Shown here: in pieces, positions 1-64,000 of the stretch
Numbering within the stretch: position 1 is the first letter of the stretch
Layout: each line of letters opens with the position of its first letter
From: Agrobacterium fabrum str. C58
Lineage (GTDB): Bacteria > Pseudomonadota > Alphaproteobacteria > Rhizobiales > Rhizobiaceae
Direction: 5' to 3'
DNA length: 64,000 bases
Assembly (NCBI RefSeq): GCF_000092025.1
Contig: NC_003064.2
Coordinates: 434,001 to 498,000 of the forward strand
Notes under the pieces: generated by a model
Database searches by the model: none
What the model saw: the letters and a program-made list of their open reading frames with translations, nothing else
What the model was told of the DNA's origin: nothing
Translations under genes and position numbers: made by a program

Positions 1-1
1 C

Positions 2-406
2 ACGCTTGGTCGTGCTGGCAGCGTGCCGAACAGTCCCGGTGGCTTCGGCGGTTTCATGCGCAATCTTGCAAGCGTCGAGGCGGACGGCAACAGTGCCGTC
101 ATCATCAACACAAAGGCACCAGCACCGACGCTTCCGGGCGATCTCGCAAATATTGCCATTGTGTCACGCCACGCGGGCGAGCGGGTAGACACCGCAGACT
201 ATAATTCAGGCAAGGCCGCGATTGCCACCGGCGCGTTCCGCCTCACGACATTCAAGCAGGGCATCGAGGTTGGTCTTGAGCGTAATCCGGATTGGTGGGG
301 CAAGAAAGTGACCTGGGAGCACGCGACCTATCGTATGATTTCCAGTGCGAACGCCCGCACAATATTCGGTTGTGATATCAAGCACAGAAATGAGTGCGGC
401 TTATAA
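2..406 (+). pseudogene. Truncated periplasmic peptide-binding protein (SBP_bac_5 family)
   Basis: The reading frame is open from the left edge. It encodes the central part of an oligopeptide/dipeptide ABC transporter solute-binding protein: a KAPAPTLPGDLANIAIVSRH stretch, then a GAFRLTTFKQG segment and ERNPDWWG, the standard SBP_bac_5 landmark. Homology seems to stop near base 358, just after the RMIS segment. About 15 unrelated residues follow before a stop at 406. Family members are about 500 residues long, so more than half of the gene is missing and no transporter genes follow. It is read as a 5' fragment left by a deletion or rearrangement. The 5' end lies outside the window. Confidence 0.72.
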
Positions 407-468
407 CAATCAAGATTTGTATTTGATGATAGGCTCAACCAAAAAGTTAATTAAAGTTTAACGGTAAA

Positions 469-484
469 ATAACAAATTTGTTAT
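469..484. promoter_or_regulatory. 16-bp perfect palindrome upstream of chemoreceptor gene
   Basis: ATAACAAATTTGTTAT is a perfect 16-bp palindrome inside an AT-rich stretch (about 407-510) between the broken binding-protein gene and the chemoreceptor start at 584. It could be an operator or simply promoter-associated AT-rich sequence. The cognate regulator is unknown. Confidence 0.35.
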
Positions 485-583
485 ATAACTTTTATTACAG
501 CGATCTAGCTGACACGCCCCGCGCGCGACCAAGACGATGATTGTCTTGCTCAGTCCCCGCATAAATTTGAGGGGGAGCCCCCG

Positions 584-2524
584 ATGTCATTCCTTCAGCA
601 TGCCCGTATCCGCACTAAAATCCTTTCCCTGATACTTCCCCTTTGCCTCGTCGGCATTGGCGGTGACATTCTCATCGCGAAGAATTACAGTTCATCTGGC
701 GAGACATACTCGGACTTTATTTCCAACGAAACCGCTGCCGAAATCAATATGGCTATCGCCAGCCAGAGGTTGGTCGCTGTCGTCTACGATGCCTACCAGG
801 TATTTGCCTATGACCCGGGGACAACCGGTCTGATGGCAGCGCAGGAAGATTACAAACAAAGCACGAAACGATTTCTCGACCTTGTCAGCGATTCCAGAGG
901 TTTGCTGCCGAGCGAAGTAAGCAGCTTCGCCGCCTTTGAAACGGACGCAAAGGAAATCTTTAGCATCACAGACAGGGCAATTGAGGCCGGAGCGGCAGAC
1001 CGTAATACAGAAGCAAAGCAGCTTCTCGCCCAGGCCGATGAGAAGGTCGCGGTGGCGTTGCCGAAAATGCGCGGCTGGATCAACACCTACTCCAAGACTA
1101 TAGCCGACAAGGCGGCGGCGCTTGGCGTGGAAACGAGAAACACAATCTTCTACAGTCTGGCTGTCGTTGGCACTGTCTTCACTGTGGGCATCGCGCTGAC
1201 GCTCCTTCTTATCTCACGCGGCATTACGGGTCCAATCGCTGCTCTTCGCGAACGTATGCTGTCGCTCGCTGCAGGTCATAGCGAAGCGCCGGTCAAGGGG
1301 GTCGATCGGCGTGACGAAGTTGGAGAGATGGCCAAAGCAGTGGCTGTGTTTCGAGACAACGCTATCGAACGGATGCGACTGGAGCAGGAGGCAGACGCTA
1401 ACCGGTCGCTATCTGACAAAGAGCGGCTTGAGCGTGAGGCGCAGAAAGCGCGCGAGGCTGCAGATACGCAGTTTGCCGTGGATGGTCTGGCAACTGGACT
1501 GGAAGAGCTGTCCCGGGGCAATGTCGCCTATCGCATAAACGTACCCTTCGTGACACAGCTAGATCGGCTGCGAGAGAATTTCAACGCTTCGCTCGCAAAG
1601 CTTGAAGACACGCTGCTTCAGGTGGGTCAGAATGCTCACGGGATCGACGCCGGCGCCAACGAAATTCGCGCCGCAGCTGACGATCTATCAAAACGAACGG
1701 AGCAGCAGGCCGCATCCGTGGAAGAAACGGCTGCCGCTCTCGAACAGATTACTACAGCGGTAAAAGACTCCGCACGGCGCGCAGAAGAGGCTGGCGCTCT
1801 GGTGGCGCGCGCTCGACAGGGAGCCGAACAATCGGGTCAGGTCGTTCGCAATGCTGTTGCCGCCATGCAGGCGATCGAGAAGTCGTCCACGGAGATCAGC
1901 AACATCATCGGCGTGATTGATGAGATTGCGTTCCAGACGAACCTCCTGGCGCTGAACGCCGGTGTCGAGGCAGCTCGAGCCGGCGAAGCAGGGAAGGGCT
2001 TTGCGGTGGTCGCTCAGGAAGTGCGCGAGCTTGCCCAACGCTCGGCTATTGCCGCAAAAGAAATCAAGACACTTATACAGGGCTCCGGTGGCCATGTGCA
2101 GGCTGGCGTCAACCTGGTGGGAGATGCAGGCAGGTCGTTGGAAAACATCTCGGCGGAAGTTCAGGAAATTAACCGGCACGTCAGCGCGATCGTTGAAGCG
2201 GCCCGAGAACAGTCGATTGGTCTCCAGGAGATCAATACCGCCGTAAACGCGATGGATCAGGGCACACAGCAGAATGCGGCGATGGTCGAGCAATCGACTG
2301 CCGCCAGCCACAATCTTGCAAAAGAGGCGGCTTCGCTCACGGCGCAGCTTTCGCAATTTAATCTGACCGGGATGGCGTCGGCGCAATCTGCTGCGCTCCG
2401 CAAGTCGGCACATGCAATGGCCGCGGTGGCAACCCAGTCCTCTGATGTCGCTGTCGGCAGGCCGAAGGCACGAAGGGTCGCAGGAGCTTTCGGCGCTACA
2501 CAAGGTAGCTGGGAGGAATTCTGA
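584..2524 (+). CDS. Methyl-accepting chemotaxis protein
   Basis: 646-residue transmembrane chemoreceptor. A first membrane helix lies at about residues 12-32 and a four-helix-type periplasmic sensor at about 33-185. A second membrane helix lies at about 186-212, then HAMP (about 213-265) and probably a second HAMP-like segment (about 290-345). The cytoplasmic signalling hairpin contains the conserved IDEIAFQTNLLALNAGVEAA tip that contacts CheA and CheW. The C-terminus ends in GSWEEF, resembling the xWxxF pentapeptide that tethers CheR/CheB in some receptors. The ligand cannot be told from sequence. The gene stands alone and starts at an ATG preceded by GAGGGGGAG. Two hairpins follow the stop. 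Confidence 0.95.
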   Translation: MSFLQHARIRTKILSLILPLCLVGIGGDILIAKNYSSSGETYSDFISNETAAEINMAIASQRLVAVVYDAYQVFAYDPGTTGLMAAQEDYKQSTKRFLDLVSDSRGLLPSEVSSFAAFETDAKEIFSITDRAIEAGAADRNTEAKQLLAQADEKVAVALPKMRGWINTYSKTIADKAAALGVETRNTIFYSLAVVGTVFTVGIALTLLLISRGITGPIAALRERMLSLAAGHSEAPVKGVDRRDEVGEMAKAVAVFRDNAIERMRLEQEADANRSLSDKERLEREAQKAREAADTQFAVDGLATGLEELSRGNVAYRINVPFVTQLDRLRENFNASLAKLEDTLLQVGQNAHGIDAGANEIRAAADDLSKRTEQQAASVEETAAALEQITTAVKDSARRAEEAGALVARARQGAEQSGQVVRNAVAAMQAIEKSSTEISNIIGVIDEIAFQTNLLALNAGVEAARAGEAGKGFAVVAQEVRELAQRSAIAAKEIKTLIQGSGGHVQAGVNLVGDAGRSLENISAEVQEINRHVSAIVEAAREQSIGLQEINTAVNAMDQGTQQNAAMVEQSTAASHNLAKEAASLTAQLSQFNLTGMASAQSAALRKSAHAMAAVATQSSDVAVGRPKARRVAGAFGATQGSWEEF

Positions 2525-2530
2525 CGAACC

Positions 2531-2577
2531 TGCTCCGGAGCCTTCATGCTCCGGAGCAACCCGCTTCCTTCAGGAAG
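2531..2577. terminator. Two consecutive hairpins after the chemoreceptor gene
   Basis: TGCTCCGGAG pairs perfectly with CTCCGGAGCA across an 8-base loop (2531-2558). GCTTCCT/AGGAAGC forms a second stem (2562-2577). They lie 6 bases after the stop codon and before the end of the convergent tetR gene. There is no clear T-tract, so this is a probable rather than classical intrinsic terminator. Confidence 0.5.
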
Positions 2578-2622
2578 CAGACTTTGGTCCCTTACCGGAT
2601 CAGGTGCTCGGAACTACCCGAT

Positions 2623-3171
2623 CTATCCGGTGCGGCTATCGATCCAAGCACGCGTCTGTATGAGAACTTCGTCAGACAATTCAGGGTCGTCGACCGCCCT
2701 CGCGAGGATGACTGCCCCCACCATTGCCGCCCAGCTTCCGATCGCTGTACGGCGCCCGTCGGCTGGGTCCTGCGCCGGGAGTGCTTTCTCAATCCGCGCG
2801 ATCTGTGCGCGCAGACCTTCGGCCATGGCGGCTTTCGCTGCGGGCGTCTGGTGACGAATGGCGGCGGCCAGACCTGCCGTCGGGCAGCCATTGCCCGGAT
2901 TGTCGCGGTGGCGAGGCGCGAGATAGGATCGGACAAAATCGCTGAACTCGCCATCTCCGTCACTGTCCGCCGCAAGTGCGTGCGCCAGCGTCTGCGCCAC
3001 CAGATCGTCCTTTGAGGTGAAGTGCCCGTAGAACCCGCCATGGGTCATGCCGGCCGCCTTCATCACTTCAGCGACGCTGACCGCCTCGAACCCCTTGTCT
3101 TTAAACAACCGGCTGGCGACGTCCAGGATCCGGCGTCTGTTCTCGGCCATCTGTTCTCGGCTGACCTTCAT
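2623..3171 (-). CDS. TetR/AcrR family transcriptional regulator
   Basis: About 182 residues. The N-terminal TetR helix-turn-helix is clear (RRRILDVASRLFKDKGFEAV, then VAEVMKAAGMTHGGFYGHF), followed by a helical ligand domain containing a GCPTAGLAAAI segment. The MKVSREQM start is preferred. An in-frame start six codons upstream (3189) would add MRRILK. The gene is divergent from the SDR/OYE operon, and two near-palindromic sites lie between them, so it most likely represses that operon and itself in response to an electrophile or aldehyde-like ligand (inferred from the neighbours, as with NemR and nemA). Confidence 0.9.
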   Translation of the reverse strand: MKVSREQMAENRRRILDVASRLFKDKGFEAVSVAEVMKAAGMTHGGFYGHFTSKDDLVAQTLAHALAADSDGDGEFSDFVRSYLAPRHRDNPGNGCPTAGLAAAIRHQTPAAKAAMAEGLRAQIARIEKALPAQDPADGRRTAIGSWAAMVGAVILARAVDDPELSDEVLIQTRAWIDSRTG

Positions 3172-3206
3172 TTTCAAAATTCTCCGCAACGCCCGTTGAC
3201 TTTTAT

Positions 3207-3247
3207 ATGACGATCATCATATTTAAATCAATCATGATGATCGTCAT
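3207..3247. promoter_or_regulatory. Tandem operator for the divergent TetR regulator
   Basis: ATGACGATCATCAT (3207-3220) and ATGATGATCGTCAT (3234-3247) are exact reverse complements separated by 13 bp. Each arm is also close to palindromic (12 of 14 positions), so this reads as two copies of an ATGAYGATCRTCAT operator 27 bp apart. They lie in the tetR/SDR intergenic region, as expected for a TetR dimer pair. Confidence 0.75.
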
Positions 3248-3281
3248 GAATATAGGTTCAAGCAGAGAAAAGAGCAATCCG

Positions 3282-4070
3282 ATGAGCCAAATTTCCGCAG
3301 TCCTGATTACCGGCGCCTCCACGGGCATTGGCGCCACCTATGCCGAGCGGTTCGCCCGACGCGGACATGATCTCGTGTTGGTCGCCCGAGACATGGCGCG
3401 CATGGAGGCGCTCGCGAGTCGTCTGAGCCAGGAAACCGGTGTAAGGATCGATATTCTACCGGCCGATCTCACCCAGGCGACGGATCTTGTAAAGGTCGAA
3501 ACCAGGCTGCGTGACGATGAGCGCATTGGCATTCTCGTCAACAATGCAGGAACGGCCATCGGCGGAACCTTTGTCGACCAGAGCGTCGATGACATGACCA
3601 GGCTCGTTGCGCTCAACGCGACCGCGCTCGTCCGGCTTGCCGGTGCCATTGCTCCGCGTCTTGCCAAGGCCGGCGAGGGAGCAATCGTCAATATCGGTTC
3701 GGTCGTTGGCCTCGCGCCCGAGTTCGGCATGACGGTTTACGGCGCGACCAAGGCTTTTGTTCTGTTCCTGTCGCAGGGGCTTGCGCACGAACTCGGACCG
3801 AAGGGCGTCTACGTCCAGGCTGTGCTTCCCGCGACGACCCGGACCGAGATATGGGATCACGTCGGTGCCGACGTCAACACCCTGAACAACGTCATGGAAG
3901 TAGGCGATCTCGTGGATGCGGCCCTGGTCGGGTTCGACCGCCGCGAGCCGGTCACCATCCCGCCGCTTCCGGACGCCGGCCAGTGGGAGGCATTCGATCT
4001 CGCCCGGAAGACCATGATGGCCAACTTCGGCAATGCACTGCCTGGCGAACGTTACCGCAACCGTGCCTGA
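3282..4070 (+). CDS. Short-chain dehydrogenase/reductase
   Basis: 262-residue classical SDR oxidoreductase. From the start at 3282 it shows TGASTGIG (residues 10-17, NAD(P) binding), NNAG (87-90), catalytic Ser140 and the Y153-x-x-x-K157 pair. Upstream in-frame ATGs exist at 3207 and 3246, but they overlap the TetR operators and add a non-SDR leader, so ATG 3282 is chosen. It is first in a run with an ene-reductase, a hydrolase and a quinone reductase. The substrate is unknown, probably a carbonyl compound. It is likely repressed by the divergent TetR protein. Confidence 0.9.
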   Translation: MSQISAVLITGASTGIGATYAERFARRGHDLVLVARDMARMEALASRLSQETGVRIDILPADLTQATDLVKVETRLRDDERIGILVNNAGTAIGGTFVDQSVDDMTRLVALNATALVRLAGAIAPRLAKAGEGAIVNIGSVVGLAPEFGMTVYGATKAFVLFLSQGLAHELGPKGVYVQAVLPATTRTEIWDHVGADVNTLNNVMEVGDLVDAALVGFDRREPVTIPPLPDAGQWEAFDLARKTMMANFGNALPGERYRNRA

Positions 4071-4127
4071 AGAGCGCGAATGCGTCCCGATAGATGGCCG
4101 CTTCTGCGGCAACAGTATAGGTAAATC

Positions 4128-5222
4128 ATGACTGACAAGACACTTTTCGAACCCTACGCCCTCGGCGCTATCAGCCTTTCAAACCGGATCGTCATGGCCC
4201 CGCTCACCCGCAACCGGGCAGGGGCGGGTTTCGTGCCCGGCGATCTGACCGCCGAGTATTACACCCAGCGCGCTTCCGCAGGGCTGATCATCTCCGAAGC
4301 CACCCAGATTTCGCAGCAGGGACAAGGCTATCAGGACACACCCGGCATCTACACCCGGGCGCAGATCGACGGCTGGCGCAAGGTGACCGCAGCCGTGCAC
4401 GAAAAAGGCGGACGCATCGTGCTGCAGCTGTGGCATGTTGGCCGCATCAGCCATATCGACCTCCAGCCCAATGGTGGCCAGCCAGTCGCGCCGTCCGCCA
4501 TTCGCGCCGCGACCAAGACCTTTGTCAACAATGCCTTCGTCGATGTATCCGAGCCCCGTGCACTCGAGATTGAGGAACTCGCCGGCATCGTCAACGACTT
4601 CCGCAAGGCTGCCGCCAATGCCATCGATGCCGGTTTCGATGGGGTCGAAATTCACGGGGCGAATGGCTATCTCCTGGAGCAGTTTGCCAAGGACGGTGCA
4701 AATGTCCGCACCGATGCCTATGGTGGCTCCGTGGAAAACCGCGCGCGTCTGATGCTGGAAGTCACCGCTGCGGTGGCGCAGGAAATCGGGCCTGCGCGCA
4801 CTGGTATCAGGATCTCGCCAGTCTCGCCCGCCAACGGTATCTCCTGTAGCGATGCCCAGGCGCAGTATGACTATATCGTCGATCAGCTCGATGCGCTCGG
4901 CGTCGCCTATATCCATGTCGTTGAAGGTGCGACGGGCGGCCCGCGCGACGTCGCACCCTTCGATTATGGATCGTTGCGCCGCCGCTTCTCCAAGACCTAT
5001 ATAGCCAATAATGGCTACGATCTTGAGCTGGCAGCGACGCATATAGCCGAGGGCAAGGCGGATCTCATCGCTTTCGGTCGTCCGTTCATTGCCAATCCGG
5101 ATTTGGTGAAACGGTTGCAGAGCGGCGCTCCGCTGGCTGAGATCGATCCTGCCACCATCTATGGCGGCGGTGCTGAGGGCTACACGGATTATCCCCGCTT
5201 CAACGAGGCTTCCGGCAGTTGA
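4128..5222 (+). CDS. Old yellow enzyme family ene-reductase (NemA-like)
   Basis: 364-residue FMN-dependent NAD(P)H oxidoreductase of the alkene reductase group, which reduces activated C=C bonds, N-ethylmaleimide and nitro compounds. A full-length TIM-barrel pattern is visible: N-terminal LFEPYALG and SNRIVMAPLTRNRA, LQLWHVGR near 100, and the HGANGY motif with H176/N179 as the substrate-anchoring pair. RTDAYGGSVENRARLMLE follows, with IAFGRPFIANPDLV near the C-terminus for phosphate binding. It lies 57 bp after the SDR gene in the putative TetR-controlled run, fitting a role in reactive electrophile detoxification. Confidence 0.93.
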   Translation: MTDKTLFEPYALGAISLSNRIVMAPLTRNRAGAGFVPGDLTAEYYTQRASAGLIISEATQISQQGQGYQDTPGIYTRAQIDGWRKVTAAVHEKGGRIVLQLWHVGRISHIDLQPNGGQPVAPSAIRAATKTFVNNAFVDVSEPRALEIEELAGIVNDFRKAAANAIDAGFDGVEIHGANGYLLEQFAKDGANVRTDAYGGSVENRARLMLEVTAAVAQEIGPARTGIRISPVSPANGISCSDAQAQYDYIVDQLDALGVAYIHVVEGATGGPRDVAPFDYGSLRRRFSKTYIANNGYDLELAATHIAEGKADLIAFGRPFIANPDLVKRLQSGAPLAEIDPATIYGGGAEGYTDYPRFNEASGS

Positions 5223-5333
5223 ACAGTCACGGGCCGTGCCTCGGTGCGGCCCACAATAGTCGAGTGATCATCAATCCCTGAAATTTCCAAGGCAGCGCGG
5301 CCGGATACCGCATGCCAGATCGAGAAAACAGCT

Positions 5334-6236
5334 ATGGCGACCCTCGCATCAAATGGACAGACGTCTGCACCCGCGACCGACGCATCCATGACGACGACAT
5401 CTACGAATTTCTACCGCGACGCGCCCAACCGCTTTGTTACGGCAGGCAACATCCGCTTTGCCTATCGCGAGCTTGGTCCTCACGGCGGCACCCCGCTAGT
5501 CCTGCTCAATCACTGGGGCGCGGTGCTGGACAACTTCGACCCCCGGATTGTCGACGGACTCGCATCCTCGCATCATATCGTTGTACTCGACTATAGGGGG
5601 ATCGGCCTTTCCGGCGGAACGGCCCCCGTGACTATCGATGAAATGGCCCGCGACGTGATCGCCGTTATCGGCAAGCTGGGCTTCTCCACCGTTGATCTGA
5701 TGGGTTTTTCGCTGGGCGGCTTCGTGGCCCAGGATATTGCACTGAAAACCCCCGACCTGGTGCGCAAGCTGATCCTGACGGGTACGGGCCCTGCGGGAGG
5801 TGCAGGTATTGAGCGGGTCGGAGCCGTCTCCTGGCCATTGATTCTGAAGGGCATTTTGACGCTTCGTGATCCAAAGACCTACCTGTTTTTCACCTCGACT
5901 ACCAACGGTCGCCGGGCAGCGAAGGACTTCCTCGCGCGCCTGAAAGAGCGCAAGATGGGGCGCGACAAAGGAGCGACACCGTACGCATTCCTGCGCCAGC
6001 TTGCGGCGATCAAGGCCTGGGGTCGTCAGGCACCTCAGGATCTGGGGCGCATCCACATTCCCGTCCTCGTTGCCAACGGGGACAATGACATCATGGTGCC
6101 GACATCTAATAGCCGCGATATCGCCCGGCGCATCCCGAATGCCGAGCTGGTGATCTACGAGGATGCGGGCCATGGCGGGATCTTCCAATACCATGCCGAG
6201 TTTGTGCCGAAAGCCCTGGCTTTCCTCGCTACCTGA
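5334..6236 (+). CDS. Alpha/beta hydrolase
   Basis: 300-residue alpha/beta-hydrolase fold protein. The nucleophile elbow is GFSLGG with Ser126, an acid candidate lies in NGDNDIMVP and the catalytic His in EDAGHGG near the C-terminus. NHWG near residue 60 supplies the oxyanion-hole region. It resembles the esterase/haloperoxidase-like hydrolases often found beside TetR regulators and oxidoreductases. The first 20 or so residues are low-complexity, so the real start may be the internal Met19. The substrate is unknown. It is the third gene of the 3.3-7.3 kb run. Confidence 0.88.
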   Translation: MATLASNGQTSAPATDASMTTTSTNFYRDAPNRFVTAGNIRFAYRELGPHGGTPLVLLNHWGAVLDNFDPRIVDGLASSHHIVVLDYRGIGLSGGTAPVTIDEMARDVIAVIGKLGFSTVDLMGFSLGGFVAQDIALKTPDLVRKLILTGTGPAGGAGIERVGAVSWPLILKGILTLRDPKTYLFFTSTTNGRRAAKDFLARLKERKMGRDKGATPYAFLRQLAAIKAWGRQAPQDLGRIHIPVLVANGDNDIMVPTSNSRDIARRIPNAELVIYEDAGHGGIFQYHAEFVPKALAFLAT

Positions 6237-6267
6237 CCTGATAAACGTTTCACACTGGAGAAAGCCC

Positions 6268-7272
6268 GTGAAAGCCTTCGTCGTCGACAAGTACAAGAAG
6301 AAGGGCCCGCTGCGTCTGGCCGACATGCCCAATCCGGTCATCGGCGCCAATGATGTGCTGGTTCGCATCCATGCCACTGCCATCAATCTTCTCGACTCCA
6401 AGGTGCGCGACGGGGAATTCAAGCTGTTCCTGCCCTATCGTCCTCCCTTCATTCTCGGTCATGATCTGGCCGGAACGGTCATCCGCGTCGGCGCGAATGT
6501 ACGGCAGTTCAAGACAGGCGACGAGGTTTTCGCTCGCCCGCGTGATCACCGGGTCGGAACCTTCGCAGAAATGATTGCGGTCGATGCCGCAGACCTTGCG
6601 CTGAAGCCAACGAGCCTGTCCATGGAGCAGGCAGCGTCGATCCCGCTCGTCGGACTGACTGCCTGGCAGGCGCTTATCGAGGTTGGCAAGGTCAAGTCCG
6701 GCCAGAAGGTTTTCATCCAGGCCGGTTCCGGCGGTGTCGGCACCTTCGCCATCCAGCTTGCCAAGCATCTCGGCGCTACCGTGGCCACGACCACCAGCGC
6801 CGCGAATGCCGAACTGGTCAAAAGCCTCGGCGCAGATGTGGTGATCGACTACAAGACGCAGGACTTCGAACAGGTGCTGTCCGGCTACGATCTCGTCCTG
6901 AACAGCCAGGATGCCAAGACGCTGGAAAAGTCGTTGAACGTGCTGAGACCGGGCGGAAAGCTCATTTCGATCTCCGGTCCGCCGGATGTTGCCTTTGCCA
7001 GATCGTTGAAACTGAATCCGCTCCTGCGTTTTGTCGTCAGAATGCTGAGCCGTGGTGTCCTGAAAAAGGCAAGCAGACGCGGTGTCGATTACTCTTTCCT
7101 GTTCATGCGCGCCGAAGGTCAGCAATTGCATGAGATCGCCGAACTGATCGATGCCGGCACCATCCGTCCGGTCGTCGACAAGGTGTTTCAATTTGCGCAG
7201 ACGCCCGACGCCCTGGCCTATGTCGAGACCGGACGGGCAAGGGGCAAGGTTGTGGTTACATACGCATCCTAG
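6268..7272 (+). CDS. NADP-dependent quinone oxidoreductase / zinc-independent MDR alcohol dehydrogenase
   Basis: 334-residue medium-chain reductase of the quinone oxidoreductase type. GHDLAGTV and GDEVFAR mark the GroES-like domain. GSGGVGTFAIQLAKHLGA (153 onward) is the Rossmann nucleotide site. Structural zinc cysteines are absent, as in QOR members. The chosen start is the GTG at 6268 because GGAGAAA lies 6-13 bases upstream; the longer ATG frame at 6163 overlaps the hydrolase gene. It is the last gene of the probable electrophile-detoxification operon. Confidence 0.9.
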   Translation: MKAFVVDKYKKKGPLRLADMPNPVIGANDVLVRIHATAINLLDSKVRDGEFKLFLPYRPPFILGHDLAGTVIRVGANVRQFKTGDEVFARPRDHRVGTFAEMIAVDAADLALKPTSLSMEQAASIPLVGLTAWQALIEVGKVKSGQKVFIQAGSGGVGTFAIQLAKHLGATVATTTSAANAELVKSLGADVVIDYKTQDFEQVLSGYDLVLNSQDAKTLEKSLNVLRPGGKLISISGPPDVAFARSLKLNPLLRFVVRMLSRGVLKKASRRGVDYSFLFMRAEGQQLHEIAELIDAGTIRPVVDKVFQFAQTPDALAYVETGRARGKVVVTYAS

Positions 7273-7435
7273 CCACACGGAATGTCGGCCACAAATACGG
7301 GATTACGCCTACGATAAAGTGGCGCGAGACCCACCTTGGTCGCGATGCAGTGATCCGGGACGCCTATAGGCGCAACAGGTTGTGCCGCCCGACGCAAAGC
7401 TCGGCTGAGACAGTCATATGGATCACTTCACTAGA

Positions 7436-7463
7436 ATGAATCGGTTGGAGCCGACCGATTCAT
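7436..7463. promoter_or_regulatory. 28-bp near-perfect inverted repeat
   Basis: A 13-bp left arm ATGAATCGGTTGG and right arm CCGACCGATTCAT are separated by AG. Only one T-G pair breaks perfection. It lies 164 bp after the quinone reductase stop and 44 bp before the WGR gene. No T-tract follows. It has the size of a TetR-type operator but could be an RNA hairpin. Confidence 0.5.
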
Positions 7464-7507
7464 AAGTTGCGTTGGACGGATGCTACGGAATTTCGGATTC
7501 TGTCGGC

Positions 7508-7768
7508 ATGATTACACAGCCTTATCGCCTTTACGTCGAGCGCACGGACTGCAAGAAAAATATGGCCCGCTATTATGCCATGGAAATCACGACAACACTG
7601 TTCGGAGACGCCTGCCTTACCCGCTCATGGGGACGTATCGGGAAGCGAGGGCAGAGCAAAATGCATCACTTCGAGCGCGAAGAAGAAGCAGTTGATCTTT
7701 TTCTTACGTTAACCCGGCAAAAACGTTCGAGAGGCTATCGCCCTGCAACTGGTCGCGACCGAGGTTGA
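7508..7768 (+). CDS. WGR domain protein
   Basis: 86-residue protein made almost entirely of a WGR domain. LYVERTDCKKNMARYYAMEI is followed by TRSWGRIGKRGQ and a C-terminal helix (EEEAVDLFLTLTRQK). WGR domains are nucleic-acid-binding modules known from PARPs and bacterial proteins such as MolR; stand-alone copies are common in rhizobia with no assigned function. The start at 7508 is chosen because the domain begins there; an in-frame upstream start at 7472 adds 12 unrelated residues. Confidence 0.8.
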   Translation: MITQPYRLYVERTDCKKNMARYYAMEITTTLFGDACLTRSWGRIGKRGQSKMHHFEREEEAVDLFLTLTRQKRSRGYRPATGRDRG

Positions 7769-7981
7769 TATCGCGGACGAACCAAAATCTCTACCGCTGC
7801 TTTCCCAAATAGCTGCCCGGAGGCCAAGAGCCGGCTCGTCCTTTAGCTCTGCTGCAATTTAAGCGCAGTCCGGAAGCGAAACGTACCGCGATTACTGATC
7901 AGTATCGTCGCGTCTTAAAGACCTGCAAATTTTTTCCAGCACACCCTTGAATCTGGAATTCCCAAAACCAAATCGATATCC

Positions 7982-8066
7982 GCCAGCCGCTGAGGTCAGG
8001 GGCTGGCCTTGTTGGACGCGCCGTCTTTCAGCGCTCCGTACCCATGTTGCTTCAAGGAGGATATGG
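7982..8066 (+). promoter_or_regulatory. Probable ROSE-type RNA thermometer in the Hsp20 leader
   Basis: Three successive hairpins can be drawn: GCCAGCC/GGCTGGC (7982-8007), a short GCGC stem (8018-8034) and a 3' hairpin at 8042-8066. The last pairs CCATGTT with AATGG-side bases and buries the GGAGG ribosome-binding site opposite TTGCT, with G8049 left as a bulge. A UYGCU element against the Shine-Dalgarno is the signature of ROSE thermometers, which control small heat-shock genes in rhizobia. The pairing was worked out by hand. Confidence 0.68.
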
Positions 8067-8068
8067 CT

Positions 8069-8545
8069 ATGGCAACATCCTATGACTATGCACCGCTGTT
8101 TCGAAACAGCATCGGTTTCGATCGGGCGCTCAATCTTCTCGAAAACGCACAGCGTGCCCGCTCGATCAGCGACTGGCCGCCCTATGACATCATCAAGACC
8201 GGCGATGACAGCTATAGGATCGCTATCGCGGTGGCGGGTTTTGCACTGGACGATCTGGACATAACATTCCAATCCAACCTTCTGACCGTGACTGGCCAGA
8301 AGCATGAGGCGTCTACTGAAGCCTATCTCCACCGCGGCATCGCCGCGCGATCGTTTGAACACCGCTTCGAACTTGCCGACCATGTCAGGGTAAGCGCAGC
8401 GGAGCTAAAAAACGGTCTCCTCTCCGTAAATCTCGTTCGCGAGGTTCCGGAAGAAATGAGACCACGAAAAATCGCCATCGAGACTGCGCTGAAGCTTGAG
8501 CCTTCAACTCCTGCGGAGCGGATCGAAGAAAAGAAGGCTGCATAA
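8069..8545 (+). CDS. Small heat-shock protein Hsp20 (class A, IbpA/HspH-like)
   Basis: 158-residue alpha-crystallin-type holdase chaperone. It has the rhizobial class A layout: an N-terminal YDYAPLFRNSIGFDRALNLL segment, then the core (YDIIKTGDDSYRIAIAVAGF, LTVTGQK), the LHRGIAARSFEHRFELADHV segment and GLLSVNLVREVPEE. The start is taken at ATG 8069, 8 bases after AAGGAGG; ATG 8063 is only 2 bases from it. Expression is probably controlled by the ROSE-type leader, so translation should rise with heat. It binds unfolding proteins in the cytoplasm. Confidence 0.93.
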   Translation: MATSYDYAPLFRNSIGFDRALNLLENAQRARSISDWPPYDIIKTGDDSYRIAIAVAGFALDDLDITFQSNLLTVTGQKHEASTEAYLHRGIAARSFEHRFELADHVRVSAAELKNGLLSVNLVREVPEEMRPRKIAIETALKLEPSTPAERIEEKKAA

Positions 8546-8607
8546 CAGAAACAAGGGCGCCGTTGCTGCGACGCCCGTCAACATTGCGGGTTGGGAAGGA
8601 GAAAGCA

Positions 8608-8907
8608 ATGAAACCCGATATGTTCAAAGAGCCTGTGTCTATTCTTGTCGGCCTGGGCTTTCCAGCCGAGATGCGCAGTGCGATGGATGCCTACAGGTAT
8701 CTTAGCGAATGGCCGGCTGACCTTAGAGATAACGCGCATTCGGTCGCGCTTAAGGCATGCGGCGCAGCGTTGCGCGGTGAAATCGAAGCAGACACTGCCC
8801 GCGGCCTGTTTTTTGCCTTCGCTGAAAAGAACGATCTGTTGGCGCCGGAAACGAACTTCATCGTCTCGTCGCGCGCGCGCCGGGACAAGGATCCGCGCGT
8901 GTCTTGA
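8608..8907 (+). CDS. DUF982 domain protein
   Basis: 99-residue protein with the DUF982 pattern common in Rhizobiaceae: VSILVGLGFPAEMRSAMDAY, then LSEWP, ALKACGAALRGEIEADTARGLFFAFAEKNDLL. The function is unknown. ATG 8608 is preceded by GGAAGGAGAAAG. It lies 62 bp after hsp20 in the same direction and may be co-transcribed, since no strong terminator separates them. Confidence 0.82.
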   Translation: MKPDMFKEPVSILVGLGFPAEMRSAMDAYRYLSEWPADLRDNAHSVALKACGAALRGEIEADTARGLFFAFAEKNDLLAPETNFIVSSRARRDKDPRVS

Positions 8908-8936
8908 GGCAAATTGACGAAGGGCAATATGTGGGA

Positions 8937-8960
8937 GCGGGCTGCTAGAGATCAGCCCGC
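8937..8960. terminator. Hairpin after the DUF982 gene
   Basis: GCGGGCTG and CAGCCCGC form a perfect 8-bp stem with an 8-base loop, about 30 bp after the stop. There is no T-run afterwards, so termination is probable but not certain. Confidence 0.45.
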
Positions 8961-9546
8961 GGTTCCAATGCCGAACGAGCTACTTTTTCGCCGGTCAATT
9001 GGTGTCGCGGGATCGCTCTTACTGACTGTACAAAATAAACGAGCGTGTTTCTTTGGCGCGAGACTTTTACACGACCGGTTGGGGCCGTGAGTTCGTGCGC
9101 GCGCCGGCGATCCCAGACGTTACTGCCCCGTCGTGACATCGATTATGATGCTCCGCTGTCACGCCCACCGCCAGTGGGGCTGCTGCCGCCGCCGCCATCT
9201 TTCGTTTCAACCATCATCGATCTCTCCGGCCCGGAAAACTACATTGCGTGAGGCCGCGCCGGGCCTGCATCACTGACAGTTCACTGACGAAAATATCAGG
9301 TGTCGGCATCGTGGCCCGGTGCAATTTTCGTACCTTTCTATTTTCAGTGGGTGGAGCGCATTTTTGTAGTTGGAAGCGGCGTGACTGCATCGCACGCAGC
9401 GGTAATAATGGAGCACAACCGATCTACCCGAACAGAGGCCGAATGCGGATTATCCTATGCAGCGCATCACCGGAACATCCTCGAGAGAGATTGATTGAAA
9501 CCTGCAGACACATCCGATCGTATAAGATGAATTAGAGCGACGCCCC
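8961..9546. other. Long intergenic stretch with no supported gene
   Basis: No frame here has both a good ribosome-binding site and recognisable protein sequence. A proline-rich plus-strand frame (about 9045-9251, ending in LSGPENYIA) is open but resembles no family I know. The segment precedes the ATPase gene at 9547, so it should hold that operon's promoter, though no convincing -35/-10 pair was picked out. Confidence 0.4.
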
Positions 9547-10206
9547 ATGATCCTGGCAATCTGCGACATCAGAAAGACCTACGAGACCGCTGAGGGCGCA
9601 ATACCCGTGCTCAATGGAGTCGGCCTTTCACTCGATGCGGGCGAAAGCCTCGCCCTGACGGGAGAGTCCGGCAGTGGAAAGAGCACGCTCCTTCACCTCG
9701 TCGGGGGCCTTGAACTCCCCGACAGTGGCACCATCATGGTGAGGGATCGCAATATCGTCGATTTGGACGATAGAGGTCGTGCACTGTTTCGCCGTCGTGA
9801 TGTCGGCTTGATCTTCCAGCAGTTCAATCTCATCCCAAGCCTAGATGTCGGATCCAATATTTCTTTCCACGCAAAGCTCGCTGGCCGGTGTGACCCAACC
9901 TGGGAAAAGACACTGGTCGAAGCGCTCGGAATTGCAGCGCTTCTCGGTCGCTATCCCGAGCAACTCTCCGGCGGGCAACAGCAGCGGGTTGCGATCGCGC
10001 GGACACTTGCAGCAAGGCCGCCACTGATCCTTGCCGACGAGCCGACCGGCAATCTCGATGAAGCGACCGCGGACATCGTCATCGACATTATGCTGCAACT
10101 GGCGAAATCAGCCAAGATCGCACTTCTGCTTGTCACCCATTCAAGCCGGCTGGCGGCGAAACTCGATCGGCGTATTACGCTCACCGGCGGGAAAGTTTCG
10201 CAATGA
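9547..10206 (+). CDS. ABC transporter ATP-binding protein (LolD/MacB type)
   Basis: 219-residue ATPase. Walker A is GESGSGKST (39-47), with the Q-loop in [12 protein letters not shown]. The signature LSGGQQQR, Walker [16 protein letters not shown] and the H-loop VTHS are all present. The ADEPTGNLD sequence and short length place it with the FtsE/LolD/MacB group that powers FtsX-type permeases. It overlaps the permease gene by 4 bases (ATGA). It likely energises extraction or export of a lipoprotein, lipid or small molecule from the inner membrane. Confidence 0.93.
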
Positions 10207-12611
10207 ACCGTACCGCGTTTCAGGCATTGCTTTCGCATTGGCGCCATAGACCCCTGCAACTCTTCACGCTTTTTGTGGGAGTGGCTCTCGCGACCGCCCT
10301 TTGGTCTGCCGTGCAGGCCATCAATGCCGAAGCCCGCGCCAGTTATGACCGCGCTGCGTCAGTGTTGGCGCAAAATCAGCTCGATCAACTGGTAGCTAAG
10401 GACGGCAGCACGATTTCCTCCAACACTTATGCACGCCTCCGCCGGGCTGGCCTTGATGTGTCGCCAATCATCGAGGGTGAACACAGGTTTGGTACAACGC
10501 GCATCAGGCTTATCGGGATCGACCCGTTGACGATGCCATCGGAAGGAAGGGTTCTACCCGTTGGGGAGCCATCCGGACTAATAGACTTCATGACGGCACC
10601 CGGCGTGATGATCGTATCGCCTGCTACGGCCGGCACGTTGAAAGACACTTCAGGACTTCCCATCAAAATGGCTGCGAACATTCCCGACGGAGCAGGTTTT
10701 GTCGACATTTCCACAGCCGACCGCGTTCTCCACCGCAATGGAAACCTCAGCCGCATCGTCGTTTCTCCAACGCAAAAATTGGACATTCAGGCGGTTGCGA
10801 CCGTCGCACCCGAACTGTCCCTGAAAGAGGCCGGCGGGAGGTCGGATGTCGCTCGGCTCACCGACAGTTTTCACCTCAATCTCACCGCCTTCGGCTTTCT
10901 GGCTTTCGTGGTGGGACTTTTTATCGCTTATTCCGCAACGGGACTGTCATTCGAGCAGAGGCGCGGTACGTTCAGGACCTTGCGGTCGCTCGGTATCCCG
11001 CTCAGTTCGCTGACGACGATGCTCGTTATCGAAATAACGCTTTTCGCCCTCGTGGCGGGCGCTCTCGGCGTGGTCCTGGGCTACGTTGTGGCCTCCACGC
11101 TTCTGCCCGGCGTGGCGGCAACGTTGAGCGGCCTGTATGGCGCGCGTGTTGCAGGCTCACTTTCCATTCGCCCCGAGTGGTGGCTGACTGGTCTTGGTAT
11201 GGCATTGGTCGGGACGTGGCTTTCTTCGCTGCAACATCTTTATCGCGTCTGGAGAATGCCGATATTGTCGACAGCACATAGCCGGGGGTGGACCATGGCA
11301 TCCGTCAAAAGTCTGGTGCTTCAGGCGATCGCAGGGATATTTCTAATCGCGTTGTCCAGCCTGCTCATCTGGATCGGCAGTGGGCTTCTGGCGGGATTTG
11401 CGATACTTGCGGCCTTTCTGCTTGGCGCGGCATTTATTCTTCCCCCACTGCTGGCCCTGGCTCTGAGGGCAGGTGAACGGTCGTCTCGGCATGTGCTTGC
11501 ACGATGGTTTTTTGCCGACACAAGGCAGCAGTTGCCGGGGCTTTCTCTCGCGCTGATGGCACTGTTACTTGCCCTATCGGCCAACATCGGCGTCGGCACG
11601 ATGGTTTCCAGTTTTCGGCAGACGTTTCTGAGGTGGCTCGATCAGCGGCTTGCGGCGGAGGTTTACGTAACGGCACGCGATGAGGCCGAAGCTGCCCGCC
11701 TGCGCAAATGGTTTCCAGATCACGCAAGGGCAGTCCTCCCGATCTGGAGCACCCGTGGCGAAGTCTCCGGGGCACAGGTTCAGATTTTCGGTGTCGCCGA
11801 TGATCCTACGTACAGAGATCACTGGCCATTGATTCTTGGCTCTGCCACAACGTGGGATGAAATTGCGAGCGGGCGCGGAGCGCTCGTCAACGAGCAGTTC
11901 TGGAGAAGCGGAAATGCTTCGCTTGGTCAGAAAATCATCTTGCCAGGCGGCTGGAGCGCCACGGTCGTCGGTATTTTTTCGGATTACGGCAATCCGATGG
12001 GGCAGGTGATTATCGGTATCAATGCTCTTAATCAACACTATCCAGATGTTGAAAAGCTGCGCTATGGTCTTCGCGTGGCACCTGATGATACGGCTGATTT
12101 TCGCCGACGTCTGATAGACGACTTTGGCCTGCCACAAGACAATATCGTGGATCAGGCCTCACTCAAACGGCAGTCCGCCGCCATTTTTGAACAGACTTTC
12201 GCGGTGACCGGCGCACTGAACATACTGACGCTTGCCGTTGCCGGCTTTGCCATGTTTTCCAGTCTTTTGACGCTTGCCTCGCTGCGGCTGCCGCAACTCG
12301 CTCCTGTCTGGGCGCTAGGGCTTCGCCGCCGCGATCTGGCGTGGCTGGAATTTATTCGCGCGCTGACATTATGGTTCGTTACCTTCGTTGCCGCCATTCC
12401 CGTCGGCCTCGCTCTGGCCTGGGTTCTGCTGACGATCATCAATGTGGAGGCATTCGGATGGCGCCTGCCGATGATCCTGTTTCCCTGGGAATGGGTGAAA
12501 CTCGGCCTCGTCGCGCTCTTCGCTGCTGTGATTTCCGTTTTGATTCCGGTGCGTCAATTGGCAAAAACAGCGCCGGCCGATCTGTTGAGGGTATTTGCCA
12601 ATGAACGTTAA
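10203..12611 (+). CDS. FtsX-type ABC transporter permease
   Basis: 802-residue inner-membrane permease with the double FtsX arrangement. An N-terminal helix (about 16-36) precedes a large periplasmic domain (about 37-220). Helices and an FtsX core follow ([27 protein letters not shown] region), then a second periplasmic domain (about 470-650), and a second FtsX core ends the protein ([16 protein letters not shown] through [18 protein letters not shown]). In the Agrobacterium att region two separate half-permeases are described with an AttH-like partner; here both halves are one chain. Translationally coupled on both sides. Confidence 0.88.
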
Positions 12612-13665
12612 ACGCATCCTTCTTCTTTGCGCCTTGTCCTTGCCCGCACCTGCCGTGGCCGTTGGACAGGGTTTTGCCGGCCTCGGTTCAAGCGCCGAGG
12701 GCTTTAGCATTCCCCAAAGAGGGGTCGCTCCGACTTTTCCACGAGACCACGGCCCGCATCCAGATTTCAGGGTTGAGTGGTGGTATGTTACCGCAAACCT
12801 GCAGACAGCGGGTGGCGAACAACTGGGCGTCCAATGGACGCTCTTTCGCTCGGCGCTTCAACCGGGTCGGCGCGCCGGATGGGCAGATCCGCAGATATGG
12901 CTGGGGCATGCCGCCGTCACGACCGCGAGCCGCCATTATGTTGCGGAAAGACTGGCGCGGGGCGGCGTTGGGCAGGCGGCTGTCGAAGCCGAACCGTTCG
13001 AAGCCTGGATCGACAACTGGCAGATGAAGGCGGCAACGACCGGCCTCGCCGATCAGCTGGATCAAATTGATCTGAACGCTGGCGGCGAGGACTTCAATTA
13101 TCAACTGAAACTTCAGGCCCGCGGGCCCTTGATTCTTCAGGGGGAGAGAGGTTTTTCGGTGAAATCGGCGGCCGGACAGGCAAGCTATTATTATTCCCAG
13201 CCATTTTACGACGTCAGCGGCACTATCGGTCTCGACGGTAAGAACCAGGAGGTAACTGGCAAAGCCTGGCTCGATCGGGAATGGTCTTCGCAGCCGCTGG
13301 CGTCAAACCAGAAGGGATGGGATTGGTTTTCCCTCCATCTGGCATCCGGCGAAAAGCTCATGGCGTTCCGGTTGCGGGAAGAGCAAGGAGAATATATCTC
13401 CGCCAACTGGATTTCGGCCGATGGCAAAACATCACCCATAAATCCGACAGATGTGCAGCTATCTCCATTGCGGACCGCGACTGTGAACGGCAGGGTTATG
13501 CCGGTGGAATGGAACGTGAAGATTCCGAGCCGTGGTCTTGATATCAAAACAGTGGCTCTCAATGAGCAGGCATGGATGGCAACCTCGATGCCTTATTGGG
13601 AGGGGCCGATAGAGTTTAGCGGAACCACCAGCGGGCGGGGTTATCTGGAAATGACGGGGTACTGA
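12601..13665 (+). CDS. AttH/CrtC-type lipocalin-like secreted protein
   Basis: 354-residue exported protein with an N-terminal signal peptide ([20 protein letters not shown]). It belongs to the lipocalin-like family that groups AttH with hydroxyneurosporene synthase CrtC. The family landmarks are HPDFRVEWWYVTANL near the N-terminus, WLGHAAVT, then YYYSQPFYDVSGTI, GKAWLDREWSSQPL and GWDWFSLHL. The start at 12601 overlaps the permease stop; ATG 12595 is also possible. It is probably the periplasmic or outer-membrane partner of the ATPase/FtsX pair, binding a lipid-like cargo. The cargo is unknown. Confidence 0.86.
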   Translation: MNVKRILLLCALSLPAPAVAVGQGFAGLGSSAEGFSIPQRGVAPTFPRDHGPHPDFRVEWWYVTANLQTAGGEQLGVQWTLFRSALQPGRRAGWADPQIWLGHAAVTTASRHYVAERLARGGVGQAAVEAEPFEAWIDNWQMKAATTGLADQLDQIDLNAGGEDFNYQLKLQARGPLILQGERGFSVKSAAGQASYYYSQPFYDVSGTIGLDGKNQEVTGKAWLDREWSSQPLASNQKGWDWFSLHLASGEKLMAFRLREEQGEYISANWISADGKTSPINPTDVQLSPLRTATVNGRVMPVEWNVKIPSRGLDIKTVALNEQAWMATSMPYWEGPIEFSGTTSGRGYLEMTGY

Positions 13666-13688
13666 AAACCCGACTTCCGGTTGGCTCT

Positions 13689-14336
13689 TTAACGTTCAGG
13701 CCTGTCAACCGATGGCCTCATGCCGAGAGCAGCCTTGAGAGACTGTGCCCAGACCGCATAGCCGGCCGCATTGAGGTGAACGAGGTCGGGCTGATAATAG
13801 CGAAACATCGGCAAGCCGTTCTCACCGAGCAGGTCGCCACTCAGGTCGAGCCAAGTCACCTTATATCGGTTTTCACACCAAGCCTGCGTCAATCGATTGA
13901 AACGGTCGAATTCGTCGCGATAAATCCAGCGCGCTGGACTGGGTTTGATCGCAAGAATGTATAAGCGCGTTTGGGGCAGCCCTTCAGAAATGCGATTCAT
14001 CAGTGTCTGGAAATGGCGAAACGCCGTCTCAGCCGTTTGTCCGTCGCTCGCAATGTCGTTCTCACCGAAATAGAGGAGCGTTTGTCTTGGTTTCAGGGGC
14101 ACAAGAAGCTGGCCCATGTAGTGGATGGCGGACAGAAATGTTCCCCCGCCAAACCCCAGATTGACAACGTTGAGCGAGTTCAGGTCCTCGGCCAGCGAGT
14201 TCCACAGTCGGAACGACGAGGAGCCGTAGAATGCGATCGGATCGTCCGGCAGCCCGAGGCGCTGGAGTCGCGTCAGGACGGCAACAACATCACTATCATA
14301 GCGGTTGGTGCCGATGCTGGCTGGAAAGTCGTACAT
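13689..14336 (-). CDS. SGNH/GDSL-family hydrolase
   Basis: About 215 residues with the SGNH blocks in order: FYGSSSFRLW (block I, nucleophile Ser), NLGFGGGTF (block II Gly), YFGENDI (block III Asn) and DLVHLNAAGYAVW (block V Asp-His). Such enzymes are esterases, lipases or deacetylases. No signal peptide is seen, so it is probably cytoplasmic. ATG 14336 lies 5 bases after AAAGGAG. It converges on the AttH-like gene and precedes nothing obvious; the substrate is unknown. Confidence 0.87.
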   Translation of the reverse strand: MYDFPASIGTNRYDSDVVAVLTRLQRLGLPDDPIAFYGSSSFRLWNSLAEDLNSLNVVNLGFGGGTFLSAIHYMGQLLVPLKPRQTLLYFGENDIASDGQTAETAFRHFQTLMNRISEGLPQTRLYILAIKPSPARWIYRDEFDRFNRLTQAWCENRYKVTWLDLSGDLLGENGLPMFRYYQPDLVHLNAAGYAVWAQSLKAALGMRPSVDRPER

Positions 14337-14383
14337 CATCACTCCTTTTATTCTGGAACGTGTTGGGTCCGGCCCTCAAATTC

Positions 14384-15295
14384 TCAGGAAAGTGCCTGAT
14401 GCAGGACCGTCAGAGCGCCTTTGGTCAAATCGTCGTCAGCACCCAACGATATTTTCAAAGCAAAGATTTCCGCTGCCTGCACATAAAGGTCATTCAGGCC
14501 ATCATTGCCCACGATCGTCGCCTGACCATTCTCCCCAAACCAGTTCGCATCCCTTGCCTGCCGGAACTCTTGCCCGATGACCAGCCCCCTGACGAACGAC
14601 CTCAATTGATCCGCCGACAGCTTGCCCGCAAGAGTGCCTGTGCGGGCTGAAAACAGAAGGGACGACATGGCGGTGGACTGCTTGGCCTCGTGAAGTCCCC
14701 AAAGATAGGCGTCAGCGTCGTCAACGGCGGGTTGGGTAGAGCCGCGGGCGATAAAGGAGTGATTGATGAGCAGATTGAAGATTTCACCCGTGACGAAGGT
14801 CTGGAAACAGTCGATTTTCCCGGCTTTCACACGCGCCCATTTGCTGTGCGTGCCAGGAATGATGATCGTAATATCCTTGTCGAGACCATGGCCGATGACC
14901 TGCGTTTCTTCCCCTCGCATAACGTCTGGGAAAGGTCTTCTGAGAGGATCCTGAAGACCGGGTAAAAACACGAGCTCTGACCCATTCGGCAGTGACCTTC
15001 GCACTGTACCGGCGGCAAGTTCCGCCGGGCCTGCCGGGCATTGCACATACGGAACTTCCACCCAGCCGTTGCGACTGGTGATCATACCCAACGCGGCGAC
15101 GGGCAGGGCGCCCAGGCTTGAGAACCAAGGGGCTAGTGCAGTCATCAGTGCAGGCTCGTGTTGATCTTTGCCAAGGCTCGAAATGCCGTCGGTAGTTTCA
15201 AGATAATCGAGTTCTTCGCCGCTTTCACCAACGAGCGTTGCCCGTAGTGATGTCGTTCCCCAATCGACGATGATCGATGTCGCCGGTGATGCCAT
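14384..15295 (-). CDS. dgoK: 2-dehydro-3-deoxygalactonokinase
   Basis: 303-residue kinase of the DgoK family, which phosphorylates 2-keto-3-deoxy-galactonate at O6. The N-terminal ATP site IIVDWGTTSLRATL is followed by ISSL, MITSRNGWVEVPYV and PGTHSKWARV, then TFVTGEIFNLL and a C-terminal VIGQEFRQA region. The start at 15295 has GAGGAGGTT 8 bases upstream; longer frames begin at 15361. It is divergent from the aldolase/dehydratase/importer operon, so it probably acts on the keto-deoxy acid made there. No 6-phospho aldolase gene is in the window. Confidence 0.9.
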   Translation of the reverse strand: MASPATSIIVDWGTTSLRATLVGESGEELDYLETTDGISSLGKDQHEPALMTALAPWFSSLGALPVAALGMITSRNGWVEVPYVQCPAGPAELAAGTVRRSLPNGSELVFLPGLQDPLRRPFPDVMRGEETQVIGHGLDKDITIIIPGTHSKWARVKAGKIDCFQTFVTGEIFNLLINHSFIARGSTQPAVDDADAYLWGLHEAKQSTAMSSLLFSARTGTLAGKLSADQLRSFVRGLVIGQEFRQARDANWFGENGQATIVGNDGLNDLYVQAAEIFALKISLGADDDLTKGALTVLHQALS

Positions 15296-15375
15296 TTCGT
15301 GAACCTCCTCGTTCATTTCATCTGGGGGGTTGTCATACGGCGCAAGTCTATGTAGTGTCAATTAGTGAATTCAAG

Positions 15376-15392
15376 GTATCAATATATGATAC
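15376..15392. promoter_or_regulatory. Palindromic operator in the sugar-acid divergent promoter
   Basis: GTATCA-ATATA-TGATAC is a perfect inverted repeat (6-5-6) 18 bp before the start of the operon at 15411 and 80 bp from dgoK. The IclR-type regulator encoded at 22691 is the likely binder, by neighbourhood only. Confidence 0.55.
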
Positions 15393-15410
15393 TTAAATGG
15401 GAGGAGAAAG

Positions 15411-16319
15411 ATGGTGGCTGGCCTCAAGGGGATCTTGCCTGTTCTGCCCACGCCGTTTCTGGCTGATGGCGGCATTGACGAAGCGGGTATGAAGCGGCTG
15501 GTGGTCTTTGCGCTCGACAAGGGCGTGGATGGTGTCGTGTTTCCCGGTTTCGCCAGCGAGGTGGAGACTTTGAATGCCGCCGAGCGCGCGGCGCTGCTGA
15601 AGATCGTCGTAGATGCAGTAGCGGGCCGCGTGCCGGTCGTGGCGGGTGCGAGCGCGGCCGACTGGCGTGAGGTGGTCGAGCATGGGCGGGCGGCATCGGC
15701 GCTTGGCATTCGCCACCTGATGGTGCAGCCGCCCAAATCGGTCGGCACGGATGCGTCAGCGCTGATCGAATTCCTCGGCAGGATCGTCGAGGCGCTGCCC
15801 GAGGTTGAAATCATTCTGCAGAACGCGCCTGCACCGCGCGGCTCCGATCTGTCGCCACAGGCGATCGTGGAGATCGTGCGCGCCTTGCCGCAGGTAACCT
15901 ACGTCAAGGAAGAAACGCTTCCCGCCGGCCCGGCCATCAGCCACATTATCGCCCATGCGCCTTCGACGCTGAAGGGCGTCATCGGTGGCGGCGGGGCGCG
16001 TTATATTCTCGACGAATATGCCCGAGGTGCTACGGCCGCGATGCCGGCGCTGGAGATCGCCGAGGAACATGTGGCCATCGACCGGGCGCTTGTTGCCGGG
16101 CGGCAGGAAGAGGCTCGCCGGATCTATGTCCGTACCCTGCCGCTTCTGGTTCTGCAGGCGGTCTATCGCATGCGGCTGACCAAATATGTGCTCGCCCGTC
16201 GCGGCGTGATCGACGGCGTCGGCGTGCGTGCGCCGACACCCGAGCTTGATACGGCGGCGCTTGCCGATATCGACGCCAATCTGGTCGAGCTCGGCCTTGT
16301 TGCCGCGGAGGCCGCATGA
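15411..16319 (+). CDS. DHDPS/N-acetylneuraminate lyase-family aldolase or dehydratase
   Basis: 302-residue TIM-barrel enzyme of the DapA/NAL superfamily. The Schiff-base lysine is K166 in YVKEE. A GFASEVETL loop replaces the usual GTTGESATL. The catalytic tyrosine of the YNxP motif is replaced by Gln137 (ILQNAP), as I recall for some sugar-acid dehydratase branches. It likely cleaves or dehydrates a 2-keto-3-deoxy sugar acid rather than making dihydrodipicolinate. It overlaps the next gene by 4 bases and leads the importer operon. Confidence 0.88.
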   Translation: MVAGLKGILPVLPTPFLADGGIDEAGMKRLVVFALDKGVDGVVFPGFASEVETLNAAERAALLKIVVDAVAGRVPVVAGASAADWREVVEHGRAASALGIRHLMVQPPKSVGTDASALIEFLGRIVEALPEVEIILQNAPAPRGSDLSPQAIVEIVRALPQVTYVKEETLPAGPAISHIIAHAPSTLKGVIGGGGARYILDEYARGATAAMPALEIAEEHVAIDRALVAGRQEEARRIYVRTLPLLVLQAVYRMRLTKYVLARRGVIDGVGVRAPTPELDTAALADIDANLVELGLVAAEAA

Positions 16320-17482
16320 ACAGCCCCATCGCAACCGTCGAAGTCTTCACGCTGACCCAGCCGCGCAAGGTTCCCTATCTTGGCGCGCTCAGGGAAGGCG
16401 AGGTGGTCAATCCCAACGGCTATATCGTGCGCAAGGGCAATCGCACGGTCTACCCCACCTTCGACCGCAGCGTGCTGGTGCGCATGACGACGGAGGCCGG
16501 CACTGTCGGCTGGGGCGAGACCTATGGTATCGTCGCCCCCGGCGCGGTTGCCGCCCTCATCAATGATCTTCTCGCCGGTTTTGTGATCGGTCGCGATGCG
16601 TCCGATCCTTCGGCTGTTTATGACGACCTTTATGACATGATGCGGGTGCGCGGTTATACTGGCGGCTTTTACGTCGATGCACTTGCCGCGCTCGATATTG
16701 CGCTCTGGGATATTGCCGGGCAGGAAGCCGGAAAATCCATCCGCGACCTTCTCGGCGGCGGCGTGGACAGTTTTCCGGCCTATGTTTCCGGCCTGCCTGA
16801 AAGAACGTTGAAGGCGCGCGGGGAGCTGGCGAAATACTGGCAGGATCGCGGTTTCAACGCTTTCAAATTCGCAACACCGGTAGCTGATGACGGCCCGGCG
16901 GCGGAAATTGCCAATCTCCGGCAGGTGCTTGGCCCACAGGCGAAGATCGCCGCCGACATGCACTGGAACCAGACGCCGGAACGGGCGCTGGAACTGATTG
17001 CCGAAATGCAGCCCTTTGACCCGTGGTTCGCCGAGGCTCCCGTCTGGACGGAGGACATTGCCGGCCTGGAGAAGGTTTCCAAGAATACCGACGTGCCGAT
17101 TGCCGTCGGCGAGGAATGGCGCACCCATTGGGATATGCGCGCCCGCATCGAACGCTGCCGCATCGCGATCGTGCAGCCGGAAATGGGCCATAAGGGCATC
17201 ACCAATTTCATCCGCATCGGTGCACTTGCCGCCGAACACGGCATTGACGTGATCCCGCACGCCACCGTCGGCGCCGGCATTTTCCTTGCCGCCAGTCTGC
17301 AGGCGTCATCGACGTTGTCGATGCTGAAGGGACACGAATTCCAGCACTCGATCTTCGAGCCGAACCGCCGCCTGCTCGACGGTGACATGGATTGCCGCGA
17401 GGGCAGATATCACCTGCCGTCCGGACCGGGACTTGGGGTAAGACCGTCGGAGGCGGCACTCGGTCTGATTGAACGTATCTGA
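16316..17482 (+). CDS. Enolase-superfamily sugar-acid dehydratase (mandelate racemase/muconate lactonizing type)
   Basis: 388-residue enzyme with the capping domain and (beta/alpha)7-beta barrel. Likely metal ligands are D214 (ADMHWN), E240 (FAEAPV) and E266 (GEEW). A catalytic His315 follows in PHATVG, with E289 (VQPEM) where the His-Asp dyad acid usually sits. K184 (FKFAT) lies on the second strand. The His-based active site fits acid-sugar dehydration to a 2-keto-3-deoxy acid. It is encoded between the keto-deoxy-acid enzyme and the sugar importer. The exact stereochemistry of the substrate cannot be read. Confidence 0.87.
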   Translation: MNSPIATVEVFTLTQPRKVPYLGALREGEVVNPNGYIVRKGNRTVYPTFDRSVLVRMTTEAGTVGWGETYGIVAPGAVAALINDLLAGFVIGRDASDPSAVYDDLYDMMRVRGYTGGFYVDALAALDIALWDIAGQEAGKSIRDLLGGGVDSFPAYVSGLPERTLKARGELAKYWQDRGFNAFKFATPVADDGPAAEIANLRQVLGPQAKIAADMHWNQTPERALELIAEMQPFDPWFAEAPVWTEDIAGLEKVSKNTDVPIAVGEEWRTHWDMRARIERCRIAIVQPEMGHKGITNFIRIGALAAEHGIDVIPHATVGAGIFLAASLQASSTLSMLKGHEFQHSIFEPNRRLLDGDMDCREGRYHLPSGPGLGVRPSEAALGLIERI

Positions 17483-17506
17483 TTTGGTTTTTTGGAGGAG
17501 GAAACC

Positions 17507-18778
17507 ATGACCAAAAGAATGAAAAAGCTGGCGCTGGGCACCGCGACCGCCGTTTTGATGACGATGGGCGCTGTCGCGCCTGCGATGGCCGATACCGTGC
17601 TGAAATTCATTTCCTGGCAGACTGATGATGCCGGAACGGGGGAATGGTGGCGCTCCGCCATCGCCGCCTTCGAGAAACAGCATCCGGGTGTGAAAATCGA
17701 GTTCACCAAGGCGGAGCGCAGTTCCTACGCCGATACGATGACCACGCTTTTTGCCGCCAACCAGCCGCCGCAGATCGTGCATCTGGCGTCGTTCGAATTC
17801 CAGATGTTTGCCGATAGCGGCTGGCTGGAACCGCTCGATCCGTGGCTTAAGAAAGACGGCATCGACATGACGGGCTGGGCCGGCCAGCAAAAATGCGAAT
17901 GGAACGGCGAGACCGTCTGCATCATGACCAACTATTTTGGTTTCGTCATGGCTTATAACAAAAAGCTTCTGGAAGACGCGGGCGTTGCGGTTCCGAAGAC
18001 CTATGACGAGTTTCTGGCTGCGGCTAAAGCCACGACGAAGGATCTCAACGGCGACGGCATCATCGACCAGTTCGGAACCGGCCACGAAACCAAGGGCGGT
18101 CCAGGGCAATATCTGACGGAAATGCTGAACTATATCCTCGATGCCGGCGCCTACTGGACCGACAAGGACGGCAATATCACCATCGATACGCCGCAGATGG
18201 TCGAAGGCCTTTCACGCTGGAAAACCGTGATGAAGAGCGGCATCAGCCCGGTGGACATGAGCGCCAGCGACGTGCGCAAGCTGTTTGCCGATGGCAAGAT
18301 GGCCATGCGGCTCGATGGGCCCTGGCTTTACGGCACCACCGAGAAGGGGTCGGCCAAAAGCGACATCGTTTATGTCGCGCCGCCGCTTCATCCGCCGCTT
18401 GGCGGATCGTCCAACGTGCTGGCCATGCCGGCCGATATCCCCGATGACCAGAAGGCACTGGTCTGGGATTTTATCAAGCTGACGATGACGCCGGAATTCC
18501 AGCGCAGTTACGCAACCCTTGGCGGCAACACCCCGCCAAGTCCGAAGGCCGACGTCTCGGGCGTCGAAAAGACCATCCCGCATTTTCCGGTGCTGATCGA
18601 GACGATGAAGGCCGCGTCCGAGGCGGGTATCGACCGCATTCCGACCGGGCTTGAACTTTTCTACAACGAGTTCAGCAAGATGGTGATGGAAGAAAGCCAG
18701 CGGATGATCATTCAGGATCTTGATCCCGCAGAGGTGGCGAAAACCATGCAGGCAAAGGCCGAAGCCATCAAGGGTTGA
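17507..18778 (+). CDS. Sugar ABC transporter substrate-binding protein (family 1)
   Basis: 423-residue periplasmic binding protein. The signal peptide ends near APAMA-D. Family 1 features are visible: ITFTKAERSSYADTMTTLFA-like N-lobe, GFVMAYNKKLLEDAGV, WDFIKLTMTPEF and a C-terminal LDPAEVAKTMQAKAEAI helix. DLNGDGIIDQFG near residue 175 resembles a calcium-binding loop. ATG 17507 follows GGAGGAGG; the TTG at 17492 lies inside the ribosome-binding site. It delivers a sugar or sugar acid to the two permeases that follow. Confidence 0.93.
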   Translation: MTKRMKKLALGTATAVLMTMGAVAPAMADTVLKFISWQTDDAGTGEWWRSAIAAFEKQHPGVKIEFTKAERSSYADTMTTLFAANQPPQIVHLASFEFQMFADSGWLEPLDPWLKKDGIDMTGWAGQQKCEWNGETVCIMTNYFGFVMAYNKKLLEDAGVAVPKTYDEFLAAAKATTKDLNGDGIIDQFGTGHETKGGPGQYLTEMLNYILDAGAYWTDKDGNITIDTPQMVEGLSRWKTVMKSGISPVDMSASDVRKLFADGKMAMRLDGPWLYGTTEKGSAKSDIVYVAPPLHPPLGGSSNVLAMPADIPDDQKALVWDFIKLTMTPEFQRSYATLGGNTPPSPKADVSGVEKTIPHFPVLIETMKAASEAGIDRIPTGLELFYNEFSKMVMEESQRMIIQDLDPAEVAKTMQAKAEAIKG

Positions 18779-18861
18779 TCCCCCATTGTCCTGATCTTGT
18801 TGTCCTGCCATGGCCCGCAAAGGGCCATGGCCATCATCCGCATCTGGCAGGAGGACCATCC

Positions 18862-19788
18862 ATGACCGAACCCGTTCGGGCTGGGCGTCGCAAGTTCTTC
18901 GATCTTGCGCGTCCCAGCCGACAACATCTCCTCGGCTATATTCTGATCGCGCCCGCGGTCCTGATGGTTGCCGCCATCATCGTCTGGCCGCTCGTTCTGG
19001 CCATCGACCTGTCGTTCCAGCAGGTGAAGATACCAAGGCTCGGCGGCGCCAGTCGGCCGTTTTCGCTGAGCAACTATACATGGCTGTTCTCGTCGCCGGA
19101 ATTCTGGCTCTCCTGCTGGGTAACGCTGAAGCTGGTCGTGGTCGTTACCGCCGGCAGCGTCGCCGTTGGGCTCAGCACGGCGCTTCTCGCCAACAACCGG
19201 TTCAAAGGCCGGTCCGTCGCGCGCCTGGGAATGGCGCTGCCCTGGGCAGTGCCGGAAATCATCGCGGTCGTCATCTTTGCGTGGATGTTCGACACGTCCT
19301 TCGGTCTGTTCGGTTGGCTGGCGATCAAACTTGGTTTTACCGACCAGATGATCCCGTGGGTCAGTAGTTCCACGGCCGCTTTCTGGGCGGTGGCAATCAC
19401 AATGGTTTGGAAGGGTTTTCCTTTCGTCTCGATCATGTGTCTCGCTGGCCTGCAGTCCATCCCGGCCGATTATTATGCGGCGGCGAAGGTCGATGGCGCG
19501 AGTGTGTGGCAGCGTTTCCGCTGGATCACCATGCCGCTTTTGATGCCGGTGCTGGGCGTGACGCTGGTGCTGACGCTGCTGTGGGTATTCCGCGACTTCT
19601 CCATCATCAAGGTTCTGACCGGTGGCGGGCCGCTGCGTTCGACCCAGACGCTGTCGATCATGACCTATGACCAGGCTTTCCAATATCACAATTTCGGCCG
19701 CGCCGCCGCCGTCGGCGTGCTGACGCTGGTGATCTGCATCGTCGCGAGCCTTTTGATGCTCGGCCGGCGTTCGAAATCCATCTATTGA
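18862..19788 (+). CDS. Sugar ABC transporter permease (MalF-like)
   Basis: 308-residue inner-membrane protein with about six helices, the first at LLGYILIAPAVLMVAAIIVWPL. The permease EAA loop is YYAAAKVDGASVWQRFRWITMP, which contacts the ATPase. ATG 18862 follows AGGAGGA; the longer frame from 18775 overlaps the binding-protein stop and is not membrane-like. It forms a heterodimer channel with the next permease. Confidence 0.94.
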   Translation: MTEPVRAGRRKFFDLARPSRQHLLGYILIAPAVLMVAAIIVWPLVLAIDLSFQQVKIPRLGGASRPFSLSNYTWLFSSPEFWLSCWVTLKLVVVVTAGSVAVGLSTALLANNRFKGRSVARLGMALPWAVPEIIAVVIFAWMFDTSFGLFGWLAIKLGFTDQMIPWVSSSTAAFWAVAITMVWKGFPFVSIMCLAGLQSIPADYYAAAKVDGASVWQRFRWITMPLLMPVLGVTLVLTLLWVFRDFSIIKVLTGGGPLRSTQTLSIMTYDQAFQYHNFGRAAAVGVLTLVICIVASLLMLGRRSKSIY

Positions 19789-19798
19789 GGAGGCTTTG

Positions 19799-20629
19799 AT
19801 GAAACGGACATTTTTACAGAGCCTTGCCCTTTACGCGACTGTGATCTTCACGCTGGTGATGGTCCTGTTCCCGGTCTACTGGCTGTTGGTTACCGCACTT
19901 TCCACCACCGATGAGCTCTATCGCCTGCCGCCGACCTTCTGGCCGGACGATCCGCAATGGGACATTTTCGCCCGGGTCTGGGCGGCAAAACCGATCCTGC
20001 TATGGCTGTGGAATTCGATGCTGGCGGCCATCGGCTCGGTGGCGCTGTCGATGCTGGTCTCGGTCAGCGCCGGTTATGCGCTGTCGCGATATTCCATGAG
20101 GGGTGGTGCGACCATGGGTCTCTTCGTGCTGACGGCGAAGATGCTGCCCGCGACGCTTTTGGTCATTCCGCTGTTTTCGATCTTTTCGAGCTTCGGCCTG
20201 ATCGGCAGCCTGTGGACACTGGTTCTGGCGCATTCGACGATGATCATTCCTTTCGCCACATGGATGCTGAAAGGCTATTTCGACACCATTCCGAAGGAGC
20301 TGGAGCAGGCCGCCATGGTGGACGGGTGCTCGCCGATCGGCGCAATGGTGCGCGTCGTGCTTCCCATCGCCACGCCGGGGCTTGCCGCCACCGCACTTTA
20401 TGCCTTCGTGCTCAGCTGGGCAGACTATGCCTATGCGCGCACCTTCCTCGTCAACTCGCCGGACAACTGGACGGCCAATCTCGGCATCACCACGATGCAG
20501 GGCGAATATGTCACCTACTGGAACGACATTTCCGCCGCATCCGTGTTCATCGCGCTGCCGATCATCGCAATCTACCTGTTCCTGGAACGTTATTTGGTCG
20601 GCGGTCTCACCGCTGGCGCGGAGAAATAA
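19799..20629 (+). CDS. Sugar ABC transporter permease (MalG-like)
   Basis: 276-residue permease with six predicted helices. The EAA loop is ELEQAAMVDGCSPIGAMVRVVLP, and a typical MalG C-terminus ends FLERYLVGGLTAGAEK. ATG 19799 sits after GAGGAGG; the adjacent TTG is not needed. It is 10 bp after the first permease and 2 bp before the ATPase gene. Confidence 0.94.
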   Translation: MKRTFLQSLALYATVIFTLVMVLFPVYWLLVTALSTTDELYRLPPTFWPDDPQWDIFARVWAAKPILLWLWNSMLAAIGSVALSMLVSVSAGYALSRYSMRGGATMGLFVLTAKMLPATLLVIPLFSIFSSFGLIGSLWTLVLAHSTMIIPFATWMLKGYFDTIPKELEQAAMVDGCSPIGAMVRVVLPIATPGLAATALYAFVLSWADYAYARTFLVNSPDNWTANLGITTMQGEYVTYWNDISAASVFIALPIIAIYLFLERYLVGGLTAGAEK

Positions 20630-20631
20630 GC

Positions 20632-21714
20632 ATGGCCAATATTTCCATTCGCAACGTCAGCAAGTCCTATGGCGCGCTGAACGTGCTCAGGCCCTTTTCG
20701 CTTGAGATCGAGAACGGCGAGTTCGTTGTGCTGGTCGGGCCGTCCGGCTGCGGCAAGTCGACGATGTTGAAAATCCTTGCCGGTCTCGAACCGGCAAGCG
20801 AAGGGCAGATTTTCATCGGCGACAACGAGGTGACGGATCTGGCGCCGGGTGACCGCGACATCGCCATGGTGTTTCAGAATTATGCGCTTTATCCGCACCT
20901 CACCGTTCGCCAGAATATCGGCTTCGGCCTGAAGATGCGCGGCACGGACAAGGCCGAGATCGACCGGCGGGTCGATGATGCGGCGCGCATTCTGGAAGTC
21001 ACACCCTATCTCGATCGCAAGCCCAAGGATCTGTCGGGCGGTCAGCGCCAGCGCGTCGCGCTCGGCCGTGCGATCGTGCGCCAGCCGCAGGCCTTCCTGA
21101 TGGATGAGCCGCTGTCCAACCTCGATGCCAAGCTGCGCGTTCACATGCGTGCGGAAATCGGCGCATTGCACAAGCGCATCGGTGTCACAACCGTTTATGT
21201 GACGCATGATCAGGTTGAGGCGATGACGATGGCGGACCGTGTCGTCATCATGCAGGGCGGCATCATCCAGCAGATCGCCGCACCGGACGAGCTTTTCAAC
21301 AATCCGGCCAATCTTTTCGTTGCCGGTTTCATCGGCTCGCCCGGCATGAATTTCCTCAACGCGGAACTGCGCGGCGGCGCGGTGACCCTGTTTGGGCAAC
21401 CGGTTTCCCTGCCGGGCGCTGTCGGCCGGGAGGGCAGCGTGATCGTCGGCCTGCGGCCGGAACATCTCGTTCTGGGCGACGCGCCGGTCACCTTCGATGT
21501 TCGGCCGACGCTGGTAGAAAGCCTGGGATCTGAAAAATACGTCTATTTCGATGCGGAAGGTGCAAGGGTCGCTGACGGTGAGGAGGGCAAGTCCAAGGGG
21601 CTGATCGCACGCGTCTCGCACACCGGTAACCTTCCCGGCAATGAGGCGCTCCGGCTCGGTTTCGATCCGGCCCAGCTTTATCTCTTCGATGCAAAGACCG
21701 GAGCACGGCTATGA
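20632..21714 (+). CDS. Sugar ABC transporter ATP-binding protein (UgpC/MalK/MsmX type)
   Basis: 360-residue ATPase. Walker A is GPSGCGKST, the Q-loop FQNYALYPHLTV, the signature LSGGQRQRVALGRA, Walker B FLMDEPLSNLDAKLR and the H-loop VTHDQ. A C-terminal TOBE domain (about 235-360, with VIVGLRPEHL) is typical of sugar importers. A much longer frame runs upstream to 19957, but it is antisense-like reading of the permease gene; ATG 20632 is the true start by family alignment. It overlaps the epimerase gene by 4 bases. Confidence 0.95.
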   Translation: MANISIRNVSKSYGALNVLRPFSLEIENGEFVVLVGPSGCGKSTMLKILAGLEPASEGQIFIGDNEVTDLAPGDRDIAMVFQNYALYPHLTVRQNIGFGLKMRGTDKAEIDRRVDDAARILEVTPYLDRKPKDLSGGQRQRVALGRAIVRQPQAFLMDEPLSNLDAKLRVHMRAEIGALHKRIGVTTVYVTHDQVEAMTMADRVVIMQGGIIQQIAAPDELFNNPANLFVAGFIGSPGMNFLNAELRGGAVTLFGQPVSLPGAVGREGSVIVGLRPEHLVLGDAPVTFDVRPTLVESLGSEKYVYFDAEGARVADGEEGKSKGLIARVSHTGNLPGNEALRLGFDPAQLYLFDAKTGARL

Positions 21715-22694
21715 TCCTCGTCACCGGATCGGCAGGCCGTGTCGGCCGTGCCGTTGTTGCCGCCTTGCGCACACAGGGCCGCACCGTTCGCGGTTTTGAT
21801 CTCAGGCCATCGGGAACCGGCGGCGAGGAGGTCGTCGGGTCGCTGGAGGATGGGCAGGCACTGTCCGATGCCATCATGGGCGTCAGCGCCGTCCTGCATC
21901 TTGGCGCCTTTATGTCCTGGGCTCCGGCGGATCGCGACCGCATGTTTGCCGTCAATGTCGAGGGCACGCGCCGGCTTCTGGATGCGGCTTCGGCGGCTGG
22001 TGTGCGGCGGTTCGTTTTCGCCTCCTCGGGTGAGGTCTATCCGGAAAACCGGCCGGAGTTCCTGCCGGTCACCGAGGACCATCCGCTTTGCCCCAATTCG
22101 CCCTATGGTCTGACCAAGCTTCTGGGCGAAGAGCTGGTGCGATTTCATCAGCGAAGCGGCGCCATGGAAACGGTGATCCTGCGTTTTTCGCATACGCAGG
22201 ATGCGACAGAGCTGCTGGATGAGGACAGTTTCTTTTCCGGTCCCCGGTTTTTCCTGCGGCCGCGCATTCACCAGCAGCAGAATTTCGGAAACGCTGCCAT
22301 CGCCGAATTGCTCCAATCCCGCGATATCGGTGAGCCGTCGCACATTCTGGCGCGTAATGAAAACGGCCGACCGTTCCGTATGCATATAACCGATACGCGT
22401 GACATGGTGGCGGGGATTCTGCTCGCTCTCGATCACCCCGAAGCGGCGGGCGGCACCTTCAATCTCGGTGCCGATGAACCGGCCGATTTCGCCGCGCTTC
22501 TGCCGAAAATTGCGGCGCTGACCGGCCTTCCCATCGTGACAGTCGATTTTCCCGGCGACGGCGTTTATTACCATACGTCCAATGAGCGGATCAGAAACAC
22601 TTTGGGGTTTGAAGCAGAATGGACGATGGACAGGATGCTGGAAGAAGCGGCCACCGCAAGGCGGCAACGGCTCGCGAAGGAGCAGAGGCGATGA
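21711..22694 (+). CDS. NAD-dependent epimerase/dehydratase family protein
   Basis: 327-residue extended SDR. The Rossmann motif is GSAGRVG (6-12), with FASSGEVYP and the active-site pair Y132-x-x-x-K136 (YGLTK). A C-terminal substrate domain contains DTRDMVAGILLAL and FNLGADEP. In this setting it may oxidise or epimerise the imported sugar, in the manner of uronate or sugar dehydrogenases; that is inference. It overlaps both neighbours, so translation is coupled. Confidence 0.88.
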   Translation: MILVTGSAGRVGRAVVAALRTQGRTVRGFDLRPSGTGGEEVVGSLEDGQALSDAIMGVSAVLHLGAFMSWAPADRDRMFAVNVEGTRRLLDAASAAGVRRFVFASSGEVYPENRPEFLPVTEDHPLCPNSPYGLTKLLGEELVRFHQRSGAMETVILRFSHTQDATELLDEDSFFSGPRFFLRPRIHQQQNFGNAAIAELLQSRDIGEPSHILARNENGRPFRMHITDTRDMVAGILLALDHPEAAGGTFNLGADEPADFAALLPKIAALTGLPIVTVDFPGDGVYYHTSNERIRNTLGFEAEWTMDRMLEEAATARRQRLAKEQRR

Positions 22695-24373
22695 AACCCG
22701 AGACGCCGGGCGGCACGGCGGCGCTGGCCAAGGGTCTGACCCTGCTCGACATGGTTGCCGATGCGCCTGAACCGCCGCGTTTTGCCGAGTTGTTGCGCGC
22801 CTCCGGCCTGCCGAAGCCGACCTTTGCGCGCATCCTGCGGACCCTCATCGCCTATGGCCTCGTGCGTCAGGATGAGGCCCGTGGCACCTATGTTCTCGGC
22901 CAGCGTTTTCTGGAAATGTCCCATAAGGTCTGGGAGAGCTTCGATCTCGTCTCGGCAGCGACGCCGGAACTCGAGCGGCTGGCCGCCGAACTGGGGGAGA
23001 CGGTTGCGCTGTGCCGGCTTGACGGTACGATGACGCAATATCTCGCCGAGCGCTCGCCGAACGGTCTTTCCGTGCGCGTCGAGGTAGGACGCCGCGTTCC
23101 CCTGCATTGCACGGCGCCGGGAAAGGCGCTGCTCGCGTTTCAGGATCCCGCTGTCGGCCGCGCCCTGCTGGATCGCCTGACACTCGATCTGCAGACAGCC
23201 AAGACCATCACCACCCTCGATGCGCTGCAGGCCGATCTGACGCTGACGCGGGCGAGGGGTTATTCGATTTCTTATGAAGAACATCTGCCGGGCGTGAATT
23301 CGGTTGCTGCGCCTGTCATGGGCCGGGACAATACGCCGATGGGTGTGCTTGTTGCGCTTGGGCCGTCATCGCGGCTCGATTCCTCCAATATTCATCCCGC
23401 CGGTCGGGAATTGATTGCCGCCGCCCGCCGGATTACCGGCGCCGCCGGGGCCGTGGCGATCAGCTCGCGACCACGCCCGCGTTCCGCAACGGGCCGCCCC
23501 AGCGCCGAACTCAGTTGCATTCTGCCATGGGGTGCGCAGCTGGGGGAAAGTCCGGTCTGGCACGAGGGCGAAGATGCGCTCTATTGGGTGGATATTCTCC
23601 ATCCTGCCGTACACCGTTTCGATCCCGCCACTGGCCGCAACGAAACCTGCGAGACCGGCAAGCTGGTCAGCGCCGTCATACCGGTCACCGGCGGACGGTT
23701 GCTGGTCGCGTCGCAGGATGGCGTTGAATGGCTGGATTTCGCCTCCGGCCGGCTGACCCCGTTCGTCAGCCCGGAGGCCGGCATCGCCGACAACCGCCTG
23801 AACGATGCCAAATGCGGGCCGGATGGCGCGATCTGGGTCGGCTCGATGCGCATCGATGCCTCCAAGCCCACGGGTGCGCTTTATCGTATCAACGCCAACG
23901 GCGCATCCGAGCGCAAGGAAGGCGGCATCATCGTCTCCAACGGTCTCGGCTGGAGCCCAGATGGCAGGACCTTCTATTTCGTCGATACCGTGCCCGGCCT
24001 CATCCATGCCTATGATTGCGATCCGGCGACGGGTGCGCTGTCGCAGCGCCGTGAATTCGCCCGCATTCCGGTGGCCGATGGCCGGCCGGATGGTCTCGCC
24101 GTGGATGCGGAAGGCGGTGTCTGGTGCGCGATCTGGGATGGCTGGTGCGTGCGTCGCTATCTTCCTAACGGCAAGCTGGACCAGGTGATCGACATGCCGG
24201 TGCCGCGCCCTTCCAGCATTGCCTTTGGCGGGCCGGACCTGTCGACGCTATTCATCACCAGCGCCCGCACACGACTGCCTGCATCCACACTTGCCGACGC
24301 GCCGCTGTCTGGCGGCCTGTTTTCATGCCGCCCGGGAATTTCCGGCGCGCGCATTGCCATGTTTGAAGGATAA
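22691..24373 (+). CDS. IclR regulator fused to SMP-30/gluconolactonase
   Basis: 560-residue two-part protein. Residues about 8-70 form an IclR winged helix (ALAKGLTLLDMVADAPEP, LPKPTFARILRTLIAYGLV). About 85-255 form the IclR effector domain (VEVGRRVPLHCTAPGKALLAF, SYEEHLPGVNSVAAPV). A proline/arginine-rich linker leads to an SMP-30 beta-propeller (about 275-560). Lactonase metal ligands are present: Glu in LGESPVW, Asn in DNRLNDAKCGPDG, Asn in VSNGLGWSPDG and Asp in GRPDGLAVD. The frame is continuous. ATG 22691 overlaps the upstream stop. It probably senses and hydrolyses a sugar lactone while regulating the operon. Confidence 0.9.
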   Translation: MKPETPGGTAALAKGLTLLDMVADAPEPPRFAELLRASGLPKPTFARILRTLIAYGLVRQDEARGTYVLGQRFLEMSHKVWESFDLVSAATPELERLAAELGETVALCRLDGTMTQYLAERSPNGLSVRVEVGRRVPLHCTAPGKALLAFQDPAVGRALLDRLTLDLQTAKTITTLDALQADLTLTRARGYSISYEEHLPGVNSVAAPVMGRDNTPMGVLVALGPSSRLDSSNIHPAGRELIAAARRITGAAGAVAISSRPRPRSATGRPSAELSCILPWGAQLGESPVWHEGEDALYWVDILHPAVHRFDPATGRNETCETGKLVSAVIPVTGGRLLVASQDGVEWLDFASGRLTPFVSPEAGIADNRLNDAKCGPDGAIWVGSMRIDASKPTGALYRINANGASERKEGGIIVSNGLGWSPDGRTFYFVDTVPGLIHAYDCDPATGALSQRREFARIPVADGRPDGLAVDAEGGVWCAIWDGWCVRRYLPNGKLDQVIDMPVPRPSSIAFGGPDLSTLFITSARTRLPASTLADAPLSGGLFSCRPGISGARIAMFEG

Positions 24374-24376
24374 AGC

Positions 24377-25138
24377 ATGCGTCTCGAAACGATCTTTGGA
24401 TTGAGAGGCCGTACGGCACTCGTCACCGGTTCAAGCCGCGGGATAGGAGCGGCAATCGCCGAGGGTCTCGCCGGCGCTGGTGCGCATGTCATTCTGCATG
24501 GCGTAAAGCCGGGCTCCACGGCGGCCGTACAACAACGGATTATCGCGAGCGGCGGTACAGCGCAGGAACTGGCGGGCGATCTCTCCGAAGCCGGCGCTGG
24601 CACCGATCTGATAGAGCGCGCCGAGGCGATTGCACCCGTCGATATTCTCGTCATCAACGCGAGTGCACAGATCAATGCGACGCTTTCTGCGTTGACGCCG
24701 AATGATCTGGCGTTTCAGCTGGCTGTCAATCTGGGTTCGACCGTCGATATGCTGCAATCTGCGCTGCCGAAAATGGTGGCGCGCAAGTGGGGCAGGGTAG
24801 TTTCTATAGGCTCAATCAATCAGCTGAGGCCCAAAAGCGTTGTCACCGCCTACGCTGCAACAAAGGCTGCGCAGCACAATTTGATCCAAAGCCAGGCGCG
24901 AGACTTCGCTGGCGATAACGTGTTGCTCAACACTCTTGCTCCCGGCCTTGTCGATACGGACCGCAACGCCGACCGACGCGCTCAAGATCCGGAGGGCTGG
25001 GATGAATATGTGAGGACATTGAACTGGATGGGGCGTGCTGGACGACCAGAGGAGATGGTCGGGGCGGCTCTGTTCCTGGCGTCTGAGGCTTGCAGCTTCA
25101 TGACGGGAGAGACAATCTTTCTGACGGGTGGCTATTGA
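24377..25138 (+). CDS. SDR family oxidoreductase (FabG-like)
   Basis: 253-residue classical SDR with TGSSRGIG (17-24), Ser146, Tyr159 and Lys163 (YAATKAA), and the C-terminal GETIFLTGGY of the FabG/glucose-dehydrogenase group. The usual NNAG reads NASA (94-97). It follows the fused regulator by 3 bp and is probably the sugar dehydrogenase that makes the lactone acted on by the SMP-30 domain, or a downstream sugar-acid reductase. It converges on kup. Confidence 0.9.
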   Translation: MRLETIFGLRGRTALVTGSSRGIGAAIAEGLAGAGAHVILHGVKPGSTAAVQQRIIASGGTAQELAGDLSEAGAGTDLIERAEAIAPVDILVINASAQINATLSALTPNDLAFQLAVNLGSTVDMLQSALPKMVARKWGRVVSIGSINQLRPKSVVTAYAATKAAQHNLIQSQARDFAGDNVLLNTLAPGLVDTDRNADRRAQDPEGWDEYVRTLNWMGRAGRPEEMVGAALFLASEACSFMTGETIFLTGGY

Positions 25139-25193
25139 CCGGGGCACTGACGGACGACATGCGGGTTGGCTCCCACCCTGAAAAGATTTTTTG

Positions 25194-27110
25194 TTAGATC
25201 GCGACCTGCTCACCGATCTCGATCACCCGATTGGGCGGGAGCTTGAAGTACGCTGACGGATCAACCCCAAAATCCGCCAGTGCGATGTACAAATCTTCCT
25301 GCCAGCGAGGCAGGCCGGTATTCGGCGTGGCGATAAGGTTGCGGCGGCCAAGATAGAACGAGGTCTGCATGATCTCGAACTTGAAACCTTTCTTTTTGCA
25401 GAGAGGCAGCGCCTTTACGACATTCGGATCATCCATAAAACCGAAATTGATATCTAGTCGCATGAAATGCTTGGATATCCGCGTTATCTCCACACGGTCG
25501 GTGTCAGCGACATAGGGTTTGTCATGGGTCCAGATCGTCAGGATGACATTTTGCTCATGAAGCACGTGATTGTGCTTGAGATTGTGAAGCAGAACGCTTG
25601 GAGCCTTGTCAGGCACACTTGTGAGAAAGACCGCGGTTCCCGACACCAAAACGGGAGCACTGCGGGATTCGCGAGAGATCGATCGTTCCAGTGAGGTTAT
25701 AAAAGTATCGAGGGAGACATCATTCTTGGATATCTTCTCTCTCAGATAGCGCGATCCCTTTGTCCACGTCCACATCACGAGGATGATTACTCCTGCCAGG
25801 GCAAGCGGTACCCAACCGCCGTCATGGACCTTCAGCAAATTGGCGGCCAGAAAAACGGCTTCAATCGAAAACAGCGGTGCCAATAAGATCGCGGCAGTGA
25901 ATGCTGACTTACCTCTGATCGACCGAAGAAATTGGAAGGCCATCAGCGTCGTGACGACCATCGCACCGGTAACAGAAATGCCATATGCGGTCGCAAGCGA
26001 TTCCGAATCCCCGAATGAGAAGATCAGCACGAGGACACCAATGAACAGTACCATGTTGACGGCCGGCACGTAAATCTGCCCGGTGTTGGTCTCTGACGTG
26101 AAACGGATCATTAGTTTCGGCAGAAATCCGAGGTGCACCGCTTGGCGTGCCAGTGAAAATGCTCCGGTGATGACAGCCTGGCTCGCAATGACAGTCGCCA
26201 TTGTCGCCAGGATAATCATCGGAAACAGCGCCCATTCCGGGTAGAGCAGATAGAACGGGTTTTCGATCGCTGCGGGATTGCTCAATACGAGAGCCCCCTG
26301 GCCGAGATAATTAAGGGCAAGTGCCGGGAAGACGAGAATGAACCAGGCCACGCTGATGGGCTTGCGTCCGAAGTGTCCAAGATCAGCGTAAAGCGCTTCC
26401 GCTCCTGTCACGGTAAGGAAGACAGCACCGAGCACGATCAGTCCGGCCCATCCCGCATGGGTTATGAACCACAGAGCATTGATAGGATTGACCGCTTCCA
26501 GAATGGTCCAGTCGTCGCCGATGTGGATGAGACCGCCCCAGGCCATTGCGAGGAACCAAACGACCGTAATCGGACCGAAAAAGACGGCGACGGCGCCGGT
26601 ACCCTTGGACTGGACGGCGAATAATCCTACCATGATTAGCGCGGAGAGCGGCAGGACGTAATCGGAGAAGGCAGGCGTGACAAGTTTCATGCCCTCCAGT
26701 GCCGACATGACTGAAAGAGCAGGGGTAATCATCGCATCGCCGATGAAAAGTGCCGAGCCTATCAGGCCTGCAAAAAACAGAACCGGCATATAGCTGCCCG
26801 TCTTTTTCATCAAAAGTGCGAGCAGGGAGAGAGTACCACCTTCACCGTCATTGTCGGCGCGAAGGAGAAAAAGCACATATTTGAAAGTCACGATGATGGT
26901 CAATGTCCAGATCATCAAAGAGATCAGGCCGACGACGTGCTCGTGCTGCACACCGTTTGCCGTAAACGGGCGCAACGATTCCCTGAACGCGTATAATGGG
27001 CTTGTACCGATATCTCCGTAGACAACACCAATCGAACCAAGAAGGAGAACGAGGAACTTCTTCGTCTCAGACCGGCTGTCGGGAACAGTGGAATTCGAGG
27101 ATGTCATCAT
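25194..27110 (-). CDS. kup: Kup-family potassium uptake permease
   Basis: 638-residue low-affinity K+/H+ symporter of the inner membrane. The family signature is [19 protein letters not shown], followed by about twelve hydrophobic helices and a cytoplasmic C-terminal domain ending with the [20 protein letters not shown] segment. Length matches the family (about 620-640). The Kup N-terminal motif [17 protein letters not shown] is intact and no disruption is seen. The gene is single and converges on the SDR gene. Confidence 0.96.
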
Positions 27111-27362
27111 GTCTCCGGCCGATTACCCGATGCCATATGTTTATGGTGCGTTGCGGTACGTCAAGAGCATAACTTTGAGATCATCGACACATGCGCGTGG
27201 AAATTTCACTTGTCTTATCTGACCTCGTCAGACTTGAACGCGTACCGATCATTTCCCACATGACTAACTACCCGCTGGTCCGGGCCCCTCTGGTGAAAGT
27301 TACGGCGCTTTTGCGATGTCGGACCTCTAAAACGACATTTACGCCGCGCCATGAGGAGCATC

Positions 27363-27674
27363 ATGATTGCAGACGTCGCTGCATGGATTTTCACCCTGTT
27401 TGTTGTAGATCCCTTTCAGGCCGAGATGAAGAGTGCTCTCGAACGTGCAAATCTCCCTGTCGAAGTTGTGCAACAATCGAGAGAGTGCCTGGCCACACAG
27501 GTGCCGCGCCTTGTGGAACGGGCGGACAATGAGCCGGGCTGGGCCGTCGCCACGGCCGTCGGCATATCAATCGGATGGACGCCTCCGGAACGTTTGCTTG
27601 ATGCAACCGACCCGACATGTGGCACATTACGTGGATTGATGGTGTTCGAAAACTCACCCGAAGCGGAAGGGTGA
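27363..27674 (+). CDS. Small conserved hypothetical protein
   Basis: 103-residue protein of unknown function. The N-terminus is hydrophobic (IADVAAWIFTLFVVDPF) and amphipathic helices follow (AEMKSALERANLPVEVVQQSREC). A central ERADNEPGWAVATAVGISIGW segment may be a second membrane-associated stretch. ATG 27363 is preceded by GAGGAG. It stands between kup and dinB with no clear partner. Confidence 0.6.
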   Translation: MIADVAAWIFTLFVVDPFQAEMKSALERANLPVEVVQQSRECLATQVPRLVERADNEPGWAVATAVGISIGWTPPERLLDATDPTCGTLRGLMVFENSPEAEG

Positions 27675-27916
27675 ATTCCGAACTATACCCAGGCCGCATG
27701 CGTCAACTACAGATATCAGAAAACAAAGATCGAGGGCGGTCGGCATCATGGTCGTGCTGTCATCAGCATATTCTGCTGTCCTCCCGCTTTGATCGACCCA
27801 TGTCGCTGTCGTGACTCGATTTCGAGCAAATGCCAAACTGTCTGGAAACACCTTGGATTCGTTTCCACCAGATGATATGTTCTCTCTTTGTTTCCGTCCG
27901 CAATTGAACGAAATCC

Positions 27917-29014
27917 ATGACAGGCTCAGCCACAATACCGATGCGCAAAATCATTCATGTCGATATGGATGCCTTTTACGCGTCGGTGGAACAGCGGGAC
28001 AATCCCGAACTGCGCGGCAGACCGGTTGCGGTTGGCAGTGCGGCTGCACGAGGTGTGGTCGCAGCCGCAAGCTATGAAGCACGCGAATTTGGCGTGCGCT
28101 CGGCCATGCCGTCCGTCACCGCTGCCCGAAGGTGTCCCGACCTGATTTTCGTACCGCCGCGATTCGACGTCTACAAGGCTGTATCCCAGCAAATTCGGGC
28201 AATATTCGCTGAATACACGCGGCTGATCGAACCGCTTTCGCTCGATGAGGCCTATCTCGACGTCACAGAAAACCTGAAGGGAATGGAGATCGCTACGGAA
28301 ATTGCGTCGGAAATTCGGGAGAGGATCAAGCAGATTACCGGTCTCAATGCTTCCGCCGGTATCTCATATAACAAATTCTTGGCCAAGATGGCGTCAGACC
28401 TCAACAAGCCGAATGGGCAGGCCGTCATAACGCCGAAGAACGGCCCGGCATTTGTGGAACAGCTGGCGGTCAAGAAATTCCATGGTGTCGGTCCAGCCAC
28501 CGCCGAGAAAATGCATCGGTTTGGTATCGAAACGGGTGCCGACCTGAAGTCCAAATCGCTGCAGTTCCTTGCCGAGCATTTCGGCAAGTCCGGGGCATAT
28601 TTCTACGGCATTGCTCGCGGCATCGATGAACGGCAGGTCCGGCCTGATCGCATTCGCAAATCGGTGGGCGCCGAGGACACGTTCAGCGTCGATATCAACG
28701 ACCTCGATCTCGCCACTGCCGAGTTGAGGCCGCTTGCCGAAAAAGTCTGGCACCATTGCGAGGCGCAGCGCGTCAGCGGTAAGACAGTTACAGTGAAGGT
28801 CAAATATTCCGACTTCACCCAGGCGACACGCAGTCGGACAAGCGCGTTGCCGGTTAACGGAATTCAAGAGATCCTTGAGGCAGCGTCGGCTCTGCTGGCG
28901 ACCGTCTACCCCTTCCGTCGATCGGTCAGGCTGCTCGGTGTGACGCTCTCCTCTCTCACCAATGATCAGGAGGCGGAGGATGAGGAACAACCGCAGCTCG
29001 ATCTCGCTTTATAA
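27917..29014 (+). CDS. dinB: DNA polymerase IV (Y-family translesion polymerase)
   Basis: 365-residue error-prone polymerase. The metal site residues lie in HVDMDAFYASVEQRD and LSLDEAYLDVT, with the palm/finger segment VGSAAARGVVAAASYEAREFGV. A helix-hairpin-helix thumb (KFHGVGPATAEKMHRFGI) and little-finger domain follow. The C-terminus QLDLAL matches the QLxLx(F/L) clamp-binding motif. The start at 27917 is used; ATG 27941 (MRKIIHVDMD) is equally reasonable. No alphaproteobacterial LexA box (GTTC-N7-GTTC) was seen upstream, so it may not be SOS-controlled here. Confidence 0.95.
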   Translation: MTGSATIPMRKIIHVDMDAFYASVEQRDNPELRGRPVAVGSAAARGVVAAASYEAREFGVRSAMPSVTAARRCPDLIFVPPRFDVYKAVSQQIRAIFAEYTRLIEPLSLDEAYLDVTENLKGMEIATEIASEIRERIKQITGLNASAGISYNKFLAKMASDLNKPNGQAVITPKNGPAFVEQLAVKKFHGVGPATAEKMHRFGIETGADLKSKSLQFLAEHFGKSGAYFYGIARGIDERQVRPDRIRKSVGAEDTFSVDINDLDLATAELRPLAEKVWHHCEAQRVSGKTVTVKVKYSDFTQATRSRTSALPVNGIQEILEAASALLATVYPFRRSVRLLGVTLSSLTNDQEAEDEEQPQLDLAL

Positions 29015-29507
29015 GGGGCGACGGACGGAAAATGAGGATCGATACGATCGAGCGGAACGGAAGACATGAGCGTCATATTAAATTCGATTGGAAAGATATT
29101 CGAACGGCTCCCTTATGGCGCATCAACGGAACAGGAAGAGGGGATGCGCAGAGCGCTTGGGCGGGAGAAACCTTTTCAATCAGGGTTCCATATCCGGACG
29201 ATGTTCGCGTGCCGATGCCGGATAGAACAGAGATTTGAGCAGCACTGCCGTTAATTGAACTATTACCGGTAGTGTGGGCACGGTGGCGGGAAACTGCGAG
29301 CCCGCCGGCGCATCCCAGATGGGTCTTAACCGCTTGCCAGTCACAAACAGTGAAGGAATCGCAGGCGCAAAAGCCTGACCAGCAAGCCCTTGGGCACAGA
29401 TGCGAGAAGCCGACTTGGGGATCGGGCTACGTTACAAGATTGGGAACCTGAAACCGCAAATTTCGTTAGCGACTAAGGTTCCCACCTAATCATATCGGGA
29501 TTTTGCA
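29015..29507. other. Intergenic stretch with only weak open frames
   Basis: Two overlapping plus-strand frames (29032-29238 and 29066-29254) are open for 60-70 codons directly after dinB, but neither resembles a known family. From about 29255 no frame is convincing. This may hold a decayed gene and the promoter for the DUF6894 gene. Confidence 0.35.
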
Positions 29508-29744
29508 ATGCCAAGGTACTTTTTCCACGTGCGCGATGCGCAGGGACTCTCTGTAGACATGGAAGGAGCAATTCTTTCTACGGATGAGCAAGCAAAGCGT
29601 GAGGCAGTTCAGGCTGCAAAGGAAATGCTGGCCGAGAAAATTCTCAGAGACGAGATTCTGGATGGCGCCGCGTTTGAAGTAGTGCGCAGTGACGGAATTC
29701 TGATCGCAAAAATTCCACTAAAGTCTGTAATCCGGCTCAAATAG
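29508..29744 (+). CDS. DUF6894 family small protein
   Basis: 78 residues matching the DUF6894 pattern widespread in rhizobia: MPRYFFHVRDAQGLSVDMEGA, then an AKREAVQAAKEMLAEKI helix, a GAAFEVVRSDG strand and a basic end. The function is unknown. Its ATG is preceded only by a weak AGG-containing leader. It stands alone next to the IS debris. Confidence 0.78.
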   Translation: MPRYFFHVRDAQGLSVDMEGAILSTDEQAKREAVQAAKEMLAEKILRDEILDGAAFEVVRSDGILIAKIPLKSVIRLK

Positions 29745-29836
29745 TCCGGACGTGACCGATACTTTCTCATTCATAGCGCGCCCAAAGACGGTCTCCAGCG
29801 GTGGTAAGTCGCATGACCAGGCCGCCAGCTCTCCAG

Positions 29837-29971
29837 TCACGATGAACTTTTCCACAAAACTGGCGGCCAACCATGCTTGATCCGGTCAGTCATGGAGTGG
29901 CGGACACACGAGCGGACGGTCTCGCGGAACACACGCTGTTCATCGCGCTCGCTTATCGTAATCAGTCCCAT
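29837..29971 (-). pseudogene. Remnant of a transposase N-terminus
   Basis: A 44-codon minus-strand frame starts MGLITISERDEQRVFRETVR. MGL-(I/L)-xx-SERDxxR is how several rhizobial IS transposases of the IS481/ISNCY kind begin. The frame breaks after about 15-20 family-like residues. A second segment (AASFVEKFIVTGELAAW in another frame) is not assignable. Just outside its start lie the 15-bp direct repeats at 30010-30048, typical of such IS ends. Probably a deleted IS copy. Confidence 0.45.
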
Positions 29972-30009
29972 CTGCTCTCTCCCAGAGGCCAATCAGATCC
30001 GGGGAGTGT

Positions 30010-30048
30010 GACATTCCAACTTTGTAGAAACAGGACATTCTAACTTTG
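30010..30048. repeat. 15-bp direct repeats, probable end of a decayed IS
   Basis: GACATTCCAACTTTG (30010-30024) and GACATTCTAACTTTG (30034-30048) differ at one base and are 24 bp apart. They lie between the transposase remnant and the IS30-type element. Tandem near-identical terminal repeats of this kind are found at ends of some IS families. Confidence 0.5.
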
Positions 30049-30059
30049 CAGTGGAGAAG

Positions 30060-31156
30060 CTAACCCAAGTGCACCATGCCTGCGCTTTAGGGTAGGGGAT
30101 CACCCTCCTTCTTGCAAATGAGCTATGAACACCTCGGCCGGCGTCCTGTATCCAAGGCATTTGCGCGGTTGATCGTTGATATGACGCGTGAGGCGGAGAA
30201 GGTCGCGCTGTGACACGACTGCCAGGTCTGTGCTGCCTGGCAGGAAGCGTCGAATTCGCTTGTTGGTATTCTCGACGGTCCCTTTTTGCCAAGGCGCGCT
30301 TGGGTCGCAAAACCAGCTGCACGCACCGATCCCTTCCTCCAAAGCCCTGAACCCGGCAAACTCGGTGCCCCGATCAAATGTGAAGCTCTGACGCGCGAAT
30401 GCCGGCAACAGCGAAAACGCTCTGACGATCTTATCCATGATTGGCCCCGAGTGCCGGCTCGGGTTCTTGATAAGAACGGTGTAGCGGCTCTTGCGCTCCA
30501 CGAGCGTGGTGACATTGGCATGGCCGAGTGGGCGTTCAAAGATGAGGAGGTCTCCCTCCCAATGTCCAAACTTCGATCTATTTCCAATGAATCAGGCCTT
30601 TCGGATATTCGGTGGGTAGAGGGAAACGCACCGTCGCGCGGCTTCCTCGAACGCATTGGGCGACGTTTGCGGCGAGCCTCAGGCAGATACTGATAGAGAC
30701 CAAGCGCGTAATCTTCCTTGCTGTAGATGAAGCGGTAGATTGTCTCCTTGCATACGCGAATACGACCGAAGCCGTCCGACTGCAGACGTCCGGCAATCTG
30801 TTCCGGAGACCAGCGGGCCTCCAACTGGTTGATGATCTCGGCGCGCAAAGCCGGATGGCGCCGCAGCTTTATCAATCGGCGTCGACGGTCTCTGGAGATG
30901 TCGTGAGCAACCGTGCTGTAGTAGCCGTCATAATCTGGCAGTTCACGGTCATGAAACGTGTTGCGCTTGATCTCACGGTAAATGGTCGAGCGATGACGGC
31001 CAAGCTGACGCGCCATCTCGTTAACGGGAACCTTTGCCGCCACCAGATGATGAAGACGGCGGCGATCGGCAAGGGTGATCTGCGTATAGCATCGGGACAT
31101 GCCAAAATCTCCAAAGTGAAGCCATTGAAATCATTGGCATGTCGCACTTGAAAATA
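30060..31156 (-). mobile_element. IS30-family insertion sequence (about 1.1 kb)
   Basis: The element is bounded by imperfect inverted repeats. The left end, read inward as CTAACCCAAGTGCACCATGCC (30060-30080), faces GGCATGTCGCACTTG-AAAATAG at the right (31136-31156); both carry GGCATG and GCACTTG in inverted order. Between them is one transposase frame on the minus strand, carrying a frameshift. The length fits the IS30 family. Exact ends and the 2-3 bp target duplication could not be confirmed. Confidence 0.72.
30100..31100 (-). pseudogene. IS30-family transposase, frameshifted
   Basis: The first part (31100 to about 30571) encodes the IS30 HTH region: LADRRRLHHLVAAKVPVNEMARQLGRHRSTIYREIKRN and RWSPEQIAGRLQ. 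Frame is lost at about 30571, where one base is missing. The correct continuation lies in another frame: FGHWEGDLLIFERPLGHAN, VERKSRYTVLI, the DRGTEFAGF segment, then APWQKGTVENTNKRIRRFLP with DDE residues, ending at 30100. IS30 transposases are normally single-frame, so this copy is probably inactive unless the shift is a sequencing error. Confidence 0.88.
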
Positions 31157-31273
31157 GAATGTACCCAATTCCCTATTTAGATCGCATAATCTATCTTATG
31201 GAACTTTTATTCCGCGATGTCCCGCAGGGCAATGTTGCCATATGCCACATCGCCGATTTAACGTGAATGCCCA

Positions 31274-32146
31274 CTAGATGCGGGCACCGACGGCTTTTTC
31301 CAGGTAGACTTCTCGCAACCGCCGGCTGACGGGACCGATCGTCCCGTCGCCGATCATCTGACCGTCGATCGACACGACCGATGTGACGAAGGATGTCGCA
31401 GAGGTGATGAAGGCTTCCCGCGCTTCGAGTGCCTCGGCGATCGTGAAGGAGCGCTCGTCGAGAGCATAACCAGCCTCCTCCGCGAAGCGCAGGACGGCGG
31501 CGCGTGTTATGCCATGCAGGATATCGGACGACAGGCTGCGCGTGACAATTTTACCGTCGGCAGTGACGATATAGGCATTGGCTGACGAGGCTTCGGTGAC
31601 CAGCCCGTCCTGCACCAGCCAGGCATCGTCGGCTCCGGCCTCATGGGCCGCATTCTTCGCCATTGACGGATAGAGAAGCTGGACCGTCTTGATGTCACGG
31701 CGGCCCCAGCGGATATCGGGAAGCGAGATAACCTTGAGACCACGTTTGGCGAGCGGGCTTTCGAGCACCGGACGAGCCTGGGTGAACATCACCACGACGG
31801 GCGGCGTATCCTTCGACGGGAAGTTGAAGTCGCGATCGGCGTTACCGCGCGAGATTTGCATATAGATCAGGCCTTCTTCGACATTATTGTCGGCGACCAG
31901 CTTGCGATGAACGGCCAGCAGTTCTTCCGTGCTCATCGGCGTGGGCATGTCGAGCTCCTTGAGGGAGCGAGCAAGACGGATCATGTGGCCATCGAAATCA
32001 ACGAGCTTGCCGCCAATGATGCAGGTCACTTCGTAGATGGCATCCGCAAACAGATAACCGCGGTCGAAGATCGAAACCTTGCCTTCTGATTCCGCGCAAT
32101 ATTGGCCGTTGACATAGACGATACGTTCAGGAGAGCTCATGTTCAT
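31274..32146 (-). CDS. D-amino-acid aminotransferase (fold type IV PLP enzyme)
   Basis: 290-residue aminotransferase of the Dat/branched-chain fold IV group. The PLP lysine is K153 (DIKTVQLL), the cofactor Glu is E185 (VTEASSAN), and FDRGYLFADAIYEV near the N-terminus is typical of D-alanine aminotransferases. It converts a D-amino acid to its 2-oxo acid. It is the last gene of the minus-strand operon starting at 40647, which supports degradation of a D-configured or racemised amino acid. Start alternatives are 32146 and 32140. Confidence 0.9.
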   Translation of the reverse strand: MNMSSPERIVYVNGQYCAESEGKVSIFDRGYLFADAIYEVTCIIGGKLVDFDGHMIRLARSLKELDMPTPMSTEELLAVHRKLVADNNVEEGLIYMQISRGNADRDFNFPSKDTPPVVVMFTQARPVLESPLAKRGLKVISLPDIRWGRRDIKTVQLLYPSMAKNAAHEAGADDAWLVQDGLVTEASSANAYIVTADGKIVTRSLSSDILHGITRAAVLRFAEEAGYALDERSFTIAEALEAREAFITSATSFVTSVVSIDGQMIGDGTIGPVSRRLREVYLEKAVGARI

Positions 32147-32207
32147 ACAGTTCCAGGGAAAGAGGTGACGTTGTAATGATGTGGCGTTCGTACTGGCGCT
32201 ACGTGCA

Positions 32208-33143
32208 TCAGTACCCGCGCGCCAGATCGACGGTCGGGGGAAGTGCTCCGCTGCTGCGGTAGGTCAGGATATTGCCAGCCACGATAGCGGCCGCCGTTTC
32301 CCGATCCGTCGGCGCCGAGATATGCGGTAGCACGGTGATCGCGGGATGATCCCAGAGCTTATTGTCCGGTGGCAGCGGTTCCACATCGAAGACATCAAGC
32401 ACCGCATGTTTCATGGCGCCGGAATCAAGCGCCCTGATCAGATCGTCTGCGACGACGATGGGTCCGCGGGCGAAATTGATCAGAGATGCGCCCTCCGGCA
32501 GCAGGGAAAGGCGCACGGCATCGATAAGCCCACGGGTCTCGTCGGTGAGAGGAAGGAGACAGACCAGAATTTCCGAGCGGCCGAGAAGCTCCTCGAGCCC
32601 CCGATCACCATGGAAGGTCTGCACGCCGTCAATCTCCTTGTGGGACCGGCTCCAGCCGATCACATTGAAACCGGCATACCTGAGACGCGCCGCGGATTCC
32701 GCGCCGAGAGCGCCCAATCCGAGCAGGCCGATCGTGACATCCTGCGGCCGGCGATAGGCCAGTTGCTGCCAGACGCGCTGGCGCTGGAAATTCGCATAGG
32801 CGGGCATGTCGCGAAACAGATAATATGTCCAGGCCAGCACCGCTTCCGCCATGGTTTGGCTCAGCTGCGGATCGACCAGACGCACGATCGGCAGACGGCT
32901 TTCACCAAGCTCTGCAACAAGGCGTTCGACACCCGCCCAGACGCTGTGAATCCATTTCAGGTTCGGCAATCTTGCAATATCCGCCGGATCGGGATTGGCG
33001 ACGATCGCGATGTCGGCCTTTTCCCGTGCCGCCTCATCGAGTTGCCGGAACGGCACGATCGTTTCACCCGGCATTTTCCGTGAAAGCGACGTCAGCCAGA
33101 GCCTCTCCGCGTCCTCGCTCATACGTGTCACCAGCACAATCAT
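32208..33143 (-). CDS. D-isomer-specific 2-hydroxyacid dehydrogenase (GhrA-like)
   Basis: 311-residue NAD(P)H-dependent 2-oxoacid reductase. The Rossmann motif GLLGLGALG is near 139-147. The catalytic Arg is in INFARGPIV, the Glu in DVFDVEPLP and the His in VLPHISAPT. It resembles glyoxylate/hydroxypyruvate reductase A. ATG 33143 follows GAGGAGA; the longer frame is not protein-like. It probably reduces the 2-oxo acid made by the neighbouring D-aminotransferase. Confidence 0.9.
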   Translation of the reverse strand: MIVLVTRMSEDAERLWLTSLSRKMPGETIVPFRQLDEAAREKADIAIVANPDPADIARLPNLKWIHSVWAGVERLVAELGESRLPIVRLVDPQLSQTMAEAVLAWTYYLFRDMPAYANFQRQRVWQQLAYRRPQDVTIGLLGLGALGAESAARLRYAGFNVIGWSRSHKEIDGVQTFHGDRGLEELLGRSEILVCLLPLTDETRGLIDAVRLSLLPEGASLINFARGPIVVADDLIRALDSGAMKHAVLDVFDVEPLPPDNKLWDHPAITVLPHISAPTDRETAAAIVAGNILTYRSSGALPPTVDLARGY

Positions 33144-33174
33144 CGAATGATCTCCTCTTTCGCTGCCTTCGAGT

Positions 33175-33588
33175 TCAGTGCGCAAAGACGCTGTCGAAAT
33201 CCCTGAAACCCTTGACTTCGATTGGGTTGCCGCTTGGATCGAAGAAGAACATCGTGCGCTGCTCGCCCGGCTCGCCTTCAAAACGAACGACCGGCGGTAT
33301 GTCGAAGGCAATGCCGGCATCTTCGAGACGTCTTGCAAGGGCAAACCATGCTTCGAGTTCAAGAACCACGCCGAGATGCGGCATCATCACCATGTGATTG
33401 CCGACCTTGCCCGTGCGCGTCGTTTCGAAAGGCTTGCCGAGATGCATGGAAATCTGGTGGCCGAAGAAATCGAAATCGACCCAGGTGTCGGTGCTGCGTC
33501 CCTCCTGACATCCCAGAACGCCGCCATAGAAGCGGCGGGTCTCGTCGAGGTCGGTGACGTGATAGGCAAGGTGGAAAAGCGAACGCAT
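33175..33588 (-). CDS. VOC-superfamily (glyoxalase/dioxygenase-like) protein
   Basis: 137-residue protein with two beta-alpha-beta-beta-beta VOC modules. LFHLAYHVTDLDETRRFYGGVLG begins the first and FFDPSGNPIEVKGFRDF ends the second. Candidate metal ligands are the His in LAYHVTD, the His in HQISMHLG and the Glu in NPIEVKG. Members include dioxygenases, isomerases and lyases, so the reaction cannot be fixed. It lies inside the amino-acid-derivative operon. Confidence 0.87.
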   Translation of the reverse strand: MRSLFHLAYHVTDLDETRRFYGGVLGCQEGRSTDTWVDFDFFGHQISMHLGKPFETTRTGKVGNHMVMMPHLGVVLELEAWFALARRLEDAGIAFDIPPVVRFEGEPGEQRTMFFFDPSGNPIEVKGFRDFDSVFAH

Positions 33589-33627
33589 GGATGTTTCCTC
33601 TCATTTTTTCTGTTGAATGATATCGGC

Positions 33628-34851
33628 TCACGAAGCCTGTGACTGCCTGCGAAGCGCCGCCTCAAGAAAGGCGACTAGGAGTGGATGCGGCGCATCTGGG
33701 CGGGACGATAGTTCGGGATGGCCCTGCATGCCCATATAAAACGGATGGCCGACGACTTCGATTGCATCAACGACAGAGCCGTTCACCCCGCGTGCCGCAA
33801 CCCGAAGGCCGTGCGTTTCCATATCCCTGACTAGATCCGGATTGAGCCTGTAGCGGTGGTTGCATCGCACGATGGTGCCGTGAGGGATTAGACCGGCCAG
33901 TCGCGTGCCGGCAGTGGGCACGGTCTGCTGATCACCTGTGCGATGCTCGGGAAGCGGCCCGCCATCAGCTGTCGTCCCGCCGGCCATGGCCAGAAAAGTC
34001 TTGATGCCGACATCCGGATCTGCTTCCGCCAGATTTGCATTGCGGCGACCGAAGGCCCTCCACGCGACGGCAGTCGCCATTGTTTGCATGCCGAGGCAGA
34101 GGCCGACGATCGGAAGCTGGTTTTCAAGGGCGAAGGCGGCGACAGCCGTCTGCCCGGCCACGTTTTTCATGTTCGCGCCACCTGGCAGCAGAATGCCCGC
34201 ATAGGGGCGAAGTGTCTGTTCGGCATAGGCCTCATCGAACCCGACAGGATCGATGAAGTTTATAGCCAGCGGCAGACGCAAACTGTCTGCCGCATCGGCA
34301 AGGCTTGCCAAGGCCGCCGGGTAGACATCCACATGGTCGCTCCTTGCACCAACCAGCGCGATCGTCAGTACCGTCTCGGTCGGCGCCTTCGGTTTGTCCA
34401 GCCTGATGCGGCCGAACTGATCGCGCCAGGTGATCACTGTCCCGGTCGCGTCATCCGCAAACTGGTGAACGCCGTCGGCAATCCTGATCGTTTCAACCGA
34501 CACCGCTTGCAGTTGCGCCGCGGCAAAAAGGCCTGCTATCGCGTTGGCGTCAGCCAGGAACGCCGGATGGATCGGAACCACGATATCGGCTTCGCGGGCG
34601 GCATCGATCACTGCCTCGATCGGTGCGACAGGTTCGATCGGTTTTCCCGAAAGCCGCTCGAACCAGCAAAGCCCGCTTGCGGCAAGCCCGCCGGACGCGA
34701 CCACATGCTGTTCCGCGTCCGCATGACGTTTGGTATCGAAGCGCGACGCCAAATGCATGAATCCGCAATTACGTCTGACCGCGACCGCTGCTGCAGCGGC
34801 GCCATAAAGTGCCGGACTGCCAGTATCATGGTGAACGAGGATCAAGCCCAT
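33628..34851 (-). CDS. Class I glutamine amidotransferase domain of CTP-synthase type with unknown N-terminus
   Basis: 407 residues. From about 160 the sequence follows the GATase domain of CTP synthase: IALVGARSDHVDVYPAALASL, GILLPGG, the nucleophile C252 in GLCLGMQ, VRCNHRYRLNPDL, and H378/E380 in GHPELSSRP. The PyrG synthetase domain is absent. Residues 1-155 resemble nothing I recognise. It may hydrolyse a gamma-glutamyl or other amide, or pass ammonia to an unknown reaction. ATG 34851 is chosen; upstream in-frame sequence is shadow of the M24 gene. Gene neighbours are catabolic. Confidence 0.82.
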   Translation of the reverse strand: MGLILVHHDTGSPALYGAAAAAVAVRRNCGFMHLASRFDTKRHADAEQHVVASGGLAASGLCWFERLSGKPIEPVAPIEAVIDAAREADIVVPIHPAFLADANAIAGLFAAAQLQAVSVETIRIADGVHQFADDATGTVITWRDQFGRIRLDKPKAPTETVLTIALVGARSDHVDVYPAALASLADAADSLRLPLAINFIDPVGFDEAYAEQTLRPYAGILLPGGANMKNVAGQTAVAAFALENQLPIVGLCLGMQTMATAVAWRAFGRRNANLAEADPDVGIKTFLAMAGGTTADGGPLPEHRTGDQQTVPTAGTRLAGLIPHGTIVRCNHRYRLNPDLVRDMETHGLRVAARGVNGSVVDAIEVVGHPFYMGMQGHPELSSRPDAPHPLLVAFLEAALRRQSQAS

Positions 34852-34877
34852 CGTCAGATCCTTTTGATGCTGTGGCG

Positions 34878-36047
34878 TCAGACGATCAGCAGGTTGCGAT
34901 CGATCGAGCCGAGGGCGCGATAGCCTGTCTCGGTGACGACGATCGTCTCGCTGACGCCAACCGTGAAACGGCCATAGATGCGCAGCGCCGGCGGAAGGTG
35001 AAAGGTCATGCCCGGCTGCAGCTCTGTCTTGACGCCGGTATTGAGGCTTAGAATGGCACCCTCGCCCCAATCCGGGGCAAACGATATGCCGACGCTGTAG
35101 CCGAGACGTTTCTTGAAGTTGTCCGTATAGCCGGCGCGGTCGATGACCTTCTGGCAGGCGATATGCGGCACTTCGCAGGCGACGCCCGGGCGGATCGTAT
35201 CGAGCGAGACCTGCAAGGCCTCCTGGCAGGCCTTCATCATGTCAACTGCCTCCCTCGGCGGTTCGCCGATCCAGGCCGAGCGCATCAGCGCCGCATGATA
35301 GCGATCATGGCACGCGGCCATCTCCAGAAATGCCGGATCACCGTCGGTGATGGCACGGCGGCGCCAGGTTCCGTGCGGAACCCCCGTGCGCGGACCCACG
35401 GAAACGAGCGGCTCCATGCCGAGATATTCCGACCCGGCCGCAATTGCGGACCCCAACATGGCGGAAACGAGATCGTTTTCCGTGGCACCGACGCGAACCG
35501 CTGCGAGACCGGCCCGCATGCCCTCGTCGACATAGGCTGCGGCCTTCTCAAGCTTTTCCACTTCGAGCGGCGACTTGATGGCACGGAACCTTTCGATCAC
35601 GCCTGCCCCATCGCCGATTGTGCCGAGACGGGCCTGAAGTGCTTCATAGACGGCGATCGGCAGGAACCATCCACGCTTGTCTATGGCAATGCGCCTGGAG
35701 GCCAGCCCCCGGCTTTCAATAAGCTTCACCAGGAGAGCAAGCGGATCCTCGCCGTCCTGATACACGACCGCATCAGAAATGAAGGTATTGGCGATGAAAT
35801 TGAAATATTCCAGCTGGCGGATGAGGAAAACCGGATCGCCATCGGCCGGCAGGATCAACGCCTGAAACGTATAATAACCCGGTGTCTGCTGACCGCACAG
35901 ATAGAAGATATTTTCAGGCCCGGTCACGATCAGCGCATCGAGGCCCGCTGCCGAAAGACCTTCGCGGGCGAGCGCCTGACGGCGCGCATATTCTTCCCTG
36001 GGGAAAGCAGATTCCTGCCCCTGAACGATATCGCTCGGTATGCTCAT
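34878..36047 (-). CDS. M24-family hydrolase lacking metal ligands (creatinase/ectoine hydrolase-like)
   Basis: 389 residues with the creatinase N-terminal domain (about 20-155) and the pita-bread M24 domain. The aminopeptidase metal ligands are mostly absent: FLEMAACHDRYHAAL replaces the two-Asp motif, GYSVGISFAPDWGE replaces the HGxG ligand, and GMTFHLPPALR lacks the first Glu, while E367 (VSETIVVTETG) remains. GYS(V/I)Gxx-PDWGE is what I recall for ectoine hydrolases (DoeA/EutD) and relatives. It is therefore more likely a metal-free C-N hydrolase of a cyclic or guanidino-type amino acid than a peptidase. Confidence 0.86.
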   Translation of the reverse strand: MSIPSDIVQGQESAFPREEYARRQALAREGLSAAGLDALIVTGPENIFYLCGQQTPGYYTFQALILPADGDPVFLIRQLEYFNFIANTFISDAVVYQDGEDPLALLVKLIESRGLASRRIAIDKRGWFLPIAVYEALQARLGTIGDGAGVIERFRAIKSPLEVEKLEKAAAYVDEGMRAGLAAVRVGATENDLVSAMLGSAIAAGSEYLGMEPLVSVGPRTGVPHGTWRRRAITDGDPAFLEMAACHDRYHAALMRSAWIGEPPREAVDMMKACQEALQVSLDTIRPGVACEVPHIACQKVIDRAGYTDNFKKRLGYSVGISFAPDWGEGAILSLNTGVKTELQPGMTFHLPPALRIYGRFTVGVSETIVVTETGYRALGSIDRNLLIV

Positions 36048-37141
36048 GCTCCAAACTCCTTCACGAGATGCGTCCTTGCCGCATCAAATTCCAAACCCAA
36101 ACCCGTTGTGGCAGGTCCCTCGACGCCGCCATTTCGATAGACCAGTCCGTCGGCAGCGTCGTTTTCAAGTCCGTCGGCACCGTAAAGCTCGGCAAAGCGG
36201 GGACTGACCGCCGCGCTGAGGTGAAGCGCTGCCGCCGTCGCGACCGCACCCTCGTTCATCTGACCCACCATGAACGGAATATTCGCATTCGAAAGCCGCT
36301 TTGCCGCAGCAAGGCTTGCCGCGATACCACCCAGTTTCACCAGTTTCAGATGCGCCCAGAGACGTCCATTCAAGGCCACGATCGCATCGATATCGGCCGA
36401 TGTCGCAACACTTTCATCCAGCATCAGCGGCACCGGGCTGGCCTCGGCCAGACGGCCCAAAATATCCCAGTCGCCCGGCGCAACCGGCTGCTCCACATAG
36501 GCGAGCCCGAAACGAGCGAGCGCCATCAGGTTTTCACTGGCCTCCGTCTCGCTCCATGCCCCGTTGGCATCGATTGCAAGCTTGACCTCGTCACCGAAAT
36601 TCTGCCGGAGGGCCTCAAGACGCGCGATGTCGGCTGCGAAGTCTCCACCACCGACACGAACCTTCAGGTCGCGGAAACCGCGTGCCACATAGGTTCCGGC
36701 CTGCGCGAGAAACCGCTCGGTCGAAGATATGAAGAGCGTCTGATTGGTGGCGTAACGCACCATCGATCCCGCCTTGCCGCCGAGCATGGCACAAACGGTA
36801 ACGCCGTTGCTTCGGGCAACGAGATCGTGAAGGGCGATATCGATCAGCATGGACACCGGAGCGATCACGTCCGTGCGCGCCGCCAGTTCAGCCTGCATCG
36901 CCGCCGGTTCCTGCGACCAGTCCATATCACCCAGGGTCAGCAATGCCTGCTCGACACAGACCTCCGGGCTGATCCCGTTCAGATAGGCGATATTAATACG
37001 AACCTCGCCGATACCGATGTGGCCACCATGTTCAAGCCGCAGATAAAGCGTGTCGAGCCCGGCAATTGGGCCGGAGGCAGCCGTATGGAGGAGGAGCCCG
37101 TCGCAATATTGGAGCGTGGCCCTGTGCAGAGAGGCTCTCAT
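36044..37141 (-). CDS. Enolase-superfamily enzyme, dipeptide epimerase/MLE subgroup-like
   Basis: 365 residues. Metal ligands D191 (AIDANGAW), E217 (YVEQPV) and D242 (LDES), plus the beta-6 lysine K266 (HLKLVKLGG), place it in the muconate-lactonizing/N-acylamino-acid racemase/dipeptide epimerase subgroup. The other catalytic lysine of the KxK motif is replaced: K160-V-R162. One of the two acid/base residues needed for racemisation is therefore missing, so the reaction may be elimination, cyclisation or one-way epimerisation. It overlaps both neighbouring genes by 4 bases, beside the M20 deacylase. Confidence 0.86.
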   Translation of the reverse strand: MRASLHRATLQYCDGLLLHTAASGPIAGLDTLYLRLEHGGHIGIGEVRINIAYLNGISPEVCVEQALLTLGDMDWSQEPAAMQAELAARTDVIAPVSMLIDIALHDLVARSNGVTVCAMLGGKAGSMVRYATNQTLFISSTERFLAQAGTYVARGFRDLKVRVGGGDFAADIARLEALRQNFGDEVKLAIDANGAWSETEASENLMALARFGLAYVEQPVAPGDWDILGRLAEASPVPLMLDESVATSADIDAIVALNGRLWAHLKLVKLGGIAASLAAAKRLSNANIPFMVGQMNEGAVATAAALHLSAAVSPRFAELYGADGLENDAADGLVYRNGGVEGPATTGLGLEFDAARTHLVKEFGA

Positions 37142-38301
37142 GGGTTTGGCCGCAGCATCTTTCTGGCAACGTCGCGGTAGATGACGCTGCAGGTGACGAA
37201 CTCATCCAGCGGCACGAATTCGTCAGCCTTGTGGGCAACCGAAAGGCTGCCCGGTCCAATGACGGTACCCTGCGCGCCGAGCGAGCGGAAATGCACGAGG
37301 TCGCAGCCACCCTGAAACCCGAATGGGCCGGGGTCGGAGGTGCCGCTCGCCCTACAGGCCTCCAGACTTGCGGCCACGATCGACTGGTCGGCCGCCGTTT
37401 CCGTCGCGCTGCCGGTCGTCGCCTTGTAATCAACGATTTCCGCCTTCACGCCAAACCGGTCGTAGGCATCCTTCAGAAGCGTGGCAAATTCCTGCTTGAC
37501 GGCGTCCTCGCTTTCACCCGGCACCATACGCCGGTCGAGTAGTAGGTCGCAGGAGCCGGGAAGAACGTTATCCGCATGACCACCGGAAATACGCGTAACC
37601 GTCAGGCTCGCCTCGCCGACGAGCGGGTGCGTCCGCTTGCGGACGACATTGTTGTGGAACGCCTCGACCAGTGTCAGAAGCTGGCCGGCTCGATAGATCG
37701 CGTTGTCGCCGAGATGCGGCGTGCCGGAATGCGCGGTGACGCCGTGTACACGCACGACCGGGCGCAGACTGCCCTTATGTGCGGAATAGGTCGTGTTGGA
37801 CGTAGGTTCGCCGACCACGGCAAAATCGATCTTCGGTCTCGCGGCGGCGTAATATTTGGCGCCTTCGCTGGCGATCTCCTCATCCCCGACAAAAACACCG
37901 AGAAGTGTGCCGGACCATGCCGTGCGGTCTGCCGCCAGCATCCGCATCGCTTCGATCATCGCGATCAGCGGTCCCTTGCAGTCACAGGCGCCGCGACCGA
38001 AGAGCTTGCCATCGTCCTCCCGCAGGATGAAAGCGTCGGTTGTCCAGCCGTCGCCTGCTGGAACCGTGTCCATATGCGTGTTGAAGGCGAAAACCGGACC
38101 GGGGCCGTTCTCAATCCTCGCCTCCACGTTGAAACGGCCCGGCTTGTATTCGGTCAGCGACACCGAAAACCCTTCGTCCTTCAAAAGGCGCTCAACGTAG
38201 ACGGCAACATCCGCTTCACCGCCGGGCGGATTTTCGCTGCGGATCGCGATGATTTCGGCGAGCTCGCGTTTCATGCGCGCGATATCTGGCATAATGGTCA
38301 T
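37138..38301 (-). CDS. M20-family deacylase (ArgE/DapE type)
   Basis: 387-residue metallohydrolase. The zinc ligands and catalytic acids are intact: His in FNTHMDTVPA, Asp in GRGACDCKG, Glu pair in VGDEEIAS, Asp/Glu in VGEPTSN and His in VAHKADEFV. The dimerisation domain has VHGVTAHSGTPHLGDNAI. The family removes acyl groups from amino acids or cleaves N-acyl diamines. Beside an importer and an epimerase-like enzyme it probably deacylates the imported or ring-opened compound. Start 38301 or 38292. Confidence 0.92.
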   Translation of the reverse strand: MTIMPDIARMKRELAEIIAIRSENPPGGEADVAVYVERLLKDEGFSVSLTEYKPGRFNVEARIENGPGPVFAFNTHMDTVPAGDGWTTDAFILREDDGKLFGRGACDCKGPLIAMIEAMRMLAADRTAWSGTLLGVFVGDEEIASEGAKYYAAARPKIDFAVVGEPTSNTTYSAHKGSLRPVVRVHGVTAHSGTPHLGDNAIYRAGQLLTLVEAFHNNVVRKRTHPLVGEASLTVTRISGGHADNVLPGSCDLLLDRRMVPGESEDAVKQEFATLLKDAYDRFGVKAEIVDYKATTGSATETAADQSIVAASLEACRASGTSDPGPFGFQGGCDLVHFRSLGAQGTVIGPGSLSVAHKADEFVPLDEFVTCSVIYRDVARKMLRPNP

Positions 38302-38314
38302 GATAACATTTCAC

Positions 38315-39064
38315 CTAGTGCAATATCTGGTCGAGGAAGCGTGTGGCCCGTTCGTTCACGGTTCCGCCGAAAAAGGAATCGCGCGGTGCGTTTTCAATCA
38401 CCTCGCCATTTTCCATGAAGACGATCTGGTCCGCTGCGCGCTTGGCAAAGCCCATTTCATGGGTCACGACGATGCTGGTCATGCCCTCGCTGCTGAGTTC
38501 GGCCATCACATCCAGCACTTCGCGGATCATTTCCGGGTCCAGCGCCGAGGTCGGTTCGTCATAGAGCATCAGTTTCGGTTTCATGGCGAGGGCCCTTGCA
38601 ATCGCGATACGCTGCTGCTGGCCACCGGACAGTTCGTCAGGAAAGAAATCGGCGCGTTCGGGGATGCGTACTTTCTTCAGAAGATCCATGGCGATGTCAT
38701 GGGCATCGCTGCGGCTCATGCCGAGTACCTTCATCGGTGCGAGCATGATGTTTTCGATAGCGGTCAGATGTTGGAAAAGTTCGAAATTCTGGAACACCAT
38801 GCCGATCTGGCGGCGGATTTTCGGAGCCTGACGCAATTCCCGGGCGATATCGTCGCCCTCGAAGAAGATATTGCCGTCATCGGCGGGCTCGAGCAGGTTG
38901 ATGCATCGCAGCAGCGTCGACTTGCCGGATCCCGAGGGGCCAATGATGACCATGGTTTCGCGGCTGTGCACGTTGAGGCTGCACGACTTGAGGATTTTGA
39001 GGTCGCCAAAGCTCTTGTTGATCCCCATGATCTCGAGCAAAGGCTTTTCTTCGCGGCTATTCAT
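38315..39064 (-). CDS. Polar amino acid ABC transporter ATP-binding protein
   Basis: About 249 residues. Walker A GPSGSGKST, Q-loop FQNFELFQHLTA, signature LSGGQQQR, Walker B LMLYDEPTSALDPEM and H-loop VTHEMGFAKRAADQI are typical of GlnQ/HisP. The start at 39064 has AAGGAAA upstream; an alternative ATG at 39079 would overlap the permease stop (ATGA). It works with the permease and binding protein encoded just upstream. Confidence 0.93.
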   Translation of the reverse strand: MNSREEKPLLEIMGINKSFGDLKILKSCSLNVHSRETMVIIGPSGSGKSTLLRCINLLEPADDGNIFFEGDDIARELRQAPKIRRQIGMVFQNFELFQHLTAIENIMLAPMKVLGMSRSDAHDIAMDLLKKVRIPERADFFPDELSGGQQQRIAIARALAMKPKLMLYDEPTSALDPEMIREVLDVMAELSSEGMTSIVVTHEMGFAKRAADQIVFMENGEVIENAPRDSFFGGTVNERATRFLDQILH

Positions 39065-39075
39065 GGATGTTTCCT

Positions 39076-39804
39076 TCATCGCGCATCTGTCTTTGCGGTG
39101 AGCGCGGCAAGACGCGCCATCAATGAAACAGAACGGCGTTTTCCACGCGGACGTTTGCGGTCGAGTGCTCGTTCGAGGAGATATTGAAAGCCCATGAAGA
39201 TGGAGGTGAGCGCCAGATAATAGATACCCGCAGCTGTCAGAGCCTCGAAATACTTGAAGTTGGAACTCGCTGTCTGATTGGCGACAAGCAACAGTTCCTC
39301 GACCGCAACAACAGATACGAGGGCGCTCGTCTTTAGCATCCCGATCATCTGGTTGCCGGTCGGCGGCAAGACGATGCGGGCGGCCTGCGGTATGACGATG
39401 TAACACATCACGGCAAACCGGGTCATGCCGAGCGCAAGGCCCGCCGTGCGCTGACCTTTCTTGACCGCCTGCAGGCCCGAGCGAATGATCTCTGCCATAT
39501 AGGCACCTTCATTCAGGGACAGCGCGATGACGGCACTGACAAAGGCCGACAACATCACACCGAAGGTCGGCAGGACGTTGTAAATGAATATGATCTGGAA
39601 CAGGACCGGCGTACCGCGAAACAACCACAGATAAACGAGCGTGAATATCTGCAGTGGCCTGATGCGGGATTCCTGCAGAAGCGCCACGATGAGGCCCGCG
39701 ATCATTCCGAAGAACAACGACGTCACCGTGATGACCAGTGTCAGCAATGCGCCATGGAAGAAAGCGGGCGAGAAGACATAGTCGAAGACCAGATCAAGTG
39801 ACAT
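39076..39804 (-). CDS. Polar amino acid ABC transporter permease (HisM/GlnP type)
   Basis: 242-residue inner-membrane protein with about five helices. The His/Glu/Gln/Arg permease signature appears as NEGAYMAEIIRSGLQAVKKGQRTAGLALGM, of which the EAA loop is part, followed by VIPQAARIVLPPTGNQMIGMLK. Only one permease gene is present, so it probably forms a homodimer. It is 33 bp from the binding-protein gene. Confidence 0.93.
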   Translation of the reverse strand: MSLDLVFDYVFSPAFFHGALLTLVITVTSLFFGMIAGLIVALLQESRIRPLQIFTLVYLWLFRGTPVLFQIIFIYNVLPTFGVMLSAFVSAVIALSLNEGAYMAEIIRSGLQAVKKGQRTAGLALGMTRFAVMCYIVIPQAARIVLPPTGNQMIGMLKTSALVSVVAVEELLLVANQTASSNFKYFEALTAAGIYYLALTSIFMGFQYLLERALDRKRPRGKRRSVSLMARLAALTAKTDAR

Positions 39805-39837
39805 CCCGCTCTCCTTTTCTCTTTATTGCCGAACAGG

Positions 39838-40647
39838 TCAGTTGAAGATCGCTACCGATGCGGGCAGCTTCCACTTTTCGATCAGGGACTTGTATGTGCC
39901 GTCTGCGACGATCTCGCCCAGCGCATCCTTGATCGCCTTCTGCACGGCGGCATCACCCTTGCGTGTCGCCATGCCGATGCTGGTATTCGATTCAAACTCC
40001 TCGCCGACGGTCTCATAAACACCGGGAACAGAACTCTGCAGAACAACGGCGCCGGGGGTGGAATCGAAGGTGGCATCTGCACGCCCCTGACGAAGGGTCA
40101 GCGCCGAGTCCTGGGCTGTCGGGAAAGTCAGCACCTTCACACCCTCAAGGCCCTTTGCCTTGCACCGCGTATCGTCTGCGCGCGCCTGGCTTTCCTGAAT
40201 GCCGCCGAGGGTTACGGAAACGGTTTTGCCGCACAGGCTGTCATCCCGGCCGGTGATCTTCTTCGGATTGCCTGCCTGTACCAGCACCATATTGCCGATC
40301 TTCAGGTAGGGAATGAAATCGACTTGCTCCGAGCGGGCCGGATTGATGTACATGGCCGAATTGATGAGATCGATACGTCCACCGATCAGCGCGGGAATAA
40401 GCCCCTTGAACTCCATGTTCATCGGCTTCGCCTCAGCCTTCAGCTTCTTGGAAAGAGCCGAAATGAGATCGATGTCGAAGCCGGTGAGTTGATCGCCCTT
40501 CTGGAATTCGAATGGAGCGAACGTCGCGGCGACGCCATATGTCAGGGCGCCCTTTTCCACCAACCCGGTGCCGGGCAGTTCAGCAGCAGATGCCGAGGCG
40601 GCAATTCCAAGCGGTACAATCAATGCGGCGAGAATGGTCTTGAGCAT
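39838..40647 (-). CDS. Amino acid ABC transporter substrate-binding protein (family 3)
   Basis: 269-residue periplasmic protein with a signal peptide (MLKTILAALIVPLGIAASASA). Family 3 landmarks are LTYGVAATFAPFEFQKGDQLTGFDIDLISAL, RIDLINSAMYINPARSEQVDFI and GRADATFDSTPGAVV. It is the first gene of the ten-gene operon and defines its substrate class as amino-acid-like. The Asp in TGFDIDL and the Arg in the PARSEQVDF segment suggest an alpha-amino-carboxylate ligand. Confidence 0.93.
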   Translation of the reverse strand: MLKTILAALIVPLGIAASASAAELPGTGLVEKGALTYGVAATFAPFEFQKGDQLTGFDIDLISALSKKLKAEAKPMNMEFKGLIPALIGGRIDLINSAMYINPARSEQVDFIPYLKIGNMVLVQAGNPKKITGRDDSLCGKTVSVTLGGIQESQARADDTRCKAKGLEGVKVLTFPTAQDSALTLRQGRADATFDSTPGAVVLQSSVPGVYETVGEEFESNTSIGMATRKGDAAVQKAIKDALGEIVADGTYKSLIEKWKLPASVAIFN

Positions 40648-40658
40648 GCGCGTTCCCT

Positions 40659-40742
40659 TATTGTTGTATCAGCATTGCATTTTATGAGCACAACAATACA
40701 ATTCTGAAAATTCGAGAGTCAAGCAATAATGTTAAATATTGC
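40659..40742. promoter_or_regulatory. AT-rich divergent control region with inverted repeats
   Basis: TATTGTTGT (40659-40667) and ACAACAATA (40690-40698) are perfect inverted arms with a 22-bp spacer. GCAATA (40723-40728) and TATTGC (40737-40742) form a second repeat. They lie between the binding-protein gene and the gntR gene, the expected place for the GntR-type operator. Confidence 0.55.
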
Positions 40743-40923
40743 GCAATTCTTGACTTTGCCTATTTTTTGAACAAAAGGCTAAAATCACGCCAAAATCGCA
40801 TCATTTAGACCTATACATGTATTCCAGGCCCCTCCACCACTGAGGCGATTATTGATGATGGACTTTTTCTCACGAATAGCTTTTAGTTTGGCCTCACCAG
40901 AAAGAGCCTCACGATTGTACAAG

Positions 40924-41853
40924 ATGTCGAATGGAGATACAAAACTGACGCCAGCCATAACCACCAATGCGCAGCAGGGTCGACATCGCCTTGCCAACCA
41001 GATTCTCGACCTTATCCGCGACGCGAAATTCGAGATCGGGCATCACCTGCGCGAACAGCAGCTCGGCGATATGCTGGGTGTGTCGCGCACACCAGTCAGA
41101 GCGGCACTCAACCTGCTGGCCGAACGCGGTATTGTCGAGGCGAGGAAAAACCAGGGATTCTTTCTGAAGGCCCAGCAGGGCGCTCTCCACCGCACCGAAG
41201 TGGAGGTACCCGCCACCGCGGATCAGGATCTCTACACGCGCATCGTCGAGGACAGGCTTTCGGGCGCGCTTGGCGACAGCATCACCCAGGTTGAAATGAC
41301 AAGGCGCTACATGGTCGATCGCGCCCTGTTGCAGCGGACGCTCGCCCATCTGGTCAATGACGGCCTGCTTTCGCGCAATCGCGGACGCGGCTGGACTTTT
41401 CGACCGACCCTCGATTCCGAGATGGCGTTGCGTGACAGTTATGATTACCGCAGCACCTTGGAGCCGGCCGGCCTGCTTCTTGGCAGTTTCCAGGTCGACG
41501 CCGGCCTTTTGGAGCGCTCCCGCCTCGAGCATCTCTATCTTGAAGGCCATCCCGAGATCGCGGGCGTCGACCCCCGCCAGCTATTTGAAACGGATGCCCA
41601 GTTTCATGAAATGATCGCGGCATTCAGCGGCAACATGTTCTTTCTGCAAGCCATCCAGCAACAGAACAGGTTGAGGCGGCTTCTCGAATTTGGCGGATAT
41701 TCAAACCGTCGTCGCGTCCGGGACTGGTGCCGCGAGCATCTGGATATAATCGCTGCAATCTTAGAGGGCGACAGGTTAAGGGCATCGAAGCTGATGTTAA
41801 ATCATCTTAGTGCTGCAAGGGGAGCCGCACGCCACTATCCGAAGTCCGACTAG
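40924..41853 (+). CDS. GntR-family regulator with two winged-helix segments
   Basis: About 309 residues. The first wHTH (about residues 20-85) is canonical GntR: LANQILDLIRDAKFEIG, LREQQLGDMLGVSRTPVRAAL, LLAERGIVEARKNQGFFL. A second stretch (about 100-165) repeats the pattern: DLYTRIVEDRLSGALGDSI, VEMTRRYMVDRALLQRTL, LVNDGLLSRNRGRGWTFRP. A helical effector-like end resembles a reduced FCD domain (about 180-300). The start is uncertain; ATG 40852 is also in frame. It is divergent from the ten-gene operon and presumably controls it. Confidence 0.83.
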   Translation: MSNGDTKLTPAITTNAQQGRHRLANQILDLIRDAKFEIGHHLREQQLGDMLGVSRTPVRAALNLLAERGIVEARKNQGFFLKAQQGALHRTEVEVPATADQDLYTRIVEDRLSGALGDSITQVEMTRRYMVDRALLQRTLAHLVNDGLLSRNRGRGWTFRPTLDSEMALRDSYDYRSTLEPAGLLLGSFQVDAGLLERSRLEHLYLEGHPEIAGVDPRQLFETDAQFHEMIAAFSGNMFFLQAIQQQNRLRRLLEFGGYSNRRRVRDWCREHLDIIAAILEGDRLRASKLMLNHLSAARGAARHYPKSD

Positions 41854-41926
41854 AAGCAATAAACCGTAAGACGATAAAAAGTACGGGCAACAGGAAATGC
41901 TTAAAACCGTCCGCTTCGCCGAAGCG

Positions 41927-42673
41927 CTAGGCAGAAAAGAGTGAAGGCGTGGCAACATCCGCCTGCATACGGGCCATTAGCCTCTCATATTCTTTTTCCG
42001 GAGCGCCATAGGTTATGGTGGCGACCTCTTCCAAAATGCTGCGATTGATGATCCGGACGTTTCCGCGTCTGGCACGAATAGCATGGATGCCTTCTAGAAC
42101 ATGTAATTCGTTGGTGATCCCCGGCCGCCTTACCCCAAGAACTGTCGAGAGAAATTCATGGGTAATGGGCAGATTATCCGTATCGAGCCGATCATGACAC
42201 ATCAGCAGCCAGCGCGCGAGCCTCTCCCGCAGACCATATTGCCCATTTGCAAGGACAAGATGCCCGACCTGAAGCAGGCAGATATTGATATAGCCCAGCA
42301 AGAGCTCGCGTAAGCGCGTGTCCTCGTCCATTGCCCGTCGTATTTCAACAGTCGTGATCAGGAAGCCCCGACCGCCCACACACATGATGGTTTCACTCGG
42401 CGTCGTTTCCGCGCCCAGCAGAGCGGGCCAGCCTGTGATACCCTCTCGCCCGACCAGCACAGTCTCAATGCTCTTGCCACCGTCATCACGGACAATGGTC
42501 GATGCCAAGCCGCTTTCGATAAAACAGAGATGTGAAATAAGCATGTCAGAGGTGACGAGCCGATGTCCCATGGGCAAATCAACGGGCTCCATTCGCGATA
42601 CAAGCCGCGCGAGCCCTTCTTTGCCGATGATTTGCAATAGTCGATTATAAACGCAAAAACCTGATTCAAGCAT
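41927..42673 (-). CDS. Crp/Fnr-family transcriptional regulator (copy 1)
   Basis: 248 residues. A cyclic-nucleotide-binding-type beta roll covers about 20-130 (MGHRLVTSDMLISHLCFIESGLAS, VLVGREGITGWPALLG), a dimer helix about 140-160 (GLRERLARWLLMCHDRL), and a C-terminal HTH follows with THEFLSTVLGVRRPGITNEL. It lacks the FNR cysteine cluster and an obvious cAMP-binding signature. The VRRxxxT recognition helix is shared with the paralogue at 44166. A GTACG-N4-CGTAC palindrome lies 84 bp upstream of its start, suggesting autoregulation. The effector is unknown. Confidence 0.92.
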   Translation of the reverse strand: MLESGFCVYNRLLQIIGKEGLARLVSRMEPVDLPMGHRLVTSDMLISHLCFIESGLASTIVRDDGGKSIETVLVGREGITGWPALLGAETTPSETIMCVGGRGFLITTVEIRRAMDEDTRLRELLLGYINICLLQVGHLVLANGQYGLRERLARWLLMCHDRLDTDNLPITHEFLSTVLGVRRPGITNELHVLEGIHAIRARRGNVRIINRSILEEVATITYGAPEKEYERLMARMQADVATPSLFSA

Positions 42674-42756
42674 AGCGGTTAGTCTGGTTCGCCCCTCTGC
42701 TCGAAAACATCAACCTGCAATCATATTAGCAGCGGAAAATCGAATGAAAACAGTGA

Positions 42757-42770
42757 GTACGTTTCCGTAC
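42757..42770. promoter_or_regulatory. Palindrome GTACG-N4-CGTAC, site 1
   Basis: GTACGTTTCCGTAC has 5-bp arms and a 4-bp spacer, the geometry of Crp/Fnr-family half-sites. It lies in the gap upstream of the minus-strand crp/fnr gene ending at 42673. On the plus strand a TATGAG -10-like hexamer at 42792-42797 would put the site near -41. Confidence 0.65.
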
Positions 42771-43089
42771 AAACGCGCGGGAACTCGATTCTATGAGTGA
42801 CGAGACGGGCCAAAATTCCAAACTCAGGCGCATGTTCGACGCAACATCACAACTGAACTGTCGTCGGGTCTCCCCGCCCCGCTCGAAATTCTGGTTGATG
42901 GCCGGACGAGCGGGCCTAACGCCTTGGCCAACCCGCAACGTCTGCCACCTGCTTCCAGTCCGGAAGCGTCAGCACGTCATAGCTTTTGTCGCAGAACTCC
43001 TCTGAGACGACTTAGCCCAGCCGAGCTGCAGAAGGAACAAGCTGTTCCCATCATGGTTAGGGACCACCGGACAGGGAGGTTCGAACACC
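42771..43089. other. Intergenic stretch without a supported gene
   Basis: A 70-codon plus-strand frame starts at 42793 and is open to 43005, but its sequence is arginine-rich and unfamiliar. A second frame over the same DNA is equally open. No protein is claimed. It may be the leader of the 43090 gene. Confidence 0.35.
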
Positions 43090-43392
43090 ATGCAAAAGAA
43101 CATCGAATACCAGATCATGGCCCATGAAAACGGGTGGGCCGTTGTCGTCTGTGACGTCATAGGGGGCACTTACCCCAGCAGACACCTTGCTCTTGCGGCC
43201 GCAAAGCAGTTGGAGAGCGAGGTAGTTTCGACGGAAGAAGCGGAGCACTTGGGTGCAATTGCGCATCTGACCCTAACTGATGCAGTCGCATCCGACCGGT
43301 TGCGAATCTCGTGCCAGATGACGGTGGCTGTGTCTTATCAGGTGGATATCCCTTGCGACGCGGAAGCGGAGAAGTCAGCGTTCCATCGTTGA
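43090..43392 (+). CDS. Small hypothetical protein
   Basis: 100 residues. The start has GGGAGG 9 bases upstream. The sequence begins MQKNIEYQIMAHENGWAVVVCDVIGG, recalling small alpha-beta proteins that read GWAV followed by a helix (TYPSRHLALAAAKQLESEVV). The rest is alternately hydrophobic with two cysteines. I do not recognise the family. It lies in the Crp/Fnr island. Confidence 0.55.
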   Translation: MQKNIEYQIMAHENGWAVVVCDVIGGTYPSRHLALAAAKQLESEVVSTEEAEHLGAIAHLTLTDAVASDRLRISCQMTVAVSYQVDIPCDAEAEKSAFHR

Positions 43393-43792
43393 TCGCTGGA
43401 CCATATCTGAGAGCCGGGAGGGGCTAGGTTGGGCGGCGGAGGTGCATTGTCCAAACGCGTCCGGGATACGTTCCCGTAGAAAAACAGAATCCACCACGAT
43501 GGCAGGAGGGAAATATGAGGAACTCACAGATCCTGACCGTTTTCCACGTGCGGTCGTGCCGCCTCGACCGCCATAATCTATGGCGAAGGGGCGAGAATTT
43601 CAGATCGAGCCCTTCAATCGTCGGCGCCCAACCTGCGCGACTTGGTACTCTTCGCGGCGCAATAGTCTTTCTGATACAGTCGTCCCTCGTACTTATTTCG
43701 ATTAAATTGGGTGACAGAAGCTGGAATCTCATCGATCGAGCGTTATGGTTGGTAACAGGCACACGCATGCCGTAGTATCCGAGGAGCAAAGC
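43393..43792. other. Intergenic stretch with one doubtful frame
   Basis: A plus-strand frame at 43515-43775 has AGGAGGG 5 bases before its ATG but encodes an arginine- and serine-rich 86-residue product with no recognisable family, and it runs into the next gene region. A minus frame is equally unconvincing. No protein is claimed. Confidence 0.35.
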
Positions 43793-44152
43793 GTGGAGAC
43801 TGTCAAACGCCTCACCGTCGCAATCATCGGCATGGCCGATACCTTAACATCGCAGATCAGGACAGCCTGGTGTCACGCCCAGATCGACCTTGAGGGACCT
43901 TACTCCGCCAGCTTCATAGAACGTGAAGATGTTCTCAAATTCGTCGCCGCGATCATCGACGTTCGCTATGAGGCCGACGTCATGCTGCGCCTGACCGAGC
44001 AACTTGACGGAGAAGCCATCCCGTATCTTTTTTTCGTGCCGGAAACGGTTATCGACAGTGAGCCTGGACCTTTTGTCCTATCCGGACGTTCAGAAGACAT
44101 CGCGAATATTGTTTCCGCCTTAACCGCGCAAGGCGGAGGCGTTCGGCACTAA
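43793..44152 (+). CDS. Degenerate receiver-domain protein
   Basis: 119 residues. GTG 43793 follows GAGGAG by about 9 bases. The fold resembles a CheY-like receiver: VAIIGMADTLTSQIRTAW (beta1-alpha1), then LKFVAAIIDVRYEADVMLRL with D56 at the usual phospho-acceptor position, and AIPYLFFVPETV as beta4. The paired N-terminal acidic residues are missing (IGMAD). It is 13 bp ahead of the second crp/fnr gene, so it may act with it. The receiver reading is by pattern only. Confidence 0.6.
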   Translation: METVKRLTVAIIGMADTLTSQIRTAWCHAQIDLEGPYSASFIEREDVLKFVAAIIDVRYEADVMLRLTEQLDGEAIPYLFFVPETVIDSEPGPFVLSGRSEDIANIVSALTAQGGGVRH

Positions 44153-44165
44153 AGCGAGGCATCTT

Positions 44166-44930
44166 ATGCTGAAACGACCTGACGGCCATAATGAAGCAAA
44201 TATTTTGCTGTCTCTTTTGCCCGATGATGTTCGACATGACGTTATGAGCGTGTGCAGACCGGTCAAGTTAAACTTGGGTGATATGCTGATTTCCGCAGGT
44301 GCACCTATCGAGCGTGTTTTTTTTCCATCATCCGGCATAGCCTCCATTGTTGTGGTTTCCAGATCGGGGCGTAAGACCGAAGCGGGACTCGTTGGAAAAG
44401 AGGGGTTTGTGCCAACGGGAGCCTTGGCTGGCGCACAAACAAATCTGACCGAAATAGTAGTGCAGGCCCCGGGCGAAGCGCTTTTCGTGGAAAGAGGATC
44501 GTTTGACGCACTTCGCGCACGACATAGAATTTTTTCGGACATCCTGGTCTGCGCTGTACACGCCTCAAGAACACAGGTGGAATGCACCGCTTCTTCCAAT
44601 GCTACGCAGTCTGTAACGGAGCGACTCGCCCGGTGGCTTCTGATGTGCCACGACCGCGTACACGGAGATTGCTTGCGCCTGACCCACGACTTTTTATCCA
44701 CAATGCTGGCGGTGAGGCGCGCGAGTGTGACAGATGCCCTGCACGTTCTCGAAAGCCACGGGTTTATCCGTTCCGAAAGAGGAAGAATCACGATTAGGAA
44801 CCGCGAGACTCTCGAAATATATGCACATGATCTCTATGGTTTGCCCGAGGAGGAGAATAATCGCATGCTCGCCCACTTTCTGCGCGAATACCGGTCCGAC
44901 GTTGCGCTCGGCGACTTAACCGCTTCCTAG
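44166..44930 (+). CDS. Crp/Fnr-family transcriptional regulator (copy 2)
   Basis: 254 residues. The beta-roll domain shows LGDMLISAGAPIERVFFPSSGIASIVV and TEAGLVGKEGFVPTGALAG. The dimer helix has TERLARWLLMCHDRVHGD. The HTH is LTHDFLSTMLAVRRASVTDALHVLESHGFI, very close to copy 1 at 41927, so they are paralogues of one subfamily. No FNR-type cysteine cluster is seen. A palindrome 46 bp after its stop is placed to control the next gene. It could form part of a stress or redox circuit with the neighbouring sigma factor. Confidence 0.92.
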   Translation: MLKRPDGHNEANILLSLLPDDVRHDVMSVCRPVKLNLGDMLISAGAPIERVFFPSSGIASIVVVSRSGRKTEAGLVGKEGFVPTGALAGAQTNLTEIVVQAPGEALFVERGSFDALRARHRIFSDILVCAVHASRTQVECTASSNATQSVTERLARWLLMCHDRVHGDCLRLTHDFLSTMLAVRRASVTDALHVLESHGFIRSERGRITIRNRETLEIYAHDLYGLPEEENNRMLAHFLREYRSDVALGDLTAS

Positions 44931-44975
44931 AACGGCGAGGGTCAATAGACCGCACCTTCGCTGCTTTCATCATTG

Positions 44976-45017
44976 GTACGCTTCCGTACATTTACCTTTA
45001 CTTTTTTCTCTATAATA
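44976..45017 (+). promoter_or_regulatory. Promoter with palindrome GTACG-N4-CGTAC (site 2) and consensus -10
   Basis: GTACGCTTCCGTAC (44976-44989) is followed by TATAAT (45011-45016). A start site near 45023 puts the palindrome centre at about -40.5 to -41.5, the class II activator position of Crp/Fnr proteins, replacing a poor -35. It is directly upstream of the small gene at 45072. Confidence 0.7.
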
Positions 45018-45071
45018 TAAATGCATCATCCTTCACGCTGTGAAGCGCCGAGCGCGTTTCAAGGAGGTGAA

Positions 45072-45299
45072 ATGCACGAGCATCACTATTATCAACGTTC
45101 CGGAATTTTTCTGAACGAAGACATTAATGTCGTGAAGTCTGCGTACGAAACTGTTCTGTCCGCCGAGCCAGATTCCGCTTTATCGGCAACGGACGTCGCC
45201 CGTTATGTCCTGAAAATGTATGATCGTGGTGTTGTTGATCCCTCGAAACTTCAAGGGCTCGCAGTTCTCTATTTTCGAACAAAATTACGTGTCGGCTGA
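45072..45299 (+). CDS. Small hypothetical protein, putative Crp/Fnr target
   Basis: 75 residues starting MHEHHYYQRSGIFLNEDINVVKSAYETV with AAGGAGGTG just upstream. The sequence is helical and mildly acidic, ending YFRTKLRVG. The helical segment ATDVARYVLKMYDRGVVDPSKL might be a small binding or dimerisation unit. The family is not recognised. Its promoter carries the second GTACG palindrome and a TATAAT -10, so it is a good candidate target of the Crp/Fnr regulators beside it. Confidence 0.6.
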   Translation: MHEHHYYQRSGIFLNEDINVVKSAYETVLSAEPDSALSATDVARYVLKMYDRGVVDPSKLQGLAVLYFRTKLRVG

Positions 45300-45423
45300 T
45301 GGCAGGCAACCATCTCGCCCAACTCAGAGGCGGTTTCTCGTTAAGGCGTTTCTACTTTTTCGGGACAGCGCGACCGTTTTTCTGGTTTTACTACCCAGTT
45401 TTCGGGTGCCTCGCAGGCACAAG

Positions 45424-45966
45424 TCAATGGGGTGTTCCCACTCGATCTAGCTTTTGCCGTAGCGACTCCCTTGCCCTGTTGACACGACTTTTGATGGTGC
45501 CCACGCGGCAACCACAAATGGCCGCGGCATCGGAATAACTTGTTCCTCCGGCTATGAGCAGCAACGCTTTTTTCTGATCTTTGTCGAGTTCAAGGATGGC
45601 TCGCATCACTTCTTGGTGCTGCAGACGCCATTCCTGGTCCGCAGGAATAGACATTGATTGCTCTATACCGACCGGCAAACCAACACATTCCCGTCTGGAC
45701 ACCTTGTAGCGAGTGCAGAAAGTATTGCGCAAAATGGTGAAGAGCCACGATTTCAGTGCTGTGCCGGGGGTAAAGCCCTGCAACGATCGAAATCCCCGCA
45801 ACATTGTCTCCTGCACAAGATCGTTGACATCATCTTCGTTTCTGACGAAGCGACGCGCAAAAGCCGTCAGGGCTGGTGCCAGATCCGCAATGCCGCTCCG
45901 CAAAACCTCAAGCTGCGCTTCGGTCAACGTGTTCCCAGGCGCTCCACTCACAGCGTGCTTGGCCAT
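45424..45966 (-). CDS. ECF sigma factor, EcfG-like (general stress group)
   Basis: 180 residues with region 2 (FVRNEDDVNDLVQETMLRGFRSL, then FTPGTALKSWLFTILRNTFCTRYK) and region 4 (LLLIAGGTSYSDAAAICGCRVGTIKSRVNRAR). The GGTSYSDAAAICGCRVGTIKSR block is that of the EcfG/ECF15 general-stress sigma factors of Alphaproteobacteria. No nepR or phyR is adjacent, so it is probably a secondary EcfG paralogue. Catalase and other stress genes lie downstream and a palindrome of the GTACG type lies 52 bp upstream of its start. Confidence 0.9.
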   Translation of the reverse strand: MAKHAVSGAPGNTLTEAQLEVLRSGIADLAPALTAFARRFVRNEDDVNDLVQETMLRGFRSLQGFTPGTALKSWLFTILRNTFCTRYKVSRRECVGLPVGIEQSMSIPADQEWRLQHQEVMRAILELDKDQKKALLLIAGGTSYSDAAAICGCRVGTIKSRVNRARESLRQKLDRVGTPH

Positions 45967-46017
45967 TTTCCCATCCTTTCACTAAGTGGGAAATGCCTAC
46001 GTGTCGGCTTGGTTGCT

Positions 46018-46031
46018 GTACGCCAACGTAC
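46018..46031. promoter_or_regulatory. Palindrome GTACG-N4-CGTAC, site 3
   Basis: GTACGCCAACGTAC lies 52 bp upstream of the start codon of the minus-strand sigma factor gene. The arms are identical to sites 1 and 2 and the spacer differs. No convincing -10 hexamer was found at the class II distance here. Confidence 0.6.
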
Positions 46032-46157
46032 AATTGCGACATCCACCTGCGGGCGTTGATCGGGACTGCGATGCCTCTGCTCGATTACGCGGTCCGGGAT
46101 GTTGACCGCACACAATTGGCGGCTTGCTTCGCTATCGTAGAACGAACGTTCCGTACC

Positions 46158-46295
46158 TCACCCACACCGGCGTCGTTGGATTTGCTCGACCAATGCACTT
46201 GGGAGTGCAGGCAGCGCCTTCAAGATCTGACGTTCGGCGAAATAGATATCCTTCAACGTGTCGAGGAAAAGATCTTCCAATGTCTTCTCAGCCAT
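46158..46295 (-). pseudogene. 5' remnant of a DUF892 ferritin-like gene
   Basis: A short minus-strand frame begins MAEKTLEDLFLDTLKDIYFA and continues ERQILKALP, the N-terminus of DUF892/YciE-type ferritin-like proteins, with AGGAG 8 bases before the ATG. After about 29 residues homology ends, with 16 unrelated residues and a stop. An intact paralogue is at 50030. It lies at the 3' end of the catalase operon and was probably cut by a deletion. Confidence 0.72.
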
Positions 46296-46335
46296 TTCGG
46301 TCTCCTGTTGGTTAGCGTTGGGGGATTAGTGTTCG

Positions 46336-48477
46336 TTATTCCTTGTTGACTGGAACGGATGCCTTGCCGAGTTTCAGCGAGGGTTCCCGAGCCCAGACAC
46401 GCAATTTCCCAAGTTCTGCCACGAAGGCCGCAAGCCCTTCCTCGCCGGGCAAGGGCAGCACGCCTTCATCCATGGCGTCGGCAATTCCGGCAATTTCCAG
46501 CAACGGCAACGCTGACCGGTCGTATCCGATGAATTTGCAGTGCTGGAACGCGTCTGCAACGAAATCCCGGGCAGTTGCCTCCTCGGTCAGCTCAGCGATG
46601 GCCGCCTCCGATGTCAGCAGAGCAACCGCATCGAAAAGCACCGAAGGGCCTCCATCAATCATGTGATGTGCCTCGATAAGGGTGCCGTTCGACGCCGTTA
46701 CGCCCCCGACCTTGGGCGCGATGAACTCGAAGACGGCTTTTTCGGCTGTTACTGCCTGGGTCAGCCCCTTCAGCAGTTTTGCGTCCACGCCATCCGTGAT
46801 GAGAATGCCAAGCTTTCGGCCTTCGAAGCGTTTGGGACCCCGTTCAACGATGCTGAGCGCGGGCGACGGCTCCAGATCCTGACGGGTAGGAATGGCCGTA
46901 TTCGCCGGCTCCGGCATTGTCTGAAGGCCGAGCTTCTGCGCCACCGTCGTAGCGAGGGTTTCGTCGATATTAAGAAGATGTGAAACCATCCTCTCTCGAA
47001 TCTCCACCGTTTCGACCTTGCTGAGTTCGAAAGTCAGGGCCGATGCGATATGACGTTGTTCGGGTGGCGTCTGGCTGATGTAGAACTGCCGTGCTTGACT
47101 ATAGTGATCGGCAAAACTTTCCGGCCGCAACCTTGCCTTGACCCCCTGCTCCTCAGCCGCGAAATGCTGGAAACCACGCGTCGGCGATTCCCGCTGGCCT
47201 TCCCCGAATGAATTCGGCTGATAATTGGCCCGTCCTGTCGGATTTCGCATCGCCATGTGACCGTCCTGCTGGAAATGCGCGAAAGGACACTTTGGCGCAT
47301 TGATCGGCAAATGCGTGAAGTTGGGACCGCCAAGACGCTTCAACTGCGTATCGAGATAGGAAAAATTTCTACCCTGCAGCAGTGGGTCATTGCTGAAATC
47401 GATGCCTGGCGGGACGTTTTGTGTCATGAACGCCACCTGTTCCGTCTCGGCGAAGAAATTGTCCGGCATACGGTCGAGCACGAGCCGGCCGACAGGCTTC
47501 GGAGCCAATATCTCTTCAGGAATGATCTTGGTAGGATCAAGAACGTCGAAATCGAAGCTGTCGGCGAAATCCTGATCGAAGAGCTGGACCTGCAACTCCC
47601 ATTCCGGGAAATTTCCCGACTGGATTGCGGTCCAGAGATCACGCCGGTGAAAATCGGGATCGGCACCATTGATCTTGACCGCCTCGTTCCACGCCACCGA
47701 CTGCAACCCAAGTTTTGGCTTCCAGTGAAACTTCACAAAGGTTGATTGCTCCTTCGCATTGATGAAGCGGAAGGTGTGCACACCGAAGCCTTCCATGAAG
47801 CGGAAGGAACGCGGAATGGTGCGGTCGGACATGATCCACATCACCATGTTCATGCTTTCGGGCGTGAGACTGATGAAATCCCAGAAGGTGTCATGTGCCG
47901 TTTGAGCTTGTGGAAAGGCGCGATCGGGCTCCTGCTTGGCCGCATGGACGAGATCCGGAAACTTGATCGCATCCTGAATGAAAAATACCGGGATGTTGTT
48001 TCCGACGAGATCCCAGTTGCCCTCCTTGGTATAGAGCTTCACGGCAAAACCGCGGACATCCCGTGCGAGATCGGCCGAGCCCTTGTTGCCGGCAACAGTC
48101 GAGAACCGCACAAAGGCCGGGGTTCTTTCCCCTGCCCGTTGAAACAAATCCGCCTTGGTATGGGTGGCAAGGGAATCATAAGTCTCGAAATAGCCGTGCG
48201 CGCCATATCCGCGGGCGTGGACGACGCGCTCGGGAATTCTCTCGTGATCGAAATGGAAGATCTTCTCGCGAAAATGGAAGTCATCCACCACGAGCGGCCC
48301 GCGAGGACCGATCCGAAGCGAATTCTGGTCGTCTGCAACTGGAGCCCCTTGAGCGGTCGTCAAAACGGGTTCGTCGCCGGTGGCAATCTGGTGCAGCTCG
48401 CCACCTGCTCCCCGGATAAGCTGCTGGTCATGGATGGTGGCGGTAATGGACGAGGTGGAATTTGGTTTTCTGGCCAT
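46336..48477 (-). CDS. katE: Monofunctional large-subunit catalase HPII
   Basis: 713-residue haem catalase that disproportionates hydrogen peroxide. The distal His is in [12 protein letters not shown] (near 86), the distal Asn in [10 protein letters not shown] context and the proximal Tyr region in [17 protein letters not shown]-terminal flavodoxin/DJ-1-like domain (about 560-710, with [17 protein letters not shown]) marks the large HPII type. Length fits. It is third in a minus-strand set with PepSY and stress-protein genes, and a candidate EcfG promoter precedes that set. Confidence 0.96.
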
Positions 48478-48553
48478 GTTAGCTCCCTACATGGAGTTGA
48501 CCAAAGGGCCGAGGCGAACTCATGTCCTTGGTCAACGATAACGGGCGTATCAA

Positions 48554-49156
48554 TCAAATTGTTGAACGGCGATACCGATTCCGTTCCTGTTCGACATCTT
48601 CAGGCGCGTATGGTCTCGCCGCCTCGTCGAAACGCGTCCAGCCCTGGTCACGATAGGCAGCACGGCGTTCCGGCAAGTCGACATAATTTGACCGTTTGAG
48701 GATATCCTCTGCCTCCGGCACAAGATTTTCTTCCACTCTGGCCGTAACGATCGTGCCACCCCTTCTTATGCCTTCCGCATAGACGTTGGCGTCCTCCTCG
48801 GAAACGCCGGAGCGTGTCATGGCTCCGATCACCCCGCCGGCTGCACCGCCGGCAACGGCTCCGCCGGCTGCACCCACGGCCGTTGCAGCAAGCCAGCCGG
48901 CGGCAACAACCGGTCCCAGGCCCGGAATCGCCATTAATCCAAGACCGGTTAGCAAACCGCCTGCACCACCAACGACTGCGCCAATTCCTGCGCCGGTGCC
49001 AGCACCCTCGGCCGCATTTGAATCTTCTCCGTGTCGTCTGTCGACGTTATTGCCCACAATGCTGATATCGTTTGACGGCACGCCCGCTCTCTCAAGTTCG
49101 CTGACAGCAGCACTTGCGTCATCGTAATTGTCAAAAAGCCCGGTCACGGTTCTCAT
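48554..49156 (-). CDS. General stress protein with glycine-zipper membrane segment
   Basis: 200 residues. The N-terminus MRTVTGLFDNYDDASAAVSELERAGV is the YflT/17M-like general stress domain. A long glycine/alanine-rich stretch (about 55-115, many GAGxG and GGAVAGG repeats) can form zipper-type membrane helices. The C-terminus is charged and ends with DVEQERNRYRRSTI. Such proteins are induced by osmotic, heat or stationary stress; the mechanism is not known. It is 24 bp from the PepSY gene and upstream of katE. Confidence 0.8.
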   Translation of the reverse strand: MRTVTGLFDNYDDASAAVSELERAGVPSNDISIVGNNVDRRHGEDSNAAEGAGTGAGIGAVVGGAGGLLTGLGLMAIPGLGPVVAAGWLAATAVGAAGGAVAGGAAGGVIGAMTRSGVSEEDANVYAEGIRRGGTIVTARVEENLVPEAEDILKRSNYVDLPERRAAYRDQGWTRFDEAARPYAPEDVEQERNRYRRSTI

Positions 49157-49180
49157 ATGATTTCTCCCACAAAAAATGCC

Positions 49181-49498
49181 TCACTTGGCGACGACATTGC
49201 CCTGGTAATCCAGCGCTATGGTCACAGCTTTTCCGCCCTTTGTTCCCGATGCCATCCACACGCCTTTGTCATCTTTTTTCAGGTCCTTGACCTGGGTGTA
49301 ACCGGCCGCCTCAATGCGTTCCTTGGCCTGTGCCTCGGTGAAACTATTGGCGCCTTCCACCGGCGCAGTCGGATTTTTGAGATCCGGTGTCGCAATAGCC
49401 GGCATGTCTCCTCCGGGATTGGCGGCTGGCGCCTGTTGGGCGAAAGCCGACAGCGCACTGCCGCCGAAGAACAACGCAACGAGAACAGTTTTTTTCAT
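49181..49498 (-). CDS. Secreted PepSY-like protein
   Basis: 105 residues with a signal peptide (MKKTVLVALFFGGSALSAFAQQ) and a small PepSY-type domain: FTEAQAKERIEAAGYTQVKDL, KDDKGVWMASGTKGGKAVTIALDYQGNVV. ATG 49498 follows GGAGGAAAAA; the longer frame to 49570 is a shadow. PepSY domains are periplasmic and often inhibit or sense proteases. It appears first in the stress operon with the glycine-zipper protein and katE. Confidence 0.85.
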   Translation of the reverse strand: MKKTVLVALFFGGSALSAFAQQAPAANPGGDMPAIATPDLKNPTAPVEGANSFTEAQAKERIEAAGYTQVKDLKKDDKGVWMASGTKGGKAVTIALDYQGNVVAK

Positions 49499-49594
49499 TT
49501 GGATTTTTCCTCCGCTTTCATGGATTTCTAGCTCCCATTTGCGAGATGACTTCCGAGAAAGGAAATCCATCTCGGGCCGGCAGAACGCCTCTCA

Positions 49595-49619
49595 AACAAA
49601 CCGAAATGCAGAGAGTTCC
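49595..49619 (-). promoter_or_regulatory. Candidate EcfG-type promoter for the PepSY/stress/katE operon
   Basis: On the minus strand GGAAC (49619-49615) is followed after 16 bp by TGTT (49598-49595). EcfG promoters are GGAAC-N16-17-CGTT, so three of four -10 bases match. The start of the PepSY gene is about 97 bases downstream. Confidence 0.45.
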
Positions 49620-49972
49620 CAAAAATTATTTTGGTTGGTGAAGCTGTTCGCCCGATGATCGCCGACGTACGTCAGACGGTGCGTGGCCGGAAGAGCGAAA
49701 ACGGCGTTGGATACGACACGCTCGCGCGGGTCACTTGTCGCGCAGTGGTGCTCTCAGGGCCTTGCTGTCGGGATATTGATCGTCCTTCGGGCATTCAGCC
49801 CAGATTTGTCGTAATTATGAGGCCGACATTATTCAGAGCCTGAAAAATTTCCGCTGTGATGAGCTCCGTCCTCATTTCCGACCACCGAGGAAACCCTTTG
49901 GAGAATGAAGTTGGAAGCGGGCTTGGAGTGTCATTGTGTTTCGTGTTTCGGCGGCCGGATGGCGAAGGCAAG

Positions 49973-49997
49973 GGAACCAAGCCTCCAACTGTGCATT
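49973..49997 (+). promoter_or_regulatory. Candidate EcfG-type promoter for the DUF892 gene
   Basis: GGAAC (49973-49977) and CATT (49994-49997) are 16 bp apart on the plus strand, 33 bases before the gene at 50030. The -10 differs from CGTT at one base. Weaker than a perfect site but correctly placed. Confidence 0.4.
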
Positions 49998-50029
49998 TTC
50001 TCCGCGGAAACCAACGACCGGAGGAACCG

Positions 50030-50524
50030 ATGAAAACACTTTCAGACATTTTCGAGCATACGCTGCGGGACGTCTATTATGCAGAGAACGCCATTACGAA
50101 GGCACTCCCCAAGGTTGCGAAGTCAGCGAAGAGCGCCGAACTGAAAAAGGCCGCCGAAGATCACCTTGCAGAGACAAAGGATCAGATCAAGAAGCTCGAT
50201 GAGGTCTTCAAATCCATTGGTAAAAAGGCTTCCGGCGAAAAGTGCGATGCCATTGAAGGTTTGATCAAGGAAGCCGAAGGTCTCATGGAGGAAGCAGAAG
50301 GAACTGCGCTCGATGCCGGCCTTCTGGCAGCGTGCCAAGCCATCGAACACTACGAGATCGCTCGCTATGGTTCGCTCCGCGAGTGGGCAAAGGATCTTGG
50401 CCATGACGAGGCTCACAAACTCCTGAGCGAAATTCTCGATCAGGAAAAGGCTACGAACAACAAGTTGACCAATCTCGCAGTGACGACCGTCAATAAAACC
50501 TCTGCCGCCAAGAAGGCTGCATAA
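50030..50524 (+). CDS. DUF892 ferritin-like stress protein (YciE family)
   Basis: 164-residue four-helix protein. The family sequence runs LSDIFEHTLRDVYYAENAITKALPKVAKSAKS, LKKAAEDHLAETKDQIKKLDEVFKSIG, and later HYEIARYGSLREWAKDLGHDEAHKLL. Candidate metal ligands are E54-type in DHLAETKDQ and the His/Glu in IEHYEIARY. GGAGG lies 5 bases before the ATG. YciE-like proteins are stress-induced and ferritin-like. An EcfG-type promoter candidate is upstream and a strong terminator downstream. Confidence 0.9.
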   Translation: MKTLSDIFEHTLRDVYYAENAITKALPKVAKSAKSAELKKAAEDHLAETKDQIKKLDEVFKSIGKKASGEKCDAIEGLIKEAEGLMEEAEGTALDAGLLAACQAIEHYEIARYGSLREWAKDLGHDEAHKLLSEILDQEKATNNKLTNLAVTTVNKTSAAKKAA

Positions 50525-50548
50525 GGTGACGTGTGGTTTTTCTTAGCA

Positions 50549-50580
50549 GGTCTCCCCAGATCGGGGAGGCCATTTTTAAA
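50549..50580 (+). terminator. Intrinsic terminator after the DUF892 gene
   Basis: GGTCTCCCC and GGGGAGGCC form a 9-bp stem with one T-G pair around an AGATC loop, followed by ATTTTTAAA. It lies 25 bp after the stop codon at 50524. Confidence 0.8.
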
Positions 50581-51226
50581 AGGGCTAGTCGTGGATTCAT
50601 CATAGCTGTACGCTTTATCCACCTCCCCCGCGGGTCTGACGGCCTTCTTTTTGACTCGGCTCGCACAGGCCATCCCCGCCTTGGTTTATCGTCGGCCGAA
50701 ATAGGAGAAATGCCTGGAAAATGGATGGTACAGCGTCAGATTTGCCGCGTAGGTCGGCGCTTGCGCTGGCGTCGTCTGATCCAGACATCGATCGAATTCT
50801 TACCTTGATATGGGGCGATCTGGACGTTAGCCCTGGTCGTTACTGTTGGTTTTAATCTGAGACTGAACCATGCCTACCATCATGGTGAGCAACGGGGCAG
50901 AAGTGCCTCCTTGGATGAGGCCTTAACGACGTTTGCAATGCCATCGCGCTACGACGCTTGATATTTGCAATGTCCTATTCTTTCCATGCCCAGTTCGCGC
51001 CCAGCCGCGGTTTCCGATGAAATGCGACTGCCCAAGCGGGTGGGTGTACCAGACCGTGCGGGAACCCGTTGCGAATGACACCGTTGCCCCTATTCGTCAG
51101 ATGAGGGCAAGCTCTTTCGGAGGTTTTGTTGGGCGCGGGACTACCTATGCGCTCCGCGAAGCATTTGATCGAGAAAACTCAAAAATGCGCCAGAGAGCTC
51201 GTTCTTTCGGTATGCCTAGGAGTGTC
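50581..51226. other. Intergenic stretch, no supported gene
   Basis: No recognisable protein is seen. A short frame near 50710 (about 32 codons, behind AGGAG) and another near 50721 (about 44 codons) have acceptable starts but no family. The frame extending the dehalogenase gene upstream to 50933 is open but not protein-like. The promoter of the gene at 51227 should be here. Confidence 0.35.
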
Positions 51227-52087
51227 ATGTTCGAGAACTTTCGTTTGGAGATGGTCAAGCTACCTGAGACAAAGCTGCGAGTGCGCCATGGAGGCTCCGG
51301 TCCGCCTCTTCTGCTGCTCCATGGTCACCCCAGAACGCACACCACTTGGTACAAGGTAGCTCCAATTCTGGCTGAGCATTTCACGGTGATTTGCCCCGAC
51401 CTACGCGGCTTCGGTCAGTCGGGTAAACCAGATGACCCATATGATTATGAAGCTTCCTCCAAGCGTGCCAAGGCCCGGGACTGCGTCGCACTGATGGATC
51501 ACTTCGGCTTTAATGAATTCTCATTGGCCGGGCATGACCGGGGCAGTTACACGGCATTCCGCACAGCAATGGACCACCCCGCGAGGGTAGCCAAGCTCGC
51601 GATCCTCGATGGAGTTCCGATCCTGGAGGCGCTGGAGCATTGCAATGCTCGGTTCGCCACTCAATGGTGGCACTGGTTCTTTTTCGCCCAGCACGACAAA
51701 CCCGAGCAGGCGATATCCGCTGATCCGTTGAGATGGTACGGCGGAACGGAAGATTTGATGGGAAAGGAGAACTATGCCGATTTTCGCTTAGCAGTCCAAG
51801 ACCACTCGACTATTCAGGGCATGCTGGGTGATTACAGAGCGGGTGTCCGCATAGACCACCTTCATGACCGTGAAGATCGAAATTCGGGGAGGAAGCTTCA
51901 ATGTCCTCTTCGTGTCCTATGGTCCCTCCGGGATGATCTTGAAGACCTCTACAACGATGTGTTGGCAATATGGCAACCTTGGGCGGAATTACCAGTGTCT
52001 GGTCTGGGGATCGATTCTGGGCACCACATGGCCGAGGAAGCTCCCCTGGAGGTTGCGCGCGAGCTTAAATCATTCTTCTTAGCTTGA
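51227..52087 (+). CDS. Alpha/beta hydrolase, fluoroacetate/haloacetate dehalogenase family
   Basis: 286-residue hydrolase. The nucleophile Asp104 lies in AGHDRGSYTAF and R105 follows. DLRGFGQSGKP, a WHW pair in QWWHWFFFAQ, DYRAG (halide-site Tyr) and the C-terminal His in SGHHMAEE match haloacetate dehalogenase H-1/FAcD. The second carboxylate-binding arginine of FAcD (three residues after R105) is Tyr108 here, so substrate preference may differ. ATG 51227 follows TAGGAG. The gene stands alone, convergent with the tetR gene. Confidence 0.85.
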   Translation: MFENFRLEMVKLPETKLRVRHGGSGPPLLLLHGHPRTHTTWYKVAPILAEHFTVICPDLRGFGQSGKPDDPYDYEASSKRAKARDCVALMDHFGFNEFSLAGHDRGSYTAFRTAMDHPARVAKLAILDGVPILEALEHCNARFATQWWHWFFFAQHDKPEQAISADPLRWYGGTEDLMGKENYADFRLAVQDHSTIQGMLGDYRAGVRIDHLHDREDRNSGRKLQCPLRVLWSLRDDLEDLYNDVLAIWQPWAELPVSGLGIDSGHHMAEEAPLEVARELKSFFLA

Positions 52088-52324
52088 TATAAATGCGCGC
52101 ATAATGATGGACGCGATCGCCGTTCCGTGTTGAGGCTCGTCTTACGGCCACCGCTTTTCAGGGTCTTGTCGACCATCCCGTAAAACAATCCCTGCCGCAC
52201 CCTTATGACTGATCACCGGTATTAAGCGCTGGGAGGAAAGAAGACGAGGCGCGATGTAAACCATCATATATCTTTATCAATTATTTGGTCGACCTTCGCA
52301 TGTTCAAGGCATGTTGGGGTGACG

Positions 52325-52957
52325 CTAACGCCGTAGCCCATCCATGACCAGCCGGACGATCCTGTGCGCACGATCGCGCCATTCGGGGCCCTCGGGTATG
52401 GAGTATATACCGAAAAGTGCGTTGAGTACGTCTGCAGCCTCGATGTCTCCCTTGACTGCATCAGCCTTGACGGCGTTGTCCAGCAGCCCTTCAAATGCGG
52501 TATGCAGTAGTTTCGAGCCCTCGGCAAAGAGGGTGGAATTGGATGTGAACAGCAGTTTCAGGCTATTGGCCATACCCCGCTTTGCCGCCATGTAGTTGAC
52601 GAAGCGGTTCATCCATTCTTCAATGGCCTCTGCTGGCTCCTCCTCCGCGATCAGGTCGCGCGCAGCAGTTGCCAACAGTTCCAGTTCGCGGCGATACACG
52701 CTTTCGACCAGATGTTCACGTGTCGGAAAATGCCTATACAGCGTGCCGATACCAACGCCAGCTCGTCTGGCAATATCCTCGAGTGAGGCGGCCGCGCCCT
52801 GCTCTGAAAATGCCAGCGACGCAACTTCTATCAACTTTTCTCGATTTCGCCGGGCGTCCGCACGCAACGGGGCCTCTGAAAGCGGTGGCTGCGTTCGCTC
52901 CTTGGGCACGTGAAGGGCACTCCATGAGAAATTGCTTGACGAATGATCGCAAGTCAT
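52325..52957 (-). CDS. TetR/AcrR family transcriptional regulator
   Basis: 210 residues. The HTH is NREKLIEVASLAFSEQGAAASLEDIARRAGVGIGTLYRHFPTREHL. The ligand domain (about 90-210) has the FVNYMAAKRGMANSLKLLF segment. The first 30 residues are extra, and an internal GTG at 52909 may be the true start. A 22-bp perfect palindrome begins 6 bp outside its start codon, so it probably represses itself and the divergent xdhC/pao-like operon. Confidence 0.9.
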   Translation of the reverse strand: MTCDHSSSNFSWSALHVPKERTQPPLSEAPLRADARRNREKLIEVASLAFSEQGAAASLEDIARRAGVGIGTLYRHFPTREHLVESVYRRELELLATAARDLIAEEEPAEAIEEWMNRFVNYMAAKRGMANSLKLLFTSNSTLFAEGSKLLHTAFEGLLDNAVKADAVKGDIEAADVLNALFGIYSIPEGPEWRDRAHRIVRLVMDGLRR

Positions 52958-52962
52958 TAAGT

Positions 52963-52984
52963 TAAACGGAGGCGCCTCCGTTTA
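52963..52984. promoter_or_regulatory. 22-bp perfect palindromic TetR operator
   Basis: TAAACGGAGGC is followed directly by its exact reverse complement GCCTCCGTTTA, with no spacer. It lies 6 bp from the tetR start and 148 bp before the xdhC-like gene. A palindrome of this length is typical of TetR-family operators. Confidence 0.8.
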
Positions 52985-53131
52985 TCGGTGCGCCCTTCGT
53001 TTCTTTAAATCATATGAGAGGCGAATGTCATGCCGAAATCAAAGAATGGCGCTGGCGGGCCCTGGCAAGTTAAGGGTTCTCAAGGAACTTAACGGCCTGC
53101 CGCTCATTCTGACCTCACACGGGAGGCGCTT

Positions 53132-54121
53132 ATGACGCAATCGGCCGATATCATCCGACATAACGGCGGTGCACCACGTTGGTTGCCTCGCAATGCCGAC
53201 ATTCCAACGGTGGCGGTGCCGCAAAAGGCTTTTTCGACCGATACCGCCTGCGACATCCTGAGCTTCGCCATCGCGAATATAAAGGCTGGGCTTCAGGTGG
53301 GCCTATGCACGTTGGTGGAGATACGTGGCGGCTCGTCGCGTCCGCTCGGTGCCCATATGGCTGTCGCCCAAGATGGACGTTATTGCGGCTACGTGTCTGG
53401 TGGATGCACGGAAGCGGCTGTCGCCGCTGAAGCCTTGCAGGCTATGAAAAGCGGCCATGATCGTTTCGTGTTGCTGGGTGAAGGTTCGCCCTTCTTCGAT
53501 ATCGTCCTTCCGTGCGGAGGCGGCATTACAGTTGCCATTCATCTTCTGAAAGACGTGGACCCTCTCTGTTCCGTCAACATGCTGGTAGATGGGCGCCGGA
53601 GTGCAACGCTTTGCTATTCACCCGGCCTGGAGGAGCTTTCACTCGGTTCCCCAGGTGCGCGAACTGGCTGGGATGGGGATATTTTTCTCACGTCATATCG
53701 GCCAAAACCGCGCGTCATTTTTTCGGGGCGCTCACTCGAGGTGGAAACAGCCGTAAATGTTGCGAAAGCCGGAGGATACGAGGTCATCTTTTTCGATCAC
53801 ACGGCCGGCGACAGCTTCGATAGCTCCCTGATTGATGCTGATACAGCCGTTGCGCTTCTGCTGCATGACCTGGATCTGGAAATGCCGATCCTCGGCGCCG
53901 CACTTGTTGCGACGCCCTTTTATATTGGGGCTCTCGGCAGTTCCCGCACGCATGAAAAGCGCGTCGAGCGCCTGCGGCAAATTGGTCATTCGGAAGAAGC
54001 AATCGCTCGCATCAAGGCACCGATCGGACTTTTCGGACGGGCGAGAGACGCGCAGTCTCTGGCCTTTTCGGTCGTCGCTGACATTGCGGCATCACGCCAG
54101 TCTTGCGTGATGCACAGCTAG
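53132..54121 (+). CDS. XdhC/CoxI-family molybdenum cofactor insertion protein
   Basis: 329-residue protein that binds the molybdenum cofactor and helps insert it, with sulfuration, into xanthine-oxidase-type enzymes. The N-terminal XdhC/CoxI domain has LVEIRGGSSRPLGAHMAVAQDG and YVSGGCTEAAVAAEAL. The C-terminal Rossmann domain has YIGALGSSRTHEKRVERLRQIG. The gene precedes the three oxidoreductase subunit genes and is probably in one operon with them. Confidence 0.93.
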   Translation: MTQSADIIRHNGGAPRWLPRNADIPTVAVPQKAFSTDTACDILSFAIANIKAGLQVGLCTLVEIRGGSSRPLGAHMAVAQDGRYCGYVSGGCTEAAVAAEALQAMKSGHDRFVLLGEGSPFFDIVLPCGGGITVAIHLLKDVDPLCSVNMLVDGRRSATLCYSPGLEELSLGSPGARTGWDGDIFLTSYRPKPRVIFSGRSLEVETAVNVAKAGGYEVIFFDHTAGDSFDSSLIDADTAVALLLHDLDLEMPILGAALVATPFYIGALGSSRTHEKRVERLRQIGHSEEAIARIKAPIGLFGRARDAQSLAFSVVADIAASRQSCVMHS

Positions 54122-54248
54122 ATCAAGAACAGAAATAGCCGTTGCATCGACAGGTTCGACGGATAGCCACAGGCAAACCATCACCAGAAGTTCCACAAGT
54201 GCCGCTCGCAGGTGTCTGGCGCGCACTTTCCGATGAGGGAGATGTCCA

Positions 54249-54782
54249 ATGCAATTTACAATTAACGGCACGGCAGTGGAGGTCGAAGCGGATATCCGTA
54301 CCTCGCTGCTCGATCTCATGCGAAACTACCTGGGATTTACGGGTACGAAGAAGGGGTGCGATCAGGGGGCTTGCGGCGCCTGCACCGTGCTGGTGGACGG
54401 CGAGCGTATCAATTCCTGTCTGGCCCTCGCGGTTCAATATCAGGGCCGCAGTATTACAACTGTCGAAGGCCTTGCAGCAAATGGCAACCTTCATCCCCTG
54501 CAAAAAGCCTTCATCGAGCATGACGGTTTTCAATGCGGCTATTGCACGCCCGGGCAACTCTGTTCCGCTATCGGCATGGCAGGCGAAATCGAACGCAACA
54601 TCCCCAGCGTCGTCACCGCCGATCTTTCGAGTAACAGCATCACGGTCGATGATACCGAAATCCGCGAACGCATGAGCGGCAATCTCTGTCGCTGCGGGGC
54701 CTATAACGGCATCGTTGAGGCCATTTCCGATACGCTGGTCCAGCAGACGGCGGTGCCGAGCGAAGAGAGGGCACGGGCATGA
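54249..54782 (+). CDS. paoA: [2Fe-2S] subunit of molybdenum aldehyde oxidoreductase
   Basis: 177 residues. The plant-ferredoxin type cluster cysteines are in CDQGACGACTVLVDGERINSC, and the second cluster in FQCGYCTPGQLCS and NLCRCGAYNGIVEA. No twin-arginine signal is visible, unlike E. coli PaoA, so a cytoplasmic enzyme is likely. It passes electrons from the molybdenum centre to the FAD subunit. It overlaps the next gene by 4 bases. Confidence 0.92.
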   Translation: MQFTINGTAVEVEADIRTSLLDLMRNYLGFTGTKKGCDQGACGACTVLVDGERINSCLALAVQYQGRSITTVEGLAANGNLHPLQKAFIEHDGFQCGYCTPGQLCSAIGMAGEIERNIPSVVTADLSSNSITVDDTEIRERMSGNLCRCGAYNGIVEAISDTLVQQTAVPSEERARA

Positions 54783-55768
54783 ATATCTTCTCCTATCATC
54801 AGCCTTCGGATACGGCTTCGGCAATCGCGCTCAAACAGGCGGGGCCGACCGCGAAATATCTGGCCGGAGGCACCAATCTTGTCGACCTCATGCGGGAGAC
54901 CGTAGAACGACCGGAAACATTGGTCGACGTCACGCATCTGTCCAGCATCATTGAACGACGCACCGATGGTAGTCTGCTGGTTGGCGCAGGTGTGAAGAAC
55001 ACGGCGCTTGCAGCGCATGATGCGGTGCGGGCTCAATTTCCGCTGCTGTCCCGTGCCATACTTGCGGGAGCCAGCGCGCAAATTCGAAATGTTGCGACAG
55101 TCGGAGGCAATATCCTCCAGCGTACCCGGTGTCGATATTTCTATGATAATGCCGCCCGCTGCAACAAGCGTCAGCCCAATTCCGGCTGCGATGCACTGGA
55201 AGGGTTCAATCGCTATCACGCGATCCTCGGTGCATCTGAAAGCTGCGTCGCGACACATCCGTCCGACATGTGCGTGGCACTTGTCGCTCTGGACGCGTCG
55301 GTTCACCTCCAGGGCCCCGCGGGCACGCGCAGCCTGCCGCTGCGCGATCTTCACCGTCTTCCAGGCCACACGCCGGAGATAGAAACCGAACTCGATACGG
55401 ATGATCTCATAACGGCCGTTGAAATTCCGTCGCTGCCTTTCGCAGGTCGGTCCACCTATCGGAAGGTCAGGGATCGCGCGAGTTATGCCTTCGCTCTCGT
55501 TTCCGTTGCTGCTGCGCTGGATGTGGATGACGCTGGCAACGTGAAAGATGTGAGGTTGGCGCTCGGTGGCGTTGCCCATAAGCCGTGGCGTGCGCTGAAA
55601 GCTGAATCGCGTCTCAAAGGCCAGCAGGCAAATGCCGAGAGTTTCCGGGCCGCCGCCGAGGCCGAGCTCGCAGACGCTATCGGCTTACAAGACAACGCTT
55701 TCAAGATCGAGCTGGCAAAACGGACCATTGTCGCGGTTCTTGAGGAACTGAAGGGAGAAAGCGCATGA
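54779..55768 (+). CDS. paoB: FAD subunit of molybdenum aldehyde oxidoreductase with extra [4Fe-4S] segment
   Basis: 329 residues. FAD binding is shown by KYLAGGTNLVDLMRE and ATVGGNILQRTRC. The stretch about 120-165 carries clustered cysteines (CRYFYDN, ARCNKRQPNSGCDA and ESCVATHPSDMCVAL), as in PaoB and 4-hydroxybenzoyl-CoA reductase, where it holds a [4Fe-4S] cluster. The C-terminal CO-dehydrogenase flavoprotein domain is present. Translationally coupled to both neighbours. Confidence 0.92.
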   Translation: MNIFSYHQPSDTASAIALKQAGPTAKYLAGGTNLVDLMRETVERPETLVDVTHLSSIIERRTDGSLLVGAGVKNTALAAHDAVRAQFPLLSRAILAGASAQIRNVATVGGNILQRTRCRYFYDNAARCNKRQPNSGCDALEGFNRYHAILGASESCVATHPSDMCVALVALDASVHLQGPAGTRSLPLRDLHRLPGHTPEIETELDTDDLITAVEIPSLPFAGRSTYRKVRDRASYAFALVSVAAALDVDDAGNVKDVRLALGGVAHKPWRALKAESRLKGQQANAESFRAAAEAELADAIGLQDNAFKIELAKRTIVAVLEELKGESA

Positions 55769-58068
55769 GCACCGATAGCCAGACATTGCCGGAAGCAGGC
55801 AAACTAGGCCGCTGGCAGCCTGCTGTTACATCCGATCCGTTGCTGCGCAAACATGGGGCGCTTGGGCAAGGTATATCCCGCATCGAAGGCCCCATGAAGG
55901 TTCAGGGCAAGACGCGTTTCGCGGCGGAGTTCCCCTACGACAATATCAGCTATGCGGCACTCGCTTTCAGTACTGTCGCGCGCGGTCGCGTCATCGATTT
56001 GAATGTAAGTGCAGCGGAAGCCGCACCCGGGGTTATCCTCGTCATGACCCATAAGAACGCGCCGCGGATGAAGGCGCCGTCCTTGATGATGTCCTCTCCG
56101 ACAGCAGCGGGGGCCAGCAATCTGCCGGTCATGCAAAGCGACGAAATCCATTGGAATGGGCAGCCTATCGCACTCGTGCTGGCAGAGACGCAGGAACAGG
56201 CGGATCACGCAGCATCGCTGGTAACGGCAAAGTATGAACTGTTACCAGCAGTCACATCTTTCGATGATGCGAAGAAATCGCCCAGGCAACTCGACAACCT
56301 GCTCGGCCAGCCGCCTTTCATCGACATCGGCGATGCCGAGACCGCGCTTGCCAATGCGGAGGTCAAGGTCGACCTCGTCTACCGCACACCGCGCCACAAC
56401 CACAATGCCATTGAACTGCATGCGGCAACCGTTGTCTGGAAGGATGATGAGCTTCGCGTGCATGATGCCAGCCAGCTGCTCGACCTTACGACAGGTCAGC
56501 TCGCGGATATTTTCGGTCTCGATGTCAGCAAGGTTCACGTGACCTCGCCTTATGTCGGCGGTGGCTTTGGTGGGAAATGCTTCTGGGACCATCAAATCCT
56601 GGCCTGTGCCGCAGCCAGACTTGCCGGTCGGCCCGTGCGGATCATGCTGTCGCGCGAAGGAGTCTTCAGGATCATCGGTGGTCGAACGGTAACCGAACAG
56701 CGCGTGGCGCTGGGCGCAAAGGCCGATGGAACGCTCGATGCGCTGATCCACACCGGGACGGCAGCCATGACGCTGCATAATTCTTGCCCGGAACAATTCA
56801 CCTTCCCCGCCCGCCACCTCTATGCCGCCAAGACGTTTCACATCGGTCAGGATGTCGCCGACATGGACATGCTGGCAAATACCTTCATGCGCGCTCCCGG
56901 TGAATCCGTCGGGACCTTCGCGCTTGAGTGTGCATTGGATGAACTGGCCGAGAAATTGGGACTGGATCCCATCGAGCTGCGACGACGGATCGAACCAGAA
57001 AAGGATCCGACGACAGGTAAGCCATTCTCGTCACGTTATCTGATTGAAGCCTACGAGAAGGGCGCAGAGCAGTTCGGTTGGAGCAAACGGAGCCAGACCC
57101 CACGCCAAAAACGTGAAGGCGAATGGCTCATCGGCATGGGATGCGCCACCGCGACCTATCCCTACCATCGGTTTCCCGGTGGTGCCGTACGGATCAAACT
57201 GACGGTGGATGGCCGTGTCACTGTGTCGACCGCAGTCCATGACATGGGCATGGGAACGGCCACTGCCCAGATGCAACACCTTGCGGCCCGACTGGGCTTG
57301 CCCCTCGATCATGTGACGTTCGAATATGGCGACAGCAAGCTGCCACGTGGTGTGATCGCCGGAGGCTCGACACAAACCGCCTCCATCGGCGGCGCGGTCA
57401 TCGCCGCAACTGAGGTCTTGGTGGAGGAGTTAATCAAGCTTTCCGGAAATGACTCTCCCCTTGCCGGGCTTTCGCTGCTTGAAGTCGAGGCAAGAGACGG
57501 GGGGCTTTCACACATAAGCGACAACAGCCTTTTTGAAAGTTACCAATCGATTCTCCGCCGGGCCGGCCGAGAAGAACTCGTTTGCGAAGCGGAAGCACCT
57601 GCACCAGCCGAAATGGAGGCCTTCTCCATGCATTCCTACGGCGCGCAGTTCTGCGAGGTGCATGTCAGCGCACGCACCGGTGAGACGCGCGTCTCGCGCT
57701 TTCTAGGTTCCTTCGATGCCGGGCAGATACTGAACAGCAAAATGGCCACCAGTCAGTTCAAAGGAGGTATCATCATGGGCATCGGTCTCGCTCTGACAGA
57801 AGAAACCAACTTCGATGAGCGAACGGGACGCATCGTCAACGCCTCCCTGGCGGATTACCATGTGCCAGTGCAGATGGACGTACCAGCAATCGAAATCCTC
57901 TACACCAATAAGCCCGACCCCCAAGCCCCCATGGGTGCACGCGGTATCGGAGAAATCGGCATCACCGGAGTTGGCGCGGCCGTCGCCAACGCGGTCTACA
58001 ACGCGACAGGCGTTCGCGTCCGCGATTTGCCCATTACTCTGGACAAACTGACGGGTGGACTGGACTGA
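55765..58068 (+). CDS. paoC: Molybdopterin-binding subunit of aldehyde oxidoreductase
   Basis: 767-residue catalytic subunit of the xanthine oxidase family. N-terminal domain IEGPMKVQGKTRFAAEFPYD and the molybdenum domain segments YVGGGFGGKCFWDHQ, MLSREGVFRIIGGRT and MRAPGESVGTFALE are present. The catalytic Glu is in GARGIGEIGITGVGAAVANAV. Oxidises aldehydes, possibly aromatic, to acids. It completes the xdhC-paoABC-like operon; the convergent gene at 58412 resembles MocA, which makes its cytosine cofactor form. Confidence 0.92.
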   Translation: MSTDSQTLPEAGKLGRWQPAVTSDPLLRKHGALGQGISRIEGPMKVQGKTRFAAEFPYDNISYAALAFSTVARGRVIDLNVSAAEAAPGVILVMTHKNAPRMKAPSLMMSSPTAAGASNLPVMQSDEIHWNGQPIALVLAETQEQADHAASLVTAKYELLPAVTSFDDAKKSPRQLDNLLGQPPFIDIGDAETALANAEVKVDLVYRTPRHNHNAIELHAATVVWKDDELRVHDASQLLDLTTGQLADIFGLDVSKVHVTSPYVGGGFGGKCFWDHQILACAAARLAGRPVRIMLSREGVFRIIGGRTVTEQRVALGAKADGTLDALIHTGTAAMTLHNSCPEQFTFPARHLYAAKTFHIGQDVADMDMLANTFMRAPGESVGTFALECALDELAEKLGLDPIELRRRIEPEKDPTTGKPFSSRYLIEAYEKGAEQFGWSKRSQTPRQKREGEWLIGMGCATATYPYHRFPGGAVRIKLTVDGRVTVSTAVHDMGMGTATAQMQHLAARLGLPLDHVTFEYGDSKLPRGVIAGGSTQTASIGGAVIAATEVLVEELIKLSGNDSPLAGLSLLEVEARDGGLSHISDNSLFESYQSILRRAGREELVCEAEAPAPAEMEAFSMHSYGAQFCEVHVSARTGETRVSRFLGSFDAGQILNSKMATSQFKGGIIMGIGLALTEETNFDERTGRIVNASLADYHVPVQMDVPAIEILYTNKPDPQAPMGARGIGEIGITGVGAAVANAVYNATGVRVRDLPITLDKLTGGLD

Positions 58069-58411
58069 CATCTTTTCCAGCGAGGGAACTTTGGTTCGCT
58101 CGCTGCGGAAAGCGGTTCAAACGATTGTTGGGTCGATATCATAATTGAAGGCGTGATTGATTGATCCACAAACTTGAGGGCGAAGACTACACCGACGGCC
58201 TTAATGGTCGCCGGTGTTCACCTACCTTCATCCGTTAGAGATGGATGGAGACAGTCAAGTCACGCAACTTTCGCACTACGCGAGATGGAATCTCACATCA
58301 GCCGCCTTATCGCAGTCCAGTCGGTCGAAGGGCAGTCCACGTTGCTGGACAGCGACTCTAGGCCCCTACAAGAAAAGTAGAAAGCAGCACCGCGTCCCCG
58401 CGCCGTGGACT
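58069..58411. other. Convergent intergenic stretch
   Basis: Between convergent paoC-like and mocA-like genes. A stem CAGCGAG/CTCGCTG around a 14-base loop (near 58079-58106) may terminate the pao-like operon. Short frames at 58174-58423 have no family likeness. No gene is claimed. Confidence 0.4.
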
Positions 58412-59074
58412 TTATGTTCTTAAAATGCCTCCGGCCGCCACAACAGCCTCTGGCGTATCAACGTCCAGATGCGCCGAATCCCCGATTTCGACATCAATGA
58501 TCCGCAACCCCGACGTTTCGATGATCTGCCGCGCGCCAACATCGCCTTCAAGGCGCATGACGGCACCGTTTAGTGATCTCGGAAGGATGACCGGGTTGCC
58601 ACGCTTGCCGCGCGAGACCGCGCGAACGATTGCCCGCCCGGAGGCCATGCGGAAGGCCGAGATCAGCGTGTCGAGATCGCCGATCGTCACGCCGGGCATA
58701 TCGGCGAGCATGACGAGCACACCATCCGCATCACACGCTGCCGGGGCTGAAAATCCCGCGATCAGCGAGCTTGCAATGCCAGACGCATAATCCGGGTTAT
58801 TGGTGGTGGTTACTCCCAGCCCGAGGAGCGCAGCCTCGATCTCGCTCCGCCTGTGACCAGTCACAACGATGACGGATGCTGCGTCAGCGGTGAGCGCGAT
58901 TTCTGCTGAACGGCGCACAAGCGGCTTACCATCGAATTCGGCCAGCAACTTGTGAGCCCCGCCGTCGCCCATGCGGCTGGCTTTCCCAGCAGCGAGGATG
59001 ATCGCCGCGACGGTCACCGGCCGACGGTTCCCCTCCGCTTTATCTTGCGGGGATGGGCGCGTCTCAATTTTCAT
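58412..59074 (-). CDS. MobA/MocA-like molybdenum cofactor nucleotidyltransferase
   Basis: About 220 residues. The nucleotide-binding motif is ILAAGKASRMGDGGAHKLLAEFDGKPLV, with the metal motif in VMLADMPGVTIGDLD. A C-terminal VKGKRGNPVILPRSL-like segment follows. MocA makes molybdopterin cytosine dinucleotide used by PaoABC-type enzymes, fitting the adjacent operon. ATG 59074 follows GGGAGGATGG; ATG 59104 is possible but lacks such a site. Confidence 0.87.
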   Translation of the reverse strand: MKIETRPSPQDKAEGNRRPVTVAAIILAAGKASRMGDGGAHKLLAEFDGKPLVRRSAEIALTADAASVIVVTGHRRSEIEAALLGLGVTTTNNPDYASGIASSLIAGFSAPAACDADGVLVMLADMPGVTIGDLDTLISAFRMASGRAIVRAVSRGKRGNPVILPRSLNGAVMRLEGDVGARQIIETSGLRIIDVEIGDSAHLDVDTPEAVVAAGGILRT

Positions 59075-59188
59075 CATCCATCCTCCCACGTTCATGTTTC
59101 TCACGAACCATTCATAATGATCTCCAATGAATGTAAATCTGCGGCTTGCGGGCTACACGCGATTTTTCGGCAGAGTTGCACACAAAAA

Positions 59189-59944
59189 TCACCTCGGTTC
59201 GCTGCGAAACTCGTCCATAACGGAACGGAGCACACGGTGATCAGGCATTTTGTCAATCGGTATGCCCGCTTCGTGAAACCACGATCCACCTGCCTCCGGA
59301 TGCGGGCCTGTCAGCACGACGATTCCATTGCCAAAATGGTAACGAGCCGCGGCAATATCGCCGTTCTGATAGGTGGCAATCTTCTTGAACCCGCGTATAT
59401 CTTTCGGCTCTGACATGTACGGACCATCCTGAAAGAAGACCGTCTGCTTTTCCCCGTTCCAACTCGTCGACACTGCCGTGCTGATGATGGAGCTTACAGG
59501 AAAGCCGGGACGGCCGACCTCAGATTCAAGCTCATCATCGATGAGGCCTATCCCCGATCCGCTCGCGAGGTAGGCGCCCATGCACGAGCCGAAAAAGCCG
59601 CCTCCTGCCTCGACAAATCTCCGGATCGCCTCCACCCGTTGCTCACCAAGGCTTTCAAATGCGGCGGGAATATCCTGGCCTCCGCCTGGCTGAACGTAGA
59701 TGTCAAATTTTGAAAGAGTCTCATCACTAATATCGATCTTCTCTTCCGCGCCGACGTAATCGACACTGTATTCCGGTCCGAGCGCCATTATCGATTTGCG
59801 CATGGTTTCGGAACAATCCTCGCAGCTGGCTGGCCCGCGGTAAACCGCAACTCGAACGATGCCTTCCCTCGCGTTGGAAGAAGTTGCACACCAGGTTGTC
59901 GTAGCAATTACCGTCAGTGTGGCGGCAATGGTTTTGATGATCAT
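59189..59944 (-). CDS. Secreted BPL_N (biotin-ligase N-terminal, GATase-like) domain protein
   Basis: 251 residues with a signal peptide (MIIKTIAATLTVIATTTWCATSSNA). The body resembles the BPL_N class I amidotransferase-like fold: VRVAVYRGPASCEDCSETM, DIYVQPGGGQDIPAAFESL, a nucleophile elbow GSCMGAYLA and NGIVVLTGPHPEA. The domain is typical of eukaryotic biotin ligases and also occurs alone in bacteria with no known role. Being exported, it is unlikely to act on biotin. The gene has no obvious operon partner. Confidence 0.83.
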   Translation of the reverse strand: MIIKTIAATLTVIATTTWCATSSNAREGIVRVAVYRGPASCEDCSETMRKSIMALGPEYSVDYVGAEEKIDISDETLSKFDIYVQPGGGQDIPAAFESLGEQRVEAIRRFVEAGGGFFGSCMGAYLASGSGIGLIDDELESEVGRPGFPVSSIISTAVSTSWNGEKQTVFFQDGPYMSEPKDIRGFKKIATYQNGDIAAARYHFGNGIVVLTGPHPEAGGSWFHEAGIPIDKMPDHRVLRSVMDEFRSEPR

Positions 59945-60053
59945 GCTTTCGTCTCGCTCATTTCGCGCTTGTGGGATCTATTATGAGGCACCAGCGGGCA
60001 TAAAACTGGAACAGGGCGACAGGGCCGTTCAATGCGCCGCTTCTCCCTGCGGT

Positions 60054-61511
60054 TCATGGTGTGGCCTTCATCACTGGCTCTTCTTCCGAGGCCTTATCTT
60101 CCTGAACACGCATACCCGCGCGTGGCTCGTCGGAGTTTTCACTAGACGGCAAAGTATCGGGTGTTGAATGATCGCGCGATAACCGGTCCTCAGGCGCCCA
60201 GGGCTTATCGTCATGGTCCGGCGATACACTGCCTGCGGTATCATCAAAAGTGCCCGCGTTCCCATCGTTCGAGTGATGTTCCAGCGGTGACGGAATAGCC
60301 GGCGGCGGTTCGTCCTGATCATCAGGAACATCGGGAGCCTGATCCGTTGAGTTGCTCTCAGGCAGCACCTCCGGCATGGTCCCGGAAGCTGCTTCAGAGG
60401 CGGGAAGCCCTGTGTTGCTGAACTCATCAACCTCCGGTGAGCCCGATTTCTGGTTTGCGGAAATGTCTTCGACGCTGAAGTTCACGCCTTGAGGAACAGG
60501 TACCACGGCGACGTCCGACAAATCCTCTTCGGGCATCGTCTGGTAAATGTTCGTCGTCTCGTTCGTGACGCTGTATATCGTTTCATAAGTGACGTTCTGG
60601 TAGGTCTCAGTTCGGCTTTCGGTCATGACCGGGCTCGAGATGACCATCGGTTCGCTGTAATAGCTGTCGGCGACACCTTGATAGTACCCGTCATAATATC
60701 CGTCCCAGTAGGTGTCGATCGACCGGTAGCTCTCAAAAGGGGCGACACTCACATAGTAGCTTGGGTAGTACTCCCTCGTGGTGAGTGAAAGAGCTGCGAA
60801 GGATCCAGACAGGACGGTCAGCGTAAATGAAAGGCGTTGATAGTCGTATGCGTTTGCAGGGGTGCTCTGCGTTATCGCAATTTCACGCCGCATCCTGATC
60901 ACTTCACCGCGAAGAGCTGCATTGTCGGCGACATCGTCCTCCAGCTGCTGCATTCTATACGACAAGTCGGCAACTTTCCTTCTGAGCGCCTGCACATCCG
61001 ACGCCGTTGCATTTGCCGCAGACGCCTTATGTTTTGCGAGAACGAAACGGCTCGAATATTCTGCCCAGGCTGCGTTGAACCGCTGGAGCGCGCGCGTTAC
61101 AGCATCGCATTTGGCGGATGACAGTGAATAGCGGGTCTGCAGATTACCGACCGCGTGGGACAGCGCCTTGGTCGCCCGCGAGATGCGCGACGCGTCATGG
61201 GCTGCAATTGCGGTTTCCAGACTCTGGACGGCCTGGGTTGCCTCTGTCAGAGCAGCGAGCACTGCCACCCCGCTGCGACGCTTGCTGTCCCCCTTCGCTT
61301 CACTGAACGAGAAAGCAATTTCCGCCAGCGACCTGCGCATGTCACCAAGAAGGGCTGGCGCATTCATGCGGACAGGTGAGCCGGCAACCGCCTGCCCCAT
61401 CGACAGCGATACGATCGCGGTCGCCGCGACGGTTTGCTGGACCAGAGGGCTGGCCGCGAGCGCGGCGAACAGCGGGGTGAGCGACACAAGTTTCAGTTTG
61501 CTTCTAGGCAT
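60054..61511 (-). CDS. Exported tyrosine-rich, coiled-coil hypothetical protein
   Basis: 485 residues of unknown function. A signal peptide or anchor lies at about 12-44, and helical repeats follow (about 50-170, LGDMRRSLAEIAFSFSEAKG). A clear coiled coil is at about 165-215 (VQALRRKVADLSYRMQQLEDDV). A hydrophobic segment (about 228-245) precedes a tyrosine-rich strip (about 248-295, YYPSYYVSV, YWDGYYDGYYQGV, SYYSEP). The last 150 residues are acidic, proline- and serine-rich, and probably disordered. It could be a surface or envelope protein. Preceded by the 51-residue membrane protein gene at 61539. Confidence 0.7.
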   Translation of the reverse strand: MPRSKLKLVSLTPLFAALAASPLVQQTVAATAIVSLSMGQAVAGSPVRMNAPALLGDMRRSLAEIAFSFSEAKGDSKRRSGVAVLAALTEATQAVQSLETAIAAHDASRISRATKALSHAVGNLQTRYSLSSAKCDAVTRALQRFNAAWAEYSSRFVLAKHKASAANATASDVQALRRKVADLSYRMQQLEDDVADNAALRGEVIRMRREIAITQSTPANAYDYQRLSFTLTVLSGSFAALSLTTREYYPSYYVSVAPFESYRSIDTYWDGYYDGYYQGVADSYYSEPMVISSPVMTESRTETYQNVTYETIYSVTNETTNIYQTMPEEDLSDVAVVPVPQGVNFSVEDISANQKSGSPEVDEFSNTGLPASEAASGTMPEVLPESNSTDQAPDVPDDQDEPPPAIPSPLEHHSNDGNAGTFDDTAGSVSPDHDDKPWAPEDRLSRDHSTPDTLPSSENSDEPRAGMRVQEDKASEEEPVMKATP

Positions 61512-61538
61512 TTTCAGATCTCCTGTTTCAATTGTGTC

Positions 61539-61694
61539 TCAGCGCAGGAGGGCGCAATCCGTGTATGTCCGGTCGCGGCACTTTAAGGGCCCGTCTACGG
61601 ACCATCCCGGCGCGTTTCGTGTGGCCAGGATCGTGAGAGCAACCATCCAGAAGACGGCGACAAATACGGCGGCTGGAAGCAGGCGGATGAACAT
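61539..61694 (-). CDS. Small membrane protein (51 residues), unannotated
   Basis: The minus-strand frame from ATG 61694 to TGA 61539 reads MFIRLLPAAVFVAVFWMVAL and continues TILATRNAPGWSVDGPLKCRDRTYTDCALLR. One membrane helix is followed by an exported tail with two cysteines. Codon third positions are GC-rich like the neighbours, and GTGAGG lies about 10 bases upstream. It is 27 bp before the tyrosine-rich protein gene on the same strand, so the two may be co-transcribed. Not recognised as any family. Confidence 0.68.
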   Translation of the reverse strand: MFIRLLPAAVFVAVFWMVALTILATRNAPGWSVDGPLKCRDRTYTDCALLR

Positions 61695-61777
61695 CTGTGA
61701 ACCTCACTGAACCCAACGGAGCAAAAATCCGTCGGGCAGTGATATATTCGACTGGACCTGACAGCCCCTTGAAGCTG

Positions 61778-61794
61778 TTGTCAGCGAATTGTCA
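61778..61794 (+). promoter_or_regulatory. TTGTCA-N5-TTGTCA direct repeat upstream of PepSY operon
   Basis: Two identical TTGTCA hexamers start 11 bp apart (61778 and 61789), the one-turn spacing typical of OmpR/PhoB-family binding sites. They lie 41 bp before the PepSY gene and upstream of the response regulator, so autoregulation is plausible. Confidence 0.55.
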
Positions 61795-61834
61795 TCTTCA
61801 TTCGTCTAAAGGTTCTGTGACCAGGGAGGTCAAT

Positions 61835-62290
61835 GTGAAACCCTTGAGCCCAAAGCGATACGTCCGATACTCCGTCGTTCTGGCGTTGATGCTTTCAGCT
61901 GCATTTCACGCCCGTGCCTATGCCGAAGATGACACCGACGGAGGCGCCGAAAGCGAAACGTCCTCGCAGACCGAAAGCGACGACGGCGTTGCCGAGGGCG
62001 TCTATAATGGCAGTGACGCCGCGGGTTCGATGCGAGGTTTTTCAAACGACATCGAGGATGATGAACAGCAGGATCGCGGGGGGCTAAACAGTCTCCAGGG
62101 AGAACATATCCTTTCACTCGACAGCATTACTGCGAAAACCCAGGCACTCACGGACGGTCGCATTTTGGACGCTGAGCTTAAACCGCGCCATGACGGTCTC
62201 CGGTACGAACTCAAAGTCCTGGAAAACGACGACCGGTTGCGGCGATACTCATTCGACGCGCATGATGGCCGCCTCATTGGAGTGAAATGA
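61835..62290 (+). CDS. PepSY-domain protein
   Basis: 151 residues. GTG 61835 follows AGGGAGGT. A signal peptide or N-terminal membrane helix (VVLALMLSAAFHARAYA) is followed by an acidic low-complexity stretch (about 30-70). A PepSY module ends the protein (ILSLDSITAKTQALTDGRILDAELKP, LRYELKVLENDDRLRRYSFDAHDGRLIGV). PepSY-response regulator-kinase sets are common in Proteobacteria; the PepSY protein may act as a periplasmic modulator of the sensor. Confidence 0.83.
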   Translation: MKPLSPKRYVRYSVVLALMLSAAFHARAYAEDDTDGGAESETSSQTESDDGVAEGVYNGSDAAGSMRGFSNDIEDDEQQDRGGLNSLQGEHILSLDSITAKTQALTDGRILDAELKPRHDGLRYELKVLENDDRLRRYSFDAHDGRLIGVK

Positions 62291-62293
62291 CCT

Positions 62294-62959
62294 ATGCGCG
62301 TTCTTGTCGCTGAAGATGACAAACGTATAGCTCAGTCCCTTTCCGTCGCACTCGCGGCGGCCGGTTTCGTGACAGAGCTATCGGCAAACGGTGAGGACGC
62401 CTGGTTTAGGGGAGAAACGGAGGCATTCGATGCCGTTATTCTGGATCTCGGCCTTCCTGGCCTGGATGGATTGACCATTCTCAAGCGGTGGCGCCGCGAC
62501 GGGCGCGCTACTCCAGTTCTCATCCTCACAGCCCGTGGAGACTGGAGTGAACGGGTCGAAGGTATCGAATCCGGTGCGGATGACTACGTCGTGAAGCCGT
62601 TCAGGATGGAGGAAGTTGTAGCGCGTGTTCGGGCGCTGGTGAGGCGCGCTGCCGGGTTTTCTTCGCCGATTATTACAATAGGTCAATACACCTTGGACAC
62701 ACGTCTGAAACAGGTCTCCATGGGAGGATTGCCCGTTGCGCTCTCTCCGCAGGAGTATCGCCTTCTGGCCTTCATGGCGCACAGGCCGGGTAAGGTCGTC
62801 TCCCAGTTGGAAATTACCGAACATCTTTATGCCCAGGATGACGATCGTCTGTCCAACGCTGTCGAGGTGCTGGTTGGTCGGCTTCGTCGCCGACTGGGTG
62901 CCGATATCATCATTACGCGAAGGGGGTTGGGATATCTCCTGGGTGGCCATGCCGCATGA
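62294..62959 (+). CDS. OmpR/PhoP-family response regulator
   Basis: 221 residues. The receiver domain (1-115) has D8/D9 (AEDD), phospho-acceptor D51 (VILDLGLPGLDG), Thr in LILTARG and Lys in DDYVVKPF. The C-terminal winged helix has LSPQEYRLLAFMAHRPGKVVSQLEITEHLY, NAVEVLVGRLRRRLG and ITRRGLGYLL. It overlaps the kinase gene by 4 bases and probably binds the TTGTCA repeat upstream of its operon. Confidence 0.95.
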   Translation: MRVLVAEDDKRIAQSLSVALAAAGFVTELSANGEDAWFRGETEAFDAVILDLGLPGLDGLTILKRWRRDGRATPVLILTARGDWSERVEGIESGADDYVVKPFRMEEVVARVRALVRRAAGFSSPIITIGQYTLDTRLKQVSMGGLPVALSPQEYRLLAFMAHRPGKVVSQLEITEHLYAQDDDRLSNAVEVLVGRLRRRLGADIIITRRGLGYLLGGHAA

Positions 62960-64000
62960 AATCAAAATCACTGAAATCCCGCATGATAGTAGCAGGCGCG
63001 GTATGGATTTTTTTCGCGCTCATACTCGCAGGATCAGCAATATCCTACATGTTCATCGAAAACGTCGAAAAGGGGGTTCGCTCCGATCTTACCGCGACGC
63101 TCTCACGTCTCATTGCCATCATCGATCTTGACGCACAACAAGATCGGCCCCGCCTGACACGTCAGTTGCCAGACCCGAGGTATGAGACCCCATTCAGCGG
63201 CGTTTATTGGCAGATCACTGACGTGGACAATCAACAAGCACTGCGCTCACGCTCTCTGTGGGATAAAAATCTCCAGACCGGAGCAAAGAATACGGACGGC
63301 GAGCACTTCGCAAGTGTTCAGGGTCCAGCAGGCCAATCCCTGTTAGCGCTGTCGTTAACGACGACGTTCAAGGCCCGAAATCTTGAACGCCACTATCAGA
63401 TCGTCGTTGCACAAGACCGTTCAATTCTGGACGAAACTATTCGTAAATTCGCGTGGGAAATGGCCGCGGCATTGACCGTGCTGGGCGCATCGCTTGTCTT
63501 TGCCGCCCTCTTTCAGGTCCGTTTTGGCCTTCTGCCGTTCCGACAGTTGAAGAGCGAAGTCGAGACTATCCGCAAAGGTGCCGCTTCCTCTTTAGGGAGC
63601 GAATATCCGACAGAGGTGTATCCGCTTGTTGCCGAAGTCAACGAACTGTTGAAACTGCAGGAAACATCGATTGAATTTGCACGGGCGCGCGCCTCCGATC
63701 TTGCTCACGGGTTGAAAACGCCCTTGTCCGTTCTTGCAACGATTGCCTACGAGCTCGAAAATCGTGGCGAGACATCCGCTGCGTCTGTCTTGTTCGATCT
63801 CTCAGACGAAATGAACAGCCGGATAGACTATCAATTGAAGTTGTCGAAACTCAGACAAAGAGCAAGGCTACACAGCTTGCGGGCTCCTCTCGGATCGATC
63901 GTCAATCGTGCCGTCGCCGTTCTCAAAAAGACCAAAGAAGGCGAGCAACTGCACTGGCAAATCGAGATGACGCAGAACATCGACGTTGATCTCGATGAAA
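62956..64000 (+). CDS. Sensor histidine kinase, incomplete at window end
   Basis: The frame opens with ATG 62956 (ATGA overlap with the response regulator) and is open to the window edge. MKSKSLKSRMIVAGAVWIFF is the first membrane helix start. A periplasmic sensor segment (about 40-165) follows and a second helix lies at about 175-195 (AALTVLGASLVFAALFQV). A HAMP-like stretch precedes the phospho-acceptor box DLAHGLKTPLSVL. The sequence is PhoQ/QseC-like in order. The catalytic ATPase domain is outside the window. Confidence 0.9.
   Translation, partial: MKSKSLKSRMIVAGAVWIFFALILAGSAISYMFIENVEKGVRSDLTATLSRLIAIIDLDAQQDRPRLTRQLPDPRYETPFSGVYWQITDVDNQQALRSRSLWDKNLQTGAKNTDGEHFASVQGPAGQSLLALSLTTTFKARNLERHYQIVVAQDRSILDETIRKFAWEMAAALTVLGASLVFAALFQVRFGLLPFRQLKSEVETIRKGAASSLGSEYPTEVYPLVAEVNELLKLQETSIEFARARASDLAHGLKTPLSVLATIAYELENRGETSAASVLFDLSDEMNSRIDYQLKLSKLRQRARLHSLRAPLGSIVNRAVAVLKKTKEGEQLHWQIEMTQNIDVDLDE

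Follow-up and report, generated by a model that had tools for sequence, protein, structure and literature searches.

A palindrome, GTACG-N4-CGTAC, that occurs three times among the Crp/Fnr and sigma factor genes of the window (the whole stretch of 64,000 nucleotides that was analyzed) is likely to be the operator of a Crp/Fnr subfamily with a VRRxxxT recognition helix. With a probability of roughly 0.75, the sequence comparisons point to a regulator that recognizes this palindrome, in its general form GTNCG-N4-CGNAC, and activates the gene of a non-canonical EcfG sigma factor, its own gene and small genes.

Palindromes and neighboring genes

The exact palindrome was found three times in the window, all within 3.3 kb, with the same arms and varying spacers (TTTC, CTTC, CCAA), and a search that allowed one mismatch found no others in the window. 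By chance the mean count was 0.00 in 100 dinucleotide-preserving shuffles, none of which reached three, and the 5.67-Mb genome contains four copies, namely those in the window and one at C3:280096. This fourth copy precedes another, interrupted copy of the sigma gene by 50 bp, measured to the extrapolated gene start. The window palindromes are genuine and exact, and chance is ruled out as their source by the shuffle counts and the genome-wide rarity. The earlier note had reported three palindromes with identical arms, no other copy in the window, and a position of each upstream of an island gene; the first two statements are exact, and the third is borne out by the distances listed below, which run from the gene start to the nearest site end (the value for the small gene was taken from coordinates).

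41927..42673, minus strand: crp1, Crp/Fnr family regulator, WP_010974710.1 in NZ_CP079857.1 (profile, predicted structure, annotation)
42757..42770, no strand: candidate operator 1, GTACG-TTTC-CGTAC, 84 bp upstream of crp1
44166..44930, plus strand: crp2, paralogous Crp/Fnr family regulator (HTH_Crp_2 and cNMP_binding, annotation)
44976..44989, no strand: candidate operator 2, GTACG-CTTC-CGTAC, 83 bp upstream of the small gene
45011..45016, plus strand: TATAAT, candidate -10 element whose first base is the 22nd after operator 2 (read from the sequence)
45072..45299, plus strand: small gene (75 aa) downstream of operator 2 (ORF and annotation)
45424..45966, minus strand: non-canonical EcfG-like ECF sigma factor gene (Sigma70_r2 and Sigma70_r4_2, Pfam)
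45992..45995, minus strand: CATT, candidate -10 element of the sigma promoter, GCAAC-N16-CATT (pattern match)
46012..46016, minus strand: GCAAC, putative -35 element of the sigma promoter lying 1 nt from operator 3 (position shared by 16 of 80 unique sites)
46018..46031, no strand: candidate operator 3, GTACG-CCAA-CGTAC, 52 bp upstream of the sigma gene

In sequence, the window matches an Agrobacterium fabrum pAt plasmid. Both Crp/Fnr proteins, which are 33% identical, carry a C-terminal Crp-type helix-turn-helix above the PF13545 cutoff (for crp1, HTH_Crp_2 at 42.6 bits with a cutoff of 27). The N-terminal cNMP-binding-like beta-roll and dimer helix were recognized by PF00027 in crp2, and in crp1 only by an AlphaFold model (pLDDT 92) and Foldseek, whose PDB matches include CRP, FNR and NtcA structures. 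A VRRxxxT recognition helix common to the two paralogues, as claimed earlier, can be read in the proteins as VRRPGIT and VRRASVT. Throughout 47 Crp proteins the residue equivalent to R180 is arginine (47/47), and the residue equivalent to E181 is proline, serine, alanine or glutamine (47/47) and never acidic (0/47). The cysteines lie at positions 7, 50, 98, 132 and 159 of crp1 and at 30, 129, 140, 161 and 169 of crp2, and these positions form no N-terminal cluster in either protein. No exact palindrome is found just upstream of crp2, while the promoter region of crp1 has one. No clear promoter could be assigned at crp1. The most likely binder of the operator would be crp1, with crp2 as the other candidate. 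For the small gene, Pfam and NCBIfam gave no match at E <= 0.001.

The sigma factor is 58% identical to the sigma factor of Rhizobium etli p42f over 144 residues and about 41-42% identical to canonical-type copies; among the 25 NCBIfam matches listed, the ECF superfamily model TIGR02937 alone is above its cutoff. In a sigma tree of 55 rows, whose deepest forks are weak, the window clade is sister to seven Rhizobium rows including the R. etli p42f protein (support 93/91), and stands apart from a canonical-type clade of 12 rows, one member of which (L266) has an annotated nepR neighbour. The palindrome follows this division, being exact in 14/14 members of the window clade, present as GTNCG in 7/7 of the R. 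etli clade and absent from the canonical-type clade (0/12). Neither nepR nor phyR is annotated in the 14-kb stretch surrounding the window's sigma gene, the gene table of which describes itself as incomplete.

Occurrence in the genus and in other genera

Among 39 congeneric genomes, 25 of 67 sigma matches have the site 23-52 bp upstream, and the closest copies (at least 55% identity) have it without exception, 48-52 bp upstream (16/16). Within 300-nt upstream regions it precedes 19 of 20 non-canonical sigma genes and none of the ten canonical-type genes sampled, where the two labels are our own and the ten canonical-type copies share one tree clade; two control patterns of equal composition had no occurrence in 70 upstream regions of the genus. 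The site precedes the sigma gene in eight of a set of 12 loci (L048-L055), and the other four lack it. Sites also co-occur with the Crp subfamily: sigma genes with a site are present in 21 of 22 Crp-positive genomes of the genus as opposed to 0 of 17 Crp-negative ones, and the sites total 63 and 11, respectively, seven of the latter 11 falling inside a called gene. These sites are related by descent, so that the counts are not independent, and sites, Crp genes and sigma genes are neighbours that can be co-inherited. Matches to crp1 of at least 67% identity carry the site 81-86 bp upstream in all seven cases, the window's own included, and 30 of the 48 subfamily Crp genes of the genus have none within 700 nt. 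There are 39 sites in the genus without an assigned gene; 18 of the 38 examined fall within roughly called genes and are apparently chance occurrences.

Outside Agrobacterium the third base of the half-site varies, and GTACG as the full definition of the arms was therefore dropped. The half-site proposed earlier holds as the Agrobacterium form, but GTNCG fits better across genera. Of 49 regions upstream of Crp genes from other genera, seven contain GTACG-N4-CGTAC when one mismatch is allowed; 60 dinucleotide shuffles gave 0.17 on average and at most 1. The exact GTNCG form was found in nine (shuffle mean 0.45, maximum 3), which is not an independent test as this form was derived partly from the same regions; it is missing from the remaining 40. 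Among the 49 regions downstream of these genes, three contain an exact GTNCG site and four a GTACG site with up to one mismatch. None of the 49 upstream regions contains TTGAT-N4-ATCAA, again allowing one mismatch. De novo palindrome searches yielded GTACGG (2-nt spacer) and TGTCCG (4-nt spacer) as the best words in 41 of these regions and TGTACG in all 49. The EM score was 33.2 for the 41 regions compared with 18.7-20.9 in mononucleotide shuffles, but 41.6 for the 49 regions compared with 49.7-66.4 in real upstream regions of other ORFs, where GC-rich words prevailed; as other real regions scored higher, this likelihood was not counted as support and the fixed-pattern test was used instead. 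The order-level protein search was sparse, with matches in 9 of 150 genomes, and supplied just eight extra upstream regions.

Sites precede Crp genes that have no nearby sigma gene in several genera, including four outside the genus whose GTACG sites (up to one mismatch) have no sigma gene within about 5 kb on either side. At all four family loci with a sigma-profile gene in the stretch around the Crp gene, a site with 0-1 mismatch lies upstream of the sigma gene, the stretch of one of them (L200) having been extended to reach an already known site. Exact sites outside the genus show a weak excess in Crp-positive genomes (24 in 28 genomes versus 53 in 120 others, p = 0.026). On named Rhizobium plasmids, retrieved after the GTNCG form had been proposed, six of six EcfG2-like genes have this form upstream, that of R. 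etli CFN42 p42f among them, and the Rhizobium sites read GT[CT]CG-N4-CGTAC; nine of the 14 plasmid sigma relatives that were sampled lack a site. A lack of promoter enrichment in relatives, which by the earlier note would refute the operator, was not what was found: the site follows the sigma genes, and some of the Crp genes, throughout the genus, in the family and on named Rhizobium plasmids.

Promoter layout and competing explanations

An EcfG-like promoter pattern, G[GC]AAC-N17-[ACG]TT, which was picked after inspection of some sites, lies near 26 of 80 unique sites at fixed spacing, starting 1 nt after the site in 16 cases and 15-16 nt after it in ten. In the first, close sigma group, the end of the site is 1 nt away from the -35-like element that follows, and the -10-like element lies clear of the site; in the second, divergent crp-sigma group, it lies between two divergent genes, 15-16 nt from GGAAC. 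The candidate TATAAT would set the centre of operator 2 near -41 relative to a predicted start site, which is the class II position. It is likely that a Crp dimer, most likely of crp1 and possibly of crp2 too, binds the palindrome on some signal and thereby controls its own gene, the plasmid-borne non-canonical EcfG sigma gene and small neighbour genes. As the site abuts the -35 element of the EcfG-like promoter at the sigma gene, activation from a class II-like position would be the most likely mode, and the regulator may then feed into a secondary branch of the general stress response.

A Crp protein that represses these promoters is a somewhat improbable alternative. The site of the divergent group could block transcription and crp1 has no assigned promoter, but in the close sigma group the site adjoins the -35-like element, and operator 2 would be centred near -41; these are activator positions (for NtcA, see PMC3898017). 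It is unlikely that the palindrome belongs to another regulator, for example of LuxR, TetR or response-regulator type, that controls the crp and sigma genes. Most subfamily Crp genes do lack an upstream site, and in two genomes (L026, L127) a longer perfect palindrome, built around the 14-mer, lies between a gene read by eye as TetR-type and another gene, so that other proteins can use this word. However, sites precede Crp genes that have no sigma neighbour, within the 39 genomes of the genus site-bearing sigma genes are confined to those with the Crp subfamily, and the geometry and palindromy would suit a Crp/Fnr dimer by analogy with NtcA (GTAN8TAC).

An RNA hairpin in the leader transcripts (5-bp stem, 4-nt loop), into which the inverted repeat could fold as a short stem, is highly improbable and was rejected, as the palindrome lies upstream of the inferred promoters and the Rhizobium form loses the third pair yet keeps the half-sites. 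Least credible of all is an origin by chance or as a repeat spread with a mobile island. The sigma gene and its site are indeed present twice on the plasmid, but the arms are fixed while spacers and flanks differ, and the arrangement is seen again in other genera and occurs at two promoter spacings.

Comparison with known operators and stress regulators

The operators of E. coli CRP (TGTGA-N6-TCACA) and of FNR and rhizobial FixK (TTGAT-N4-ATCAA) belong to the same superfamily, and the window system appears to share with them a dimeric palindrome and class II geometry. CRP proper is marked by Glu181 in the recognition helix and the TGTGA half-site, and FNR proper by an N-terminal 4Fe-4S cysteine cluster and the TTGAT half-site. 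Unlike the former, the 47 proteins compared lack an acidic residue at the E181 position and the half-site at these genes is GTACG or GTNCG; unlike the latter, crp1 and crp2 have no N-terminal cysteine cluster. A likeness is also found in NtcA, a cyanobacterial member of the CRP family with the operator GTAN8TAC centred at about -41.5 (PMC3898017). The window sites are likewise 14-bp palindromes with GTA...TAC outer bases, operator 2 would occupy a similar promoter position, and NtcA chains are among the distant sequence-profile and the fold matches of the window's Crp family. However, the inner CG...CG is also fixed at the window sites, the third base changes outside Agrobacterium (GTC, GTT) so that the Rhizobium GT[CT]CG sites do not fit GTAN8TAC, and both the phylum and the genes differ. 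The earlier note was correct in that the half-site is neither TTGAT nor TGTGA, but it missed the precedent of NtcA, which has equal geometry (PMC3898017). In the open-licence literature, judged by titles and opening lines of abstracts, no description was found of an operator of this subfamily or of its input to the stress response, in a search where the phrase "crp fnr" may miss the spelling with a slash; for a subfamily with no known operator in the literature searched, the palindrome provides a word for finding regulons.

General stress promoters of EcfG are described as GGAAC-N17-20-GTT (PMC6599016), and the EcfG1 motif as GGAAC-N16-CGTT (PMC3892343). The promoter-like elements reported here share G[GC]AAC and equal spacing with them, and differ in that the window group reads GCAAC and CATT and has the palindrome at a distance of 1 nt. 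Half of the completed alphaproteobacterial genomes have at least two EcfG copies, and as of 2013 the extra copies were not satisfactorily explained (PMC3892343). Given a candidate operator of 14 bp, a possible regulator encoded beside it and a promoter layout that is conserved, the control of such copies becomes directly testable in workable strains. More tentatively, and with odds slightly below even, GTNCG-N4-CGNAC may serve as operator throughout a large Crp/Fnr subfamily of Hyphomicrobiales with the VRRxxxT helix. Together with plasmid EcfG2-type sigma genes it would then provide another way into the general stress response, one independent of PhyR and NepR, where a Crp-type sensor would turn the non-canonical sigma factor on through a promoter with its -35 element joined to the Crp site. 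In R. etli CFN42, ecfG2 expression is partly independent of PhyR and EcfG1, the motif search reported in the same study found no EcfG2 motif, and a term search of its main text found neither Crp nor Fnr (PMC3892343). Like EcfG2 of R. etli, the window sigma factor is plasmid-borne, non-canonical and EcfG-like. The R. etli p42f sigma gene RHE_RS26680, which from its position and annotation would be PF00052 of that study (PMC3892343), is preceded by a candidate GTNCG operator and a GCAAC element.

The palindrome in the home genome and its promoter layout

The palindrome GTACG-N4-CGTAC is most likely a conserved operator of a Crp/Fnr subfamily and is linked to promoters of EcfG sigma genes that we label non-canonical (as opposed to canonical-type); its conservation and its promoter layout are observed, and we infer Crp binding to the site, the signal and the sign of control. 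The three copies reported by an earlier note are present in the window (42757-42770, 44976-44989 and 46018-46031; operators 1-3), which holds no other copy even with one mismatch allowed, and none was found in 100 dinucleotide shuffles of the window. Four exact palindromes occur genome-wide (four contigs, 5.67 Mb), the fourth (280096 of C3, the plasmid contig carrying the window) being upstream of a second sigma gene copy with an interrupted reading frame. The window genes have identical coordinates on the A. fabrum LBA645 pAt plasmid NZ_CP079857.1.

Of 80 unique exact sites, 16 have the start of the pattern G[GC]AAC-N17-[ACG]TT 1 nt beyond the site and 10 have it 15-16 nt beyond, in one direction; cases at other distances are scattered. 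The pattern was picked after part of these sites was viewed, and the sites are related by descent. The pattern resembles the EcfG promoter, given as GGAAC-N16-CGTT in PMC3892343, and the full CGTT is kept at two sites of other genera (L178, L200). The window has two candidate promoter elements:

46012-46016 (GCAAC) and 45992-45995 (CATT), minus strand: candidate sigma promoter, predicted from sequence
45011-45016: TATAAT after operator 2, read from sequence

Because this TATAAT follows it, operator 2 would be centred near -41.

The second sigma copy (L001:1565-2088; C3 near 280159-280683) has an intact operator and is followed by a frame read by eye as TreZ-like; treZ is annotated beside related sigma genes in the matched parts of four A. 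tumefaciens plasmids (H20-H23). At 43745-44152, a gene of 120-135 aa ends 13 bp before the Crp/Fnr gene crp2 and had no Pfam or NCBIfam match; by eye it is possibly a degenerate receiver domain, and it could be an input partner of crp2.

Sigma genes with and without the site

When relatives were searched for the palindrome upstream of genes, a check put forward in the earlier note, it recurred before sigma genes and before part of the Crp genes. Exact palindromes were found at 74 places in 29 of the 39 congeneric genomes. The sigma search yielded 67 matches in the 39 genomes. In 25 of them the site precedes the inferred start by 23-52 bp, and every one of the 16 matches with 55% identity or more falls in this group (48-52 bp). 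Of the 42 that lack it, most are about 41-42% identical and present once per genome; we class these as canonical-type. Percent identity cannot by itself tell the classes apart, since nine copies of 40-44% have the site. In the 300-nt upstream regions of 30 fetched sigma loci the site was present in 19/20 non-canonical vs 0/10 canonical-type cases, and two control patterns matched in composition were absent. A named-genome search returned 12 sigma loci, eight (69-89% identity) with the site in the identical place and four (33-45%) without.

The tree of 55 sigma sequences comprises 24 with the exact site, 12 with the GTNCG form and 19 with none within 260 nt; it has several long-branched rows and weak deepest forks, and its site labels need 8 changes vs 24.8 in shuffles. 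A canonical-type clade (12 rows) has no site, and the window's clade (14 rows, exact) is sister to a Rhizobium EcfG2-like clade (7 rows, GTNCG; support 93/91). The EcfG2-like gene has GT[CT]CG-N4-CGTAC, then nGCAAC, in 6/6 Rhizobium plasmids (R. etli IE4771, R. phaseoli R650, R. leguminosarum UPM791, R. lentis BLR27, R. etli CIAT 652 and R. etli CFN42 p42f). Annotated Crp/Fnr genes number two each in L250 and L251, three in L253 and one in L255; the L254 annotation names none, and L252 carries no annotation. In three of the first five Rhizobium stretches (L250, L251, L254), small hypothetical genes belonging to the same cluster also have an exact palindrome close by. Among 14 plasmid sigma relatives, which we picked from a spread of 50 of 305 records, five have a GTNCG site upstream (L256, L261, L262, L268, L269; exact in L261, where a Crp gene adjoins) and nine do not, including L266 with its annotated nepR neighbour. 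In Microvirga L267 no site precedes the sigma gene; a copy with one mismatch lies 139 bp ahead of a neighbouring Crp gene, and a small gene has an exact copy.

Association with the Crp subfamily

Crp matches numbered 48 and were spread over 22/39 congeneric genomes. The site lies within 700 nt upstream of 18 and is lacking at 30; all seven matches of at least 67% identity have it 81-86 bp upstream, eight more of the 18 face a sigma gene across one common site, and the other three fall in neither group. Site totals were 63 in the 22 Crp-positive genomes vs 11 in the 17 Crp-negative ones, and a sigma gene with the site was present in 21/22 vs 0/17, the exception being G018, where the site separating crp from sigma carries one mismatch. 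One Crp protein can apparently suffice for the sigma site, since five genomes with a single Crp match (G002, G017, G028, G029, G036) still have it.

The window's paralogues crp1 and crp2 are 33% identical, and the crp1 model (pLDDT 92) matches CRP, FNR and NtcA structures. In 47 aligned members, mapped through alignment to M. tuberculosis-type CRP, the positions that we take to be Arg180, Glu181 and 187 of E. coli CRP are always Arg, never acidic and always Thr, respectively, a residue pattern that fits a half-site other than TGTGA.

Across the family, a Crp match reaches E <= 1e-25 in 30/151 genomes (two within the genus). Four of 40 fetched stretches hold both a sigma-profile gene and a Crp gene, and all four (L206, L212, L226, L200) have the site with 0-1 mismatch directly upstream of sigma, L200 having been lengthened to take in an already known site, with its sigma and Crp genes about 9 kb apart. 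At five Crp genes (L204, L205, L206, L210, L225) a site with 0-1 mismatch lies no more than about 115 bp ahead of the open frame; apart from L206, none has a sigma gene within about 5 kb on either side, which favours Crp over sigma as the putative common partner. Among 49 Crp upstream regions outside the genus, GTACG-N4-CGTAC with at most one mismatch is present in seven, against a mean of 0.17 and a maximum of 1 in 60 dinucleotide shuffles. The exact GTNCG-N4-CGNAC, a pattern partly derived from these regions, is present in nine (shuffles: mean 0.45, maximum 3). Five exact control patterns gave 0, 0, 0, 1 and 0, and the downstream regions of the same genes gave 4/49 for the first pattern and 3/49 for the second. 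At the genome level the surplus outside the genus is weak: 24 exact GTACG sites in 28 Crp-positive genomes vs 53 in 120 others (p = 0.026).

Known systems and further sites

The outer bases and spacing of the palindrome equal those of the NtcA operator, GTAN8TAC in PMC3898017. For R. etli EcfG2, PMC3892343 describes autoregulation and expression partly without PhyR and EcfG1, and a motif search that yielded no motif; Crp and Fnr are absent from its main text. Among the open-licence papers listed, judged by title and start of abstract, no description of a GTACG-N4-CGTAC operator was found.

Another set of sites is located between divergent small genes, one encoding a 65-aa protein (MAD[LIV]F...) and the other presumably DUF6894-like (L123, L129, L136, L047), often as pairs with one common palindrome; L030 and L135 have only the 65-aa partner, as called, and L031 also belongs here. 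In L123, L129 and L030 these genes adjoin frames resembling phage tail genes by eye. In two genomes (L026 near 1501, L127 near 2001) a longer perfect palindrome, GAATATCC...GGATATTC, has the 14-mer as its core; it lies between a gene of TetR type by eye and another gene and is probably an unrelated operator. In L126 a site near 2001 is 79 bp from a frame resembling malto-oligosyltrehalose trehalohydrolase by eye, and trehalose genes may be in the regulon of the site.
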